Source: Microbacterium testaceum
GTDB lineage: Bacteria > Actinomycetota > Actinomycetes > Actinomycetales > Microbacteriaceae
Assembly: GCF_020781835.1 (NCBI RefSeq)
Contig: NZ_JAJGNJ010000005.1
Location: 62,001 to 126,000 of the forward strand
Length of the DNA stretch: 64,000 nt
Reading direction: 5' to 3'
The notes beneath the pieces were generated by a model. The model saw only the letters and a list, made by a program, of their open reading frames with translations. It searched no databases and had not been told where the DNA came from. Below, in pieces: positions 1 to 64,000 of the stretch (the stretch's first letter is position 1; every line of letters starts with the position of its first letter). The position numbers and the translations under genes were made by a program.

Positions 1-956
1 TCGAGGTCGCCCGGGCGGTACAGCCATCCGTCGACGCTGGAGCGGACGAGGTCGAGAGGTCCGCCCACGCCCGTCGCCACCACCGGTACGCCGCTGGCCA
101 GTGCCTCCTGGATCGTCTGCCCGAAGGTCTCGCTCTCGCCCGGGTGCACGAAGACGTCGAATCCGGCCATCGCCCGCGCAAGGTCCGTCCCCGAGAGGTG
201 GCCGGTGAACACGGCATCCGGGATCGCCTTCTCCAGTGCCGGCCGCGAGGGGCCGTCACCCACGATCACCAGGCGCGTGCCGGGGAGGTCGGCGAGCGCC
301 CGCAGATCGTCGACCTGCTTCTCGGGCGCCAGGCGCCCCACGTATCCGACGACGCGCTCCCCGCCCGGGGCGACGGCGGCACGCCAGACGTCGTCACGAT
401 GCGCGGGCGCGAAGCGGACGGCATCCACTCCCCGCCCCCACCGGCGGACACGATCGACACCCAGACCCTCGAGCTGACGCACGGACGCCGACGAGGGGGC
501 AAGGGTGAGAGTGGCGCGGCGGTGCAGCCGAGTGACGTGGCCCGCGACGAGCGCGGTGGCCTGCGGCAGGCCGTACTTCTGGGCGTAAGCGATGACGTCG
601 GTCTGGTACACGGCGACCGACGGGATCTTGAGGGCCTCGGCGGCGGCCAGTCCCTGCCAGCCCAGCACGAACGGGGATGCCAGGTGCACCACGTCGGGGC
701 GGAACTCGCGCAGAAGCGCACCGAGGCGCGCCGCGCGCGCGAACACCACACGCACCTCGGGGTACGACGGCAGCGGCACGGAGCGCAACAGCTCGGCGCG
801 AGCGCCGTGCAGGTCGGCGGTGACGTCTCCGGACTTGGGGGCGATCACGAGCGTCTCGTGACCGGCCTCCGCCAGATGACGGAGGACGTGCAGAACGGAA
901 CCGGTGACTCCGTTCATGTGCGGGAGGAAGGACTCGGCCAGCAGCGCGACTCTCAC
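1..956 (-). CDS. GT4-type glycosyltransferase (C-terminus outside window)
   Basis: The reading frame runs off the left edge; about 318 codons are visible. It starts at a GTG with a GGAGGC ribosome site and begins MRVALLAESFLPHMNG, the usual N-terminus of GT-B fold retaining glycosyltransferases. The C-terminal half shows GYVGRLAPEKQ, VIVGDGPSRP and the EX7E region ESETFGQTIQEALASG, which bind the nucleotide-sugar donor. The family includes actinobacterial phosphatidylinositol mannosyltransferases and related GDP-mannose enzymes; donor and acceptor cannot be told from sequence alone. It is cytoplasmic or peripheral to the membrane and divergent from the DedA gene. Confidence 0.85.
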   Translation of the reverse strand, partial: MRVALLAESFLPHMNGVTGSVLHVLRHLAEAGHETLVIAPKSGDVTADLHGARAELLRSVPLPSYPEVRVVFARAARLGALLREFRPDVVHLASPFVLGWQGLAAAEALKIPSVAVYQTDVIAYAQKYGLPQATALVAGHVTRLHRRATLTLAPSSASVRQLEGLGVDRVRRWGRGVDAVRFAPAHRDDVWRAAVAPGGERVVGYVGRLAPEKQVDDLRALADLPGTRLVIVGDGPSRPALEKAIPDAVFTGHLSGTDLARAMAGFDVFVHPGESETFGQTIQEALASGVPVVATGVGGPLDLVRSSVDGWLYRPGDL

Positions 957-1089
957 GCCTCCAGGGTGGGACCGGCCGGCGGGTCCCGGCTGCGAACCCG
1001 GCCCGACGTTCGCGATGTTCACCGGATGCTCCGCACCGCGTCACCGCCACGTGGGCCGTGCGTCTCGATCCGCGGCGGAGAGTGACCGG

Positions 1090-1695
1090 GTGGACGGGAT
1101 CGAGGCGTGGCTCGGGGTGATCGCGGCGAGCCCATGGGCCCTCCCGGCCATGGCGACGCTCGTGTTCGCCGACGCCTTCCTCGTCGTCATCCCCGGAGAG
1201 GCGGCGGTGACGGCGTTCGGCGCCCTGGGGGTGGCGCAGGGCGCACCGCCGCTCATCGCCGTGGTCGCGGTCGCCGGCGCCGCGGCGTTCTGCGGGGACC
1301 TGTGCTGCTACCTCGTCGGGCGCGCCGTCGGCGTCGAACGCTGGGCGTGGATGCGGGGGCCGCGGGTACGCTCGGCGCTCGAATGGGCACGTGCCCGGCT
1401 GGAGCGCAACACCGCGGTCGTGCTGTTCACGGCGCGGTTCGTGCCGTTCGCCCGGCTCGCCGTGAACCTCGCCGCCGGGGCTGCCCGGCTGAACCCGGCT
1501 CGATACCTCGGTGTCGTCGCGGTCGCCGCCACCGCCTGGGCCGCCTACCAAGCGGTGATCGGCGCCCTGGTCGCCGCCCTCGTCCCCGGTGGACCGCTGG
1601 TCGCGGTCGTCGTGTCGGTCGTGGTCGCCATCGGGATCGGCATCGGCATCGACCTGCTCCTCGCGCAGCGGGCGCGACGGCGGGCGGCGCGGTAA
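1090..1695 (+). CDS. DedA/SNARE-associated family membrane protein
   Basis: A 201-residue integral membrane protein. It shows the DedA-type pattern FADAFLVVIPGEA (about residues 26-38), GDLCCYLVGR in the next segment, and FTARFVPFAR (about 113-122), the family's signature re-entrant loop region with Arg and Pro. Four to five hydrophobic segments are visible. DedA proteins act in membrane homeostasis, some as undecaprenyl-phosphate or phospholipid flippases. I chose the GTG at 1090 because upstream codons in frame read as poor, non-membrane sequence. It ends with an Arg-rich cytoplasmic tail. Confidence 0.8.
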   Translation: MDGIEAWLGVIAASPWALPAMATLVFADAFLVVIPGEAAVTAFGALGVAQGAPPLIAVVAVAGAAAFCGDLCCYLVGRAVGVERWAWMRGPRVRSALEWARARLERNTAVVLFTARFVPFARLAVNLAAGAARLNPARYLGVVAVAATAWAAYQAVIGALVAALVPGGPLVAVVVSVVVAIGIGIGIDLLLAQRARRRAAR

Positions 1696-1713
1696 TCCGC
1701 TCGCCCGCGGGTC

Positions 1714-2475
1714 TCAGCCGAGCGCGAGCGTGCGTTCGGCGGCATCCACGAGCTCGTCGCCATAGGACGGCCCGTGTCCGGCCGCATGCACGGCGAGGGG
1801 ATGCAGCTGGTGGACGGGCACGCGCTCACGCCAGCCCGGACGCAGCGGATGCCGGGTGTCGTAGGCCGCGAGGATCCGGTCCAGGAACGGGCAGCCGAAC
1901 AGGGCGAGCATCGCCAGGTCGGTCTCGCGGTGGCCGCCGTGTGCCGCGGGGTCGATGAGGACCACGCCCCCGGCGGACCAGAGCACGTTGCCGGCCCACA
2001 GGTCCCCGTGCAGGCGCGCGGGACCGTCGTCGTCGTCGAAGGCGCCGGCCGACAGGAGCGCGCATGCCCGTCGCACGATCCCGGCTCCTGAAGCCGAGAG
2101 ATTCCCCGCCGCGACGGCCGGGTCGAGGAAGGGCTCGACGCGCTGGGCCGCGTAGAACGCCCCCCACATCGGCTCGGGCCGCGCCGGCTGCGAACGGCGG
2201 CCGATGAAGATGTCGCCGGTCCACCCGGGCGGCGGTGCACCGAAGGCCGCCGCTCCGGCGTCATGGGTCTCGGCCAATCCCGCACCGAACCGCTCCGCGG
2301 CCTCGGCGGTCGGGCGCTCGGGCGTCACCCGTTCGAGCACGATCCGCGTCGGCGCGGTCTCGAGCACCTCCACCACCCGGACACCGCCCGCGGCGGCGAG
2401 CCACGCCAGCCCCGCGGCCTCCGCCGCGAAGAAGCCGTCGGGGGCGTCGTCCCGGGTCTTCACCAGCCGTTCCAT
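1714..2475 (-). CDS. fructosamine/ketosamine-3-kinase family protein
   Basis: A 253-residue protein with the aminoglycoside-phosphotransferase-like kinase fold. The Brenner motif LHGDLWAGN (about 155-163, catalytic Asp158) is followed by VLIDPAAHGG (about 172-180, metal-binding Asp) and GHRETDLAML, all characteristic of fructosamine-3-kinases, which phosphorylate ketosamines so that the glycated amine can be released. The ATG at 2475 is preferred over in-frame upstream starts because the conserved N-terminus begins MERLVKTRDD. It converges with the DedA gene. Kinase family membership is clear; the substrate is inferred. Confidence 0.85.
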   Translation of the reverse strand: MERLVKTRDDAPDGFFAAEAAGLAWLAAAGGVRVVEVLETAPTRIVLERVTPERPTAEAAERFGAGLAETHDAGAAAFGAPPPGWTGDIFIGRRSQPARPEPMWGAFYAAQRVEPFLDPAVAAGNLSASGAGIVRRACALLSAGAFDDDDGPARLHGDLWAGNVLWSAGGVVLIDPAAHGGHRETDLAMLALFGCPFLDRILAAYDTRHPLRPGWRERVPVHQLHPLAVHAAGHGPSYGDELVDAAERTLALG

Positions 2476-2521
2476 CGCTCCAGTCTGTCGCGATGTCGGA
2501 GGATGCGGCGACGATGGAGCG

Positions 2522-3304
2522 ATGAGCGACGGTTTCGACCCCGGTTTCCTCGGCATCCCCCTGCCCCTTCCCTCCCCCGCCCTCGAGACGATACGGCTGG
2601 ACTATCCGCGGTTCTCGGTCCTGCTCGCACCCGAGCGGCGTCTCGCTGCCGTCACCGGAGTCGTCATCGACGGGGCGACGCTGCGCGACCTTCCGCGCTC
2701 GGGAGAGTGGCGTCTCGATCCGCGCGCGCCCGACTCCGCTCAGGCCGGTCCCGAGATCTACAGCCGCAACGATCTCGATCGCGGTCACCTCGTGCGCCGC
2801 CGCGACCCGGGGTGGGGCGGTGCGTCCGAGGCGCGGGATGCCACGGAGGCCACGTTCTTCTACACCAACGCGGCACCGCAGGCGGCGGGCTTCAACCAGT
2901 CCAAGGAGCTCTGGCTCGGACTCGAGGATCACGTGCTCGCCTACGCCGAGAGCACCGATCAGCGGCTCGCCGTGTTCACAGCGCCGGTGCTCGATCCGGA
3001 CGATCCCCCGTATCGCGGCATCCGGGTACCGCTGCGGTTCTGGAAGATCGCGGCCTGGCGCTCGCCGTCCGGGCTGGCGGCCGCCGGGTTCATCCTCGAT
3101 CAGACCGCGTTGGTCGACACGCAGCAGGGACTGACGGTGCCGCCGCTCGGCGCGTTCCGCACGTTCCAGGTGCCGATCCGCGACATCGCCGCCGCCGCGC
3201 GCGTCGACGTCGGAGTGCTCGCGGAGGCGGACGTGCTGGAGCGCCCCGGTGTGCGCCCCGCGGGGGCGCGCGAGCTGCGGGACGCGGGCGACATCGTGCT
3301 CTGA
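2522..3304 (+). CDS. DNA/RNA non-specific endonuclease (NucA/NucB type, beta-beta-alpha metal)
   Basis: A 260-residue protein with the hallmark DRGH motif (residues 86-89, in NDLDRGHLVRR; His general base) and the later FYTNAAPQAAGFNQ segment (113-126) whose Asn ligates the metal. This is the Serratia nuclease / NucA fold that cuts DNA and RNA without sequence preference. There is no signal peptide or obvious transmembrane segment at the N-terminus, unlike secreted family members, so export or an intracellular role is unresolved. No immunity gene of the NuiA type is recognisable next to it. It is divergent from the kinase gene, with starts about 46 bp apart. Confidence 0.88.
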   Translation: MSDGFDPGFLGIPLPLPSPALETIRLDYPRFSVLLAPERRLAAVTGVVIDGATLRDLPRSGEWRLDPRAPDSAQAGPEIYSRNDLDRGHLVRRRDPGWGGASEARDATEATFFYTNAAPQAAGFNQSKELWLGLEDHVLAYAESTDQRLAVFTAPVLDPDDPPYRGIRVPLRFWKIAAWRSPSGLAAAGFILDQTALVDTQQGLTVPPLGAFRTFQVPIRDIAAAARVDVGVLAEADVLERPGVRPAGARELRDAGDIVL

Positions 3305-3393
3305 GCCCGGGCACGCGCGGCGCGCGGGTTGCGGAGTTCGGCGTCGTCGCCCTCTGCCCGTCGACGATCGACGGCCACCGGGAGCGGGGCGGC

Positions 3394-3996
3394 TCAGCGC
3401 ACGCGCACCGCGTGCAGCAGGGTGTCGATCGCGTCGTGCGCGTGCCCGCCGCGCAGCTCGGCGTCGCCCGTGCCGCGGACCACCCGTTCGCACCGCTCGA
3501 TGCGGAACCGGTCGTCGAGCGCACCCCGCAGCAGGTCGGGCGTATAGAGGATCGCAGGGTCGGACGGCCCGTGCCCGCCTGCGGCGATGTTCTCGACGTC
3601 GTGGCCCACGACGACGAGCGTCCCGCCGACCGCGACCCACTGCGCGATGCGGGCTATCGCCGCGGCGTTGTCGCCGAGGTGCAGGTAGCACGAGACCACG
3701 AGATCCACGGATGCCACCGGCTCCCACGCGTGCACGTCGGCGCGCACCCACGACACGGCGTCCCCGCCGGGTCGGGCCGCCGCGATCGCCAGGGCCTCGG
3801 CCGAGAAGTCGACGCCGGTGACCTCCCACCCGCGCGCGGCGAGCCAGAGGGCCGTCCGCCCGTCGCCCGTGGCCACGTCGATGGCGGCGGCGGGCGTCAG
3901 CGTCGCGGCGATCTCCCGGACCACGGCGGGCGGCTCGCTCGCCCACACCCCGCCGGCCGACGCGCGATAGCGCTCGTCCCACTGCTCGGCATCCAT
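3394..3996 (-). CDS. class I SAM-dependent methyltransferase
   Basis: A 200-residue protein with a Rossmann-type methyltransferase domain: motif I AIDVATGDGR (38-47), motif II-like VTGVDFS with an acidic SAM-ribose ligand, and a later VDLVVSCYLHLGDN segment. It looks like the family of small TehB/UbiE-like methyltransferases, and the substrate is unknown. TAGGGT lies exactly six bases upstream of the ATG, so the transcript is probably leaderless. Confidence 0.85.
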   Translation of the reverse strand: MDAEQWDERYRASAGGVWASEPPAVVREIAATLTPAAAIDVATGDGRTALWLAARGWEVTGVDFSAEALAIAAARPGGDAVSWVRADVHAWEPVASVDLVVSCYLHLGDNAAAIARIAQWVAVGGTLVVVGHDVENIAAGGHGPSDPAILYTPDLLRGALDDRFRIERCERVVRGTGDAELRGGHAHDAIDTLLHAVRVR

Positions 3997-4002
3997 GCCC
4001 TC

Positions 4003-4008
4003 ACCCTA
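4003..4008 (-). promoter_or_regulatory. leaderless-type -10 element of the methyltransferase gene
   Basis: TAGGGT, six bases before the ATG at 3996. Confidence 0.6.
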
Positions 4009-4054
4009 GAGCCGCCGCGCACCCTCGGCGGTCCGCGCCAGGTCAGCCCGAATC

Positions 4055-4097
4055 CGCGCGACCGGACTGATATTGCGCGAATCACTGAGCCGGCGCC
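4055..4097 (+). repeat. imperfect direct repeat, copy 1
   Basis: Begins CGCGCGACCGGACTGA, then two variable bases, then TTGCGCGA. The second copy is 129 bp further on, and similarity continues weakly for about 20 bases beyond the core. Confidence 0.6.
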
Positions 4098-4183
4098 GAC
4101 GCGCCGCAGACCCCGCCCTCGGCATCCACTCATCGGTCGCCCGCGGCGCACCCTCAGCGATCAGCAGATGATCAGCCCCTCAA

Positions 4184-4226
4184 CGCGCGACCGGACTGAG
4201 GTTGCGCGACGCACGGAGCTTGCGCC
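4184..4226 (+). repeat. imperfect direct repeat, copy 2
   Basis: Same CGCGCGACCGGACTGA core as copy 1, followed by GG instead of TA and then TTGCGCGA. Confidence 0.6.
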
Positions 4227-4258
4227 ATATCGCACCGACGCGACGCACCCGGGCAGCA

Positions 4259-4294
4259 CGAAGCCTCGCCCTCCGAACGGAGAACGGGGCTTCG
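4259..4294 (-). terminator. hairpin downstream of the FMN reductase gene
   Basis: CGAAGCCTCG pairs with CGGGGCTTCG (one G-T wobble), and the 16-nt loop can itself pair (CTCCG/CGGAG). It lies 7 bp past the stop of the flavin operon. No clear U tract follows. Confidence 0.55.
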
Positions 4295-4301
4295 AGGCGG
4301 G

Positions 4302-4946
4302 TCACTCGCCGGAGAGACCGCCGAGCAGGTGACCGAAGGACTTCCCCGCACCGAGGTACGACGACGGGTCGTAGGGGTCGGCATCCTGCACGGGCTCGCG
4401 CGCGGCGATCGCGTCGGCGAACTCGCGCGCGGCACGGTCGACGCGGGCGCCGAGCGGCGCGACCTCGTCGGCGTTCGCACCCCAGTCGCTGGATGCCGCG
4501 AACACACCGGTCGGGACGGGATTGGCGTGCAGGTAGGTGAACAGCGGCCGGATCGCGTAGTCGATCGCGAGGGAGTGACGCGCGGTCCCCGCGTTCGCCC
4601 CGATGAGGACCGGCGTCCCGGTGAGCGCCTGGGGGTCGAGCACGTCGATGAACGACTTGAACAGCCCCGAGTAGCTCGTGGAGAAGATCGGCGTCACGGC
4701 GATCACGCCGTCCGCCGAGACCACCGTGTTGATCATCTGCTCGAGCGCCGGCGGAGCGAACCCCGTCAGCAGGTTGTCGGTGAGCTCGTGCGCGTAGTCG
4801 CGCAGCTCGAACACGTCGCTGGTGGCCTCCATGCCGCGCTCGCGCAGTTCGGTCAGCGCCGCGTGCGCCAACCGGTCACCGAGCATCCGCGTCGACGAGG
4901 GGGTGGACAGTCCCGCGGTCACCACCGCGATACGGCGGGCGGTCAT
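4302..4946 (-). CDS. NADPH-dependent FMN reductase (CE1759 family)
   Basis: A 214-residue flavodoxin-fold reductase. The N-terminal loop AGLSTPSSTR (11-20) is the flavin-phosphate binding site and TPIFSTSYSGLFKSFID (about 93-109) is the family's dimer and flavin segment. It reduces FMN with NAD(P)H and most likely supplies reduced flavin to the monooxygenase encoded just upstream. Only one base separates that gene's stop from this ATG, so the pair is co-transcribed. The two families are named after adjacent Corynebacterium genes, which supports a partnership. Confidence 0.88.
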   Translation of the reverse strand: MTARRIAVVTAGLSTPSSTRMLGDRLAHAALTELRERGMEATSDVFELRDYAHELTDNLLTGFAPPALEQMINTVVSADGVIAVTPIFSTSYSGLFKSFIDVLDPQALTGTPVLIGANAGTARHSLAIDYAIRPLFTYLHANPVPTGVFAASSDWGANADEVAPLGARVDRAAREFADAIAAREPVQDADPYDPSSYLGAGKSFGHLLGGLSGE

Positions 4947-4947
4947 G

Positions 4948-6180
4948 TCAGGCCCCCACTCGCGTCGCGGCGGCACCGAAGGAGCTGCCGGCCTTGGCCG
5001 GGGCGTCCTGGTAGGGGCTGCCGGCGGTGAGGTTGTCACCGCGGTTGGCCCCCGGGACGGCCTGGCGCGGGGCGGCGCCGGCGTAGATCTTCTCGACGAG
5101 GTTCGCGTGCGTGGGAGCGTCGGGCACCTCGGCCGGACGGTTCTTCTGCAGCTCCTTGCGGAGGACGGGCACGACCTCTCCACCGAGGATGTCGAGTTGC
5201 TCGAGCACGGTCTTGGTCGGAAGGCCCGCGTGGTCGATGAGGAACAGCTGACGCTGGTAGTCGCCGAACGTCTCGCGCATCGCGGCGTACCGGTCGATGA
5301 TCTGCTGCGGCGAGCCGACGGTCAGCGGGGTCATCTCGCTGAAGTCCTCGAGGCTCGGTCCGTGTCCGTAGACCGGAGCGTTGTCGAAGTAGGGGCGGAA
5401 CTCCCGCACCGCGTCCTGCGAGTTCGACCGCATGAACACCTGGCCGCCGAGGCCGACGATCGCCTGCTGCGGCGTGCCGTGGCCGTAGTGGGCGAAGCGC
5501 TCGCGGTACAGCGTGATCAGCCGCTGGTAGTGCTCCTTGGGCCAGAAGATGTTGTTGGCGAAGAAGCCGTTGCCGTAGTACGCCGCCTGCTCGGCGATCT
5601 CGGGCGTGCGGATCGAGCCGTGCCACACGAACGGGGGCACACCGTCGAGAGGACGCGGCGTGGAGGTGAAGCCCTGCAGCGGGGTGCGGAACTTGCCCTC
5701 CCAGTCGACGACGTCCTCGCGCCACAGCTTGTGGAGCAGGTCGTAGTTCTCGATCGTCAGCGGCAGGCCCTGGCGGATGTCCTTGCCGAACCACGGGTAG
5801 ACCGGGCCGGTGTTGCCGCGACCCAGCATGAGGTCGGCGCGACCGCCCGACACGTGCTGCAGCATCGCGAAGTCTTCGGCGATCTTCACCGGGTCGTTGG
5901 TGGTGATGAGGGTCGTGGAGGTCGTGAGGATCAGACGCTCGGTCTGGGCCGCGATGTACGCGAGCGTGGTGGTCGGCGACGACGACCAGAACGGCGGGTT
6001 GTGGTGCTCGCCGAGGGCGAAGACGTCGAGACCCACCTCTTCGGTGTGCTTCGCGATCGTGAGCGTGTCCTTGATGCGCTGGGCCTCGCTCGGGGTCTTG
6101 CCGGTGGTCGGGTCCTGGGTGATGTCGCTCACCGTCATGACACCGAACTGCATCCCGGGCCAGTTTTTCGTCTCGTTCAC
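4948..6180 (-). CDS. luciferase-like FMN-dependent monooxygenase (CE1758 family)
   Basis: A 410-residue bacterial-luciferase (LLM) TIM-barrel protein: MQFGVMTVSDI at the N-terminus, FALGEHHNPPF (the typical EHH segment), VSGGRADLMLGRG and PFVWHGSI. Such enzymes use FMNH2 and oxygen to oxidise an organic substrate, unknown here. I chose the GTG at 6180 because AGGAGGGG lies a few bases upstream; the longer in-frame ATG overlaps the operator-like palindrome. The C-terminal ~40 residues are a low-complexity Ala/Gly/Pro tail. Confidence 0.88.
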   Translation of the reverse strand: MNETKNWPGMQFGVMTVSDITQDPTTGKTPSEAQRIKDTLTIAKHTEEVGLDVFALGEHHNPPFWSSSPTTTLAYIAAQTERLILTTSTTLITTNDPVKIAEDFAMLQHVSGGRADLMLGRGNTGPVYPWFGKDIRQGLPLTIENYDLLHKLWREDVVDWEGKFRTPLQGFTSTPRPLDGVPPFVWHGSIRTPEIAEQAAYYGNGFFANNIFWPKEHYQRLITLYRERFAHYGHGTPQQAIVGLGGQVFMRSNSQDAVREFRPYFDNAPVYGHGPSLEDFSEMTPLTVGSPQQIIDRYAAMRETFGDYQRQLFLIDHAGLPTKTVLEQLDILGGEVVPVLRKELQKNRPAEVPDAPTHANLVEKIYAGAAPRQAVPGANRGDNLTAGSPYQDAPAKAGSSFGAAATRVGA

Positions 6181-6195
6181 GATGCCCCTCCTGTT

Positions 6196-6215
6196 TGTAT
6201 GCATATGAATATACA
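6196..6215 (-). promoter_or_regulatory. AT-rich palindrome, candidate operator of the flavin operon
   Basis: TGTATGCATATGAATATACA, an imperfect inverted repeat with TGTAT/ATACA ends and a CATATG core, sits 16 bp upstream of the GTG. It is conspicuous in this GC-rich sequence. MarR- and TetR-type repressors use sites of this form. No regulator gene is adjacent. Confidence 0.45.
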
Positions 6216-6315
6216 TGGGAGAACGCGCGGCGCCCGGATCTATTCCCTACCCCATCGGCATCCGGTTCCCACCCCCGTCGACGTCGGCGCGAGGGTCGGG
6301 TTATCGTGGCGCGCG

Positions 6316-7572
6316 ATGACGACCCCGGATGCCACCCCCGCGCCCGCGAAGCCCCGCGTGCCGTTCTGGGACAACGCCCGTTTCGCCGCCATCGTCCTGG
6401 TGGTGTTCGGCCACGCCATCCAGCGACTGACGTACGACTCGGACGCCGCCGAGGCGATCTACCTTCTCGTCTACGCGTTCCACATGCCCCTGTTCGCGCT
6501 GGTGTCGGGATACTTCTCCTCCGCCACGAAGACGACGCGCAAGCACCTGGCCCGTGTGATCACCGATCTGGTCGCGCCGTATGTGATCTTCGAGGCGATC
6601 TGGACGCTCACGCAGTTCCTCGTCACGGGCCGGACGAACCTGGATCCCGCGCAACCGGCGTGGACGCTGTGGTTCCTTCTCGCGCTGGCGCTGTTCCGCA
6701 TCGTCCTGCCCTACCTCGCGCTGTTGCGCGGGCCGGTGTGGTGGGCGGTGGGGATCTCGATCGTCGCGGGCTACCTGCCGAGCATCGACTCGACCTTCTC
6801 GCTGTCGCGCTTGCTCGGCCTCCTGCCTTTCTTCACCCTCGGCTGGTGGCTCCGTACGCACGACGTCGTCGCGCGCCACGGACTGCTGGACCGGCGCCCG
6901 CTGTGGCTGCGCGCGGTCGCGGCGGCGGTGCTGACGGGGGCCGGCGTCCTGGCTTTCGTCTTCGTCGACGTGTGGAGCGAGGTGCGCCTGGGCACGTGGT
7001 TCTTCTTCGTCGACGCCTACACCGACCTGGACGCCCCGTCCTGGTGGTCGGGAGCCGTGCGCCTGGCGATCATCGCGGTGGCTCTGGTCCTGATGGGCGC
7101 GTTCCTCGTGCTCATCCCGCGGAGGCAGACGTCCTGGACGCGGCTGGGCACCTCCACGATGTACGTCTACCTGCTCCACACCTTCGTGCTCTACCCGTTC
7201 CGCCAGTCGGGAGTGTTGCGGGGGCTCGAGCCGATGTGGCTGTGGATCCCGCTCGTCGCGGTCGCCAGCGTCGCGATCGCCGTGCTGCTGGCCAGCCGAC
7301 CCGTGAGGCGGGTGTTCCGTCCCCTCGTGGAGCCCCGGATGCCGTGGCTCTTCCACGACCCCGCCCTCGGTGGCGGCCGCGGCAGCCGACAGGCGGACGC
7401 CCGACCTCCGGCGCCGAGCGAGCCGGCACCGACGCGCGACCTCAGTCGCCGAGCACGCCCGCGCCGATCGAGCGACCCGGCGCCGGAGCCGGAGGCACGG
7501 CCCACAGACCCGACCCGACGTGCTTCAGGTACTCGCCCATCGCGTCGGTCGCGAGGGCACGCTGGACAGTGA
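6316..7572 (+). CDS. acyltransferase 3 family membrane protein
   Basis: A 418-residue polytopic protein. It opens with PFWDNARFAAIVLVVFGHAIQ (about 14-34), carrying the conserved catalytic-type His of the acyltransferase-3 / OafA-like fold, followed by about nine to ten hydrophobic segments and YVYLLHTFVLYPF near the end. Members acetylate cell-surface sugars or lipids; the acceptor is unknown. The last ~45 residues are Arg/Pro/Ser-rich, lack membrane segments and lie antisense to the 3' end of efeB, giving a 131-bp convergent overlap. TATCGT lies eight bases before the ATG. Confidence 0.8.
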   Translation: MTTPDATPAPAKPRVPFWDNARFAAIVLVVFGHAIQRLTYDSDAAEAIYLLVYAFHMPLFALVSGYFSSATKTTRKHLARVITDLVAPYVIFEAIWTLTQFLVTGRTNLDPAQPAWTLWFLLALALFRIVLPYLALLRGPVWWAVGISIVAGYLPSIDSTFSLSRLLGLLPFFTLGWWLRTHDVVARHGLLDRRPLWLRAVAAAVLTGAGVLAFVFVDVWSEVRLGTWFFFVDAYTDLDAPSWWSGAVRLAIIAVALVLMGAFLVLIPRRQTSWTRLGTSTMYVYLLHTFVLYPFRQSGVLRGLEPMWLWIPLVAVASVAIAVLLASRPVRRVFRPLVEPRMPWLFHDPALGGGRGSRQADARPPAPSEPAPTRDLSRRARPRRSSDPAPEPEARPTDPTRRASGTRPSRRSRGHAGQ

Positions 7573-8722
7573 TGTAGCGGTCGGGGCTGCGCTGGAACGA
7601 CAGGAAGAACAGCCCCGCGTTCAGCCGACCGAGGTCGGTGTTCCCATCGACGAAGTTGTAGCCGCGCCGCAGGATCCGGATGCCGCCGTTGAAGTCGGGG
7701 TGCGCGAGCCGCACGTGGCTGCGCTCGTCTATCCGCGCTTTTCCCGCGGCGTCGGTGGCGGCGAAATCAGGAGCGGTGAACTCGTCGCCGCCCGAGAGCG
7801 GCGCACCCTGCGCCTTGTCTCGGCCGACGACGCGGTCCTGCTCGGCCAGGCGTGTCCGGTCCCACGTCTCGATGAGCATGGCGATCCGTCGTGCCACGAG
7901 GTAGGACCCGCCCGCCAGCCACGCCGGACCCTCGGATGCCGAGACCCAGACGTGCTCGTCCAGCGCCGCGGTGTCGTCGGCGAGGATGTTCGCCGTGCCG
8001 TCCTTGAACCCGAAGAGGTTGCGCGGCGTGGCCTGGTCGCTCGTGGTCTTCGACGTCCGGCCGAACCCGAGCTGCGACCAGCGGATACGTGCCCGCCCGA
8101 AGGCGATGCGGCTGAGGTTGCGGATCGCGTGCACCGCCACCTGCGGGTCGTCGGCGCACGCCTGGATGCACAGGTCGCCGTCGGAACGCTCCGGGTCGAG
8201 GTCGTCCCCGAGGAACGCGGGCAGCCGCTCCAACCCCGGCGGGCGCTGGTCGGCGAGGCCGAAGCGGTCGTCGAACAACGACGGTCCGAAGCCGAACGTG
8301 ATGGTGAGGTTGCTCGCCGGCAGCCCCAGCGCCTCGCCGGTGTCGTCCGGGGGCGCCTCGGGCGAACCCCCGACGGCGCCGGTCGCACTCACCTCGAGCC
8401 CCTGCATCATGCGCGTCGCGGCGTAGGTCCAGTCCTGGAGCAGGCTCGCGAGGTCGTCACGGGTGGTGCGCGCCATCATGTCGTACGCCGCGAAGTGCAG
8501 GTGGTCCTGCACCGGCGTGGTGATGCCCGACTGGTGGATGCCATCGCCCGACACCGCGGCATCCTGCACCTGCCGTTCGCGCGCGCGGCCCAGGGCGACA
8601 CCGCCCGCGACGCCGGATCCGGCGCCGATCGCCAGTCCCGCGGCTCCTGCCCCCACCGCGAGGCCGATCAGGCCGCGACGGGAGAGGCCCGTGGCATCCG
8701 GGATCTGCTCGTTCTCGCCCAC
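7442..8722 (-). CDS. efeB: deferrochelatase / Dyp-type peroxidase EfeB
   Basis: A 426-residue heme peroxidase of the DyP family. It has a twin-arginine signal (LSRRGLIGL at about 13-21, then an Ala/Gly-rich hydrophobic stretch). The DyP hallmark FGFKDGTAN (237-245, catalytic Asp241) and SHVRLAHP (335-342, probable proximal heme His336) are present. In the EfeUOB system it is exported by Tat and oxidises Fe(II) or extracts iron from heme for delivery to the permease. It is the last gene of efeU-efeO-efeB, one base after efeO. Confidence 0.93.
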   Translation of the reverse strand: MGENEQIPDATGLSRRGLIGLAVGAGAAGLAIGAGSGVAGGVALGRARERQVQDAAVSGDGIHQSGITTPVQDHLHFAAYDMMARTTRDDLASLLQDWTYAATRMMQGLEVSATGAVGGSPEAPPDDTGEALGLPASNLTITFGFGPSLFDDRFGLADQRPPGLERLPAFLGDDLDPERSDGDLCIQACADDPQVAVHAIRNLSRIAFGRARIRWSQLGFGRTSKTTSDQATPRNLFGFKDGTANILADDTAALDEHVWVSASEGPAWLAGGSYLVARRIAMLIETWDRTRLAEQDRVVGRDKAQGAPLSGGDEFTAPDFAATDAAGKARIDERSHVRLAHPDFNGGIRILRRGYNFVDGNTDLGRLNAGLFFLSFQRSPDRYITVQRALATDAMGEYLKHVGSGLWAVPPAPAPGRSIGAGVLGD

Positions 8723-8723
8723 G

Positions 8724-9953
8724 TCACTCCAGGACGGTCACGGTGAGCTGCGAGAGCGGCTCGGCGAGCGCATTGATGAGGTCGGTGAGCCGGCGCTTGT
8801 CGTCGTCGGTCAGCTGCGCGTACGGCACGAAGCCGGCGTCGGCGGAGCCGTGGGTGGCCAGCTCGGCCTCGAGATCGGCGTACCCGGCTTCGATGCGGGT
8901 GACCAGCGACGCCCCCTTGTCGCCCTTGGACTCGGCGAAGTCGCGCACGAGCGAGAACGCCATCTTCGAGCCCTCCACGTTCGCGGCGAAGTCGTAGAGG
9001 TCGGTGCCCGACCACCAGTCCTCCTCGCCGCTGATCTTGCCCGTGGCGACCTCGTCGAGCAGGGCGATCGCACCGTTGGAGATGCCCGCGACGCCCTGGT
9101 CGTCCAGCGCCTGCTGGAACGCGTCGGAGTGGACGTAGTCGTAGAGCTCCTGGGTGTCGGAGATCAGCGTGTCGCCGTACGACGCGCGCTCGGCGGGCGT
9201 GGACGGAGCCCAATCCTCCCAGGCCGGGGTCTCGCCGTCGGCGTTGAGCGCGTCCTGCGCGGGAACCCACAGGTCCTTCTCGATGCGGTGGAAGCCGGTC
9301 CACGTCAGGCCCTCGGCGACGGCGTCGACCTCGCGGTAGTCGATGCGCGGGTCGAGGTCTCCGAGCGCCTCGGCGATCGGCTCGATGCGCTCGTAGAACG
9401 CGCGCACCCGCGGGAACTGATCGCGTGCCGCGGCATCGTCGCCGGACGCGTAGGCCGCCGCGAACGTCTGGACGGCCGGAAGCAGCTGGCCGACCTGGTC
9501 CTTGACGAACGCGGCGTAGAGGTCGATGGCCTGCTGCTTCTGCTCGGCATCCTCGCCGTCGATGGCGACCGCCTCACCGGTGACCGAGAACGCGGCACGA
9601 CCGACACCGTCACCGATCATGCCCGGCTTGCACAGGGTGAAGTAGTCGCCCGGCTGCGCCGTCACGGTCAGGCTGCGCGAGGCACCGGGAGCGACGTTCT
9701 CGACCTCGCCCACGATCCGCAGGCCGTCGGAGGCGAGCAGGTAGAACTCCGTGACCTGGTCGCCCTCGTTCCTCACGTCGAAGGCGACCGTTCCGCTGGA
9801 CGCGGTCGCCGCGGAGACGTCGCAGCCGTCGGACGTCGAGGTGACCGTCAGAGCGCCGGCGGCAGCCGCGTCGGTCTTGGCGACGCAGCCGGAGAGGAGG
9901 AGGACGGCCGCGCCGGTCGCAGCGGCTGCCGCGACGAAGCGAGTGGGGTTCAT
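8724..9953 (-). CDS. efeO: iron uptake lipoprotein EfeO
   Basis: A 409-residue lipoprotein with lipobox LLSGC (Cys23). An N-terminal cupredoxin-like domain (about 30-125) ends with CKPGM (108-112), a plausible copper/iron site. A C-terminal peptidase-M75 (imelysin-like) domain follows, with the metal-binding HRIE motif at 222-225. It binds periplasmic-side iron and passes it to EfeU. It starts at the ATG at 9953, overlapping the efeU stop by 4 bp, so the two are translationally coupled. Confidence 0.93.
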   Translation of the reverse strand: MNPTRFVAAAAATGAAVLLLSGCVAKTDAAAAGALTVTSTSDGCDVSAATASSGTVAFDVRNEGDQVTEFYLLASDGLRIVGEVENVAPGASRSLTVTAQPGDYFTLCKPGMIGDGVGRAAFSVTGEAVAIDGEDAEQKQQAIDLYAAFVKDQVGQLLPAVQTFAAAYASGDDAAARDQFPRVRAFYERIEPIAEALGDLDPRIDYREVDAVAEGLTWTGFHRIEKDLWVPAQDALNADGETPAWEDWAPSTPAERASYGDTLISDTQELYDYVHSDAFQQALDDQGVAGISNGAIALLDEVATGKISGEEDWWSGTDLYDFAANVEGSKMAFSLVRDFAESKGDKGASLVTRIEAGYADLEAELATHGSADAGFVPYAQLTDDDKRRLTDLINALAEPLSQLTVTVLE

Positions 9954-10951
9954 GATGCTCCATTCGGGTGGGCGGTGGATGCCGCGGCGGACGCGGCGCT
10001 CGACGTCGAGGTGGCGGGGGTCGGGTCCGCCGTGGTGCCTGCGGACGGGACCGGCGCGGCGGCGGGGCGGCGGTTCCCCCGCACACCACGGACGAAGAGG
10101 GGGACGACGACGGCGACGTAGACGACCCAGGCGATGACCTGCAGCCAGGTCATCTGCGGCATGAAGCCGATCGTGGCCTGGAGGAGCGCGGCGAGGCCGC
10201 CGCTCGGCGCGATCACGGCGGACAGGTCGAAGGCCCAGCCGAAGGGGAAACCGACCCAGCCGATGGCGACGGCACCGGTCGTCGGGTCGATCGGGGCGCC
10301 GGCTCCGAACGGGCCGGGCAGCGCACCGCCTTCCTGCAGGTCGTGGATCGCATAGGCGAGCACCCCGGCGGCGACGACGACGAGGAAACCGCCCGTCCAA
10401 GTGAAGAAACGGCCGAGGTTCAGCCGCAGCATTCCGCGAGCGATGAGCCACCCGAGCAGTACGGCGACGGCGAGCCCGACGAGGGCCCCGACCAGGGCGA
10501 CCGGCTTGTCCCCGAACCCCTGCACCATCGACCACAGCAGCAGCGTCGTCTCCACTCCCTCGCGGGCGACCGAGACGAAGCCGACGACGACGAGGGCCCA
10601 CACCCCGCCCCGAAGGGCACGATCGATCCCGCCCTCGAGGCCGGATTTGAGCGTGCGCCCCGCCTTCTGCATCCAGAAGATCATCCAGGTCACCATCGCC
10701 ACCGCGAGAAGCGAGAGCCCTCCGCCGATCAGTTCCTGCGCCTCGAAGGTCAGGGCGTACGCGCCGAACGTGAAGATTGCGCCGATGACCACGGCCAGCA
10801 CGATCGCGAGGCCCACGCCGACCCACAGGCGCGGCAGGGCGTCTCGCCTCCCGAGCTTGGTGAGGTAGGCGACCAGAATGCCCACGACGAGGGCGGCTTC
10901 CAGCCCCTCACGCAGCCCGATGACGAACGGAGCGAAGAAGGAGGCAAGCAC
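9950..10951 (-). CDS. efeU: iron permease EfeU (FTR1 family)
   Basis: A 333-residue membrane protein with two REGLE-type motifs, REGLE (14-18) and REGVE (130-134), that bind iron in Ftr1/EfeU permeases, and about seven hydrophobic segments. The C-terminal ~50 residues are an Ala/Thr/Ser/Pro-rich tail. It starts at a GTG. It is the first gene of the efeUOB operon, with an iron-box-like site 75-92 bp upstream, so repression by a DtxR/IdeR-type regulator when iron is plentiful is likely. Confidence 0.93.
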   Translation of the reverse strand: MLASFFAPFVIGLREGLEAALVVGILVAYLTKLGRRDALPRLWVGVGLAIVLAVVIGAIFTFGAYALTFEAQELIGGGLSLLAVAMVTWMIFWMQKAGRTLKSGLEGGIDRALRGGVWALVVVGFVSVAREGVETTLLLWSMVQGFGDKPVALVGALVGLAVAVLLGWLIARGMLRLNLGRFFTWTGGFLVVVAAGVLAYAIHDLQEGGALPGPFGAGAPIDPTTGAVAIGWVGFPFGWAFDLSAVIAPSGGLAALLQATIGFMPQMTWLQVIAWVVYVAVVVPLFVRGVRGNRRPAAAPVPSAGTTADPTPATSTSSAASAAASTAHPNGAS

Positions 10952-11024
10952 GAGCGGAGACCGACTTTCGGGGATTCGGGCGGATGCCGCGGCAGTGCGG
11001 ATGAGTAAGGACAGCGCGGATAGG

Positions 11025-11043
11025 TAAGGACAGCCTCACCTGA
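11025..11043 (-). promoter_or_regulatory. DtxR/IdeR-like iron box
   Basis: TAAGGACAGCCTCACCTGA matches 13 of 19 positions of the IdeR/DtxR consensus TTAGGTTAGGCTAACCTAA, by eye. It lies upstream of efeU. A GTAAGGACAGC half-copy 19 bp to the left suggests a second, weaker site, as when two dimers bind. Confidence 0.6.
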
Positions 11044-11096
11044 CCCAGCCACATTACGCAATCCGGCCTCCTCCTCGCACCCCACCGATTGGCGGT

Positions 11097-11122
11097 TCAC
11101 CCCCGCCGATCGGCGGGGGTGA
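11097..11122. promoter_or_regulatory. perfect 26-bp palindrome
   Basis: The left half TCACCCCCGCCGA is followed immediately by its exact reverse complement. It is midway between the divergent efeU and oxygenase starts, too far from either stop to be a terminator. It could be an operator or an extruding hairpin. Confidence 0.5.
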
Positions 11123-11306
11123 GCGTTCCGCGATTCCGCCCGGTCCGGGGCGTCACATTCTGATCGAGCGGAAGGAATCACCTCCCGACCGGGAGAATCC
11201 GCCCCAGAGCGGATGCCGTCTCCGGGGAATCGCACGATCCGGGCCGACGGCGAGCTCGGCGGCGGTAACCGTCGGCAACATTCGCATTGCACCGCCCCGA
11301 GCCACT

Positions 11307-11312
11307 TAGCCT
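11307..11312 (+). promoter_or_regulatory. -10 element of the oxygenase gene
   Basis: TAGCCT, six bases before the ATG at 11319; no ribosome site, so a leaderless mRNA is expected. Confidence 0.6.
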
Positions 11313-11318
11313 CGGTTC

Positions 11319-12335
11319 ATGTCCGAGCTGAACCTCCCGATCCTCGACCTCTCGCTCCTCGACCAGGGGCCCGAGTCCGCCGCTCGTTTCCGCGACGAAC
11401 TGCGCACCGCCACCCGCGACGTGGGCTTCTTCTACCTCACCGGCACCGGCATCAGCCCCGAGCTGGAGGCGCGCCTGCTGCAGGCCGCGAAGGACTTCTT
11501 CGCCCTTCCCGAAGCCGACAAGCTCGCGATCGAGAACCTCACCAGTCCGCACTTCCGCGGGTACACCCGCGTCGGCGGCGAGCTCACGCAGGGCCGTGTC
11601 GACTGGCGCGAGCAGATCGACATCGGACCGGAACGCGAGGCGATCACGGACCCCGACGGCCCGGGCTACAACCGTCTCGTGGGCCCCAATCTCTGGCCCG
11701 CCGCGCAGCCGGAACTGCGCGAGGTCGTCACCGAGTGGCACGACCGGCTCACCGAGATCGCGCGGACGCTCCTGCGCGCCTGGGCCGTCTCGCTCGGCGC
11801 CGAAGAGGAGTACTTCGACCGCCACTTCGGCGACCCGCAGACCCTCATCAAGATCGTGCGCTACCCCGGCAAGGACGACCCCGAGCCGCAGCAGGGCGTC
11901 GGCGCCCACAAGGACTCCGGCGTTCTCACACTGCTGTGGGTGGAGCCCGGCAAGGGCGGCCTGCAGGTTCTGCGCGACGGGGAGTGGGTCGATGCTCCCC
12001 CGGTGGCCGGCGCCTTCGTCGTCAACATCGGCGAGCTGCTCGAGTACGCCACCCAGGGCTACCTCACGGCGACGAACCACCGCGTGATCTCGCCGCGGTA
12101 CCCGGACGAGCGCATCTCGGTCCCGTTCTTCTTCAACCCGGCGCTGGACGCCGTGCTGCCGATCATCGACCTGCCGGACGAGCTCGCCGCCGAGACCCGC
12201 GGCGTCTCGCAGGACCCGACGAACCCGATCTACGCCACGTACGGGGAGAACGCCCTGAAGTCGCGGCTGCGCGCTCACCCCGATGTCGCCGAGAGGTGGC
12301 ATCCGGATCTGCTCGCCGCGCGCGCGGCCTCCTGA
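11319..12335 (+). CDS. 2-oxoglutarate/Fe(II) oxygenase, isopenicillin-N-synthase-like
   Basis: A 338-residue member of the DIOX_N plus 2OG-FeII_Oxy family. The iron triad is visible as H197 and D199 (GAHKDSG) and H254 (ATNHRVI), and the co-substrate pair as R265 and S267 (ERISVPF). It is cytosolic and oxidises an unknown small molecule. Its position opposite an iron importer, with an iron box between, makes iron-linked control plausible. A second, distinct family member lies at 29270-30256. Confidence 0.88.
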   Translation: MSELNLPILDLSLLDQGPESAARFRDELRTATRDVGFFYLTGTGISPELEARLLQAAKDFFALPEADKLAIENLTSPHFRGYTRVGGELTQGRVDWREQIDIGPEREAITDPDGPGYNRLVGPNLWPAAQPELREVVTEWHDRLTEIARTLLRAWAVSLGAEEEYFDRHFGDPQTLIKIVRYPGKDDPEPQQGVGAHKDSGVLTLLWVEPGKGGLQVLRDGEWVDAPPVAGAFVVNIGELLEYATQGYLTATNHRVISPRYPDERISVPFFFNPALDAVLPIIDLPDELAAETRGVSQDPTNPIYATYGENALKSRLRAHPDVAERWHPDLLAARAAS

Positions 12336-12370
12336 GCAGCCCCGGGGCGGCCGCTTTCCCGCCACGCCTC

Positions 12371-12451
12371 CCCACGCATGCATAAACGCGATCTGCGCGC
12401 ATAAACACGACCACCTCGTGTTTATGCGCGCAGATCGCGTTTATGCGTGGG
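12371..12451. repeat. long intergenic inverted repeat (CGCATAAAC family, copy 1)
   Basis: Two 36-nt arms complement each other apart from an extra ATGC in the left arm (12371-12410 pairs with 12416-12451), around the 5-nt loop CCACC. Each arm carries GCATAAAC twice. A related element is at 14548-14620. It sits between a convergent oxygenase gene and rpsO. Confidence 0.8.
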
Positions 12452-12473
12452 GTCGGCACGCCCGGGAATGACG

Positions 12474-12502
12474 AAGGCCGCCCCACACCGTGGGGCGGCC
12501 TT
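12474..12502 (-). terminator. rpsO terminator
   Basis: AAGGCCGCCCCA and TGGGGCGGCCTT form a 12-bp perfect stem with a short loop (CACCG), 36 bp beyond the rpsO stop. Confidence 0.8.
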
Positions 12503-12537
12503 CCAAGAATGTTTTGCGCGATTGAACGCTGGTGCGC

Positions 12538-12807
12538 TTAGCGACGCAGACCGAGACGCTCGATGAGCGAGCGGTAACGGTTGATGTCGACCTCCTGCAG
12601 GTAACCCAGCAGGCGACGGCGCTGACCGACGAGCAGGAACAGGCCACGGCGCGAGTGGTGGTCGTGCTTGTGTGCCTTGAGGTGCTCGGTGAGGTCCTTG
12701 ATGCGCTGCGTCAGCATCGCGACCTGCACCTCGGGGGATCCGGTGTCACCGGGGTGCGTCGCGTACTCTTCGATGATCGCCTTCTTGACGTCCGCTTCGA
12801 GTGCCAT
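12538..12807 (-). CDS. rpsO: 30S ribosomal protein S15
   Basis: An 89-residue, full-length S15 with the family signature around [17 protein letters not shown] and [20 protein letters not shown]. It binds 16S rRNA in the platform during early small-subunit assembly. The start MALEAD is standard. In many bacteria S15 represses its own mRNA; no specific structure was resolved here. pnp, often downstream, is not present. Confidence 0.97.
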
Positions 12808-12960
12808 AGATGGGATCCCCTTCCTCTTGTTGCGCGGCGCCCGACGCCTGATGCGTGGGCTCTCTTTATCCGCGGCCGATCCAACGGCAACCGCATGAGT
12901 CTACCAGCATCCGGATGCCATCGCCCACCGCCGCCGAAGCCCGCGACCCGCGCGGTGGCG

Positions 12961-12966
12961 TAGCCT
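12961..12966 (+). promoter_or_regulatory. -10 element of the DUF167/MFS operon
   Basis: TAGCCT, six bases before the GTG at 12973. Confidence 0.6.
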
Positions 12967-12972
12967 CGACGA

Positions 12973-13194
12973 GTGCAGATCACCGTCCGTGTCAGGCCGG
13001 GCAGCCGGCGCGGCCCCCTCGTCGAGGACGGACCCGACGGCCTCGTCGTGCACGTGCGCGAGCGCGCGGCCGAAGGAGCGGCGAACACGGGCGTCGTTCG
13101 CGCCCTCGCCGAACATTTCGGCGTCGCGCCCCGCGACGTGGAGATCGTGCGCGGGCACACCGCGCGCATCAAGCGCGTCGAGGTCGGAGCGTGA
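12973..13194 (+). CDS. DUF167 (YggU-like) family protein
   Basis: A 73-residue protein with the DUF167 pattern: MQITVRVRPGSRR at the start, VHVRERAAEGAANTGVVRALAE in the middle, and the RGHTARIKRVEV end. The fold is known but the molecular role is not. Its stop overlaps the start of the following exporter gene (GTGA), so the two are coupled. Confidence 0.85.
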   Translation: MQITVRVRPGSRRGPLVEDGPDGLVVHVRERAAEGAANTGVVRALAEHFGVAPRDVEIVRGHTARIKRVEVGA

Positions 13195-14492
13195 GCCGCC
13201 GCAGCGCTTTCATCGACCTGCGTCCGCTCACCACCTCCCCCGCGTTCGCGCGCCTGTGGATCGGCTCGACGCTGTCGGGCATGGGCGGCCAGCTGACGGT
13301 CGTGGCCGTCATGCTGCATGTGTTCGAACTGACCCAGAGCACCTTCGACGTGTCGATGATCGCCGTCGCAGGTCTCGTCCCCATGGTGCTCGCGGGTCTG
13401 TACGGCGGGATGCTGGCGGATGCCTTCGACCGCCGCACCGTCGCGCTGCTCGCCGCCTCGGTGACGTTCGTCTCCACGGCGCTGCTGGCCGCCCTGGCGT
13501 GGACGGGCCTGGAGAACGTGGCATCCCTGTTCGTGCTCAGCGTCGTCAATTCGGCCGCGAACTCGATCGTGATGGCCACGCGGTCGGCGATCACGCCGCG
13601 GCTGCTCCCCCGCGAGCTGCTCCCCGCCGCGGCGGCGCTGCAGGGCGTCACGGTGGGGATCATGGTCATGGCGGGGCCGGCCCTCGCCGGCGTCCTCGTC
13701 GCGTTCGCGGGCTACGCGTGGACGTATTCGCTGGACGTCCTGCTGATGACGTCGCTGTTCCTCGGCCTGTGGTCGCTGCCGCGGCTGCGTCCCGAGGGCG
13801 AGATCGTGCGGCCGGGGCTGGAGTCCTTCCGCGACGGGGCGCGATTCCTGCGCCGGGCGCCCAACATCCGCCTGCAGTACCTGCTCGACATCACCGCGAT
13901 GACCTTCGGGCAGCCCGTCGCCCTGTTCCCCGCGATCGGCGCCGTTCTGCTGGGCGGCGGCGCCATCACGACCGGTGTCCTGACCGCCGCGGTCGCGGCG
14001 GGGGCGTTCCTGTCGAGCCTGTTCTCAGGACCCGTCGGCCGGGTGCGCCGCCAGGGGCTGGGGATCGAACGGGCGATCCAGGTCTACGGCCTCTCGATCG
14101 GCGCATTCGGACTGGTGCTGCTCGCGGCGGCCGGGGGGTGGATGCGCCCCCCGTCCACCGACGAGGGCTCCGGGGCGATCCTCCTCATCGTGCTCGCGGC
14201 GATCGCGCTGGCGGTCTCGGGGGCGGCCGACAACGTCAGCGCCATCTATCGGTCGACGATGATGCAGGCGGCGGTCCCGGATGCCATGCGCGGACGCCTC
14301 CAGGGCATCTTCATCGTCGTGGTGGCCGGTGGTCCGCGCGTCGGCGCGCTCTACGCCGGCACGCTCGCGACACTGACGTCTCTGTGGGTTCCACCGCTTC
14401 TCGGCGGCATCCTGATCCTCGCCCTCGTCGGACTCCTCGTGCGCCTCTCCCCGCGGTTCCGACAGTACGACGCCCTGAACCCGCAACCCTGA
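13191..14492 (+). CDS. MFS transporter (EntS/MFS_3-like exporter)
   Basis: A 433-residue, 12-segment major facilitator. The loop after helix 2 contains GGMLADAFDRRTVALL (the G-x-x-x-D-R-x-x-R type motif A), and helices 4-5 contain NSIVMATRSAITPRLLPRELLPAA. It resembles EntS-like exporters of siderophores or drugs; the substrate is not deducible. It starts at the GTG at 13191 inside the stop of the DUF167 gene. Confidence 0.85.
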   Translation: MSRRSAFIDLRPLTTSPAFARLWIGSTLSGMGGQLTVVAVMLHVFELTQSTFDVSMIAVAGLVPMVLAGLYGGMLADAFDRRTVALLAASVTFVSTALLAALAWTGLENVASLFVLSVVNSAANSIVMATRSAITPRLLPRELLPAAAALQGVTVGIMVMAGPALAGVLVAFAGYAWTYSLDVLLMTSLFLGLWSLPRLRPEGEIVRPGLESFRDGARFLRRAPNIRLQYLLDITAMTFGQPVALFPAIGAVLLGGGAITTGVLTAAVAAGAFLSSLFSGPVGRVRRQGLGIERAIQVYGLSIGAFGLVLLAAAGGWMRPPSTDEGSGAILLIVLAAIALAVSGAADNVSAIYRSTMMQAAVPDAMRGRLQGIFIVVVAGGPRVGALYAGTLATLTSLWVPPLLGGILILALVGLLVRLSPRFRQYDALNPQP

Positions 14493-14547
14493 CCTCCCCC
14501 CCCTCACGCCTTCGGCCCCCTTCCGTCGTCGGCGAGCGGGGTGCCCG

Positions 14548-14620
14548 CACGCATAAACGCCATCCGCGCGCATAAACGCGGTGTCATCGCGTTTATGCGC
14601 GTCAGAAGCGTTTATGCGTG
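14548..14620. repeat. long intergenic inverted repeat (CGCATAAAC family, copy 2)
   Basis: 33-nt arms (14548-14580 and 14588-14620) around the 7-nt loop GTGTCAT. The outer 13 and inner 14 bases of the arms pair perfectly, with a mismatched six-base bulge between. Each arm has two GCATAAACGC units. It lies between two + strand transporter genes and shares sequence and design with the element at 12371-12451. Confidence 0.8.
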
Positions 14621-14716
14621 GGCGCCGGGCCGCGCGCCCCGCGCACCGGACACCGCAGCGGCAGCGGATTCCCGCCGTCGCGGTCGGCAGGGCCGCGCGA
14701 TGTCGTACCCGGGGCC

Positions 14717-14722
14717 TAAGGT
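14717..14722 (+). promoter_or_regulatory. -10 element of the EamA gene
   Basis: TAAGGT, six bases before the GTG at 14729. Confidence 0.55.
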
Positions 14723-14728
14723 CGGGGC

Positions 14729-15655
14729 GTGGCATCCGCTCCCTCCCCCGTCTCCCCCTCCCCCGTCTCGGTGACGGTCCAGTTCGTGCTGACCGGCATC
14801 GTGTGGGGGTCGAGCTTCCTCTTCATCGCGGTCGCGCTCACGGGCATGACGCCCGCGCAGGTCGCCGGGGGCCGGCTGCTGTTCGGTGCGCTCGCCCTCG
14901 CCGCGGTCGTCGCGGTCCGGCGGGAACGGATGCCGCGCAGCCTGCGCGTCTGGGCGCACCTGTGCGTCCTGGGGGTGACGTTCTGCGTCGTGCCGTTCCT
15001 GCTGTTCGCGTGGGCGGAGCAGCACGTCTCCTCGGGCCTGGCGAGCATCTTCAACGCCACGACCCCGATCATGACCGCGATCATGGCGTGGGCCGTCTTC
15101 CGCGTGGAGCGGCTGCGGCCCGGCCAGTTGCTCGGGATCGCCGTCGGCATCCTCGGGGTCGTCGTCATCATCGCGCCCGGTGCTGCCGCGGACATCGGAG
15201 GCAGCACGGTCGCGCAGCTCGCCCTCCTGGGCGCCACCGCGTGCTACGGCTTCAGCCTGGCGTACATGCGCCGTTTCCTCGGGGACACCGGCCTGTCGGG
15301 CATCGCCTTCGCCTTCGGATACATCGGCCCCGCGGCGGCGCTGATGCTGCTGCTGTCCCCCGTGATCCTCGCCGAGCCGATGCGACCGACCCCGGCCGCC
15401 CTCGCCAGCATCGTCGCGCTCGGCGTGCTCGGCACCGGTCTCGCCTACGTCTGGAGCCAGAACACCCTGCGGGCGTGGGGGCCCACGCGCGCCTCGACGG
15501 TGACCTACATCACGCCCGTGGTCGGCGTCGCCCTCGGCATCCTGGTGCTGGGCGAACGGCTCACCTGGAACGAGCCGGCGGGCGCGGTCGTCGTCTTCCT
15601 CGGCATCCTGCTGGTGCAGGAGCGCGTGCGTCTCGGGCGTCGCGCGCGCGCCTGA
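14729..15655 (+). CDS. EamA (DMT) family transporter
   Basis: A 308-residue protein with ten hydrophobic helices in two tandem EamA repeats (about 15-140 and 160-300). Typical features are GIVWGSSFLFIAVAL and AEQHVSSGLASIFNATTPI in the first repeat, and GPTRASTVTYITPVVGVALG with LGERLTWNEPAGA in the second. It probably exports an amino acid or other metabolite (RhaT/YdcZ-like superfamily); the substrate is unknown. It starts at a GTG and is predicted leaderless. Confidence 0.88.
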   Translation: MASAPSPVSPSPVSVTVQFVLTGIVWGSSFLFIAVALTGMTPAQVAGGRLLFGALALAAVVAVRRERMPRSLRVWAHLCVLGVTFCVVPFLLFAWAEQHVSSGLASIFNATTPIMTAIMAWAVFRVERLRPGQLLGIAVGILGVVVIIAPGAAADIGGSTVAQLALLGATACYGFSLAYMRRFLGDTGLSGIAFAFGYIGPAAALMLLLSPVILAEPMRPTPAALASIVALGVLGTGLAYVWSQNTLRAWGPTRASTVTYITPVVGVALGILVLGERLTWNEPAGAVVVFLGILLVQERVRLGRRARA

Positions 15656-15673
15656 GGCCTCCCCGTACGACGA

Positions 15674-15703
15674 GGGCCCCGGATGCCGTGGCATCCGGGG
15701 CCC
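15674..15703. terminator. bidirectional terminator between EamA and YceI genes
   Basis: GGGCCCCGGATGCC and its exact reverse complement form a 14-bp stem with a 2-nt gap, between two converging genes. Confidence 0.8.
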
Positions 15704-15719
15704 CGAAGAGCTCGGGCGA

Positions 15720-16280
15720 TCAGGCCTGGAGCGCGAACTGCAGGTCGAGCTCGATGGTGACGTCCTTGCCGACGAGCACACCGCCGGTCTCGAGCGCGGC
15801 GTTCCAGGTGAGGCCGAAGTCCTCACGGTTGATGACCGTCTTGGCGGTCGCGCCGGCCTTGTAGTTGCCCCACGGGTCGGTGCCGAACCCGCCGAAGTCG
15901 ATCGAGAACGTGGCGGGCTTGCTGACACCGCGGATGGTGAGCTCGCCGTCGACGAGGAAGTCGCCGTTCTCGACGCGGGCACCGGTCGAGCGGAAGTCCA
16001 TGGTCGGGTAGGTCTCGACGTCGAAGAACTCGGCCGAGCGCAGGTGCTGGTCGCGGCCCTCGTCCTTGGTGTCGACCGAGGTGACGTCGACGGAGGCCTC
16101 GACGGTCGCTTCGAGCGGGTTCTCGGGGGCGACGAGGGTGGCGCTCTTCATGCCGAAGGTGCCGCGCACCTTGGAGATCATCATGTGGCGGACGGTGAAG
16201 GTCACCTCGCTGTGCGAGGGGTCGAGCACCCAGGTGCCCGCCTTGTAGCCGGGGATCTCGAGCGTGGTCGTGTCGGTCAT
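15720..16280 (-). CDS. YceI family protein
   Basis: A 186-residue YceI-domain protein, a lipocalin-like barrel that binds isoprenoids or other long amphiphiles. It shows the family pattern AGTWVLDPSHSEVTFTVRHMM at the start, ATVDVTSVDT-like segments, LRSAEFFDVETYPTMDF and DFGLTWNAALETGGVLVGKDVTIELDLQ at the end. No signal peptide is present, so this copy is probably cytoplasmic. The ATG at 16280 follows an AAGGAGTG ribosome site. Confidence 0.92.
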   Translation of the reverse strand: MTDTTTLEIPGYKAGTWVLDPSHSEVTFTVRHMMISKVRGTFGMKSATLVAPENPLEATVEASVDVTSVDTKDEGRDQHLRSAEFFDVETYPTMDFRSTGARVENGDFLVDGELTIRGVSKPATFSIDFGGFGTDPWGNYKAGATAKTVINREDFGLTWNAALETGGVLVGKDVTIELDLQFALQA

Positions 16281-16335
16281 GTCACTCCTTGAGTCGTGGG
16301 GAGCCGGATCGGCGTCTTGCCGGGGTCCAACTCTC

Positions 16336-16347
16336 ATTCATCCGAAT
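16336..16347 (-). promoter_or_regulatory. small palindrome in the YceI promoter
   Basis: ATTCATCCGAAT (arms ATTC/GAAT) in a short AT-rich patch 56-67 bp upstream of the YceI start; a candidate operator or part of the promoter. Confidence 0.3.
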
Positions 16348-16370
16348 GTATTCCACGATCGACGAAAATG

Positions 16371-16405
16371 ACGAACCCGAGGGGCCGCAGCTCCCTCGGG
16401 TTCGT
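16371..16405 (-). terminator. FKBP gene terminator
   Basis: ACGAACCCGAGGG pairs perfectly with CCCTCGGGTTCGT across a 9-nt loop. On the minus strand it is followed by CATTTTCG, a short U-rich tail. Confidence 0.8.
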
Positions 16406-16428
16406 GAACGGGCGATGAAGACGCCGAG

Positions 16429-16794
16429 TCAGCCGACCTTGAGCAGGTCGATGATGAAGATGAGGGTCTTGCCGCCGAGGAAGTGGCCACCCGCGGGACC
16501 GTAGGCCAGGTGCGGCGGGATCACGAGCTCGCGGCGTCCGCCGACCTTCATGCCCGGGATGCCGTCCTGCCAGCCCTGGATCAGGCCGCGGAGGGGGAAC
16601 TGGATGCTCTCGCCGCGCCCCCACGACGAGTCGAACTCCTCGCCCGACTCGTACTCGACACCGGCGTAGTGCACGGTGACGGTGTCGCCGGGCTTGGCCT
16701 CGTCGCCGTCGCCGACGATGATGTCGCGGATGACGAGGTCGGTGGGCGCGGGACCGGTGGGAGCGTCGAACTCCGGCTTGGTGCGATCAGTCAT
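16429..16794 (-). CDS. FKBP-type peptidyl-prolyl isomerase
   Basis: A 121-residue single FKBP domain: VTVHYAGVEYESGEEFDSSW, FPLRGLIQGWQDGIPGMKVGGRRELVIPP and GPAGGHFLGGKTLIFIIDLL. It catalyses cis-trans isomerisation of prolyl bonds. No signal peptide, so it is cytoplasmic. The ATG at 16794 has TTGGAT six bases upstream, suggesting leaderless transcription; the GTG-proximal extension MDGP is less likely. Confidence 0.93.
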   Translation of the reverse strand: MTDRTKPEFDAPTGPAPTDLVIRDIIVGDGDEAKPGDTVTVHYAGVEYESGEEFDSSWGRGESIQFPLRGLIQGWQDGIPGMKVGGRRELVIPPHLAYGPAGGHFLGGKTLIFIIDLLKVG

Positions 16795-16841
16795 GGGTCC
16801 ATCCAAGCACGCGACGGACCGGGACGAACCCCCTGGACAAG

Positions 16842-16892
16842 ACTCAGCGCCCGGTGCCGCGGCGATGCCTGCGTGTCTCCCGGGCGCTGAGT
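16842..16892. other. 13-bp perfect stem with 25-nt loop
   Basis: ACTCAGCGCCCGG at 16842-16854 pairs exactly with CCGGGCGCTGAGT at 16880-16892. It lies between the PrsW gene end and the FKBP gene start. The long loop and lack of a U tract make it an unusual terminator; a structured RNA or protein-binding site is possible. Confidence 0.4.
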
Positions 16893-16976
16893 TGGCCTAC
16901 ATCGATGGTGCTCCGGCTGCCCCGCGCCTGTCAAGACCCCGGTCGCGCCACCCCGCCGAGCGGCGGCGCCGGGCCC

Positions 16977-18146
16977 TCACGGCGCCAGCAGAGCCGCCCG
17001 CGCGGCGGTGGTGCGTTGCAGGAGGGCGCGTTCCTGAGCCGACGCGGAGGCATCCCGTCCCGACAGCGCGCGCTGGCGCGCGGCGGCGAGGGCCGTGGCA
17101 TCCCGGATGAACGTCTTCATGACCGCGGACCGGTCGCCCGGCAGCGACCGCGCCCATGCCACGGAGGAGCGGCGACCGGCACCGGTGGCGAGCATGTCGA
17201 CCTCCTGAGCCGTGAACCAGCCCGCGGCGGCGTACTCGCCCAGCCGCGCCCGTGTCAGCCTCGCCTCCTCTCGGCGCAGGGCCAGGATGCCGAGGATGAA
17301 CAGCACGAACAGCGGCACCTGAAGCGTGGCGTAGAGCTCGAAGAAGTTGAAGAACGTGGCCGAGCCGTTCCACAGCGCGTGGAGCACGACCGCCCCGACG
17401 AGCCCCGGGAAGGCGGAGCGCAGGGCGGCGCCCGTCCCCAGCGAACGCCGGGCGGCCAAGCCCAACGCGTACCCGGTGAGGCTGGTGAACATCACGTGCG
17501 CGAAGGGCGACAGGACCGCCCGGAGGAAGAAGACGCCGCCCACCTGGACCGCTCCGCCCTCGATGAAGCTCACGGCGAAGTACTGCACGTTCTCGGTGAA
17601 GGCGAAGCCCGCGCCGATGAGGGCGCCGTAGACGATGCCGTCGACGGGGCCGTCGAACGACCGCCGTGCGCCGGCGTACAGCAGGACCAGTCCCAGTCCC
17701 TTCGCGACCTCCTCGACGATCGGCGCCTGCACCACGGAACTGAACGCGTCGCCGAGCCCCCCGGTGAGCAACGCCAGCACCGCGTCCACCCCGAGAGCGA
17801 TCGCGACGGAGGCGATCGCCCCCCAGGCGACGGCGAAGACGAGCAGCCGCCGCGGTTCGGGCTCCCACCTGTCGATGAGCCGCACCGCCAGCCACACGAT
17901 CACGAACGGCACCGCCGCCAGGACCAGCCCGACGAGGGATGCCGCCGGGCCGAGGAAACGCAGGAAGTACAGCACCAGCAGGGCCAGGAGAGGGACGAGC
18001 ACCACCGCCGCGACCCACAGGATCGCGCCGCTTCGACGCGGACGCGGAGGAACGGGGGCGTCGACGGTCGCGGCGGACGGCGGGGCATCGGCGATCCGCG
18101 CCGGCTCGCCGGGGCCCGGCTGCCACAGCGGCGAGGGGTAGCTCAT
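16977..18146 (-). CDS. PrsW family intramembrane metalloprotease
   Basis: A 389-residue polytopic protein with the PrsW motifs: EEVAKG (about 145-150; glutamates bind zinc), FAFTENVQYF in the next helix, HVMFTSLTGYALG and HALWNGSATFFNFF. Eight to nine membrane segments are visible after a Pro-rich cytoplasmic N-terminus. PrsW cleaves membrane anti-sigma factors in Bacillus; actinobacterial targets are mostly unknown. The ATG at 18146 is preferred over the GTG two codons upstream because TAGGCT is six bases before it. Confidence 0.88.
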   Translation of the reverse strand: MSYPSPLWQPGPGEPARIADAPPSAATVDAPVPPRPRRSGAILWVAAVVLVPLLALLVLYFLRFLGPAASLVGLVLAAVPFVIVWLAVRLIDRWEPEPRRLLVFAVAWGAIASVAIALGVDAVLALLTGGLGDAFSSVVQAPIVEEVAKGLGLVLLYAGARRSFDGPVDGIVYGALIGAGFAFTENVQYFAVSFIEGGAVQVGGVFFLRAVLSPFAHVMFTSLTGYALGLAARRSLGTGAALRSAFPGLVGAVVLHALWNGSATFFNFFELYATLQVPLFVLFILGILALRREEARLTRARLGEYAAAGWFTAQEVDMLATGAGRRSSVAWARSLPGDRSAVMKTFIRDATALAAARQRALSGRDASASAQERALLQRTTAARAALLAP

Positions 18147-18152
18147 GCGCAC

Positions 18153-18158
18153 AGCCTA
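18153..18158 (-). promoter_or_regulatory. -10 element of the PrsW gene
   Basis: TAGGCT, six bases before the ATG at 18146. Confidence 0.6.
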
Positions 18159-18227
18159 GGGGCACGCCCCGACGGGATCGCGCGGCTTGTGGCGGTGCCC
18201 GGCGGCGTCCCGCTGCGACCGGCCCGG

Positions 18228-18233
18228 TAGCGT
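18228..18233 (+). promoter_or_regulatory. -10 element of the FAH-family gene
   Basis: TAGCGT, six bases before the ATG at 18240. Confidence 0.6.
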
Positions 18234-18239
18234 GGAGGC

Positions 18240-19106
18240 ATGCGTTTCGCCCACGTCCGTCCCCCGGAGGCAGCGGATGTCCCCCGCCTCGTCAGCGTCC
18301 ACGGCGAGGAGTTCGCGTTCGTCGACCGGTTCTTCCCAGGCGCCCCGGCGACCCTGGAGCAGTTGATCGCCGGTGGCGACGAGCTTCTCGACCGCGTGCG
18401 CGCGGCCGCCGACACCGCGCCCCGGCATCCGTTGGAGGGGGTCCGTTTCGCCTCGGCGGTGCTCGCTCCCCCGACGATCCTCGCCGTCGGGCTGAACTAC
18501 GCGGCGCACTCGGGCGAACTGGGGCTCAAGACGGATGCCGGCCCCACCGTCTTCGTCCTGTGGCCGAACTCGCTCACGGCCCACCACGAGACGACGTCGT
18601 GGGCCCGGGCCCTCAGCGAGGCCGTGGACTACGAGGCCGAGCTCGGCGTCATCATCGGACGCCCGGGACGCGACATCCCCGAGGCGGACGCCCTCGACCA
18701 CGTGTGGGGCTACACGGTCGTCAACGACATCACCGCGCGCAACATCCAGTTCTCCGAGGCGCAATGGTCGCGCTGCAAGTCCTTCGACGGCTTCACCCCG
18801 ACGGGTCCGTTCGTCGTGACGGCGGACGAGATCCCCGACCCCCAGGATCTGCACATCTGGACCGTCGTCGACGGCCACACCGTGCAGGACGCCACCACCG
18901 GCCAGATGGTGCGTTCGGTGGCGACGCTCGTGAACAAGCTCTCCGAGTCGGCGACCCTGCTCCCGGGCACGCTGATCTCGACGGGCAGCCCCGGCGGCGC
19001 CGGTTACTCGCGCGACCCGCAGATCTTCCTGCGCGATCGCTCGACGGTGACCGTCGGGATCGACGGCATCGGCGAGCTGACGACGCACTGCCGCATCCTC
19101 GACTGA
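18240..19106 (+). CDS. fumarylacetoacetate hydrolase family protein
   Basis: A 288-residue protein with the FAH C-terminal domain: ILAVGLNYAAHSGE, DYEAELGVIIG (metal-ligand glutamates), WGYTVVNDITARNIQ and GTLISTGSPGGAG. Members are divalent-metal enzymes that hydrolyse, decarboxylate or isomerise acylpyruvates and related diketo acids; the role is not assignable from context. The first 60 residues form the usual variable N-terminal domain. Confidence 0.88.
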   Translation: MRFAHVRPPEAADVPRLVSVHGEEFAFVDRFFPGAPATLEQLIAGGDELLDRVRAAADTAPRHPLEGVRFASAVLAPPTILAVGLNYAAHSGELGLKTDAGPTVFVLWPNSLTAHHETTSWARALSEAVDYEAELGVIIGRPGRDIPEADALDHVWGYTVVNDITARNIQFSEAQWSRCKSFDGFTPTGPFVVTADEIPDPQDLHIWTVVDGHTVQDATTGQMVRSVATLVNKLSESATLLPGTLISTGSPGGAGYSRDPQIFLRDRSTVTVGIDGIGELTTHCRILD

Positions 19107-19134
19107 GCGGCAGGCCGGCCGGACGGGACGGGCG

Positions 19135-20598
19135 TCAGTCCTCGACGACGCTGTCGGCGGCGCGGATCACCGGAATCGCCTCGGTGATCGCCTGCAGTCC
19201 CGACAGGCGCGCCGGGGAGATCTGCTTCATGACCTCGTCGCGCGTCATCAGACCCGCTTCGACGACCAGGTCGGCGACGTTGCGGTGGGTCAGCAGTGCG
19301 GTCTTGGCCAGGGCGGCGGCGGCGGAGTATCCGATGAACGGCGTCAGGGCGGTCACCACGCCCACGGAGGATCCGACCATGGCGCCGAGGCGCTCACGGT
19401 TGGCGCTGATGCCATCGACGCAATTGACCCGGAGGGTCCACATCGCCTGACGCATCCACGTGATCGACTGGAAGATCGAGTGGGCGATGACCGGTTCGAA
19501 GGCGTTGAGCTGAAGCTGACCGCCCTCGACGGCCATCGTCACGGTGAGGTCGGCACCGGCCACCGCGAAAGCGACCTGGTTCACCACCTCGGGGATGACG
19601 GGGTTGACCTTGCCCGGCATGATGCTCGAGCCCGCCTGCCGCGGAGGCAGATTGATCTCGCCGAGGCCGGCCTGCGGACCGCTGGAGAGCAGACGCAGGT
19701 CGTTGCAGATCTTCGACAGCTTGATCGCGTTGCGCTTGAGCGACGACGAGAACGACATGAACGCGCCGGTGTCGCTCGTGGACTCCACCAGATCGGTGGC
19801 GGTCTCCAGGTCCAGCCCGGTGACCTCACGGAGATGGCGCAGCACCGCGGGGCCGTACTCGGGGTGGGCCGTGATCCCGGTGCCGATGGCGGTCGCGCCC
19901 ATGTTGATCTCGAACAGCAGGTAGGCGTTCTCGGTCAGGCGGTTGTAGTCCTCGCCGAGCGTCGTGGCGAAGCCGTGGAACTCCTGGCCGAGAGTCATGG
20001 GCACGGCATCCTGCAGCTGCGTACGCCCGACCTTGAGGACGTCGTGGAACTCCTCGGCCTTGTCGAGGAAGGACTGGCGCAGAAGGCCGAGCTCCTCCAG
20101 GAGACTGCGCAGGGTGAGGGACAGGCCGATCTTGATCGCGGTCGGGTAGACGTCGTTCGTCGACTGGCTGCGGTTGGTGTCGTCGATGGGCGAGAGGAAG
20201 GCGTAGTCGCCCTTCTCGCGTCCCGCCATCTCGAGGGCGATGTTGGTGATGACCTCGTTGGCGTTCATGTTGGTCGAGGTGCCGGCCCCGCCCTGGATGA
20301 CACCGACCGTGAACTCGTCGTGGAACTCTCCGTCGATGACGCGCTGCGCCGCCCGATCGATGAGGTCGGCCTTCGTCGGGTCGAGCACGCCGATCTGCCG
20401 GTTCGCGCGCGCCGACGCCTGCTTGACCATCGCGAGCGCGCGGATGAGGTCGGGATAGACCGAGATCGGCCGCTTCGCGATCGGGAAGTTCTCCAGGGCC
20501 CGCGCGGTGTGGATGCCCCAATAGGCATCGGCGGGGATCTCGAGGGAGCCGAGCGAATCGGTCTCGGTGCGGGTGCGCGTCATTGCGTCCAAAGCCAT
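19135..20598 (-). CDS. aspA: aspartate ammonia-lyase
   Basis: A 487-residue member of the fumarase/aspartase superfamily. The signature GSSIMPGKVNP is present, with GAGTSTNMNANEVI and DDTNRSQSTNDVYPTA upstream, as in aspartases; the catalytic loop Ser lies in the signature. It interconverts L-aspartate with fumarate and ammonia. The ATG at 20598 follows a GAGGACA-type ribosome site; a TTAGGCT promoter element lies about 45 bp further upstream. Distinction from class II fumarase rests on general resemblance, including the C-terminal NVADLVVEAGLMT, so it is good but not absolute. Confidence 0.87.
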   Translation of the reverse strand: MALDAMTRTRTETDSLGSLEIPADAYWGIHTARALENFPIAKRPISVYPDLIRALAMVKQASARANRQIGVLDPTKADLIDRAAQRVIDGEFHDEFTVGVIQGGAGTSTNMNANEVITNIALEMAGREKGDYAFLSPIDDTNRSQSTNDVYPTAIKIGLSLTLRSLLEELGLLRQSFLDKAEEFHDVLKVGRTQLQDAVPMTLGQEFHGFATTLGEDYNRLTENAYLLFEINMGATAIGTGITAHPEYGPAVLRHLREVTGLDLETATDLVESTSDTGAFMSFSSSLKRNAIKLSKICNDLRLLSSGPQAGLGEINLPPRQAGSSIMPGKVNPVIPEVVNQVAFAVAGADLTVTMAVEGGQLQLNAFEPVIAHSIFQSITWMRQAMWTLRVNCVDGISANRERLGAMVGSSVGVVTALTPFIGYSAAAALAKTALLTHRNVADLVVEAGLMTRDEVMKQISPARLSGLQAITEAIPVIRAADSVVED

Positions 20599-20723
20599 GG
20601 GGGTGTCCTCGTGGGTCGTCACGGCGGTCAGGGGATCCCCCGAGCCTAACCACCCCGCACGCCGGCGTCGCTGGACGCCGCGGCCTGTCGCGGGAGTCGC
20701 GCACTCCCTCGCGTACACCCCGG

Positions 20724-21623
20724 TCAGCGCTTGCGCGAGAACGCTTCGAGCCGCTCCTGGGGGCTCAACGCCGCCATGCGCTCGACCCACTCCGGCGTGA
20801 AGAAGCCGGACGGCTCGGCGTCGACGACGGGGACCACCGCGTGGGTGATCGTGTCCTCCCACACATGGACCAGGTGGAAGGAGCGACCGGCATCCATTCC
20901 GTTCACCTCGTCGGCCGGTCGGGCGAGATCCATCGTGTAGCACGACGCCGCGGAGACGCTCACGGGGATGCCGGCGAAGGTGCCCGACGTGGAGTAGTGC
21001 AGGTGACCGGCCAGGATCGCCCGCACATCGCTGCCGGCGATCGCGTCCGCCAGTCCCGGTTGGTCGCGCAGCTCGAGGATGTCGAAGAACGGGATGTGCG
21101 TCGGCAGCGGCGGGTGGTGGAGGGCGAGGATGGTGCCCAGCGGCGCCGGCTCGGCGAGCTCGCTGCGCAGCCAGTCGAGCTGATCGGCGTCGAGGTCGCC
21201 GTGGTGCCATCCAGGAACCGTCGAATCCAGCGCGATGAGGCGGAGACCGTCGAGGTCCCACACCCCGGTGACGGGGTCCTCGGTGGCCGCGGCGTCCAGC
21301 AGCCCCGCGCGGAGGGCCGGGCGCTCGTCGTGGTTGCCCGCGACCCACACCACCGGCGCGCCCAGCCGCCGGGCCCACGGCTCCACCGCGGCCCGCAGCG
21401 CCCGGTAGGCCTCGGGCTCGCCCAGGTCGGTCAGGTCGCCGGTGAAGACCACGGCATCCGGCCGCACTCCTGTCGCCTCGGCGGCCTCGAGCGTGCGTCG
21501 CAGGTGCGCGGCGGCGTCGTACCTGCCGCCCAGCAGCCGATCGCCGGCCAGCAGGTGCGTGTCGCTGAGATGGAGGATCACGCGCCGCGCGGGCGCGTGC
21601 TGACCGAACTGCACCGATGCCAT
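20724..21623 (-). CDS. metallophosphoesterase (cyclic-nucleotide phosphodiesterase-like)
   Basis: A 299-residue calcineurin-like phosphoesterase with the metal-binding series LSDTHLL (D21, H23), VFTGDLTD (61-66), WVAGNHDE (93-100), ALHHPPLP and LAGHLHYS. This order matches the CpdA/Rv0805 class that hydrolyses 3',5'-cyclic nucleotides or other phosphodiesters. It is cytoplasmic. The substrate is inferred from the family. Confidence 0.87.
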   Translation of the reverse strand: MASVQFGQHAPARRVILHLSDTHLLAGDRLLGGRYDAAAHLRRTLEAAEATGVRPDAVVFTGDLTDLGEPEAYRALRAAVEPWARRLGAPVVWVAGNHDERPALRAGLLDAAATEDPVTGVWDLDGLRLIALDSTVPGWHHGDLDADQLDWLRSELAEPAPLGTILALHHPPLPTHIPFFDILELRDQPGLADAIAGSDVRAILAGHLHYSTSGTFAGIPVSVSAASCYTMDLARPADEVNGMDAGRSFHLVHVWEDTITHAVVPVVDAEPSGFFTPEWVERMAALSPQERLEAFSRKR

Positions 21624-21629
21624 GCCCTC

Positions 21630-21635
21630 AGCCTA
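21630..21635 (-). promoter_or_regulatory. -10 element of the metallophosphoesterase gene
   Basis: TAGGCT, six bases before the ATG at 21623. Confidence 0.6.
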
Positions 21636-21658
21636 CGAGGGGCCGCCGACACGGGATG

Positions 21659-21988
21659 TCAGTGATGGAACAGGATCAGCAGCAGCGCCCCGGACACCGC
21701 GGCCGCGCACACGGCGAAGCACGCGTAGGCGCCGGTGAGCGCGAGCCGCTTCTGCCCGACGCTGAGCGGATTGCGTGCCGCCGCCTTGGCGACCGCCTTC
21801 TCGGCGCGGCGCTTCTGCTTGTCGGTGAGCACCGTGATGGCATCCGTGAACTCCGCCGGCGCGACCAGCGGGGGACGTCCGCCCCGCACCATGAGTCGCA
21901 GGCCCAGGGCGTAGAAGGTGACCACCACCGCCGCGCCCAGCAACGCCGCGACGAACACGTGGAGGAAGGCCTCCCAGTCGATGATCAC
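21659..21988 (-). CDS. small two-helix membrane protein coupled to the phosphate transporter
   Basis: A 109-residue protein with hydrophobic segments at about 8-32 and 82-107, joined by a basic loop rich in Lys, Arg and Ala (DKQKRRAEKAVAKAAARN). It starts at a GTG that overlaps the stop of the PiT gene by 4 bp, so it is co-translated with the transporter. No named domain is recognised. The arrangement suggests an accessory or stabilising partner of the permease. Confidence 0.75.
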   Translation of the reverse strand: MIIDWEAFLHVFVAALLGAAVVVTFYALGLRLMVRGGRPPLVAPAEFTDAITVLTDKQKRRAEKAVAKAAARNPLSVGQKRLALTGAYACFAVCAAAVSGALLLILFHH

Positions 21989-23214
21989 GAGCGGTCTCCC
22001 TTCCCGGCGGCGGCGTCGGCTTGTTCCAGACGCAGCTGGCGGCGCGTGGGGCCGGGCTTGCGCGGCACCTTCACGGCGGCGCCGGAGTCGGCGACCTCGC
22101 TCATGGCGTTGGCGTGGGTGACCTCGTCGCGTCGCGACCGCAGGAACAGTCCGAGGATGATGACGACCGCGATGACGGCGTCGACGGCGACGCCCCAGCC
22201 GCCCAGCCACACCACGATCAGGGACGCCGCGGCGCCGACGGCACCGGCCGCGGGCAGGGTGAGCACCCACCCGACCATGATCCGGCCGACGGTGTTCCAG
22301 CGGACCGTCGAGCCGCGACGGCCGAGACCCGAGCCGATCACCGAGCCCGAGGCCACCTGCGTGGTGGACAGGGCGAAGCCCAGGGCGCTGGAGGCGAGGA
22401 TCGTGGCGGCGGTGGAGGTCTCGGCCGAGAAGCCCTGCGCGGGCTTGACGTCGGTGAGGCCCTTGCCGAGCGTGCGGATGATGCGCCAGCCGCCCATGTA
22501 GGTGCCGAGCGCGATCGTGATGGCGCACGCGAACACGACCCACAGCTGCGGGTCCGGTTCGGAGGTCGACTGCCATCCCACGGTGATGAGCGCGAGCGTG
22601 ATCACACCCATGGTCTTCTGCGCGTCGTTGGTGCCGTGGGCGAGGGCGACCAGCGACGACGTGAAGATCTGACCCCAGCGGAAGCCGTCGCGGCCGTCGG
22701 TCTTCATGTCGTACCGGCGCGTGACACCGTAGGCGATCTTGGTCACCGCGAAGGCGATGATCCCGGCGGTGAGGGGCGCGATGAGTGCCGGGAGGATCAC
22801 CTTGCTCAGCACGACGCCCATGTCGATGGCGGAGGCGCCGACACCCACGAGGGTGGCGCCGATGAGCCCGCCGAAGAGGGCGTGCGACGAGCTGGAGGGC
22901 AGGCCCAGCAGCCACGTGAGCATGTTCCACGTGATCGCGCCGATCAGGCCCGCGAAGATGATCGGGGGGAAGATGTCGGGGCTCAGCTGATCCTCGCGGA
23001 TCATGCCGCCGGAGATGGTCTTCGCCACCTCCGTCGACAGGAACGCCCCGACCAGGTTCAGACAGGCCGCCAGCAGCACCGCGACCTTGGGCCGGAGAGC
23101 GCCCGTCGCGATCGGCGTCGCCATGGCGTTCGCCGTGTCGTGGAACCCGTTGGTGAAATCGAAGAACAGTGCCAGGCCGATGACCAGCACGATGATGAGG
23201 GCTGCGCTCTCCAC
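21985..23214 (-). CDS. PiT family inorganic phosphate transporter
   Basis: A 409-residue permease with the two PiT repeats: GFHDTANAMATPIATGAL (23-40) in the first and ALAHGTNDAQKTMGVI in the second; the paired Asn/Asp residues form the phosphate site. About ten hydrophobic helices and a basic C-terminal tail follow. It imports phosphate, usually as a metal-phosphate complex driven by the proton gradient. Upstream 11-nt repeats resemble PhoP-binding PHO boxes. Confidence 0.93.
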   Translation of the reverse strand: MESAALIIVLVIGLALFFDFTNGFHDTANAMATPIATGALRPKVAVLLAACLNLVGAFLSTEVAKTISGGMIREDQLSPDIFPPIIFAGLIGAITWNMLTWLLGLPSSSSHALFGGLIGATLVGVGASAIDMGVVLSKVILPALIAPLTAGIIAFAVTKIAYGVTRRYDMKTDGRDGFRWGQIFTSSLVALAHGTNDAQKTMGVITLALITVGWQSTSEPDPQLWVVFACAITIALGTYMGGWRIIRTLGKGLTDVKPAQGFSAETSTAATILASSALGFALSTTQVASGSVIGSGLGRRGSTVRWNTVGRIMVGWVLTLPAAGAVGAAASLIVVWLGGWGVAVDAVIAVVIILGLFLRSRRDEVTHANAMSEVADSGAAVKVPRKPGPTRRQLRLEQADAAAGKGDRS

Positions 23215-23275
23215 CGATCGCTTTCCGTGAGGGGGAAGGGAGGGATGCCGACGGGATCGGCGCGGAGAACGAAGA

Positions 23276-23330
23276 GTTCACCTGACGTTGAGCCCGCGTT
23301 CACCGGGCCGTCGACATCCTTTCACCGGTC
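23276..23330. promoter_or_regulatory. array of 11-nt PHO-box-like direct repeats
   Basis: Five consecutive 11-nt units. Units 1, 3 and 5 begin GTTCACC, GTTCACC and TTTCACC, and units 2 and 4 are degenerate. Streptomyces PhoP binds 11-nt direct repeats of GTTCACC type. The array begins 62 bp upstream of the PiT start and reads on the opposite strand to that gene. Confidence 0.6.
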
Positions 23331-23389
23331 TCCCCATCGGTCAAACGGGGGCCGCCGAGACGCCCCCGCCTGACCGATTTCCGAACACC

Positions 23390-24340
23390 TCACTCCGCGA
23401 ACGTGCGCTCCACCCAGTCCCGACTGGCGCGTGCGCTGGCATCCGGATCTCCGTGCACCTGATCCACCTCGATGATGATCCACCCGCCGAAGTCCTCGGG
23501 GAGAGCCGCGATGACGCCGTCGATGTCGAGATCGCCGCGCCCGGGCTCGCGGAAGAAGTCCTTCCGACCGACCTCGGTGTACGGGCGCGGTTCGCGCAGC
23601 CATTCGGCGACGGTGTCGGCCGGCAGGTCCTTCACGTGCAGGTCCAGGATGCGATCCGCGTGGCGTCGTGTGAAGGCGACGGGGTCGATGCCCGCCCACG
23701 CGAGGTGGCCGACGTCGAAGGAGGCACCGAGAAGGGCCGGATCGACGGCCGCCAGCACGGCCTCGATCTCGTCCTCGGTCTCGATCCAGGTGCCCACGTG
23801 GTTGTGCAGGCCCGCTCGCACGCCCTCCTCCTGGAGGATCGTCGCAGCCTCGGACAGGAGGTCGATCTGCCGCTTCAGGCGGTCGGCGTCGGCGAGGTGC
23901 CCGACGGCGGCCTTCTCCGACCACCGCGGGAGCTGGTAGTTGACCTCGGGGGCGAGGAACACCGAGTCGAGGCCGAAGTAGCGCGACTCCTCCGCCTTGC
24001 GGCGCACCGGGTTGAACCACCGGATCCACTCGGCCGTACCGGGCTTCAGGTCCAGGCCGTGATCCTCCGGGAGCCCGATGGAGGCGTAGCCCGGCGCGGG
24101 TCGCAGGCCCGCGTCGCCGATCATGCGCTCGTACTCCTGGAGGGTCTGCGTGTCGAGCACCTCCATCATGGTGGCGTCGAACCCCGCCGCGGCGACGGCC
24201 GCGAGAACGTCCGGGTACTCCGCCCGGAAGGACGGCTCGCCGTAGTGCCACCGACTCTTGCTGCCGGGGACGTTGGGATCCGGGGGCAGACTCGTCCACT
24301 GGATGGGGTTCAGCGCCACCTGGGCGCGCGAGATCGTCAC
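23390..24340 (-). CDS. sugar phosphate isomerase/epimerase-like TIM-barrel enzyme
   Basis: A 316-residue xylose-isomerase-like TIM barrel of the AP_endonuc_2 superfamily. It resembles inosose dehydratases and 3-ketosugar-processing enzymes: LNPIQWTSLPPDP at the start, LHNHVGTWIETEDEIEAVL (metal-ligand region), GASFDVGHLAWAG, DLHVKDLP and WIIIEVDQ. It starts at a GTG after AAAGGATC. It is the last gene of the ABC transporter operon, 17 bp after a permease, so it probably acts on the imported sugar or its oxidised derivative. Confidence 0.8.
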   Translation of the reverse strand: MTISRAQVALNPIQWTSLPPDPNVPGSKSRWHYGEPSFRAEYPDVLAAVAAAGFDATMMEVLDTQTLQEYERMIGDAGLRPAPGYASIGLPEDHGLDLKPGTAEWIRWFNPVRRKAEESRYFGLDSVFLAPEVNYQLPRWSEKAAVGHLADADRLKRQIDLLSEAATILQEEGVRAGLHNHVGTWIETEDEIEAVLAAVDPALLGASFDVGHLAWAGIDPVAFTRRHADRILDLHVKDLPADTVAEWLREPRPYTEVGRKDFFREPGRGDLDIDGVIAALPEDFGGWIIIEVDQVHGDPDASARASRDWVERTFAE

Positions 24341-24357
24341 GGATGATCCTTTCGGGG

Positions 24358-25182
24358 TTACTTGATGCCGGTGGCGGCGATGCCCTGCACGAAGTACTTC
24401 TGCAGGAACAGGAACAGCACGAGCACGGGAAGAAGCACCACGACGGCACCGGCGAGCAGCACGCCGTACTCGGTGGTCTGGTTGGACTGAGCGGCGATGG
24501 CCAGACCCACCGGCAGCGTGTACGTCGACTGGGACTGCGCGATCACCAGGGGCCAGACGAAGGCGTTCCAGGCCGTGAGGAACGTCAGGACGCTGACGGT
24601 CGCGAGTGCCGGCGTCAGGAGGGGAAGGAAGATGCCCGCGAAGATCCGCAGTTCGCCCGCGCCGTCCAGGCGCGCGGCCTCGAAGAGCTCCTCCGGGATC
24701 GAGTGAGCGAACTGGCGGACGACGAAGACCGATATGGGCAGGGCGAGCATGGGGAACGCGATGCCCAGGAGCGTGTCGACGAGGCCGAGCTGCACCGCGA
24801 CGAGGAACTGCGGCACGAACACCGCGACGATCGGCACCATCATGGTGGCGAGCACCATCGCGAACACGAAGCCCCGTCCGCGGAAGCGGAGCTTGGCCAG
24901 GGCGTACCCCGCCAGCGAGCCGAAGACGATGTTGCCGGCCACCACGAGAGCGGCGACGATCACGCCGTTGAGGAGGTAGGTGCCGAAACCCCGTTCGAAC
25001 AGGGTGGCGAAGTTGTCGAGGTTCGTGAACGAGCGCGGCAGCCACGCGCCGGGATCGGCGGTGAACTCGCCCTGCGTCTTGAACGCTCCGAACAGCACGA
25101 GCACGAAGGGCACCAGCATCAGCGCGCAGACCGCGGTGATGGCACCGTAGAGCACGGCACTGGTGAGGGGTCGGGTACGCAT
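24358..25182 (-). CDS. carbohydrate ABC transporter permease (MalG type)
   Basis: A 274-residue CUT1-family inner-membrane component with six hydrophobic helices. The EAA loop reads EELFEAARLDGAGELRIFAGI, which docks the ATPase. It pairs with the permease encoded upstream; the start codon overlaps that gene's stop by one base. No ATPase gene is nearby, as is common where a shared MsiK-type ATPase serves many sugar transporters. Confidence 0.92.
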   Translation of the reverse strand: MRTRPLTSAVLYGAITAVCALMLVPFVLVLFGAFKTQGEFTADPGAWLPRSFTNLDNFATLFERGFGTYLLNGVIVAALVVAGNIVFGSLAGYALAKLRFRGRGFVFAMVLATMMVPIVAVFVPQFLVAVQLGLVDTLLGIAFPMLALPISVFVVRQFAHSIPEELFEAARLDGAGELRIFAGIFLPLLTPALATVSVLTFLTAWNAFVWPLVIAQSQSTYTLPVGLAIAAQSNQTTEYGVLLAGAVVVLLPVLVLFLFLQKYFVQGIAATGIK

Positions 25183-26144
25183 CAGTGTTTCGGCCTCAGC
25201 ATCCGGAACTGCACCACGCTCACCACGGCGACCAGGACGATCAGCACGAAGGATCCGGCCATGCTCGCGGCGATGTTGCCGAAACCGAACTGCTGATAGA
25301 TCCACAGGGAGATCGACCGGGTCGCCCCGAGCGGTCCCCCGCCGGTGAGGAGGTACGGCTCCTCGAAGATGTTCATGTACATGACGGTGATCAGCACCGA
25401 CACCAGCAGCGTCGTGGGACGCAGCAGGGGCAGCGTCATGTGCGTGATCCGCCGGAGGGGCCCGGCTCCGTCGATCGCGGCGGCCTCGTAGACCTCCTCG
25501 GGGACGGCCTGCAGACCCGCGAGGAAGAGCACCATCGCGGTTCCGACGTTGCGCCAGACGGTGAGGAGCATGACGCTCGTGACCCCCCACCCGGGGTCGC
25601 CCAGCCAGTTCGGCCCGGCGATGCCGATCGCGGCGAGGGCCTCGTTGACGGGTCCCTCGTACGACAGCGCGTACTTCCAGATGATGGAGGCCGCGACGAT
25701 ATTGGCGATGACGGGCAGATAGATCGCGGCACGGAACACCGGCCGCAGACGCCGGATCCCGGAGTTCAGAAGCAGCGCCAGGGCGAGCCCGAGTCCCATC
25801 GTGGCCGGGACGCCGATGACGACGAAGACCGCGGTGTTCAGCACGGAGCGGAGGAAGTCCGGGGCGGTGAGGACGGCGGCGAAGTTGTCGAAGCCCACCA
25901 CGTCGACGCCGAGGGGGTCGCGCATGTCGCGCAGTCCGACGTCGGTGAAGCTGAAGGCGAGCGCACCGAGCACGGGGATGACCGTGAAGAGCAGGACGAC
26001 CACGAGCGTCGGCGTGAGGAACGCCCAGGCGGTGGCGGCCTCGCGAGGACTCCTCCGGCGCCGCGGGGGGACGGTTCGAGGGGATGGCTCCGGGACGAGA
26101 CGGCCGGCGGCCGCCTCGTCCCGGAGCACGGTGGGAGCGGTCAT
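25182..26144 (-). CDS. carbohydrate ABC transporter permease (MalF type)
   Basis: A 320-residue CUT1 permease with a cytoplasmic basic N-terminus (about 1-37) and six hydrophobic helices. The EAA loop is EEVYEAAAIDGAGPLRRITHM (about 216-236). It is the second gene of the operon, close behind the binding-protein gene. Confidence 0.92.
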   Translation of the reverse strand: MTAPTVLRDEAAAGRLVPEPSPRTVPPRRRRSPREAATAWAFLTPTLVVVLLFTVIPVLGALAFSFTDVGLRDMRDPLGVDVVGFDNFAAVLTAPDFLRSVLNTAVFVVIGVPATMGLGLALALLLNSGIRRLRPVFRAAIYLPVIANIVAASIIWKYALSYEGPVNEALAAIGIAGPNWLGDPGWGVTSVMLLTVWRNVGTAMVLFLAGLQAVPEEVYEAAAIDGAGPLRRITHMTLPLLRPTTLLVSVLITVMYMNIFEEPYLLTGGGPLGATRSISLWIYQQFGFGNIAASMAGSFVLIVLVAVVSVVQFRMLRPKH

Positions 26145-26147
26145 CGT

Positions 26148-27446
26148 CTACTCGACGCCCGTTCCGATCTGATCTGCCTTGGCCTGGGCGTCGGCCAGCA
26201 CCTGCGCGGCGGTCGCCTGACCGCGGGCGGCACGCTCCATCTCGGCACCGAGCATCGATGCGACCTGAGCCCACCCGGGAACGGCGGGCACCGAGGATGC
26301 CAGCGGGATGGCCTCCTTGATGGTGGTCAGCAGCGGGTCGTCGGCGATCACCGGGTCGTCCCACGCCGCCTCGACGGCGGGGAGGTTTCCGAAGGTGTTG
26401 TACCAGCCCACCTGGTTCTCCGGCTCGGACATCCACTTGACGAGCTTCCACGCGGCCTCGGTGTTCTTCCCGTCCTCGAACACCGCGAGGCTGCCGCCGC
26501 CGAGGGCCGAGGTCGTTCCGGCCGGCCCCGCGGGCTCGAGAGCGACGCCCACGTGCTCGGCGGACCACCCCTCGCCGTTGGCCTCGTCCAGCCAGCCCGG
26601 GAACCAGGGACCGGTGACGTACGACGCCATCTCGCCGCTGCTGAACCACGGCGTGGTGTCGAGGAAGGCAGGCCCGTCAGCGGACGCGTAGCCCCCGGTG
26701 ACCAGACCCATGAGCGTCTCCATCGCAGCGACGTTCTCCGGGGTGTCCAGCGTCCACGATTTCAGGTCGTCGGAGATGAGCGAACCGCCGCCCTGGATGC
26801 TGAAGTCGTTGAACTGCTGCGCGGTGTACTGGTTCCACTCGGCCGACAGACCGAATCCCCACTTGGCCCCCTGGGCCTGCATCGCCTGGGAGAAGGGCAC
26901 CCAGTCCTCCCAGGTGGCCGGCGCTTCGACGCCGGCTGCCTCCGCCAGATCCTTGCGGTAGTACAGCGCCTGGGCGTACGTGTACCACGGTACGGCGTGA
27001 GCGGCGCCGTCGTACTGAGCGGCCTCCCACATGTTCGGGAAGAACGCGTCGGGCTCGACGAGGCCGTCGGGCACTGCCGCGAAAGCCTCGGTCGCGAGCA
27101 TGCTCGCCTGCGTCTGCGAGTACAGGAAGGTCATGTCGGGCACGGTGCCCGACGCGATCGCCGTGGTCACCTTGGTGTCGATCTCGGAGTCCGGGATGGG
27201 GGTGATGTTGACGGTGACGTCGGGGTTCTCCTCCTCGAACGCCTCGAGGAAGCCCTTGAGGGCCTCCCCGTCGGCGCCGCCGGCCCAGAACTCGATCGTT
27301 CCGGTGGCCGGGGAGTCGTCGATGGTGACATCTGCCGCGGCCGGGTCGGCGTCGGAGGAGCGGCCGCAGCCGGCGAGCACGACAGCGGCCGTCAGGGCCG
27401 CTCCGGTCGCGAGGATCGCGCGTCTCGCGCGCAGGGCGTGGATCAT
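26148..27446 (-). CDS. sugar-binding lipoprotein of an ABC transporter
   Basis: A 432-residue extracellular solute-binding protein (family 1). The signal peptide ends in the lipobox VLAGC (Cys27). It shows GTIEFWAGGADGEALKGFLEAF at the mature N-terminus, PDMTFLYSQTQ and PWYTYAQALYYRKDL, typical of CUT1 binding proteins for oligosaccharides or glycosides. The ATG at 27446 has an AAGGAG-type ribosome site. The ligand is unknown; neighbouring enzymes suggest a sugar or glycoside that is oxidised after uptake. Confidence 0.9.
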   Translation of the reverse strand: MIHALRARRAILATGAALTAAVVLAGCGRSSDADPAAADVTIDDSPATGTIEFWAGGADGEALKGFLEAFEEENPDVTVNITPIPDSEIDTKVTTAIASGTVPDMTFLYSQTQASMLATEAFAAVPDGLVEPDAFFPNMWEAAQYDGAAHAVPWYTYAQALYYRKDLAEAAGVEAPATWEDWVPFSQAMQAQGAKWGFGLSAEWNQYTAQQFNDFSIQGGGSLISDDLKSWTLDTPENVAAMETLMGLVTGGYASADGPAFLDTTPWFSSGEMASYVTGPWFPGWLDEANGEGWSAEHVGVALEPAGPAGTTSALGGGSLAVFEDGKNTEAAWKLVKWMSEPENQVGWYNTFGNLPAVEAAWDDPVIADDPLLTTIKEAIPLASSVPAVPGWAQVASMLGAEMERAARGQATAAQVLADAQAKADQIGTGVE

Positions 27447-27535
27447 GAAGGAGCCTTTCAAACGGGTGCGAGGGGCGGCGGACCGGATGGAGCTCGTTCG
27501 GGCGGGTCGCCGGCACGGTGCCGTGCTCACCCAGG

Positions 27536-27600
27536 TTATGCATGCAACTTTGGCGACTTATGCCGAATGTTGACAGAATTTACATTCACGACACGGGGCG
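27536..27600. promoter_or_regulatory. AT-rich divergent control region
   Basis: Between the ABC operon and the GMC oxidoreductase gene. It contains the palindrome TGCATGCA (27539-27546), TTATGC twice (27536-27541 and 27558-27563) and TTGACA (27570-27575), in otherwise GC-rich DNA. It probably holds both promoters and a regulator site; no regulator gene is adjacent. Confidence 0.45.
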
Positions 27601-27700
27601 CATCATCCGCTACATCGCGGAAACGTCGGCGCCGCGCCACCGCGCGGAGGGCGTGTCAGTGTCATCAACGTTCCGGAATCGACTCGTACAGGAGAGGCGC

Positions 27701-29188
27701 ATGCGCACCGAAGTGGCCATCGTGGGAAGCGGCATCATGGGGGCCATCGTCGCCCGGGAGGTGCTGCGGCAGCGCCCGGGAACCGACATCGTGCTCGTTG
27801 AAGCCGGACCCGTCCACGGCACCGAGCCCGGTCGCCACCTGCACAGCGCCGCGGATGCTGCCACCCGCGATTCCTACCGCGAGCACGTGGCCGCCGGAGT
27901 GCAGTCGATGTACGTCGGCGCCGCGACGGCGGGGGCGTTCGCGGGCGGGGCCACGGCCACGCCCGGCCTGTACTCCTTCTCCGCGCTGGGCAACGACGCG
28001 CGGGCGATGCCCGCCGCGGCGAGCGCGTGGAACGTCGGCGGGATGGGGTCGCACTGGACGGCCGCGTGCCCCACGCCGTGGGGCGAGGAGATCCCCGCGA
28101 CCGCGGCCGCGGAGTGGGAAGAGGACTACGCACGCGTGCTCGACGTGCTCAACGTCACGGTCGACCGGTTCGGCCCCACCCCGGCCGGAGAGGCTGTCAT
28201 CGCCGCCCTGGACGAGAGGTTCGGCGCCGCGTCGGCACCCGGTCGGCACCCCCAGGTGATGCCGATGGGCGTCTTCGCCGCACCCGATGCCGAACGTCGC
28301 AGGACGGACCCCTCCGTCATCCTGCCCGGCCTGGGAACGCCGGAGAGTCCCGTGCGTCTGCTCGCCGAGACCCTCGCTCGGCGCGTGCGGCACGAGGACG
28401 GCCGCGCCACCGGCGTCGAGGTGGAGGACCTGCGCTCGGGCGAGGTGCGCGTCATCGAGGCCGAACGCGTGGTCGTCGCCGCGGATGCGCTCCGTTCGCC
28501 ACAGCTGCTCTTCGCCTCCGGCATCCGCCCCGCGGCGCTGGGTCGGTACCTCAATGAGCACGCCTTCGTGACGGGACGCGTGTTCGTCGAGCCCGACCGG
28601 CTCGGCGGGGTGGAGGTGCCCATCCCCGGCGACGGTGAGTGGATGAGCGGGCCGCTGTGGATCCCGCACAGCGGCCCGGCCCAGCCGTTCCACTGGCAGA
28701 TCGGCATCAGCCCCATGTACTCCGAGGATCTCAGCCACGCGGTCGCGATGTCCGTCGGAATCAGCGTGTACGTGCCCACCGAGGTGCGCGCCGAGTCGTA
28801 CATCGCCTTCTCCGACACGGAGACGGACGCGCTCGGCCTGCCTCGAGCGACCATCCACTACGACTACAGCGAGATCGACCGTGCTCTCATCGACCGGGCC
28901 ATGATCGACCAGCGAGCGGCGTTCGAGGCCGTCGCGGGACCGGATGCCGTGGGGAACACGCTCCTGCTCCCACCCGGCTCTTCGCTGCACTACTCCGGTA
29001 CGGTCCGCTCCGGCGCCACCGACGACGGCACCAGTGTGGTCGATCCCGACGGTCAGGTCTGGGGTGTCTCCGGTGTCTACGTCGCGGGCAACGGCGTACT
29101 GCCGACGGCCGTCGTCGGCAACGTCACGTCGGCCGGAGCCGTCACCGCCGTGCGCGCTGCCCGCGCGATCGCGACCGGTCTGGCCTGA
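27701..29188 (+). CDS. GMC oxidoreductase, pyranose-oxidase / C-glycoside 3-oxidase-like
   Basis: A 495-residue FAD enzyme. The nucleotide-binding loop is VGSGIMGA (8-15). VGGMGSHWTAACP (112-124) matches the pyranose 2-oxidase motif whose His (here H118) bonds covalently to FAD. The C-terminal LHYSGTVRSG and YVAGNGVLPTAVVGNVTSAG supply the His/Asn catalytic pair. Such enzymes oxidise a sugar-ring hydroxyl at C2 or C3; bacterial relatives include C-glycoside 3-oxidases. It has an AGGAGAGG ribosome site and no signal peptide. It is divergent from an ABC operon that probably imports its substrate. Confidence 0.8.
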   Translation: MRTEVAIVGSGIMGAIVAREVLRQRPGTDIVLVEAGPVHGTEPGRHLHSAADAATRDSYREHVAAGVQSMYVGAATAGAFAGGATATPGLYSFSALGNDARAMPAAASAWNVGGMGSHWTAACPTPWGEEIPATAAAEWEEDYARVLDVLNVTVDRFGPTPAGEAVIAALDERFGAASAPGRHPQVMPMGVFAAPDAERRRTDPSVILPGLGTPESPVRLLAETLARRVRHEDGRATGVEVEDLRSGEVRVIEAERVVVAADALRSPQLLFASGIRPAALGRYLNEHAFVTGRVFVEPDRLGGVEVPIPGDGEWMSGPLWIPHSGPAQPFHWQIGISPMYSEDLSHAVAMSVGISVYVPTEVRAESYIAFSDTETDALGLPRATIHYDYSEIDRALIDRAMIDQRAAFEAVAGPDAVGNTLLLPPGSSLHYSGTVRSGATDDGTSVVDPDGQVWGVSGVYVAGNGVLPTAVVGNVTSAGAVTAVRAARAIATGLA

Positions 29189-29224
29189 GCGGCGGCGCCG
29201 TCCGCGCTGAGGCCGCCGAGCACG

Positions 29225-29267
29225 ACACGACGAAGCCCCCGCACACGGTGCGGGGGCTTCGTCGTGT
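29225..29267. terminator. 19-bp bidirectional terminator
   Basis: The left arm 29225-29243 (ACACGACGAAGCCCCCGCA) is perfectly complementary to 29249-29267 across a 5-nt loop, between converging genes. Confidence 0.9.
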
Positions 29268-29269
29268 GC

Positions 29270-30256
29270 TCACTTGCCGTAATTGGCGCGGATGCGCTCC
29301 AGCAGGTAGTCGCGGGCGGTGATCGGCTCCCACGCCCCGCTCGGGCTCTCCATCACGACGTCGCGGTCCGCCTGCGCGAAGTAGGCGATGCTGTAGCGCG
29401 CGTCCTGGTTCTCTCCGGCGCGCGGTCCGCGCACGCGGTGGAAGTTCGACGGCAGTGCGTCATCGCTCCAGCGCATCAGCATGTCGCCGATGTTGCAGGT
29501 GATCGAATCGCTCGTCGGTTCGACGGGGGTCCACGACTCCGTCTCCATCTCGCGCCCGGGGAGCACCTCGAGTCCCCCCTGGCCGTCGCGCTGGAACAGC
29601 AGCGTGAGGACGTCGAAGTCGGTGTGCGCGCCGGCACGCCACGGCGCGTCCTGGTCGCGCGCCTCCGGCGGCACCGCGAAGTAGTGCAGGAGCCGAAGCG
29701 TGCTCTGGTAGTTCGGCGACTGCGGGTTGTGGGCACGCTCGAAGAAGTCGGTGTCGAACGCGAGCTTCTGCGCGAAGCAGGACAGCACCTTCATCGCCAG
29801 CGCCCATGCGCGATGCTCGAAGTCGAGGATCGCCGCGCGGAACCCGGGCAGCTGCTCCTCCGTCGGCCAGAGATCGGCCATGTGCGGCAAGGTGACCTGG
29901 TAGGACTCCTTCTGGTCCGGCACACCGATCGACGGGCGGACCTGCGAGCGGAACTCGTACCCGGCGTTGTCCTGCTTGCGCAGCGGGTACTGCTCCTTCA
30001 CCTCCGCGGGCAGCGCGAAGAACCGCTGCGACATCTCGAAGGCGCTGTCGACGACCGAAGAGGGGATGCCGTGGTTGACGATCTGGAAGAAGCCGATGTC
30101 GGTCGCGGCGGCCCACAACTGATCGGCGATCTCGTCGCGGCGGTTGTCGAAGTCGCTGAGGTCGATCCGACGCAGCTCGCGCGTGGTGTCGATCGTGCCG
30201 TCACCGCCCATACGGCGTTCTTTGTCCAGCTCGATGAGGGATGAATTCTCGCTCAT
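29270..30256 (-). CDS. 2-oxoglutarate/Fe(II) oxygenase, isopenicillin-N-synthase-like (second copy)
   Basis: A 328-residue enzyme of the DIOX_N/2OG-FeII_Oxy family. The iron triad is H211 and D213 (GAHTDFD) and H273 (NFHRVRG), and the 2-oxoglutarate pair R287/S289 (ARYSIAYF). It differs clearly from the 11319 paralogue. It lies next to a GntR regulator and a divergent deaminase-like amidohydrolase, so oxidation of a heterocyclic or amide compound is plausible. Two TACATGTA-type palindromes precede it. Confidence 0.87.
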   Translation of the reverse strand: MSENSSLIELDKERRMGGDGTIDTTRELRRIDLSDFDNRRDEIADQLWAAATDIGFFQIVNHGIPSSVVDSAFEMSQRFFALPAEVKEQYPLRKQDNAGYEFRSQVRPSIGVPDQKESYQVTLPHMADLWPTEEQLPGFRAAILDFEHRAWALAMKVLSCFAQKLAFDTDFFERAHNPQSPNYQSTLRLLHYFAVPPEARDQDAPWRAGAHTDFDVLTLLFQRDGQGGLEVLPGREMETESWTPVEPTSDSITCNIGDMLMRWSDDALPSNFHRVRGPRAGENQDARYSIAYFAQADRDVVMESPSGAWEPITARDYLLERIRANYGK

Positions 30257-30318
30257 GATGATCCGTTTCTGCCCGAGGGCGGAGGGAATCGACGCGGCGG
30301 AGGTCCGCGCCCGGCGCG

Positions 30319-30330
30319 AATACATGTAAT
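30319..30330. promoter_or_regulatory. GntR/FCD operator candidate, site 1
   Basis: AATACATGTAAT, with a perfect TACATGTA core, 63 bp upstream of the oxygenase start. FCD-type GntR proteins often bind TNGTNNNACNA- or TACATGTA-like palindromes. Confidence 0.6.
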
Positions 30331-30389
30331 CCGGCGCCCGCACGATCCAGTATTCGGGCAGAACGGCGCGAGAGGGGGATCGCTGGCGT

Positions 30390-30406
30390 AAATTACATGT
30401 TAATTT
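30390..30406. promoter_or_regulatory. GntR/FCD operator candidate, site 2
   Basis: AAATTACATGTTAATTT, a near-palindrome overlapping the last codons and stop of the gntR gene, centred about 73 bp (seven helix turns) from site 1. Confidence 0.55.
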
Positions 30407-31052
30407 GGGCGGACCGGCGGCGTCGGACCGCCAGCGATCGGACGTGGGCGGCGGCGAGCTCCCCGGCGGCGTCGGCGTCGCCGCGGCGGACCGCCGCGGC
30501 GATCTGTTCGTGCTCGGCGATCGCCGAGACGCTGTTCTCCGGCGCGCCCCACATATCCGCGGAGATGAGATGACCCAGGGCCTCCAGTCGCATGAGCGCC
30601 ATCGCCAGCGGCTCGCTACCGGCATGGTCGCGCAGCATCGCGTGGAACCGGACGTCCAGGGCCGCCATGCCCGCGGCATCCATCCCCGCCTGCCCGCGCT
30701 GGCGGGACTCCCCCACCAGGCTGTCGAGCTCGTCGACGGCCGATGCGCTCATGCGGGTGGTCGCCCGTCGTGCGGCGAGCCGGTCGAGGCTCTCGCGCAG
30801 CTCGAAGACGTCGTCGACGAGGCCCTCGTCCAACGCCCGCACGCGAGCCCCCGCGTACGGGACGTGCACCGCCAATCCCATCGCGATGAGCTGCTGGACG
30901 GCCTCGCGCACCGGGCTGCGGCTCACGCCGAGTTCGGTCGCCAAGCGCGGCACGCTCAGCGGACTGCCCGGCGCGATGCGTCCGCTGAGCACCCGCTCCT
31001 GCAGTCGCTGGTACACCTGTTCTGCCAGCAGCGGGTCGTCGGTCGTGGTCAC
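30393..31052 (-). CDS. GntR family transcriptional regulator (FCD domain)
   Basis: A 219-residue regulator. An N-terminal winged helix (about 10-75) contains VPRLATELGVSRSPVREAVQQL, the GntR recognition helix region. The helical FCD effector domain follows, with the metal-site pattern DVFELRESLDRLAARRA and LDVRFHAMLRDHAG. It probably represses the 2-oxoglutarate oxygenase gene and possibly the divergent amidohydrolase until a small acid or related ligand is present. Confidence 0.92.
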   Translation of the reverse strand: MTTTDDPLLAEQVYQRLQERVLSGRIAPGSPLSVPRLATELGVSRSPVREAVQQLIAMGLAVHVPYAGARVRALDEGLVDDVFELRESLDRLAARRATTRMSASAVDELDSLVGESRQRGQAGMDAAGMAALDVRFHAMLRDHAGSEPLAMALMRLEALGHLISADMWGAPENSVSAIAEHEQIAAAVRRGDADAAGELAAAHVRSLAVRRRRSAQINM

Positions 31053-31141
31053 ACTTCCCCCCTTCGGCGGGCTCGGCGGCCCGTCGAGTCCTACGCTAAC
31101 GTCCCGCGCCCCGGCGCCCGGGAGAACCTGCAGAGGCGACC

Positions 31142-32365
31142 ATGACGAACCACTATCCCACCGCCCTGCGGCGTGCGACCCTCTCCGACGGGTCCCTCGT
31201 CGACGTGAGGATCGCGGAGGGACGCATCATCGACGTCTCCCCCGCGACCGGACACGGCGGACGCGACGAGCTGGACCTGGACGGGGCCCTCCTGCTGACG
31301 GCGGGTGCCGAGCCGCACACCCACCTCGACAAGGCCCTCGTCTACGACAGGCTGCGGCCGGACTACGGCGATCTGCTCTCCGGCATCCGCCAGTGGCAGG
31401 CGCACGCGCGGCACCTGACCGAGGAGGACTTCGCCGACCGGGCACGCGCGCTGGCCAGGATGTTCCTCGCCAACGGGGTCACCGCCGTGCGCACGCACGC
31501 GGAGATCTTCCCCTCCGGGGACCCGCTGCGCTGCGTCCGGGCCCTCGCCGGGGTGCGGGCCGAACTCTCGGGCGTCATGGATCTGCAGATCGTGGTCCTG
31601 CCCAAGAACGACATCGACGACGCGACCATCGAGGCCGCTCTCGACGCGGGTGCGGATCTCGTCGGAGGGTCGCCGCACACCGCGGCCGACCCGGAGGGCG
31701 AGCTGGACCGGCTCGTCGCGATCGCACGCCGACGGCGGGTCGGCATCGACATCCATGCCGACGAGCGGCTGGACCCGACATCTCTGACGATGCGGCGCCT
31801 GGCCCGCGCGTTGCGGCGCGAACCGCTCGCCCCGGGCACCACGGCGATGGCCGGACACTGCGTGAGCCTGGGGCTGCTGGACCCCGCTGCGCTGCACGAT
31901 GTCGCCGAGGACCTCCGCCGCGCGGGCGTCTCGGTCGCGGCGGCACCGCTGACGAACCTCTACCTGCAGGCCAAGGACATCGTCGCGGGGCCGGTCCCCC
32001 GCGCGATCGCCCCCGTGCGCGCGCTGCGCGACGCGGGCGTGCTCGTCTGCGGCGCCGGGGACAACGTGCGCGACCCCCTCAATCCGCTCGGCGCCGCCGA
32101 CCACCTCGTCACCGCCGGGCTGCTCGTCGCGGCCTCGCACGTGACGATCGAGGACGCGCACGATTGCGTGACCGCGCACGCACGCGCGGCCATGGGACTG
32201 GAATCCGCGGGCGTCGAGGCGGGCCGGGTCGCGGATCTGCTCGCCATCCGCGCACCCTCGTTGGCCGCCGCCGTCGCCGGCGGGGCCTACGACCGTGTCG
32301 TCCTGCATCGCGGACGCGTCGTCGCCCAGCGGAAGGTGACGGAACGCACCGTGCTCGACCGCTAG
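31142..32365 (+). CDS. cytosine-deaminase-like amidohydrolase
   Basis: A 407-residue metal-dependent hydrolase. Ligands are visible as H59 and H61 (EPHTHLDKA), H206 (IDIHADE), H240 (MAGHC) and D308 (GAGDNVRDP). The H-A-D-E and G-H-C signatures place it with cytosine deaminase and aminohydrolases of related N-heterocycles. The true substrate is open. It is divergent from the gntR regulator, and TACGCT about 45 bp upstream may be its -10 element. Confidence 0.85.
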   Translation: MTNHYPTALRRATLSDGSLVDVRIAEGRIIDVSPATGHGGRDELDLDGALLLTAGAEPHTHLDKALVYDRLRPDYGDLLSGIRQWQAHARHLTEEDFADRARALARMFLANGVTAVRTHAEIFPSGDPLRCVRALAGVRAELSGVMDLQIVVLPKNDIDDATIEAALDAGADLVGGSPHTAADPEGELDRLVAIARRRRVGIDIHADERLDPTSLTMRRLARALRREPLAPGTTAMAGHCVSLGLLDPAALHDVAEDLRRAGVSVAAAPLTNLYLQAKDIVAGPVPRAIAPVRALRDAGVLVCGAGDNVRDPLNPLGAADHLVTAGLLVAASHVTIEDAHDCVTAHARAAMGLESAGVEAGRVADLLAIRAPSLAAAVAGGAYDRVVLHRGRVVAQRKVTERTVLDR

Positions 32366-32396
32366 GCGATCCCGACGCCCGCGTGTCGGGTGCGGC

Positions 32397-32402
32397 TAGC
32401 GT
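32397..32402 (+). promoter_or_regulatory. -10 element of the oligopeptidase gene
   Basis: TAGCGT, six bases before the GTG at 32409. Confidence 0.6.
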
Positions 32403-32408
32403 GGAGGG

Positions 32409-34523
32409 GTGACCGACACCGCCGCCCGCCCCCTTCCTCCCGTCGCCGCCCGCCGCGTCACCGCGCGCACCCACCACGGCGACACGTTCGACGACCCGTA
32501 CGAGTGGCTGCGCGCCAAGGAGGACGCCGAGGTCGTGGCCCACCTCGAGGCCGAGAACGCCTACACCGACGCGCGCACGGCGCACCTGGCATCCCTCCGT
32601 GACGAGATCTTCGGTGAGATCAAGGGCCGCACGCTCGAGACCGACCTGTCGGTGCCCGCCCGCCGCGGCCAGTGGTGGTACTACGGCCGCACCGTGGCGG
32701 GCGCGCAGTACGGCATCCAGTGCCGCGCCCCCCTGGCCTCCCCCGACGACTGGACGCCGCCCTCGCTCTCCCCCGACGTGCCCGTGCCCGGCGAGCAGGT
32801 GCTCTTCGATGGCAACGTCGAGGCGGAGGGCACCGACTTCTTCTCGCTCGGGAGCTTCGAGGTCTCCAACGACGGCACGCGCATGCTGTACGGCATCGAC
32901 GTCGCCGGCGACGAACGCTACACGGTCCGTGTGCGCGACCTCGTCACCGGCGAGACCCTGCCCGACGAGATCCCCGGCACCTTCTCCGGAGCCACCTTCT
33001 CCCCCGACGGTCGTTTCATCGTGTACACCACCGTGGATGACGCCTGGCGGCCCGACACCGTGTGGCTGCACGAGATCGGGACGGGTGTGGATGCCGACGT
33101 CACGCTGTTCCACGAACCCGACGAGCGGTACTGGGTCGGCGCCGATTTCACCCGCAGCGACCGCTACCTCGTGATCGGCGTGGGCTCTTCCATCACGTCC
33201 GAGGAGCGCCTGGTCGACGCCGATGACCTGCGCGGCGAGGCCCGCGTCGTCTGGCCCCGCCGCGAGGGCGTGGAGTACTCCACCGAACACGCGGTCATCG
33301 ACGGCGAGGACGTGCTCTACATCCTGCACAACGACGGCGCGCTCGACTTCGAGCTGGTGCGGGTCCCGGCATCCGCTCCGGAGGGTCCGCGCGAGACGGT
33401 GATCCCCCATCGTCCCGGCGAGCGCCTGCTCGGGGTCGACACGTTCCGCGAGTGGGGTGTCGTCGCCTACCGTCGCGACGGGCTGGCGCGCCTGGGCATG
33501 CTGTCCTACGCCGATGGGACGGTCACCGAGATCGTGTTCGACGAGCCGCTGTACAGCGTCGGGACCGGGGGGAACCCCGAGTGGGCACCGCCCGTGCTCC
33601 GCGTGGGCTACGGCTCGTTCGTGACCCCCGGAACCGTATACGACTACGTCGTCGACACCGGCGAGCTGCTGCTGCGCAAGCGCCAGCCGGTGCTCGGCGG
33701 GTTCGATCCCGCCGACTACGGGCAGGCCCGTGTGTGGGCGAGCGCCGACGACGGAACGCGCGTCCCCGTGTCGCTGGTGTGGAGGCGCTCGTTCGGAGAG
33801 CCCGGGGCGTCGCCGCGTCCGGTGCACCTGTACGGGTACGGCTCCTATGAGCACTCGATCGAACCCGGATTCTCGGTACCGCGTCTGTCGCTGCTCGACC
33901 GCGGCGTCATCTTCGCCGTCGCGCACGTCCGCGGGGGCGGCGAGATGGGCCGCCAGTGGTACGAGGACGGCAAGCTCCAGGCCAAGCGCAACACCTTCAC
34001 CGACTTCGTCGCGGTGGCCCGCCACCTCGTGGCATCCGGCTACACCACTCCCGAGCGGCTGGTGGCCGAGGGCGGCAGCGCCGGCGGCCTGCTCATGGGT
34101 GCGGTGGCGAACCTCGCACCGGAACTGTTCGCCGGCATCCTGGCCGACGTGCCGTTCGTGGACGCGCTCACCACGATCCTCGATCCGTCCCTCCCCCTCA
34201 CCGTCATCGAATGGGACGAGTGGGGCGACCCCCTGCACGACGCCGACGTCTACGCGTACATGAAGTCGTACACGCCGTACGAGAACGTGCGCGCGGGCGT
34301 CGCCTACCCCCGGGTCCTCGCCGTCACCTCGCTCAACGACACGCGCGTGCTGTACGTCGAGCCGGCGAAGTGGGTGCAGCGGCTGCGCGAGGTGGGCGCC
34401 GACGCGCTGCTGAAGTGCGAGATGGTCGCCGGGCACGGCGGCGTCAGCGGCAGGTACAACGCGTGGCGCGAGCGCGCCTTCGAGCTCGCCTGGCTGCTCG
34501 ACGTCCTGGGTCTCGCGGAGTAG
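32409..34523 (+). CDS. prolyl oligopeptidase family peptidase (oligopeptidase B-like, S9A)
   Basis: A 704-residue serine peptidase with an N-terminal beta-propeller (about 80-420) and a C-terminal alpha/beta-hydrolase domain. The nucleophile lies in EGGSAGGLLMG (Ser near 557) and the catalytic His in VAGHGGVSGR (near 676), with an Asp expected between (SLNDTRVLYVEP). HLYGYGSYEHSIEP is typical of oligopeptidase B, which cuts short peptides after Arg or Lys. There is no signal peptide. It starts at a GTG. Confidence 0.9.
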   Translation: MTDTAARPLPPVAARRVTARTHHGDTFDDPYEWLRAKEDAEVVAHLEAENAYTDARTAHLASLRDEIFGEIKGRTLETDLSVPARRGQWWYYGRTVAGAQYGIQCRAPLASPDDWTPPSLSPDVPVPGEQVLFDGNVEAEGTDFFSLGSFEVSNDGTRMLYGIDVAGDERYTVRVRDLVTGETLPDEIPGTFSGATFSPDGRFIVYTTVDDAWRPDTVWLHEIGTGVDADVTLFHEPDERYWVGADFTRSDRYLVIGVGSSITSEERLVDADDLRGEARVVWPRREGVEYSTEHAVIDGEDVLYILHNDGALDFELVRVPASAPEGPRETVIPHRPGERLLGVDTFREWGVVAYRRDGLARLGMLSYADGTVTEIVFDEPLYSVGTGGNPEWAPPVLRVGYGSFVTPGTVYDYVVDTGELLLRKRQPVLGGFDPADYGQARVWASADDGTRVPVSLVWRRSFGEPGASPRPVHLYGYGSYEHSIEPGFSVPRLSLLDRGVIFAVAHVRGGGEMGRQWYEDGKLQAKRNTFTDFVAVARHLVASGYTTPERLVAEGGSAGGLLMGAVANLAPELFAGILADVPFVDALTTILDPSLPLTVIEWDEWGDPLHDADVYAYMKSYTPYENVRAGVAYPRVLAVTSLNDTRVLYVEPAKWVQRLREVGADALLKCEMVAGHGGVSGRYNAWRERAFELAWLLDVLGLAE

Positions 34524-34577
34524 GCGCGGCGCGGGCGGCCGGGCGCGGGTGGAGCTAGGCGCGGGCTAGGTGAGCTC

Positions 34578-34647
34578 GTCCCACTTATGGCGGTGCATGT
34601 CCCAAAATATGCAGCCTCAGGGCGGCCGAAACTGCCATAAGTGGGAC
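34578..34647. repeat. 70-nt inverted element E1, 3' side of the DUF559 gene
   Basis: It starts GTCCCACTTATGGC and ends with the exact reverse complement (34634-34647). It is 7 bp past the DUF559 stop. The reverse complement of the element at 35679-35748 has the same length, and its first 30 bases differ at only two positions; about three-quarters of all 70 match. Confidence 0.85.
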
Positions 34648-34654
34648 ATTGAGG

Positions 34655-35572
34655 TCACAGCCCCGGCCGCCACCCCGCCCTGATCAGCGCAGAGCGCACC
34701 ATCACCACGGCGGGAGCACCGCCGTCGCGGAGGTGGTGGCTCAGGATGCGAACATGGTCCCAGCCGGCATCCCGGATAGCGGCCCATCGGTCGGCGTCCC
34801 TGGCGAACTGTCGCGGGTCTTCGGCGTGCACCCGACCGTCGTATTCGACCGCCACCCTCCACTGCTCGAAGGCGAGATCGATCTCGGCGACGAACTCGCC
34901 GCGCGGCGAGAAGATGTCCGTATTGACCTGCGGTTCGGGGAGACCCCGCCGGACGAGCAGCAGCCGGAGACGGGTCTCTCTCGGCGACCGGACACCGGGG
35001 CGCGCCAACGCGAGGGCCCGACGCAGGATGCCACCGCGGACATCGCCCATGAGAGCCACTTCGGCCTCCAACTCTTCGATGGATGCCAGCGGGTTCCGAC
35101 CCGCCAGCAGCGCGTCGGCGCCGGCGACGAGATCGTCGAGACGCCAGAGGCGACCGCATTGCCGCCACGCCCGCACGGCGTTCTCGACCGGCATCCCGAA
35201 TGGACCGACTTCGATGGCGGATTCACGGGTCTGCAGCCGATGCCCGACGACACCGCCCGTTCGCGGTTCCCTTGCCGGCCGATGTGCCGACACATGGATC
35301 GCCGGCACATGGGGCCACTCCGGTGTGCTGAGGCCCCGCAGGGCGAAAACGGTCTCGTGACTGAAGAACTGCCCCGGAGCCAGACGCGGTGCGTAGGCCC
35401 GGCATCGGTCGGCGATGGTGTGGACGTCACGCACCGACCGCGATCGCACACCGTGGAAGGGTGCTGCCAGGTCTGAGGAGCGCAAGCGCCCACGACTCAC
35501 CCCCTTCCCGCATGCTTCGGCGACATGAAAACGCTCAGGGAGGTCGGCGGGTAGAGGCTGCGGTCGGGTCAT
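34655..35572 (-). CDS. DUF559 / Vsr-like endonuclease-domain protein with AbiEi-like N-terminus
   Basis: A 305-residue protein. The N-terminal ~90 residues resemble the winged-helix of type IV AbiEi antitoxins. The C-terminal ~110 form a DUF559 PD-(D/E)xK nuclease-like domain: GEFVAEIDLAF (226-235), VAVEYDGRVH (240-249) and a C-terminal WDHVRILSHHLRD. These match the acidic catalytic residues of Vsr-type nucleases. Function in vivo is unknown. No toxin partner is adjacent. It is bracketed by two inverted copies of a 70-nt repeat. Confidence 0.75.
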   Translation of the reverse strand: MTRPQPLPADLPERFHVAEACGKGVSRGRLRSSDLAAPFHGVRSRSVRDVHTIADRCRAYAPRLAPGQFFSHETVFALRGLSTPEWPHVPAIHVSAHRPAREPRTGGVVGHRLQTRESAIEVGPFGMPVENAVRAWRQCGRLWRLDDLVAGADALLAGRNPLASIEELEAEVALMGDVRGGILRRALALARPGVRSPRETRLRLLLVRRGLPEPQVNTDIFSPRGEFVAEIDLAFEQWRVAVEYDGRVHAEDPRQFARDADRWAAIRDAGWDHVRILSHHLRDGGAPAVVMVRSALIRAGWRPGL

Positions 35573-35678
35573 GCCTCAGGGTCCCGGACGGAGTCGCCTA
35601 CGTCGGCACTGTCCACACGCCGTCGTTGCGAGGTGTGGCTTGTGCAGAAGGCATCCCGTCGCTCGCCGCGCGGAGTAT

Positions 35679-35748
35679 GTCCCACTTGTTGCTGTCTCAG
35701 AGCACATCAGGCGACAACATTTGGGACATGCACCCCCATAAGTGGGAC
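35679..35748. repeat. 70-nt inverted element E2, 5' side of the DUF559 gene
   Basis: Inverted homologue of the element at 34578-34647, lying 107 bp upstream of the DUF559 start. Its ends are GTCCCACTTGTT and CCATAAGTGGGAC, so it can also fold on itself, less perfectly than E1. Confidence 0.85.
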
Positions 35749-35778
35749 GTGGGGGCGTACGCCGCACCGGAATCTGCC

Positions 35779-35920
35779 GCGGCAGCGGGACGCGGCAGCG
35801 GGACGCGGCAGCGGGACGCGGCAGCGACACACCGTAGCGGGACGCGGCAGCGACACACCGCAGCGCCCCGCAGCGCCACACGGCAGCGGCCCACGGCAGC
35901 GGGGCGCGGCGTCGGCGGAG
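35779..35920. repeat. tandem repeat, 13-nt unit, about 11 copies
   Basis: The unit GCGGCAGCGGGAC is perfect for the first three copies; later copies drift and sometimes lose a base (for example GCGGCAGCGACAC). It ends at the pfkA stop. Such arrays often vary in copy number between strains. Confidence 0.75.
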
Positions 35921-35922
35921 GC

Positions 35923-36951
35923 TCAGCCGAACAGCGCGGCGGCCTCCTCGTAGCGGTAGAGGGGGACGCTGTTGAGCTCGCCGAGGGCGTCGGCGAACGG
36001 CACACGCACGATGTCGGTGCCGCGCAGCGCGACCATCTGCCCCCAGGCGCCGTCGTTCAGCGCGTCGGCGGCGTGCAGTCCGAGACGGGTCGCGAGCACG
36101 CGGTCGAAAGCCGACGGCGAACCGCCGCGCTGGATGTGCCCGAGCACCGTGGCGCGGGTCTCGATACCGGTCAGTCGCTCGATCTCGGGGGCCAGCTGCT
36201 CGCCGATGCCGCCGAGACGGGGGCGGTTGAAGGCATCCAGGCCCTTGTCGCTGAAGGCCTCGTCCATGCCCTTGAGCTTGAAACCCTCGGAGACGACGAC
36301 GAGCGGCGCGCGGCCGCGGTCGTGGGCGCGCGTGACCTGCTCGGTGATCTCCTCGATCGACATCGGCACCTCGGGGATGCAGATGACGTGCGCGCCCGCC
36401 GCGATGCCGGCGTGCAGCGCGATCCAGCCGACGTGACGGCCCATGACCTCGGCCACCATGCAGCGCTGGTGCGAGTCGCCGGTCGTGCGCAGACGATCCA
36501 TGGCATCGGTCGCGATGTTCACCGCGGTGTCGAAGCCGAACGAGTAGTCGGTGGCGCGCAGGTCGTTGTCGATCGTCTTGGGCACACCGATGACGTTGAT
36601 GCCGTCCTTCGACAGACGGTCGGCCGCGGCGAGCGTCCCCTCTCCGCCGATGGCCAGGATGCCGTCGATACGGTGACCGTACAGCGTTTTGGAGATGTTC
36701 TCGGCGCCGCCCCGGGCGCCCTCGTAGGGGTTCGTGCGGCTCGTGCCGAGGATCGTTCCGCCGACCTTGGAGAGCCCCTTCACCTCGTGACGGGTCAACG
36801 GGAAGAAATCACCGTCCACGACACCGCGCCACCCGTCACGGATACCGACGAACTCGATGTCGTGATTGGTGGTGCCTTTGAGCACGACACCACGGATGAC
36901 GGCGTTGAGCCCGGGGCAGTCTCCGCCGCTGGTCAGGATGCCGATCTTCAT
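35923..36951 (-). CDS. pfkA: 6-phosphofructokinase (actinobacterial group III type)
   Basis: A 342-residue PfkA. TSGGDCPGLNAVIRG (8-21) binds the nucleotide, IGGEGTLAAA (101-110) has Gly at the ATP-selecting position, and VPKTIDND (123-130) contains the catalytic Asp. HIQRGGSPSAFDR is the C-terminal substrate site. It phosphorylates fructose 6-phosphate in glycolysis. Lys before TIDND is the residue of PPi enzymes, but together with the Gly it marks the ATP-using actinobacterial subgroup. The ATG at 36951 matches the conserved MKIGILTSGG start. Confidence 0.95.
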   Translation of the reverse strand: MKIGILTSGGDCPGLNAVIRGVVLKGTTNHDIEFVGIRDGWRGVVDGDFFPLTRHEVKGLSKVGGTILGTSRTNPYEGARGGAENISKTLYGHRIDGILAIGGEGTLAAADRLSKDGINVIGVPKTIDNDLRATDYSFGFDTAVNIATDAMDRLRTTGDSHQRCMVAEVMGRHVGWIALHAGIAAGAHVICIPEVPMSIEEITEQVTRAHDRGRAPLVVVSEGFKLKGMDEAFSDKGLDAFNRPRLGGIGEQLAPEIERLTGIETRATVLGHIQRGGSPSAFDRVLATRLGLHAADALNDGAWGQMVALRGTDIVRVPFADALGELNSVPLYRYEEAAALFG

Positions 36952-37046
36952 GCTGTGAACCTCGCTAATGGGGATGATCGAGTCGGCGACACTGCCGCGT
37001 TCGACATTACTGCCCCTCCTGCCGCGCTCGCCAAACGGGGGACGCG

Positions 37047-37166
37047 TCACGTACGACGCCACGAGCCGGGCTCGCCCGGGTCGGCGCTGATCCAGTCCTC
37101 GACGGCTCCCACGGGCGTGACGTCGTCGAACCAGAACGTCTCGTCCGGACCCGGCTCAGAAAACAC
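37047..37166 (-). CDS. possible 39-residue small protein
   Basis: A GTG-started frame, acidic (VFSEPGPDETFWFDDVTPVG, then AVEDWISADPGEPGSWRRT), with ordinary codon use for this genome. It begins inside the terminator hairpin of the upstream helicase gene and has no good ribosome site, so expression is doubtful. It lies between that gene and pfkA on the same strand. No family recognised. Confidence 0.35.
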   Translation of the reverse strand: MFSEPGPDETFWFDDVTPVGAVEDWISADPGEPGSWRRT

Positions 37167-37195
37167 GAACGCCCCGGCGACACCGGGGCGTTCGT
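37165..37195 (-). terminator. SNF2 helicase gene terminator
   Basis: A 13-bp perfect stem, ACGAACGCCCCGG with its complement, 5-nt loop, followed on the minus strand by GTTTTC. Confidence 0.85.
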
Positions 37196-37203
37196 GGAGA
37201 GTG

Positions 37204-39360
37204 TCAGGCCCCGAGCGCCTGGCGCAGCAGGTGCATGAGCGCCGACAGCTGCACCGAGTCGCTCGAACCCGGCTCGATGGCCAGGCCGTCGAGGGCGCGC
37301 TGCGCCAGGCCCTCCTTCGAGTCGATGAGCTCGGCGATCTTCGTGTCGATCGTGTGCGCGGCGATGATGCGCCACGCCGTGACCGGCTCCTCCTGACCGA
37401 TGCGGTGCACGCGGTCGATGGCCTGCGTCTGCTCCGCTGCGGTCCACGACAGCTCCGCGAGCACGACGTTCGACGCCGCCTGCATGTTCAGACCGACACC
37501 CGCCGCGGTGAGCGAACACACCGCGATACCGACGCCGGGATCGTTGTTGAACGCGTCGATCGCGGCCTGGCGCGCCGTGGACGTCTGATCCCCGCGCACC
37601 GACACCGCACGCAGGCCGGATGCCTTGAAGTGCGCCTCGGCGGCGTCCATGACGTCGATGTGCTTGGCGAAGAAGACGACCTTGCCCACGGACCGCTGCA
37701 GTTGCACGGCGTAGTCGGCGGCGAGCTGAGCCTTGGCCTGACCGATGCGGCGCACCATGGTGAAGACGTTCTCGGACCCGGTGCCGGCGGCCTTGCTCTC
37801 CTCGAGCTCGCCGTGGGCGACCAGGCGCACGATGTCTTCGTCGATCTCGCCCGCAGCCAGCCCGCGATCGCCGCGGGCTTCGATGATCCGCCGGTACTTC
37901 GCGGCGAGGCGTGCGCCCAGCTCGCGCTCGGCCTGGCGGATCGACCGACCGTACTCGTCATCGAGCTCGACCGGGAGGTCGGCGATGAGCTTGTCGGGCA
38001 GGTCCGCGGCGACGTCCTTCTTCTTGCGGCGCACGATGCCCATCGAGATGACGGCCTCGCGCGCCTCCGGGTAGAAGGCCTTGTCCGCCGGCGTCAGGCC
38101 GGTGGCATCCAGCTTCTCCATCAGCTCGGGGCCGGGCTTCTCACCGTTGGTCCAGCCGAGGAAACGCCAGATCGCGTCGAAGTCTTCGACGTCGTTGATC
38201 AGCGGGGTTCCGGTGAGCGCGAGCAGCAGCGGATTGCGCGTCTGCTGACGGACTCGGGATGCCAGGGCGAGCACGTTCTGCGATCGCTGCGACGACAGGT
38301 TCTTGATGAAGTGGGCCTCATCGACCGCGATGCCCTTGAGGCCGATCGACGACAGCCACGACAGGTGACGGTCAAGGATCTCGTAGTTGACGATGAACAC
38401 GTCGGCGAACGCATCGATGTCGGCGCCGCTTCCCGAGATGACGGTCGCGCGCCGGTGCGGCGTCCACCGCTGCACCTCGCGGGCCCAGTTCATCTTCACG
38501 ACGTTGGGCACGACGACCAGCAGCGGGTAGGCCTCGGCGACGGAGGCGGCGAGCACGGATTCGGCGGTCTTGCCGAGGCCCGGCTCGTCCGCCAGCAGGA
38601 ACGAGCGGTGCCCCTGACGCACGGCCTCGAGGAAACGGGACTGGTGCGGCATGACCTCGAGCCCGCGCGGCGAGACGCGGTCGAACTCGGGTACGGGCGG
38701 CAGCTCCATGCTGGCCGCCGATCCCCCCGCCCCGGTCTCGAACGCCTTGTACAGCGGACCCATGAGCTCCCAGCCGTCCAAGCGGCGGCGGGGCGCGTCA
38801 CCGGTGGGACGCGGAGTGAGGTCGGGGGCGAGGAACGGGTTGGCCATCTGGCGCGCCTCGATGGACGGTGGGACGACCTGCTTCTCGGCGAGCGCCGCCG
38901 GCACCACGGGGGCGCTGGCCGGGGCGTTGTCGGTGATGATGAGCTCGTCCGGCGGGAGCTCGGCACCGGACTCGAGCAGCCAGTCGCGACGCATGCGTCG
39001 CGCGACCGGCGAGGTCGCCTGGTCGACTTCGAGCAGCTGGATGAGGGAGGTGTCGCGTGCGGCGGTCTTGGCCAGGATCGTGGCCACGCCGTCGAGGCGC
39101 TTCAGCAGTTCCGCGCGGGCGGCGTCGGTGATCTCGGTGTCGGCCTTCACGCGGGCACGCTCCTCGCGGACGAGGAAGGCGATCACCTGGAACTTCACGC
39201 GGTTGGTCGGGCCCAGCTTGCCGCGTTGGGCCTTGGCCTCGACCTCGCGGACCTTGCGGGCGAGGATGGGAATGACGGGGGCCTCGTCATCGCGACGGGA
39301 TGACGAGGTCTTGCGGCGCCGTTGGCTCGAGCTTCGGGCGGCGGTTGCCGTGGTCGGCAT
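37204..39360 (-). CDS. SNF2-family DEAH ATPase/helicase
   Basis: A 718-residue Swi2/Snf2 ATPase. Walker A is DEPGLGKT (258-265), motif II DEAH (347-350), and motif VI contains DRVHRIGQ (near 650). A basic Lys/Arg/Ser-rich N-terminus (1-25) and a helical region precede the ATPase core. These proteins translocate on double-stranded DNA and are often tied to repair or remodelling; bacterial targets are largely unknown. The ATG at 39360 follows AGGAGGAGC. No methylase, nuclease or DISARM/Druantia-type partner is adjacent. Confidence 0.9.
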   Translation of the reverse strand: MPTTATAARSSSQRRRKTSSSRRDDEAPVIPILARKVREVEAKAQRGKLGPTNRVKFQVIAFLVREERARVKADTEITDAARAELLKRLDGVATILAKTAARDTSLIQLLEVDQATSPVARRMRRDWLLESGAELPPDELIITDNAPASAPVVPAALAEKQVVPPSIEARQMANPFLAPDLTPRPTGDAPRRRLDGWELMGPLYKAFETGAGGSAASMELPPVPEFDRVSPRGLEVMPHQSRFLEAVRQGHRSFLLADEPGLGKTAESVLAASVAEAYPLLVVVPNVVKMNWAREVQRWTPHRRATVISGSGADIDAFADVFIVNYEILDRHLSWLSSIGLKGIAVDEAHFIKNLSSQRSQNVLALASRVRQQTRNPLLLALTGTPLINDVEDFDAIWRFLGWTNGEKPGPELMEKLDATGLTPADKAFYPEAREAVISMGIVRRKKKDVAADLPDKLIADLPVELDDEYGRSIRQAERELGARLAAKYRRIIEARGDRGLAAGEIDEDIVRLVAHGELEESKAAGTGSENVFTMVRRIGQAKAQLAADYAVQLQRSVGKVVFFAKHIDVMDAAEAHFKASGLRAVSVRGDQTSTARQAAIDAFNNDPGVGIAVCSLTAAGVGLNMQAASNVVLAELSWTAAEQTQAIDRVHRIGQEEPVTAWRIIAAHTIDTKIAELIDSKEGLAQRALDGLAIEPGSSDSVQLSALMHLLRQALGA

Positions 39361-39555
39361 GCTCCTCCTGAGCGTGTCGTCCGGATGTGTCCGGGACGTC
39401 CGGCGTGACGCCGGTGGATCAGTGACCCCGGAGAATGTCGCGAGACTCACCGCCGGAGCGGCAGCGTCTGCGACCCGCAACGCGTCTTCACCGGAACGGC
39501 TCGCGAGGAGGCGGGTGACGGGGTCGAGACCCATTCTAGCGGTTCCGCGCGCGTG

Positions 39556-40176
39556 TTACCCCGCCACCGTCGACAGGATGTCCTCGGTGTATCCCTCGGG
39601 GTCGAAATTGATCCACGACGTGGCGACCCAGACCTCTCCGCGGAGGGCCTGCACCTCGCCGCGTTCGAACGGCACGTCGTCGAGCGACACGCCGCGCTGC
39701 TCCAGGCGGCAGATCGTCGCATCGCCGCTGTCCTGGCACTCGAAACCGCTCGTCGTCAGCGTGTTCCGGACCAGGGCCGCCTGCTCGGCGTCCACGATCG
39801 ACACGTTCGTGGCCAGACCGCGCTCGCTCGGGGTTCCCCACGAGCACCGCAGCGTGGGGACGACGTCCAGCAGCTCGAGCAGAGGCGCCTGCTCGGTGGC
39901 GAGCAGGGTCACCACGGGGTCGTTCAGCGGCGGGTTCTGCTCTTCCAACACCGCACGCATGGCATCCGAGTAGATGTCGTCGCACGTGGCCGGCAGGGCG
40001 GTCGTGGGAGGCACCGTCGATGACGGGATCGGCGTGGGCGTCCCGGGGTCACCGGGCACGGATGCCTCGACGCTCGGCGAGGCGGTCGGGACGGGTTCCG
40101 GGACGCAGGCGGACAGGATGACGGCCAGGGCCGCCGCGACAGAGCCGACGGCGACCACACGGGCGAGGGCGGGCAT
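39556..40176 (-). CDS. putative secreted lipoprotein
   Basis: A 206-residue protein with a signal peptide and lipobox LSAC (Cys at about 24), then a Pro/Ser/Thr-rich linker (about 25-60) and a compact domain. That domain contains four cysteines (TCDDIY, RCSWG, FECQD, TICRL) that could form two disulfides. It is probably anchored outside the membrane. No named family is recognised. Confidence 0.75.
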   Translation of the reverse strand: MPALARVVAVGSVAAALAVILSACVPEPVPTASPSVEASVPGDPGTPTPIPSSTVPPTTALPATCDDIYSDAMRAVLEEQNPPLNDPVVTLLATEQAPLLELLDVVPTLRCSWGTPSERGLATNVSIVDAEQAALVRNTLTTSGFECQDSGDATICRLEQRGVSLDDVPFERGEVQALRGEVWVATSWINFDPEGYTEDILSTVAG

Positions 40177-40323
40177 GACACCTCCGAGGATCGATTCGAC
40201 CCTAACCCGGCTGCGTCGCGACGACCGGGTCCGCGCGGGCGCGTCGCCGGCCGCGCCCTCCACCGCCCGGGCCGCACCGGGCCGGGCCCGCACGATCGCG
40301 GCCTTCGTCTGCCGCGGCGGACC

Positions 40324-40329
40324 TACGCT
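40324..40329 (+). promoter_or_regulatory. -10 element of the DHA2 exporter gene
   Basis: TACGCT, six bases before the ATG at 40336. Confidence 0.6.
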
Positions 40330-40335
40330 GGGGCC

Positions 40336-41703
40336 ATGACCGAGCGGATGTCGCGGGACCAGCGCGTGGTGCTCACCGTGGCCGTCCTGGCATCCTTCGT
40401 GTCCTTCCTCGACGGCACCGTGGTCAACGTGGCACTGCCGGCCATCTCGCGCGACCTGGGCGGCGGGCTGTCGACGCAGCAGTGGGTCGTGGACGCCTAC
40501 CTCGTGACCCTCGGCGCGTTCATCCTGGTCGCGGGCTCGATGAGCGACGTGCTCGGCCGCACGCTCGTCCTGCGCATCGGTCTCATCGGGTTCGGGTTCA
40601 CCTCGATCGCGATCGCCGCCGCACCCACGGCGGAGGTCCTCATCGTCGCCCGCGCCCTGCAGGGTGTCGCCGGAGCGCTGCTCGTGCCGAGCTCGCTGGC
40701 CCTGATCACCTCCACGTTCCGCGGCGCCGCCCAGGCCCGCGCGATCGGCATCTGGACCGGGGCCACCACCGTGGCCATGATCGCGGGCCCGCTCATCGGC
40801 GGGCTGTTCGTCGACACCCTCTCCTGGCGCCTGGTGTTCCTCGTCAACGTGCTGCCGATCGCCGTGACGATGTGGCTTCTGGCGCGACGGGGCCATTCGG
40901 ACGAGCGTCGTCCCGGCGCGCACGTCGACATCCTCGGGGCGCTGCTGTGCGCGCTGGGCCTGGGCGGCATCGTGTTCGCCCTCATCGAGCAGCCGAACCT
41001 CGGGTGGGGCTCGCCGATCATCTGGATGCCGGGGGCACTGGGCGCCGCGGCCTTCGCGGGCTTCCTCGTGCGCCAACGTGTCGCGCGAGAGCCGATGATG
41101 CCGCTGGACCTGTTCCGCTCCCGCAACTTCTGGGCGGGCAACCTCGCCACGATGTTCGTCTACGCCGCGCTCTCGCTGAACGGCTTCGTGCTCAGCGTGT
41201 ACCTGCAGCAGGGCGCGGGGCTGCCGGCGACCCTCGCGGGGCTGGCCTCCCTGCCGAGCACGCTGCTGATGATCGCCCTCAGCTCCCGCATGGGCGCCCT
41301 CTCGGGCCGGTTCGGACCGCGGCTGTTCATGACGATCGGACCGGCGGTCATGGCGATCGGCGCGCTGCTCCTGGTGTCCGTGCGAGCGGAGTTCGACTAC
41401 GCGACCCAGGTGCTGCCGGGTGTGATCGTCTTCGGCCTGGGGCTCACCGCGACGGTGTCCCCGCTGACGGCTGCGGTCCTCGGCGCGATCGAGACGGAAC
41501 GCTCGGGCATCGCCTCGGCGGTCAACAACGCCGTCTCGCGGGTCGCCGGCCTCCTGGCGATCGCGGCGGTGTCCGCCGTCGCGGGCGGCGCCCTCGATCT
41601 CGACGGGTTCCACCGCGCGGCGATCTTCACCGCCGCACTCATGGTGCTCGGGTCCGCGACGTCGTTCCTCGGCATCCGGAACCATCTGTCACGGCGGGAC
41701 TGA
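40336..41703 (+). CDS. MFS drug exporter, DHA2 family (EmrB/QacA-like)
   Basis: A 455-residue protein with about 14 helices. FLDGTVVNVALPAIS (about 24-38) is motif D1 of drug:H+ antiporters. STQQWVVDAYLVTLGAFILVAG, GSMSDVLGRTLVL (motif A) and LQGVAGALLVPSSLALI (motif B) follow. It probably exports toxic compounds; the substrate is unknown. It is divergent from the lipoprotein gene and no regulator is next to it. Confidence 0.92.
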   Translation: MTERMSRDQRVVLTVAVLASFVSFLDGTVVNVALPAISRDLGGGLSTQQWVVDAYLVTLGAFILVAGSMSDVLGRTLVLRIGLIGFGFTSIAIAAAPTAEVLIVARALQGVAGALLVPSSLALITSTFRGAAQARAIGIWTGATTVAMIAGPLIGGLFVDTLSWRLVFLVNVLPIAVTMWLLARRGHSDERRPGAHVDILGALLCALGLGGIVFALIEQPNLGWGSPIIWMPGALGAAAFAGFLVRQRVAREPMMPLDLFRSRNFWAGNLATMFVYAALSLNGFVLSVYLQQGAGLPATLAGLASLPSTLLMIALSSRMGALSGRFGPRLFMTIGPAVMAIGALLLVSVRAEFDYATQVLPGVIVFGLGLTATVSPLTAAVLGAIETERSGIASAVNNAVSRVAGLLAIAAVSAVAGGALDLDGFHRAAIFTAALMVLGSATSFLGIRNHLSRRD

Positions 41704-41750
41704 GCTCCTCCCCCGGCCGCGCCCGACGACCTTGCGGCACCGCGGGGCGG

Positions 41751-42695
41751 TCAGCGCAGGATCGCGCGCACGCGCTCGACGTCGTCGGCCATCTGCACGA
41801 GCAGGGCGTCCACACCGTCGAAGGCCGTCATGGGGCGGATCCGCTCGACGAAACGGACCTCCACGTGGTGCCCGTAGAGATCGAGGTCCGTCTCGTCGAG
41901 CACGTACACCTCGACCTGGCGGGAGTCCACGTCGTCGAAGGTCGGATTGGTGCCGATGCTGATGGCGGCCGGGTAACTGATGCGCCGGGCGCCCTCGATG
42001 TCGATCAGCCAGCCCGCGTAGACGCCGTCGGCGGGCACGAACCCCTCGAGGTCGGGCGAGAGGTTGGCGGTCGGATAGCCGAGCTCGCGCCCGCGCTTGA
42101 GCCCGTGCACGACCTCTCCCCAGACCGACGGCGCGCGACCCAACAGCCGCGAGGCGGTGGCGATGTCGCCGGCTGCGAGGGCCTCGCGGATCCAGGTCGA
42201 CGAGACCCGACGGTCGGCGTGGACCGCACGGACGTCGTCGACGACGTCGACGCGGAACCCGTGGTCGACCCCCATCCTTTCCAGCAGCGCGGGGTCGCCG
42301 ACCCCACCCGCACCGAAGCGGAAATCGCGCCCGACCAGCACCGTGCGGGCGGAGAGGGCCTCGACCAGCACGCGCCGGACGAACTCGTCCGCGGGGAGTG
42401 CCGCCAGGGTCGCGTCGAAGGTCAGCAGCAGGGTGGCATCCACGCCCGCCCGTTCGAGGAGCTCGAGTTTCTGATGCGGGCCGATGACATCGGGCGGGCA
42501 CCTGTCCGGGCGCAGCACGCTCAGCGGGTTGCGGTCGAAGGTGACGGCCACGACCTGTGCCCCGTCCGCCGCTTCGATGCGCGCGCGATCGATCACGGCG
42601 CGGTGGCCGGTGTGGACGCCGTCGAACTTCCCGATCGCCACGACCGACGGCCCGAACCCGACGGGCACCTCCGCGGGGTCGCGGAAGACGATCAC
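41751..42695 (-). CDS. ribF: bifunctional riboflavin kinase / FAD synthetase
   Basis: A 314-residue RibF. The N-terminal FMN-adenylyltransferase domain carries IGKFDGVHTGH (21-31) and later STWIREALAAGDI. The C-terminal riboflavin kinase domain carries GRELGYPTANL and VYAGWL. It turns riboflavin into FMN and FAD. It starts at a GTG overlapping the stop of the upstream membrane-protein gene by 4 bp, within the truB-ribF operon. Confidence 0.95.
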   Translation of the reverse strand: MIVFRDPAEVPVGFGPSVVAIGKFDGVHTGHRAVIDRARIEAADGAQVVAVTFDRNPLSVLRPDRCPPDVIGPHQKLELLERAGVDATLLLTFDATLAALPADEFVRRVLVEALSARTVLVGRDFRFGAGGVGDPALLERMGVDHGFRVDVVDDVRAVHADRRVSSTWIREALAAGDIATASRLLGRAPSVWGEVVHGLKRGRELGYPTANLSPDLEGFVPADGVYAGWLIDIEGARRISYPAAISIGTNPTFDDVDSRQVEVYVLDETDLDLYGHHVEVRFVERIRPMTAFDGVDALLVQMADDVERVRAILR

Positions 42696-43111
42696 GACGC
42701 CGTCCGGCGGTGCCGCACCAGCCACCACAGACCGAGGAAGGGCAGCACCAGCGGGACGAACAGATAGCCGATGCCGTACACCGACCACACGGTGGGGTGC
42801 TGGAACAATACGGGCAGCACGAGGCTGAGCGTCCCGACGACGAGGACACCGATCAGCTCGAAGCCGATCGCGACCCACGCGACCCGGTACCAGGCCGGAC
42901 GCGCCGAGAAGACCAGCGCCAGCGTCGCGAGGATGTAGACCACCGCGGCGAGCGCCGACAGCGTGTATGCCACGGGCGCGTCGTCGAACTCGCGGACGAT
43001 CTGCACGAAGGACCGGCCGGTGGCGGCCAGCGCCATGATGACGTAGACGATCACGAGGACCCGGCCGACGCCGGTCATTCCGCGGGTGCGGGCGGGAGTG
43101 GTGGATGCCAT
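42692..43111 (-). CDS. four-helix membrane protein of unknown function
   Basis: A 139-residue protein with four hydrophobic segments (about 15-35, 48-68, 75-100, 108-132) and a basic C-terminus. It overlaps ribF by 4 bp and so is in the same operon. No domain recognised. TAGACT lies nine bases upstream of the ATG, suggesting an additional internal promoter. Confidence 0.7.
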   Translation of the reverse strand: MASTTPARTRGMTGVGRVLVIVYVIMALAATGRSFVQIVREFDDAPVAYTLSALAAVVYILATLALVFSARPAWYRVAWVAIGFELIGVLVVGTLSLVLPVLFQHPTVWSVYGIGYLFVPLVLPFLGLWWLVRHRRTAS

Positions 43112-43166
43112 GACCTTCCGAGTCTAGTTCGGTCAGGGCCCTCGCTCATGGTTCGGACCGGACCGC

Positions 43167-43535
43167 TCAGGCCACCTGTACCGTCCAGATCACGTGCATG
43201 CGCCACACCATGACGGCCACCGCGAGGGCGGCGACGCCCATGATGACGGTGCTCCACCGGCTGCGCTCGATGAGCGCCCAGGCGGCACCGGCAGGGGGCA
43301 GCAGCGCGGCGGAGACGAGGTACGTCCAGTACTCCAGCAGGCTGCCCGTCGGCGGATTCCCGGCGAACGGGGCGACGATCGCGACGACGATCTGCGCGAC
43401 GAGCAGCAGCTCGATGAGGGCGAGGGCCCCGACCGTCAGGTCGGACGGGCGACGCCCGGCCAGCCCCGCCACGATCGCCACGAGCCCCGCGAGCACGGCG
43501 ACCCCGACCTGCGTGACGGTGAACCACAGGATCAT
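43167..43535 (-). CDS. four-helix membrane protein of unknown function
   Basis: A 122-residue, strongly hydrophobic protein with about four transmembrane segments and few charged residues. It overlaps the truB stop by 4 bp, so it is translationally coupled to it. No family recognised. Confidence 0.7.
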   Translation of the reverse strand: MILWFTVTQVGVAVLAGLVAIVAGLAGRRPSDLTVGALALIELLLVAQIVVAIVAPFAGNPPTGSLLEYWTYLVSAALLPPAGAAWALIERSRWSTVIMGVAALAVAVMVWRMHVIWTVQVA

Positions 43536-44425
43536 CCCGCGACCTCCTCGGGCATGTTCATGACGCTCTTGAGCTGGGTGCCCCGGCGTTCCACGATCCC
43601 CACCAGCCGCCCATCGGGATCGATCGCCGCGGCGCGCTCGCCCGTGAGCCGACCTCCGCCGTCGATGCGCTTGCCGTGCCGGAGGTCACGGGCGTCGTCG
43701 GCGCTCACGGCGAGGGCTCCGACGACCACCGCCGCCGCAGTGGCGGGGTCGACCAGGGCGGCGTCGGCGATGTCGTCGACGGATGCCGCCGATGCCACCT
43801 CGAACGAGCCGATGCGCGTGCGGCGGAGGGCGGTGAGGTGCCCGCCGACGCCGAGCGAGCGGCCCAGATCGCGGGCGAGCGCGCGGATGTACGTGCCACT
43901 CGAGCAGTCGACGACGACGTCCAGGGCGATCGTTCCGGCATCCCGCCGACTCGCCTGTACGGCGAAGCGCGACACGGTCACGCGGCGGGCCTTCAGTTCG
44001 ACGGTCTCGCCGGCGCGGGCGAGGTCGTAGGCCCGACGCCCCTGCACCTTGATCGCGGAGACGGTGCTCGGCACCTGCTCGATCTCGCCCGTGAGGGCGG
44101 CGATGCCTGCCGCGATGGCCCCGTCCGTCACGGCCGCGACGGCGTCGGCATCCGCCCGGCCCGTCTCGACACCGTCGGCATCGTCGCTGTCGGTCTCGAC
44201 CCCGAGCAGGATCGTCGCCTCATAGGTCTTGTCGGCCCCCACCACGTAGGTGAGCAGGCGCGTCGCGCCCTCGACGCCTAGGACGAGCAGACCCGTCGCC
44301 ATCGGATCGAGAGTGCCCGCGTGGCCGATCTTGCGCGTGCCCAACGCCCGGCGCGCCCGCGCCACGACGTCATGACTGGTGATGCCCCCGGGCTTGTCGA
44401 CCAGGAGGATGCCGGCGCGCGCCAT
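43532..44425 (-). CDS. truB: tRNA pseudouridine(55) synthase TruB
   Basis: A 297-residue TruB. GILLVDKPGGITSHD and KIGHAGTLDPMATG (33-45) contain the catalytic Asp40; AYDLARAGETVELKARRV and GTYIRALARDLG follow. It makes the universal pseudouridine in the tRNA T-loop. Its start overlaps the stop of the kinase-like gene by one base. Confidence 0.95.
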   Translation of the reverse strand: MARAGILLVDKPGGITSHDVVARARRALGTRKIGHAGTLDPMATGLLVLGVEGATRLLTYVVGADKTYEATILLGVETDSDDADGVETGRADADAVAAVTDGAIAAGIAALTGEIEQVPSTVSAIKVQGRRAYDLARAGETVELKARRVTVSRFAVQASRRDAGTIALDVVVDCSSGTYIRALARDLGRSLGVGGHLTALRRTRIGSFEVASAASVDDIADAALVDPATAAAVVVGALAVSADDARDLRHGKRIDGGGRLTGERAAAIDPDGRLVGIVERRGTQLKSVMNMPEEVAG

Positions 44426-44928
44426 CAGCAGAAGTCGCCGAACACCTGCACCGGGTGCGCCGGGTCGGAGTTCTCCACGATGACCGAAGCCGCAGCGCGC
44501 GGTCGAGACTCCCGGAGGTACCGTTTCTCGGCATCCGGCAGCTCGGGTCGAGGGGCGCCGATGACCGGATTCGCCTCGAGCCACACCGACCAGTTCCACA
44601 GTCCCCGCAGGCCCGCCGCGTGCAGGAAGCGGCCGTCCACCACGAGGACGGCATGATCGGGTGCGGGATCACCGCCGTCGAACGACTCACCCGCGCGGAA
44701 GGGGGAGATCAGGTGCTGGCGCACGTCGTCGGCGCCGTCGGCGAGCGTGGCGCGGAAGGTCGCGGTGCCGTCCTCCTCGACCGCGGCGGCGAACGCGTCC
44801 GCGAAGGCGGTCGCCGCGTCGGCGTCGAGCGCGTCGACACCGACCACGACGCGTCCGGCGCCGGCGTTCTGGCGCATCAGATCGCGCAGACTTCGCTGCA
44901 GGGTCTCGGCGGGGTTCTCGCTCGACAT
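44425..44928 (-). CDS. uridine-kinase-like protein with degenerate P-loop
   Basis: A 167-residue protein laid out like small uridine-kinase-type P-loop proteins (VVVGVD near residue 27, HAVLVVDGRFLHAAGLRGLWN, SVWLEA). Where GxxxxGKS/T is expected it has VDALDADAATA, so the Walker A Lys is missing and nucleotide binding is doubtful. It is the first gene of the truB-ribF operon. Confidence 0.65.
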   Translation of the reverse strand: MSSENPAETLQRSLRDLMRQNAGAGRVVVGVDALDADAATAFADAFAAAVEEDGTATFRATLADGADDVRQHLISPFRAGESFDGGDPAPDHAVLVVDGRFLHAAGLRGLWNWSVWLEANPVIGAPRPELPDAEKRYLRESRPRAAASVIVENSDPAHPVQVFGDFC

Positions 44929-44934
44929 GCCTCC

Positions 44935-44940
44935 AGCCTA
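44935..44940 (-). promoter_or_regulatory. -10 element of the kinase-like/truB/ribF operon
   Basis: TAGGCT, six bases before the ATG at 44928. Confidence 0.6.
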
Positions 44941-45067
44941 CGGTCGCCCGCGCACACCTCTCCGTCAGACGCTCTCCGCCGGCGGGTACGCCGCGGCGCC
45001 GCGTTGCGCCGTCGCACGGCGCACATCGCCGCGAGATCGGACGCGCTGCGCCGGCCCCGCGGGCTCG

Positions 45068-45073
45068 TAGGGT
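45068..45073 (+). promoter_or_regulatory. -10 element of mutY
   Basis: TAGGGT, six bases before the ATG at 45080. Confidence 0.6.
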
Positions 45074-45079
45074 GGAGGG

Positions 45080-45946
45080 ATGCCAGGGATCGCCGCGCCA
45101 CTGATCGCGTGGTACCGCGACAATGCGCGTGATCTGCCGTGGCGTCGGCCCGGCTTCGGCGCGTGGGGCACGCTGGTCAGCGAGTTCATGCTGCAGCAGA
45201 CCCCCGTCGCCCGCGTCATCCCGCACCTGGAGGCGTGGCTGGGGCGCTGGCCGGCTCCCGCCGACCTCGCCGCTGCGGCGCCCGCCGAGGCCGTGACGCA
45301 GTGGGCGAACCTGGGCTATCCGCGCCGCGCTCTCTGGCTGCACCGCGCCGCGGTCGAGATCCGCGACCGCCACGACGGTGTCGTGCCCCGCGACGTCGAG
45401 GCGCTGCTGGCGCTCACCGGGATCGGCGACTACACCGCGCGTGCCGTCGCCGTCTTCGCCTACGGCGATCGGCATCCGGTCGTCGACACGAACACGCGCC
45501 GGGTCCTCGCCCGCGTCGTCGACGGCGTCGCACAACCCGGCCCGCCCGGCAGGGCGGATCTCGCGCGCATGGCGGCCGAGCTTCCCGACGACATCGGCGA
45601 GGCCGCGATCGTGAACGCCGCGGCGATGGAGCTCGGCGCGATCGTGTGCACGGCACGCGCGCCGAAGTGCGGTGTGCGCCCCGTGGCCGCGCAGTGCGCG
45701 TGGCGCGCCGCCGGGTACCCGGCATCCGAGGACCGCCGCCGCCGTCAGGCGAAGTACGAGGGCAGCGACCGCCAAGCGCGCGGCGCCGTGCTGAAGGTCC
45801 TGCGCGATGCCGCCCCGGCCGCCGTGCGGCTCGACGAGGTCGTTCCCGCCTGGCCGGACCCGGTGCAGCGCGACCGCGCGATCGATTCCCTCATCGCCGA
45901 CGGACTGGCCGAGGCCGCGGACGGCGTCCTCTTCCTGCCGCGCTGA
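45080..45946 (+). CDS. mutY: A/G-specific adenine glycosylase
   Basis: A 288-residue MutY with the helix-hairpin-helix GPD core: RDLPWR, EFMLQQTPVARV (catalytic Glu), LTGIGDYTARAVAVFA and VVDTNTRRVLAR (catalytic Asp). It removes adenine mispaired with 8-oxoguanine. Unusually, the iron-sulfur loop reads CTARAPKCGVRPVAAQC: the expected C-x6-C-x2-C-x5-C has Arg (CGC) at the third Cys. It lacks the C-terminal MutT-like domain of longer MutY proteins; the C-terminal ~60 residues instead look like a small winged-helix-type tail. Confidence 0.9.
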   Translation: MPGIAAPLIAWYRDNARDLPWRRPGFGAWGTLVSEFMLQQTPVARVIPHLEAWLGRWPAPADLAAAAPAEAVTQWANLGYPRRALWLHRAAVEIRDRHDGVVPRDVEALLALTGIGDYTARAVAVFAYGDRHPVVDTNTRRVLARVVDGVAQPGPPGRADLARMAAELPDDIGEAAIVNAAAMELGAIVCTARAPKCGVRPVAAQCAWRAAGYPASEDRRRRQAKYEGSDRQARGAVLKVLRDAAPAAVRLDEVVPAWPDPVQRDRAIDSLIADGLAEAADGVLFLPR

Positions 45947-46117
45947 TCGCGCATCCGCCCCGCCCGTGGGGCCCCGGGGCGTACCGTCCTGCGGAGACAC
46001 GCACCGACACGCCAATGCCCGGAGGCGGTCGAGGGCGTGTCGGCGACGCACTCCGCACGGCGGCACGCCGCCCGCGCGCCGTGTCGCTGCCGGTCGGTGA
46101 GCCGCACGGCGCGAGGA

Positions 46118-47092
46118 TCAGGCGCTCGGCACCGGTGCCGGGCGCACGGGGTCGGGCGCGAGCCGCGCGTCGAGCCGGTCCGCGCGGAACTGACCCGTGA
46201 GCACGAGCACCGCGAGCACGAGACCGAACACGCCCCACATGATGACGCCGAGCGGGCCGGCGATCACGGGTGACGGGGTGGCCGAGTCCGCCGCGACGAC
46301 GAGCGCCCCGAGACCGGCCGAGGCGTTGAAGGCGCCGTGCGCGAACACCGCCGGCCACACCGAGGCCGTCCGCAGCCGGGTCCATCCCAGCAGGATGCCG
46401 AAGAAGACGCACGCCACGATCATCATCAGCACGCCGAACGCATTGGGCTCGAGGAAGTTGTAGCCGAGCAGGATCAGCGGCGAGTGCCAGAACCCCCAGA
46501 AGGCGCCCGAGATGATCAGGGCGGGCCACACCCCCAGCGGCCGCAGGGCCGGCAGCAGGAAGCCGCGCCAGCCGAGCTCCTCGCCGAACGCGAAGGGAGC
46601 GTTGATCACGGCCCCGATCGGGATCATCACCACCTGCACCGCGGCGAGGACGGCGACCGGCGGCAGCGGCGTTCCCGGGGGTACGGCGTCGCGGAGCGTC
46701 TGGGCGAAGCCGGAGAACCCGATCGGATCGAAGGTCGCGAGGCCGAGAGCCCCCACCCCCACGAGGCCGAGAGCGACGAGCACCGGCGCGGCCGCGATCA
46801 CGGCGACACACGTCCAGATCGTGCGGGCCGCGGGCCGGAGCGGCCACATGCCGAGCTCCCGCAGCACGACGCGGGCGCCGCGCCGTCCGCGCGTGCGCCG
46901 CTGCACGAGGAGCGCCGCGACGACGCCGAGAGCGGGGGTGAACATCATGGCGGCCGCTGTGAGCCCCAGGAACGGATCGGCCAAGCCCAGGCCGCGCAGC
47001 CAGAGCGGGAGCGCGACGAGCCACGAGAGGCCGACGGAGGTGAGGGCGAACACGCCGATGGCGAGCCAGTCCGGGCGAGGCGAAGCGGTCAT
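46118..47092 (-). CDS. CPBP family intramembrane metalloprotease
   Basis: A 324-residue membrane protein with the ABI/CPBP motifs: FGEELGWRGFLLPAL (EExxxR), FWGFWHSPLILL (FxxxH) and FAHGAFNASAG (HxxxN). About eight hydrophobic helices are visible. This family contains CAAX-type prenyl proteases and bacteriocin-related membrane proteases; no target is evident. Confidence 0.88.
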   Translation of the reverse strand: MTASPRPDWLAIGVFALTSVGLSWLVALPLWLRGLGLADPFLGLTAAAMMFTPALGVVAALLVQRRTRGRRGARVVLRELGMWPLRPAARTIWTCVAVIAAAPVLVALGLVGVGALGLATFDPIGFSGFAQTLRDAVPPGTPLPPVAVLAAVQVVMIPIGAVINAPFAFGEELGWRGFLLPALRPLGVWPALIISGAFWGFWHSPLILLGYNFLEPNAFGVLMMIVACVFFGILLGWTRLRTASVWPAVFAHGAFNASAGLGALVVAADSATPSPVIAGPLGVIMWGVFGLVLAVLVLTGQFRADRLDARLAPDPVRPAPVPSA

Positions 47093-47098
47093 GTCTCG

Positions 47099-47104
47099 AC
47101 CCTA
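47099..47104 (-). promoter_or_regulatory. -10 element of the CPBP gene
   Basis: TAGGGT, six bases before the ATG at 47092. Confidence 0.6.
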
Positions 47105-47280
47105 CGAAGACCCGGATGCCGGGACCTCCCCCGTGCGAAGGAGACTCCATGCTCCGTCCCCCGGCGGACCTGGCCCGCTCCGCCCTGCGGACTCCCCTAC
47201 CGACACGCCGACGATGGTGGCCCCCGGAGCGGCGGGCCGCTCCCCGACTCCGCACGACGGCACGCCCCTCTCGCACGCGA

Positions 47281-47321
47281 AACGGCCGGACGCCTCCCTG
47301 GGGGGGTGGCATCCGGCCGTT
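47281..47321 (-). terminator. rbfA terminator
   Basis: AACGGCCGGACGCC pairs with GGCATCCGGCCGTT (one wobble pair) around a 13-nt loop, 13 bp past the rbfA stop. Confidence 0.7.
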
Positions 47322-47333
47322 CGTGCGGAGGAG

Positions 47334-47789
47334 TCAGTCGCGCTCGTCGTCCTCGTCGTCGTCCTCGTCGATCTCGCGCGGTTTGACGTAAGGATCGGCG
47401 TCGCCGGCGTAGGACGCCTGCGCCGCGAGCCCCGCCACCGACTCGTCGCGCTCCCGCGCCTCGCGCAGCAGCGCCGAGATGTGATCGGCGTTCTCGGGGA
47501 TGGCGTCGAGGATGAACTCCAGCGTCGGGGTAAGACGCGTGTTGAGGTTCTTGCCGACCTCGCTGCGCAGCATGCCCGTCGCCGACTTCAGCGCGGCCGC
47601 GGTATCGGCGCGGTGCGCCTCATCGCCCATGACGGTGTAGAACACCGAGGCGTGCTGCAGGTCACCCGTCACGCGCACATCGGTGATCGTGACGAACCCG
47701 AGCCGCGGGTCGCGCAGACCCCGCTCGAGGCGCTCGGCGAGCACGACGCGGATGCGGTCGGCCACACGGGCCTGTCGTTCCCCTGCCAC
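47334..47789 (-). CDS. rbfA: 30S ribosome-binding factor RbfA
   Basis: A 151-residue RbfA with the KH-like core: RVADRIRVVLAERLERGLRDPRLGFVTITDV (in part), VTGDLQHASVFYTVMG and TPTLEFILDAIPENADHI. It helps 16S rRNA 5'-end maturation and cold adaptation. The C-terminal tail is highly acidic (EIDEDDDEDDERD). It starts at a GTG with AGGAGAAGG upstream and follows infB. Confidence 0.95.
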   Translation of the reverse strand: MAGERQARVADRIRVVLAERLERGLRDPRLGFVTITDVRVTGDLQHASVFYTVMGDEAHRADTAAALKSATGMLRSEVGKNLNTRLTPTLEFILDAIPENADHISALLREARERDESVAGLAAQASYAGDADPYVKPREIDEDDDEDDERD

Positions 47790-47814
47790 TTCCTTCTCCT
47801 TCTCTGAGAGGACG

Positions 47815-47850
47815 GAACGGGGGCCGCGCCCGCAGGCGCGACCCCCGTTC
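47815..47850 (-). terminator. hairpin between infB and rbfA
   Basis: A 16-bp stem with one mismatch and a 4-nt loop, 7 bp past the infB stop. It has no U tract, so it may attenuate rather than stop transcription into rbfA. Confidence 0.55.
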
Positions 47851-47856
47851 GACGAA

Positions 47857-50643
47857 TCAGCCGCGCGGCTTCTCGACCATCTCGGTGGTCTCGATCTCGT
47901 CGCCGACCTGGATGTCGTTGTACTTGCCGAGTCCGATACCGGCCTCGAAGTCCGTACGGACCTCGGTGACGTCGTCCTTGAACCGGCGGAGCGACTCGAT
48001 CTGCAGACCGTCGGCCAGCACCACGCCATCGCGGATGACGCGCGCCTTCGCGTTGCGCGTGATCGTGCCCGAGCGGACGATGACACCGGCGATGTTGCCG
48101 AACTTCGAGGAGCGGAACACCTCGCGGATCTCGGCGACACCCGACTGCACCTCTTCGAACTCCGGCTTGAGCAGGCCCTTGAGCGACTGCTCGACGTCGT
48201 CGATCGCGTTGTAGATGACCGAGTAGAACCGGACGTCCACACCCTCGCGGGCGGCCCGCTCGCGGGCCTTCGTGTCGGGACGGACGTTGAAGCCGATCAC
48301 GATCGCGTTGTCGATCGTGGCCAGGTTGATGTCCGACTCGGTGATCGCACCCACACCACGGTGGATGATGCGCAGCTGGACGCTGTCGTCGACCTCGATC
48401 TTGAGCAGCGACTCTTCGAGCGCCTCGACGGCACCCGACACGTCACCCTTGATGATGAGGTTGAGCGACTCGACCTTGCCCTCTTCGAGAGCGCGGGTGA
48501 AGTCCTCGAGCGAGATGCGCTTGCGGGCCTTGGCCAGCTGGGCGTTGCGCTCGGCGGCCTCGCGCTTCTCGGCGATCTGGCGCGCGGTGCGGTCCTCCTC
48601 GGTGACGATGAAGACGTCGCCGGCGCGCGGGACGGAGTTGAGTCCCTGCACCTGGACCGGACGGGAGGGGTAGGCCTCCTCGACCGCGTCGCCGTTCTCG
48701 TCGATCATCGCGCGGACGCGGCCGTAGGCCGTTCCCGCGACGATCGCGTCGCCGACGCGCAGCGTTCCGGACTGGATGAGGACCGTCGCCACCGAACCGC
48801 GACCCTTGTCGAGCTTCGCTTCGATCGCGACACCGCGGGCAGCCTTGTTCGGGTTGGCCGTGAGGTCGAGGCCGGCGTCGGCGGTCAGCAGCACGGCATC
48901 CAGGAGCTCCTGGATGTTCGTGCCCTGACGGGCCGAGACGTCGACGAACATGACGTCGCCGCCGTACTCCTCGGCGACCAGGCCGTACTCGGTGAGCTGC
49001 TGGCGCACCTTGGCCGGGTTGGCATCGGGCTTGTCGACCTTGTTGACCGCGACCACGATCGGCACGTTCGCCGCCTGGGCGTGGTTCAGCGCCTCGACCG
49101 TCTGGGGCATGATGCCGTCGTCGGCCGCGACCACGAGGATCGCGATGTCGGTCACCTGCGCACCGCGGGCACGCATGGCGGTGAACGCCTCGTGACCCGG
49201 GGTGTCGATGAAGGTGATCGCGCGCTCGATGCCCTCGTGCTCGGTCCAGACCTGGTACGCACCGATGTGCTGCGTGATGCCGCCGGCCTCGCCCGCCACG
49301 ACGTTCGTCTGGCGGATGGCGTCGAGCAGTCGCGTCTTACCGTGGTCGACATGGCCCATGACGGTGACCACCGGAGGACGGATCTCGAGGTCGTCCTCGC
49401 TCTCGGCCTCCAGCTCGGCGTCGAGGTCGAGACCGAAGCCCTCGAGGAGCTCTTTGTCCTCGTCCTCGGGCGAGACCATCTGGATCTTGTAGCCGAGCTC
49501 CTCGCCGAGCACCTCGAAGGTGGCCTCGTCAAGCGACTCGGTGGCCGTGGCCATCTCGCCCAGGTTGAACAGGATCGTCACGAGCGTGCCGGGCTGCACG
49601 GTGTACCCGCGCAGCGCCTCGAGCTTGTCGGCGAAGTCGGCGATCGAGGCACCGCGACGCAGGCGGATGATCTCGCCGTTGCCCTTCGAGACGTTGACGC
49701 CGCCGACGACCGGCGCCGACCGCATCTCGAACTCTTGCCGCTTCGCCCGACGCGACTTGCGCTGCTTGGACTTGCCGCCGCCCTTACCGAAGGCACCCGC
49801 GGTGCCACCGCCGGGGCCACGGCCGCGACCGCCACCACCCCCGGGGCGACCGGCGAAGCCACCGCCGGGAGCGCCACCGGGGCGCTGGAAGCCGCCACCG
49901 GCGCCGCCGGGACGACCGGGACCGCCGGGACGCTGCTGGAACGGAGCGCCGGGACGACCGCCGCCGCCGGGACGACCCGCACCGCCGGGGCGCGGGGCAC
50001 CGGGGCGGGGGGCACCGGGACGCGGAGCTTGCGGGCGCGGGATGTTGCCCGGGGTGGGGCGCTGCCCCATGCCCTGGGCCGAGGCGAACGGGTTGTTGCC
50101 CGGGCGCGGGCCGGCGGGACGCTGTCCCATGCCCTGCGACGAGGCGAACGGGTTGTTGCCCGGGCGCGGCGAGCCGCCGGGACGCGGAGGCTGCGAGGCA
50201 CCGCCGGCCGGACCGGGCTTGGGACCGCCGGGCTTGGGAGCCTGTGAGGCGGGAGCCGACGGCGCCGGAGTGGACGACGCGGGCGTCGACGCGGCCGGCG
50301 TCGCAGGGGCGGAGGCCGCGGGAGCCGGCGCCGAGGGCGCGGGTGCGCTCTTGGGCGCGGCGGGGCGAGCCGGTCCGGGCGTGGGGCCGGATGGGCGGGC
50401 TCCGGGGGTCGCGGCCGGGCGGACCGGGCCGGGACGGGCGCCGGGGCGCGCTGCGGAGGCCGCAGGCTTGGCATCCGACGAGCCCTCGGCCGCGAGGGCG
50501 GCGCGGAGCTTCCGAGCCACCGGGGGCTCGATGGTGGATGAGGGGCTCTTGACGAACTCGCCGAGCTCCTTCAGCTTCGCAAGCGCGACCTTGCTGTCGA
50601 CGCCGAGCTCGGAAGCGATCTCGTGCACGCGTGGTTTTGCCAC
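47857..50643 (-). CDS. infB: translation initiation factor IF-2
   Basis: A 928-residue IF-2. It has an N-terminal IF2_N domain (about 1-52), a very long Gly/Pro/Ala/Arg-rich linker (about 60-300) containing imperfect internal repeats such as [15 protein letters not shown], then the G domain with MGHVDHGKT (near 430) and [10 protein letters not shown], followed by the C1/C2 fMet-tRNA domains. It places initiator tRNA on the 30S subunit and joins subunits. The linker is typical of actinobacteria. Confidence 0.97.
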
Positions 50644-50736
50644 AATTCTCCTGTCTGAGGGCCTACCCCGGACAGGGCAGACCGTTAGTTGCGGACGGGT
50701 CTCATTTCGAGCCGTTCACTTCGTGTCCATAGCCGT

Positions 50737-50988
50737 TCAGCCGTTTCGCTGGAGGGTTGATTCGAAGGTCTGCGTGTCAAGCGGGCCTGACACACGCAAT
50801 GCTCGTACGAAGGCGCGGCGCGCGAGAGCTTTCGCGACGCACGCGTCCGTCTCGTGCACCCACGCACCCCGTCCCGGCAGGACCGCCCGCTCGTCTCTGA
50901 CGAGGACCGATCCCTCCGCGACCACACGCAGAAGCGAGGATCGGGGGGCACGTGTGCGGCATCCGACGCACGTTCGTACAGGTTCCAT
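50737..50988 (-). CDS. YlxR (DUF448) family RNA-binding protein
   Basis: An 83-residue protein starting MEPVRTCVGCRTRAPRSSLLRVV, with GRGAWVH in the middle, the YlxR hallmark. It lies between nusA and infB as usual. It is thought to bind RNA or to modulate RNase P or transcription; its exact role varies by report. This copy is slightly truncated at the C-terminus compared with the longest homologues. Confidence 0.9.
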   Translation of the reverse strand: MEPVRTCVGCRTRAPRSSLLRVVAEGSVLVRDERAVLPGRGAWVHETDACVAKALARRAFVRALRVSGPLDTQTFESTLQRNG

Positions 50989-51022
50989 CGTACACCTCGC
51001 CGTCGTCCGGGCGATCGGACGC

Positions 51023-52012
51023 TCAGTTGTCTTCGAGGATGCTGTCCGGCTGGATGTCGATCTTCGCGCCGGTCAATTTCGCCGCCAGACGGGCGTTCTG
51101 CCCCTCCTTGCCGATGGCCAGGGACAGCTGGTAATCGGGCACCAGGGCCCGGACGGCCTTGGTGGAGGCGTCGAGGACGAAGCTCGAGGTCACCTTCGCC
51201 GGCGACAGCGCATTGGCGACGAACTTCGGCAGCTCGGCGTCGTAGTCGATGATGTCGATCTTCTCGCCGGCCAGCTCCTCGGTCACGGCGCGCACGCGGC
51301 GGCCGAGCTCGCCGATGCAGGCGCCCTTGGCGTTGACGGTCGGGTCGTTGGCCTTCACGGCGATCTTCGTCCGGTGCCCGGCCTCGCGGGCGAGCGAGAC
51401 GATCTCGACCAGGCCGGCGGCGATCTCGGGGACCTCGAGCGCGAAGAGCTTGCGCACCAGGCCCGGGTGCGTGCGCGACACCGTGATCTGGGGGCCCTTG
51501 TTGCCCTTGGCGACGGATGTGACGTAGACGCGCAGTCGCGAGCCGTGGGGGTAGGTCTCGCCGGGCACCTGCTCCTCGGGAGGGAGGATCGCCTCGACGG
51601 TGCCGAGGTCGACGTGCACCATGCGCGGGTTGGGTCCCTGCTGCACGACGCCGGCGACGATGTCGCCCTCCTTGCCGCGGAACTCGCCCAGCACCGCGTC
51701 GTCGGCGATGTCGCGCAGACGCTGGCTGATGACCTGTTTGGCGGCGAAGGCCGCGATGCGGCCGAAGTCGTCGGGCGCCTGCTCCTCCTCGCCGATGACA
51801 GCGCCCTCCTCGTCGAGGACGGGCGTGTAGATGCCGACGTGGCCGGTCTTGCGGTCCAGTTCGGCCCGCGCGCCCGCGGGGATCTCGCCGCTGGGCGAGA
51901 TGTGCTTGGCGTAGGCGGTGAGGATCGCCTGCTCGATGATGCGCGCGAGTTCGTCGAAGGGGATCTCCTTCTCGCGTTCGATCGTCTTCAGAAGTGCCAG
52001 ATCGATGTCCAC
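51023..52012 (-). CDS. nusA: transcription termination/antitermination protein NusA
   Basis: A 329-residue NusA: N-terminal RNA-polymerase-binding domain (1-125), S1 domain ([22 protein letters not shown]), KH1 ([25 protein letters not shown]) and KH2 ([20 protein letters not shown]). It has no C-terminal acidic repeats, as in Gram-positive forms. It starts at a GTG after GGAGGG. A TATCGT element about 60 bp upstream could be its own promoter. rimP is missing from its usual place upstream. Confidence 0.95.
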
Positions 52013-52062
52013 AAGACCCTCCGTATTCAGCTCTCGTCGACGCGAGGGCGCCGACAACCCTC

Positions 52063-52704
52063 CTACGATACCCGGATGCCGGCTCCCTCGCGACCTTCCT
52101 CGGCGACGCGCTCGAGCGGGTTCGCCGACAGCTTGTCGAGCACTCCCCCGTCGACCAGACGCCGTGCCGCGGTGTCGGGCTTGCGCTGCGCCTGATCGAC
52201 GACGCAGGCCCCGAACTCCGCGGCGATCGCGCCGCGCGGGTGGGCGGTGAGGACCTCCCGCACGAAGTCCCGCGGGAGCGCGTCGGGCCGCGCCCCCGAG
52301 ATGTCGAGGCCGGTGGCGGTCTCGAGCAGGTAGCCCTCGGCATCCATCTCCGGGTCGACGCTCGGCCAGTTGTGCCGCACGATCACGTCGAGCACGCGCG
52401 CGCGTCGCTCCGGCGCCCACCCGGCACCGGCCGTGAGCGCGATGCCGACGTGACCGCCCGCGTGCTCGTACGACAGCGCGTGGTTGTCGAACGCGGGGAC
52501 GGTGCCGATGTCGTGCAGCACCGCCGAGACGTACAGGAGCTCATGGTCGATGCCGGAGAGGCCGTCGACGAGGGCGAACGCCTCGGCCCAGAGCCACGAG
52601 CGCACCGCGTGCGCGGTGAGGGCCGGCGACTGGTACTCCTGGGCGAGCGCGAGGGCGCCGCGAGCGGCGAGGGTGTCGGGGACGGGGATGTCGGCGATTC
52701 GCAC
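52063..52704 (-). CDS. HD-domain protein (cyanamide-hydratase-like)
   Basis: A 213-residue metal-dependent phosphohydrolase-fold protein. YVSAVLHDIGTVPAF contains the HD pair, preceded by AHAVRSWLWAEAF (first His) and followed by EHAGGHVG and VIVRHNW. It resembles cyanamide hydratase-like HD proteins; the substrate is unknown. It starts at a GTG. It sits directly upstream of nusA on the same strand, 50 bp apart. Confidence 0.82.
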   Translation of the reverse strand: MRIADIPVPDTLAARGALALAQEYQSPALTAHAVRSWLWAEAFALVDGLSGIDHELLYVSAVLHDIGTVPAFDNHALSYEHAGGHVGIALTAGAGWAPERRARVLDVIVRHNWPSVDPEMDAEGYLLETATGLDISGARPDALPRDFVREVLTAHPRGAIAAEFGACVVDQAQRKPDTAARRLVDGGVLDKLSANPLERVAEEGREGAGIRVS

Positions 52705-52807
52705 GGGAACTCCTGGGGTGGGGTTCCCACTCTGCCGCGCGCAGCCGCGGCGCACCCGCCCCGAACGGCCAGTCTTCGTCATCATCCCGCCATCGGGCGC
52801 CTGCGGC

Positions 52808-55312
<2,505 letters not shown>

Positions 55313-55318
55313 GGTTCG

Positions 55319-55324
55319 ACCGTA
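55319..55324 (-). promoter_or_regulatory. -10 element of glgP
   Basis: TACGGT, six bases before the GTG at 55312. Confidence 0.6.
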
Positions 55325-55397
55325 ATCAGAACCGCGCGCGAGCGCCAAGAGGCAACGGGATCGACACGAGATCGTCACCGCGCCGCCGCACGGACGC

Positions 55398-57236
55398 TCA
55401 GCGCAGACCGCACCCGTCCACGACCTGGGTGCGTCGCTCGATGAGCCCCTTGGTCCAGTCGTACAGGACCGGCAGGAACCGCGACTTCGGCAGGATCGGC
55501 CGCAGGTGGTCGTACCCGGCGTAGGTCGCCCACCGCACCGGCTGCCCCTGCGCGCACAGCCGATCGATGTACTCGCGCTGCAGCTTCGGCGGGATGACCT
55601 CGTCGTCCGACCCCCACGCGACGAGCATTGGAGTGCCGAGGGGGTCCGTCATGGCGTTCTCGGCAAGACGACGGCCGAGCGCACCGTCGGTGAGGTCGGC
55701 GTTGTACAGCGGACGGTCCTCCGACACGCCGAGAGCGGTGAGCACCGACACCACCACGCCGGGCTCGCTCGGGCAGCGCTGCGTCATCTCCAGGACGATC
55801 GAGCGCGACCCCTCGGCGATGTAGTCGTCGAGGTGCACATCGGCGTAGGTGCGCGAATAGGGCACGAGCACCCACGAGGTGATGACGGACAGCATGGCGT
55901 TGGGCGGGCCGGAGAGCAGTTCGCGCGCGAGCGCGGGCGGGTCGGCGACGGGTGCGACGACGGCGGTACCGAGCACGTCGATGCCGGGGGCGTAGTCGTC
56001 GGCGATGGCGGTCGTCCACAGCGCCGCGTGCCCGCCCTGCGAATGTCCCCACACCACCGTGTCCGGCGACAGCGTGAGGTCGGTGCGCAGTTCGCTCGTG
56101 GCCAGGACCGCGTCGAGCGACGAACGGGCTTCACCCTTGCCGATCAGGTAGGGGTAGTCCCCCGGCGCGCCCTGCCCCGAGAAGTCGGATGCCACCACGA
56201 CCCACCCGGCCTTGAGGGCCTGTTCGAGCGCGGGGATCGACCACCGGGTCGCCGACGCGTCGCGCAGGCTCGGCGCGCAGCCCTGAGCGACCCCCGTGGT
56301 CCCGTGGTTCCACACGATCACGGGGCGCGGACCGGGCGGCAGGTCCTTCGGCACGATGACGAGGGCGCTGGCCACGGCCGGTCGGCTGACGGCATCCCGG
56401 GTCGTGTAGAGGATGCGCGTGACGTCGCCGTTCTCGGGCAGGCGGCCGAGATAGGCGTCCGAACGGATGAGGCGGCCGTGACCACCGGGGACCTCGGCCG
56501 GTGGATCGTAGAAGGCGTCGACGACCGGGGCGCCGTCGTTGAGCCAGTCGTTGAGCCACCAGCCGCCCGCGGCCGTGGCGACCAGCACGAGCGACAGGGC
56601 GTACCGTCCGGCGGCGGCCCACCGGGCGCGGATCCGGCGGCGGCGGACCGCCCGCTGGGCGTCGAACGGGGTCGCCCGCGGACGGGGACGACGGATGCCG
56701 ACGACCCCCCGCGCGAAGACCCCCGCGCCGAACACGATCGTGCGCACACCGAACACGACCGCCAGGACCAGGACGGTGACATCCGGCCAGGTGAACGACA
56801 GCAGACCCAGGGCGATCTGAGCGACACCCCATGCCAGCGAGAGCACCCGCGAACTCGCGATCCCTCGCGACACCGCCCGGCCGATCGAGGCCACTCCACC
56901 GATCACGAGGAGGACCGCGAGAACCGGCGGCAGCAGTTCGAGGCTCCGTCCGAGCCACACCAGCACCGCGACACCGGCCAGGATCCAGGCGGCGGACACC
57001 GCGCGCGCCCACCAGCCGGCCGGACGACCGACGAGCTCGAGGACCCCCATCACGATGGCGCTCGCCCCCACGTACACGCCGAGCAGCACGAGCGAGGTCA
57101 GCGGACGCGTGACGATCAGGATGCCGAGGACGACCACGACGGCCCCGACGATGAGCAGCACCCGCGGCGGAGCGTTGCGCACGAGCGCGGGGAGTGCGTT
57201 CCACCGGCGCGGCAGCGGTCGGCGGGTCGCGGGCAT
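55398..57236 (-). CDS. fusion of a DUF308/HdeD-like membrane domain and a secretory-lipase-type hydrolase
   Basis: A 612-residue protein. The first ~190 residues contain six short hydrophobic helices with HdeD/DUF308-like repeats (VVVLGILIVTRPLTSLVLLG and later ITWPD-like LLSFTWPDVTVLVLA). A further membrane helix is at about 213-230. The extracytoplasmic C-terminal ~370 residues form an alpha/beta hydrolase of the fungal-type LIP lipase family: WNHGTTGVAQGCAPS, VVWGHSQGGHAAL (nucleophile Ser near 399), VAWGSDDEVIPP (Asp) and GYDHL (His). The start MPATRR at 57236 is chosen because the domain begins just after it. Confidence 0.8.
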   Translation of the reverse strand: MPATRRPLPRRWNALPALVRNAPPRVLLIVGAVVVVLGILIVTRPLTSLVLLGVYVGASAIVMGVLELVGRPAGWWARAVSAAWILAGVAVLVWLGRSLELLPPVLAVLLVIGGVASIGRAVSRGIASSRVLSLAWGVAQIALGLLSFTWPDVTVLVLAVVFGVRTIVFGAGVFARGVVGIRRPRPRATPFDAQRAVRRRRIRARWAAAGRYALSLVLVATAAGGWWLNDWLNDGAPVVDAFYDPPAEVPGGHGRLIRSDAYLGRLPENGDVTRILYTTRDAVSRPAVASALVIVPKDLPPGPRPVIVWNHGTTGVAQGCAPSLRDASATRWSIPALEQALKAGWVVVASDFSGQGAPGDYPYLIGKGEARSSLDAVLATSELRTDLTLSPDTVVWGHSQGGHAALWTTAIADDYAPGIDVLGTAVVAPVADPPALARELLSGPPNAMLSVITSWVLVPYSRTYADVHLDDYIAEGSRSIVLEMTQRCPSEPGVVVSVLTALGVSEDRPLYNADLTDGALGRRLAENAMTDPLGTPMLVAWGSDDEVIPPKLQREYIDRLCAQGQPVRWATYAGYDHLRPILPKSRFLPVLYDWTKGLIERRTQVVDGCGLR

Positions 57237-57323
57237 CAGGCCATGATAAGCAGCACCGTCGGCAGCCCCGGGCGCGAGATGGCCGGTGGGCGCACAGGTT
57301 TGTCGCCGGGCCGAGGGAGAGCG

Positions 57324-57329
57324 TACGGT
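57324..57329 (+). promoter_or_regulatory. -10 element of the DUF1206 gene
   Basis: TACGGT, six bases before the ATG at 57336. Confidence 0.6.
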
Positions 57330-57335
57330 TCCGGA

Positions 57336-58145
57336 ATGCCCTCGCACGCCCGCGCCGCAGCCCGCGAGGCCGAGGCGAACCCCGCGTTCCGGATCGCCGC
57401 ACGGGCCGGGTATGCCGCCAACGGCATCCTGCACCTGCTCATCGGCGGTCTGGTGATCGCGGTGGGGCTGGGCGCGGCGGAGGACAGCGACCAGACAGGG
57501 GCCTTCCGAGCGGTGGCCGCGGTCCCGTTGGGCGCTCTCGCCCTGTGGGCCCTGGCCGCGGGCCTCGTCGCCCTGGGCGCGTGGCATCTGCTGCAGGCGT
57601 TCGCGCCGCGGGGACTCCCGGTCCCCCGCCGGGTGGCCCGGATCGCCGTGGAGGCGCCACAGGGCATCGTGTTCCTCGCGATCGGGCTGGTCTCGGCATC
57701 CGTCGCCCTGGGGGCGCGCCCGCACGCGGAGCAGGCCGCCGAGGACGTCAGCCAGGGCGTGCTGACCCTCGCGGTCGGCGGCTTCGTCCTCGGGACCGTG
57801 GGGGTCGCCGTCGCGGCGGTGGGGGTCGGCTTCGTCTGGATGGGGGTGCGGCGGTCCTTCCGCACCAAGGTGCGCATCCCCGAAGGACCCGGCGGCCTCG
57901 CGCTGACCGCCCTCGGGGTCGTCGGGTTCCTCGCGAAAGGGGTGGCGCTGGTGATCGTGGGCGTGCTGCTGGTCGTCGCGGCCGTGCGGGTGGAGCCCGA
58001 CACCGCCGGCGGGCTCGACGGCGCGGTCTCCGCCCTCGTCGCGCTGCCGGCGGGCCCGGTGCTCGCGTGCGTGGTCGGGACGGGGTTTCTCGCCTACGGG
58101 GCGTTCACGATCTTCCGCGCGAAGTACGCCCGCCTCGACGCGTAG
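57336..58145 (+). CDS. DUF1206 family membrane protein
   Basis: A 269-residue protein with three repeats of a two-helix DUF1206 unit, each led by an aromatic/Gly-rich turn: AARAGYAANGILHLLIGGLV, then VARIAVEAPQGIVFLAIGLV, then LGVVGFLAKGVALVIVGVLL. The unit is known in actinobacteria without an assigned function. It is divergent from the lipase fusion gene. Confidence 0.88.
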   Translation: MPSHARAAAREAEANPAFRIAARAGYAANGILHLLIGGLVIAVGLGAAEDSDQTGAFRAVAAVPLGALALWALAAGLVALGAWHLLQAFAPRGLPVPRRVARIAVEAPQGIVFLAIGLVSASVALGARPHAEQAAEDVSQGVLTLAVGGFVLGTVGVAVAAVGVGFVWMGVRRSFRTKVRIPEGPGGLALTALGVVGFLAKGVALVIVGVLLVVAAVRVEPDTAGGLDGAVSALVALPAGPVLACVVGTGFLAYGAFTIFRAKYARLDA

Positions 58146-58161
58146 CCCCTCCCCCGGGCGG

Positions 58162-58983
58162 TCAGTCCAGGTCGGGGTTGCGCCCGGTGCGCTCTCCGGT
58201 ATCCAGCGTCGCGATCGCGGCGTGATCGTCCGCATCCAACGCGAAGTCGAACACGTCGCCGTTCTCGCGCAGACGGTTCAGCGACACCGACTTCGGGAAC
58301 ACGACCAACCCGCGATCGAGGTGCCAGCGCACGACGACCTGCGCCGGCGTCTTGCCGTAGCGCGCGGCGATGTCGGCCAGGACGGGCTCCTCGAGAAGAC
58401 CTCCGCGCGCCAGCGGCGCCCACGACTCGGTGACGATGCCGTGTGCGGTGTTCCAGTCGACCAGGTCGCGCTGGGGGAACCGCGGGTGCAGCTCGACCTG
58501 GTCGATGACGGGGAGCACGCCGGTCTCGTCACGGAGCCGTTCGATGTGCACGGGCGAGAAGTTGCTCACGCCGATCGAGGTGACCCGACCCTCTTCCCGC
58601 AGGCGCACCAGTGCCCGCCACGTCTCGACATAGCGATCGGCGCTCGGGATCGGCCAGTGGATGAGGTAGAGGTCGACGCGGTCGAGGCCGAGCGCGGCCG
58701 CACTCACATCGAACGCGCGAAGGGTCTGGTCGTATCCCTGGTCGTCGTTCCACACCTTGGTCGTGACGAAGACGTCGTCCCGCGGGACACCGGACGCGCG
58801 AATGCCCTCGCCGACCTGGCGTTCGTTGCCGTACAGGGCCGCGGTGTCCACGTGCCGGTACCCGGCGGCGAGCGCTCCGGCGACCAGGTCGCCGGTGACC
58901 TCGGCGGGCACTTTGTACGTGCCGACCCCGAGCTGCGGGATCGACGAACCGTCGGACAGGGGCACGCGGGGCGCGGAGATCAT
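58162..58983 (-). CDS. aldo/keto reductase
   Basis: A 273-residue TIM-barrel NADPH oxidoreductase. Catalytic residues are D46 and Y51 (DTAALYGNE), K76 (TTKVWND) and H109 (LIHWP). SIGVSNFSPVHIERL and FPKSVSLNRLREN (NADP-phosphate binding) complete the pattern. It resembles 2,5-diketogluconate reductases of the AKR5 family. TAGCGT lies seven bases before the ATG. Confidence 0.93.
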   Translation of the reverse strand: MISAPRVPLSDGSSIPQLGVGTYKVPAEVTGDLVAGALAAGYRHVDTAALYGNERQVGEGIRASGVPRDDVFVTTKVWNDDQGYDQTLRAFDVSAAALGLDRVDLYLIHWPIPSADRYVETWRALVRLREEGRVTSIGVSNFSPVHIERLRDETGVLPVIDQVELHPRFPQRDLVDWNTAHGIVTESWAPLARGGLLEEPVLADIAARYGKTPAQVVVRWHLDRGLVVFPKSVSLNRLRENGDVFDFALDADDHAAIATLDTGERTGRNPDLD

Positions 58984-59072
58984 GGCATCCACGCTACCGA
59001 CGCCGGGGACACCCCGGCCCCCTCCCCCGCGGATGCGCAGCGCGACGGACGCTGCGGGACCGCGGTGAGAGG

Positions 59073-60875
59073 TCAGGCGGTCAGGCGCGCGACCGCCTCG
59101 GCGACCGGCAGCGTCTCGCGTTCGCCGGAGCGACGGTCCCACAGCTCGACCTCGCCGTCGGCGGCACCGCGCCCGACGATGAGGATGCGCGGAATGCCGA
59201 CGAGCTCGGCGTCGCCGAACTTCACACCGGGCGAGACCTTGGGGCGGTCGTCGTACAGCACGTCGAGCCCGGCGGCCTCGAGCTGTTCGGACACGGACGT
59301 GGCGAGGTCGAACGCGGTGGCATCCCGTCCCGTCGCGACGACGTGGACGTCGAACGGAGCGACCGACGGAGGCCAGATGAGGCCCCTGTCGTCGTTGTTC
59401 AACTCGGCGATGATCGCGAGGATGCGGGTGACGCCGATGCCGTACGAGCCCATCGTGACGGTCGCGAGCTTGCCGTTCTCGTCGAGCACCTTGAGTCCCA
59501 AGGCTTCGGCGTATTTGCGACCGAGCTGGAACACGTGGCCGATCTCCATGCCGCGCGCCAGTTCCACGGGCCCCGAACCGTCGGGCGCGGGGTCGCCCGC
59601 CCGCACGGTGGCGGCCTCGACGAAGCCGTCGCCGAAGAAGTCGCGGCCGGCCACGAGCGTGTGCACGTGCTTCTGGTCGACGTTGGCACCGGTGATCCAC
59701 GCCGTTCCGTCCACGACACGCGGGTCGAGCAGGTACCGGATGCCGGTCGCCGACTCCTCGCCGAGCACGGGGCCCGTGGGAGACCAGGGACCGATGTAGC
59801 CCTTCACCAGCAGCGGGTTCGCCTCGAAGTCCGCCTCCGTGGCCGCCTCGACGTCGGCGGGCGCGAACGCCACCTCGACGCGCTTGTCGTCGATGTCGCG
59901 GTCGCCGGGGATGCCGACGACGACGATCTCGCGCGTGCCGTCGAGGTGCGTGAGCGCCAGCACGACGTTCTTCAGCGTGTGCGCGGCGGTCCACTCCGTC
60001 GCGTCCGCGGTCGCGGGGCCCGCGATCCCCGGCGCCGGGGCGTCGAGGTGCGCGTTGCTGTGGTCCACGAGCGTCGCGATCGTCGGGGTGTTCGGCGAAT
60101 CGAAGATCACGGGGGCCGGAAGACCCTCGATGGGCAGCGCCTCCGGCGCGACGGTGGTGAACGCCTCGACGTTGGCCGCGTACCCGCCCGCCGAGCGGAC
60201 GAAGGTGTCCTCGCCGATGGGCGTCGGGTGCAGGAACTCCTCGGACTTCGAGCCGCCCATCGCGCCCGCGTCCGCGGCGACGATGACGTACTCCAGACCC
60301 AGGCGCTGGAAGATGCGCTCGTACGCGTCGCGCTGCGCCTGGTACGAGGCATCCAATCCGGCATCCGTCGCGTCGAACGAGTAGGCGTCCTTCATCGTGA
60401 ACTCGCGGCCGCGCAGAAGGCCCGCGCGGGGGCGTGCCTCGTCGCGGTACTTGTCCTGGATCTGGTAGATCGTCAGCGGCAGGTCCTTGTACGAGGAGTA
60501 CAGGTCTTTCACCAGGAGCGTGAACATCTCCTCGTGCGTGGGGGCGAGGAGGTAGTCGGCGCCCTTGCGGTCCTGCAGGCGGAACAGCGCGTCGCCGTAC
60601 TCCTCCCACCGGCCGGTCTGCTCGTACGGCTCGCGGGGCAGCAGCGCCGGGAAGTGCACCTCGAAGGCTCCGGCGTTCGCCATCTCCTCGCGGACGACCG
60701 TCTCGATCTTGGCCTTGACCCGCAGCCCCAGCGGGAGCCACGCGAAGATGCCCGGGGCGTTGCGACGGATGTAGCCGGCGCGCACGAGCAGGCGGTGGCT
60801 CGTGACCTCGGCATCCGAGGGGTCTTCGCGGAGCGTGCGGAGGAAGTAGTTCGAGAGACGGGTGACCACGATCAT
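59073..60875 (-). CDS. proS: proline--tRNA ligase, bacterial type with editing insertion
   Basis: A 600-residue class II synthetase. Motif 1 region [23 protein letters not shown] (in part), motif 2 [24 protein letters not shown] (in part), an INS editing domain (about 235-400) and the C-terminal anticodon-binding domain (about 500-600) are visible. It charges tRNA-Pro and can clear misacylated Ala. The ATG at 60875 is used; a GTG two codons on is an alternative, as TAGACT ends only two bases before the ATG. It neighbours ispG, apart from two genes. Confidence 0.93.
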
Positions 60876-60995
60876 CGAGTCTAGAGCGGTGGATGCCGTG
60901 GCCCGGTGGCGTCCACGACACCGCGACCGGCTCCCACCCGCCGATCCAGTGCGACCAGGACACGGCAACGCCGTTCCGCCTCCCGGCCGACGACC

Positions 60996-61001
60996 TATGG
61001 T
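60996..61001 (+). promoter_or_regulatory. -10 element of the HExxH protein gene
   Basis: TATGGT, six bases before the ATG at 61008. Confidence 0.6.
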
Positions 61002-61007
61002 GAGGGC

Positions 61008-61823
61008 ATGCGTCCCCGCTGGATCGCGCTCCTCAGCGCTTCGGTCGCCGTCCTCGTCGGCGTGCTGTCGTGGGTGGTCATCGGGGCTGGTCTGGGCGCG
61101 AACGGCGTGTTCGGGACCGGCCAGCGGGGGCCCGACGCGGAGAGCCCGGCCGAGTTCGTCGCCACCGGCGACCACGTCCTCCGCGCCGACGGGACCCTCG
61201 ATCCGGAACCCGAGGGCCGCGCGCGCGAGGTGTGGGAGGACTTCGTCCGTGTCGCCACACCGGAGTTCGTGGCATCGGACGTCACCGGGTACCGGACAGG
61301 TGACGACCCCGACAGCGACACGCTGGCGTACGTGACCTCCGACGAGAGCGACCCCACGAAGTGGGTTTTCGGGGCCAACCTGGCGTACGCCGACGACGCC
61401 GACCTCCTCCTGTCCACGCTCGTCCACGAGTACGCGCACCTGCTGAGCCTCGGCGTCGACGACGTCGACCCCGACGCCACCGAGTGCGGCACCGAGTGGA
61501 GCGGGGCCGGCTGTCTTCTCCCCGATGCCGACCTCGAGAACTTCGCGCGACGGTTCTGGGCCGGGTACGACGACGCTCCCGCGCGCGACAACGTCGACGC
61601 CGACGTGGCGTGGGATTTCTACCAGGCGCACGAGGAGGACTTCGTCAGCGACTATGCGGCGACCAACGCGTCCGAGGACTTCGCCGAGACGTTCGCGACG
61701 TACGTCCTCGAACCCGACGGTGCCGGCGATTCGCTGATCGGTGAGAAGCTCGCCTTCTTCGACGCGCTGCCCGAGTACGCCGACGCGCGCGAGCGCATCC
61801 GCGCGGAGTTCGACCTCGACTGA
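61008..61823 (+). CDS. putative secreted zinc metallopeptidase (HExxH)
   Basis: A 271-residue protein with a signal peptide or signal anchor (about 5-30). [16 protein letters not shown] (135-150) contains HEYAH, the HExxH zinc site of gluzincin/metzincin proteases. [12 protein letters not shown] (222-233) supplies a Glu in the position of a third ligand, a layout seen in gluzincins. Two cysteines (C160, C169) could pair. No named family is recognised; it is probably an extracellular or membrane-bound protease. Confidence 0.7.
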
Positions 61824-61825
61824 GC

Positions 61826-63037
61826 TCAGGTCGCGCGGCGCCGCCCGACGTGCAGGACGGCCCGGACGAGCAGACCGGCGAGCAACGCCCAGAAGGCCGC
61901 GCTGACGCCGGCCACCGCCACGCCCGAGGCCGCGACCAGGAACGTCACGACCGCCGGCATCCGCTCCCCCGGATCGTCGATCGCCTGCTGCACCGCCGAA
62001 CCGAACGCGGCGAACAGCGCCACCCCCGCGACGGCCGGGATCACGCCCGCCGGGGCGAGCAGGACGAGCGCCACGAACGCCGACGACAACGCCGCCAGCA
62101 CGAAGTACGAGATACCGACCGAGATGCTCGCGAGCCATCGGCGGTCCGGGTCGGGGTGCGAGTCGGGGCCCGCCGCGATGGCGGCGCTGATCGCTCCGAG
62201 GTTGACGGCGTGCCCGCCGGCGGGGGCCGCGAGGGCCGAGCCCACACCCGTCACCACCATCGCGGGACGCCAGGGCACCGTGTACCCGAGGCTCCGCATC
62301 ACCGCGACGCCGGGCACGTTCTGCGATGCCATGGTCACCACGAACAGGGGCAGCCCGATACCGATGACCGACCCGAGCGTGAGAGTGGGCATCACGAACT
62401 CGACGCGCGGCAGCAGGCTCGCCGCCTCCACCTCGGCGCCCGACCGGACGATCCCCACGACGATCACGACCGTGGCGGCCGCGAACGCCAGCGGCACCGC
62501 CCACCGCGGCAGCAGTCGCGCGGCGATGAGCCACACGACGAGCACGGGCGCGACGCCCCACGGGTCCGACAGCAGGCCCGTGAACGGCGCCACGCACAGG
62601 GGCAGGAGGACACCCGCCAGCATCGCCTGCGCGATGGACGGCGGGATGCGGGCGATGAGCGCACCGAGCGGCGGGAAGAAGCCCGCCAGCAGGATGAGCG
62701 CCGCCGAGACGAGGAATCCGCCGACGACCGCCGGCCAGCCGCCGTCGACGGCGCCGGTGGCCGCCAGGAGCGCGACTCCGGGCGTGGACCACGCGATCGT
62801 GATCGGCATCCGGTATCGCGCGCCGACGAAGAGGCACCCCAGTCCCACGACCACGCACAAGGCCAGGAGCCCGCTGGCGGCCTGGTCGGCTGTCGCACCG
62901 ACGGCGCGGAGGCCCGTGAGGACGACGGCGAACGTGCTCGTGAACCCGACGAGCGCGGTCACGATGCCGGCGATGATCGGGCGGGAGGCCGGGGCGTCGA
63001 GACGGGCGGAGTCGGTGGCGGCGGCGGAATCGGACAT
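61826..63037 (-). CDS. benzoate/H+ symporter family protein (BenE-like)
   Basis: A 403-residue protein with about 11-12 hydrophobic segments and the BenE pattern: [58 protein letters not shown] and [20 protein letters not shown]. BenE-like proteins move benzoate or other compounds with protons; no aromatic-degradation genes are nearby, so the cargo is unclear. Confidence 0.88.
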
Positions 63038-63135
63038 GCGGTTCCCGAGGCTATCGGATGCCGCGTGCGTCCTCAGCGGGCCACCGCCGTCCGCGTGGCC
63101 TGATCTCCTCGTGACGCCGGCGGGACGCCGCCCGG

Positions 63136-64000
63136 TCAGGCGGTGACGACCTGCGCCGTTCCGAGAGGGGCGTCGGGGCCCATCTCATCGGCGATGCGGT
63201 TGGCCTCTTCGATGAGCGTCTGCACGATCTCGGCCTCGGGCACGGTCTTGATGACCTGACCCTTGACGAAGATCTGCCCCTTGCCGTTGCCGGACGCGAC
63301 GCCGAGGTCGGCTTCGCGCGCCTCGCCCGGGCCGTTGACGACGCAGCCCATCACGGCGACGCGCAGCGGCACGGTCATGTCCTTCAGACCCTCGGTGACG
63401 TTGTCGGCGAGGGTGTAGACATCGACCTGCGCGCGCCCGCACGAGGGGCACGACACGATCTCGAGCTTGCGCTCACGAAGGTTCAGCGACTGGAGGATCT
63501 GGTGGCCGACCTTCACTTCTTCGGCCGGCGGCGCCGACAGCGAGACGCGGATGGTGTCGCCGATGCCCTCGGACAGCAGGATGCCGAAGGCCGTCGCGCT
63601 CTTGATGGTGCCCTGGAACGCCGGCCCGGCCTCGGTCACGCCGAGGTGCAGGGGCCAGTCCCCCCGTTCGGCCAGCAGGCGGTAGGCCTTCACCATCACG
63701 ATCGGGTCGTTGTGCTTGACCGAGATCTTGAAGTCGTGGAAGTCGTGCTCCTCGAACAGCGACGCCTCCCACACGGCGCTCTCCACGAGCGCCTCGGGTG
63801 TGGCCTTGCCGTACTTCTCCAGCAGGCGGCGGTCGAGCGATCCGGCATTCACGCCGATGCGCAGGGACACGCCCGCGTCCTTGGCGGCCTTGGCGATGGC
63901 ACCGACCTGATCGTCGAACTTGCGGATGTTGCCGGGGTTCACGCGTACCGCGCCGCACCCGGCGTCGATGGCCTGGAAGACGTACTTGGGCTGGAAGTGG
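63136..64000 (-). CDS. ispG: 4-hydroxy-3-methylbut-2-enyl-diphosphate synthase (N-terminus outside window)
   Basis: About 287 C-terminal codons are present. [23 protein letters not shown] and FKISVKHND mark the TIM-barrel domain; [11 protein letters not shown] and [16 protein letters not shown] hold the three cysteines and glutamate that bind the [4Fe-4S] cluster. IspG makes HMBPP in the non-mevalonate isoprenoid pathway. It normally lies with dxr and a site-2 protease upstream, beyond this window. Confidence 0.96.

Follow-up and report, generated by a model that had tools for sequence, protein, structure and literature searches.

We analyzed a 64-kb stretch of Microbacterium DNA (referred to here in its entirety as the window) that contains a gene for a 305-aa nuclease-like protein (positions 34655 to 35572, minus strand), recognized on the basis of the ORF list, Pfam, an AlphaFold model, and structural alignment. 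The gene lies between a gene of the prolyl oligopeptidase family (Peptidase_S9; 32409 to 34523, plus strand) and a phosphofructokinase gene (35923 to 37062, minus strand; the start may be 36951). Two 70-nt elements frame it: E1 (34578 to 34647, plus strand), located 7 nt past the stop codon, and E2 (35679 to 35748, minus strand), located 106 nt before the start codon. An earlier note on this DNA had described two 70-nt elements, inverted relative to each other, that differed at 2 of the first 30 positions and matched at about three-quarters of their positions overall. Our measurements agree (2 mismatches in the first 30 positions; 53 of 70 positions identical), also regarding the 7 bp between the stop codon and E1. 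The upstream placement of E2 was likewise correct, but its distance from the start codon had been given as 107 bp.

Each element is composed of a 49-bp palindrome, i.e., two inverted half-sites (E1, 34599 to 34647, plus strand; E2, 35679 to 35727, minus strand), and one direct half-site located 21 bp outward, away from the gene. The gene-distal segments with this outer half-site and its linker span 34578 to 34598 (plus strand) in E1 and 35728 to 35748 (minus strand) in E2. The 14-bp perfect ends previously assigned to E1 do match each other, but they pair the outer half-site with the far arm, and the true palindrome is the 49-bp one. All four copies of the half-site GTCCCACTTNT in the window lie within E1 or E2 (mean copy number in 100 shuffles, 0.04). 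All 37 aligned elements had the ends GTCCC../..GGGAC, and different GTC motifs were present at other loci. A tandem array of a 13-bp unit (GCAGCGGGACGCG), with nine register copies, adjoins E2 at positions 35769 to 35923 of the window.

The AlphaFold model of the protein had a mean pLDDT of 94.8. On the basis of VIA-align Z-scores for this predicted structure, residues 2 to 191 were assigned an AbiEi-antitoxin-like fold (AbiEi [6y8q]: Z, 10.7; 178 residues; rmsd, 6.0; Rv2827c [1zel]: Z, 7.3), and residues 194 to 301 were assigned a Vsr/I-Bth0305I-like nuclease fold (I-Bth0305I: Z, 12.4; rmsd, 2.4; Vsr: Z, 10.2). The fold matches are distant, because Foldseek alone yielded zero matches against PDB at an E value of ≤0.001. 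A Pfam scan to an E value of 10 returned only REase_MTES_1575 and DUF559, and no Y1/HUH transposase. Both scores were under the gathering cutoffs (25.5 versus 38.2 bits for MTES_1575; 16.2 versus 20.6 bits for DUF559). NCBIfam gave matches far under the cutoff for two of four proteins and zero for the other two. The PADLOC models for AbiEi matched the window protein weakly (E value, 0.004). No function is known for the DUF559 family, and the label of a DUF559 nuclease, as proposed in the earlier note, falls short by sequence; its nuclease part is supported by structural alignment. Among the 87 aligned proteins, residues D232, E243, H249, and D259 are invariant, and D245 is conserved in 86. Given these acidic and histidine residues, nuclease activity is probably retained.

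This locus is not the only one with such elements. Hereafter, P1 denotes the clade of the window gene (≥56% identity), with GTCCCAC palindromes, and P2 denotes the clade of a second such gene in the same genome. The full P1 pattern gave 15 matches per strand in the genome, at 16 distinct places including the two beside the gene (reversed control, 0), and P1 half-sites numbered 55 (control, 4). As judged with a home-made ORF caller, which recovered the window gene itself only partly, 22 of 22 P1 palindromes and 22 of 24 P2 palindromes were extragenic. The additional intergenic copies expected from the earlier reading were thus found. Six of ten P1 intergenic regions (the gene's own excluded) lie between convergent genes. 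When P1 and P2 were pooled, convergent gaps were enriched (14 of 30 versus 6 of 36 of the window's own gaps; P = 0.015), and the deficit of divergent gaps (3 of 30 versus 10 of 36) was not significant (P = 0.12). Three convergent gaps (L209, L211, and L216) each hold four P1 elements in a row, approximately 105 to 138 bp apart. The Rfam search returned five matches up to an E value of 5, every one of which was under the gathering score.

The second gene (L013; G000:C67:149465-150563) is 48 to 50% identical to the first, and its protein was matched clearly by the PADLOC models for AbiEi (E value, 4e-11). It is without GTCCCAC; a motif-free search revealed that another palindrome, GTCCAAGACACGCCG.., frames it, the pattern of which occurs at 24 places in the genome including the gene's two (control, 0). 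Across the genomes scanned, matches reach up to 60 per strand in a genome. As far as can be judged from the DNA sequence, two independent gene-repeat families therefore coexist in one genome.

Both families were compared across 247 genomes of the genus. With P2 genes called at an E value of ≤1e-78 to L013 (the gene thresholds were chosen after the lists were seen), the P2 repeat was present in 25 of 25 genomes with the gene and in 13 of 222 without it (P = 4e-25). The strict P1 pattern was present in 23 of 44 genomes with the gene and in 8 of 203 without it (P = 5e-14), and 4 of these 8 hold a partial homologue. A P1 covariance model, in a scan that scored approximately 20 candidates per genome and hence reports presence rather than copy number, matched all 44 genomes with the gene at an E value of ≤0.01, yet it also matched 84 of the 203 genomes without a P1 gene of ≥56% identity. 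At a best E value of ≤1e-8, the corresponding counts were 39 of 44 and 20 of 203. These counts largely agree with the idea that the repeats are tied to these genes and are not equally common without them, but some genomes have repeats and no gene was found in them: G002 and G175 had P1-model matches at an E value of ≤0.01, and no homologue was found at an E value of ≤0.001. Two of the 13 genomes with P2 repeats have many, and these two, G053 (40 matches) and G240 (16 matches), in which the P2 gene was not detected, hold either orphan repeat populations or missed genes.

We also examined the flanks of homologous genes. For 42 P1 loci with complete flanks (≥56% identity; 2 of 44 loci were left out as cut), a palindromic pair was found on both flanks in 23 cases. 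The earlier note had named a lack of flanking similarity in relatives that keep the gene as evidence against its reading; this is not the pattern, since GTCCCA half-sites lie on both flanks of 36 of the 42 loci. In control windows 400, 800, and 1,100 bp off these loci, half-sites were present on both sides in 4, 0, and 0 cases, respectively, and pairs in 0. A motif-free test compared the 250-bp upstream flank with the reverse complement of the 250-bp downstream flank, relative to 40 shuffles. It detected inverted flanks at 76 of 88 loci of the genus (windows 500, 800, and 1,100 bp off, 8/86, 2/86, and 5/85) and at 25 of 46 loci in other genera of the phylum (offset windows, 1/44, 0/43, and 0/28). 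In the motif-free search that had revealed the P2 palindrome, the flanks of six loci (L132, L134, L137, L089, L085, and L129) scored ≤2 above the shuffles. When the flanks from the other genera were rerun against fresh shuffles, 20 of 28 close homologues (HMM score, ≥120) and 6 of 18 distant ones had inverted flanks. The REPIN-RAYT-like anatomy with a Vsr-like nuclease that had been proposed for the window thus holds for most of the tested loci of the genus and for about half of those tested in other genera.

Homologues at an E value of ≤1e-20 were present in 26 of 296 genomes of the phylum, two of which were Microbacterium. In a genome of another family (G254), five genes (L152, L177, L178, L181, and L183) each have their own inverted repeat common to both flanks, and the repeats of L152, L177, and L178 are palindromic on both sides. 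One motif from outside the genus was tested for dispersal; it had matches in one of seven genomes, at three places, two of which were the gene's flanks and one an extra copy. Homologues of the peptidase S9 and phosphofructokinase genes adjoin 42 and 40 of the 44 P1 genes, respectively, and at least one of these Pfam-named neighbors accompanies 57 of 91 genes (43 of 44 P1 genes and 14 of 47 others).

Comparison of the proteins with their palindromes shows that protein and repeat co-diverge. On a tree of 88 proteins, all 17 rows with the GTCCA motif fall inside a single clade of 18 rows, and all motif groups together (6 of the 88 rows were without an assigned motif) require 21 changes versus 42 for shuffled labels (0 of 200 shuffles as low). 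Rows with GTCCCAC are spread over more than one clade (14 changes versus 29.6 shuffled). When dispersed copies were compared with gene-flanking copies, the own genome ranked first in 7 of 7 genomes and for 35 of 40 elements (1 of 5,040 permutations). At the peptidase S9-phosphofructokinase locus itself, GTCTCAC palindromes replace GTCCCAC in L118, L129, and L131. At the same conserved locus, L134, L138, and L139 have GTCACA-type palindromes, several of them weak, and may represent a natural specificity switch.

The earlier note had called the repeats hairpin forming, which is doubtful. Between genomes, the arms covary strongly (0.269 versus 0.155 shuffled and ≤0.098 when slid). A hairpin deduced from this covariation was withdrawn, because the within-genome control left a weak effect: arms of the same element paired at 0.702 versus 0.674 for arms of different elements, with 21 of 1,000 shuffles as high. 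Because pairing within elements is barely above that across elements, both arms mostly track one genome-specific half-site. Regarding single-stranded DNA folding, the 70-mers gave z values of -5.3 (E1) and -1.95 (E2), and the 49-mers gave approximately -1.8.

A pair of double-stranded half-sites appears to describe the arms better than a hairpin does. Beside P1 genes, neighboring half-sites on the same strand are exactly 21 bp apart in 58 of 100 cases, and in 70 of 101 cases, the distance to the start of the next inverted partner is 42 or 43 bp; these spacings equal two and four helical turns. According to excerpts of PMC7319586, the site bound by AbiEi comprises two inverted repeats of 23 bp separated by 3 bp (49 bp in all), and the repeats of Rv2827c, the other protein of this type with mapped sites, are separated by 13 bp, not 3. 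I-Bth0305I is described, in an excerpt of PMC3943268, as dimerizing on a target of nearly 60 bp. The AbiEi operator and this long target are the best structural precedents, and in our reading, the palindrome would accommodate two AbiEi-like modules on double-stranded DNA.

Similarity among copies fades approximately 5 bp outside the element; therefore, the elements are discrete units at unrelated sites. Tandem arrays of elements occur. One locus was searched in 15 genomes, and both flanks could be compared in 6 of these, own included; the flanks of G006 were on two contigs and were not judged, and 8 genomes gave weaker, paralogue-like matches. In the orthologous gap, the element count was one for the own genome, zero for G101 (gap, 52 bp), and two for each of G070, G171, G104, and G072; neither an excision nor an insertion event was seen. 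A MITE-like nature, as suggested in the earlier note, is at best tentative: dispersed P2 copies have their arms but barely their loops in common, and one of the five other genomes with both flanks is without the element at the one locus compared. Among 20 P2 copies of equal length, 98% of the arm positions but 45% of the loop positions were shared (33% when shuffled), and recent copy transposition of entire elements is accordingly unsupported. Upkeep of the arms is clear from the same alignment; because the arms are shared to such a degree and the loops are not, selection could hold the arms as ordinary binding sites.

REP-like repeats are widespread in bacteria, and their mode of spread is still debated; to our knowledge, HUH transposases are the only dedicated REP enzymes known. 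The arrangement described here resembles REPIN-RAYT, as portrayed in excerpts of PMC3116915 and PMC3733652, in several respects: the gene is flanked by inverted palindromic repeats with many extragenic copies, two conserved inverted units enclose a less conserved spacer, tandem clusters occur, and a genome can have more than one gene-repeat family. It differs in its enzyme, which has a Vsr-like nuclease fold and is without a Y1/HUH transposase match; in its repeats, which are without the GTAG tag and end in GTCCC../..GGGAC; in its double-stranded-looking half-sites, with extra ones phased at 21 bp; and in its host, Microbacterium. Because the enzyme and the tag differ and a hairpin is doubtful, the nuclease-repeat pair is not a REPIN-RAYT member; at the level of the repeat population, it works like one.

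The CGTC-tagged REPs are also dispersed palindromes, for which the 2013 survey, in its excerpted text, found no dedicated transposase (PMC3733652). The phyla listed there are Proteobacteria, Chlorobi, Bacteroidetes, Spirochaetes, and Thermotogae, and the term "actinobacteria" is absent from its main text (PMC3733652); our repeats are set apart from the CGTC class by this description, not by a consensus. AbiEi and Rv2827c share the N-terminal fold and, in the case of AbiEi, the 49-bp inverted-repeat geometry, but the module is here fused to a nuclease fold and its sites are scattered genome-wide. An AbiEii toxin gene was not found as a direct neighbor, the neighbors being the peptidase S9 and phosphofructokinase genes. 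I-Bth0305I (an EDxHD homing endonuclease) and Vsr share the nuclease fold and, in the case of I-Bth0305I, a long dimer target; here, in contrast, the gene locus is conserved, the sites associated with the gene are many and extragenic, and no intron or intein was noted.

The nuclease-repeat association is real, strongly supported, and apparently undescribed; among open-licence papers, we found no description of such a link. On balance, we favor a partnership like REPIN-RAYT with an unrelated enzyme, based on binding, cutting, and upkeep by repair. In this mechanism, two protomers would most likely sit on the double-stranded 49-bp palindrome, each contacting one arm through its AbiEi-like module, and further protomers would occupy the half-sites phased at 21 bp. 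The Vsr/I-Bth0305I-like domain would nick or cut at or near the site. Repair of the break from another copy would hold a genome's sites in line with its current protein and would occasionally add or remove intergenic sites, thereby allowing for spread. A role in regulating the gene is also probable for the upstream copy, in which case the protein would be autoregulatory.

Several of the observations could also be accommodated by a binding-site network without mobility, in which the palindromes are operators, the gene-side copies autoregulate, the dispersed copies form a regulon or a chromosome-organizing set that tracks specificity by point mutation, and the nuclease acts elsewhere. The 49-bp geometry is that of the AbiEi operator (PMC7319586, excerpts), half-site neighbors beside P1 genes are phased at 21 bp (58 of 100), the arms act as near-independent half-sites within a genome, and arms are conserved with unconserved loops. 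We nevertheless regard this network as rather unlikely, given that elements lie downstream of the gene and not just upstream, that convergent gaps, where promoters are rare, are enriched, that tandem arrays occur and one gap holds 0, 1, or 2 elements, and that up to 60 matches per strand in a genome would be many for a self-regulator.

The two folds and the PADLOC matches to AbiEi (weak for the window protein, clear for L013) would fit a genome guardian or self-marking system, in which the palindromes would serve as self tags or as sinks and the nuclease would be directed against incoming DNA or aberrant structures. Such a role appears improbable: the direct neighbors, at least one of which stands beside 43 of 44 P1 genes, are neither toxin nor defense genes. 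Most improbable, and already disfavored, is the explanation that these are ordinary REP or terminator-like repeats moved by another agent, with the nuclease gene riding along. REPs are reportedly placed, as a rule, between unidirectional and convergent genes, and the placement seen here is in keeping with this; two repeat families in one genome, each adjoining its own gene, and the codivergence of repeats with protein argue against it.

Returning to the favored partnership of nuclease and repeat, we put forward, tentatively and with slightly more doubt than confidence, a broader proposition: much of the actinobacterial AbiEi-Vsr (DUF559-like) family may constitute another class of repeat-keeping enzymes that arose independently, a non-HUH counterpart of RAYT. 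Each paralogue would have a private double-stranded palindrome, would frame itself with two copies of it, and would keep its genome-wide sites in step with its shifting specificity by cutting and template repair. If true, the existence of another, unrelated class of enzymes with repeats of their own would mean that gene-repeat partnerships evolve repeatedly. It would also provide a first testable role for DUF559/Vsr-like proteins, of which there are several paralogues per genome in Microbacterium and its relatives. The genes and palindromes form a natural series of cochanging protein-site pairs, including one Microbacterium locus with more than one motif, and the proposition, if true, predicts a recognition code that would be readable from genome sequence alone.
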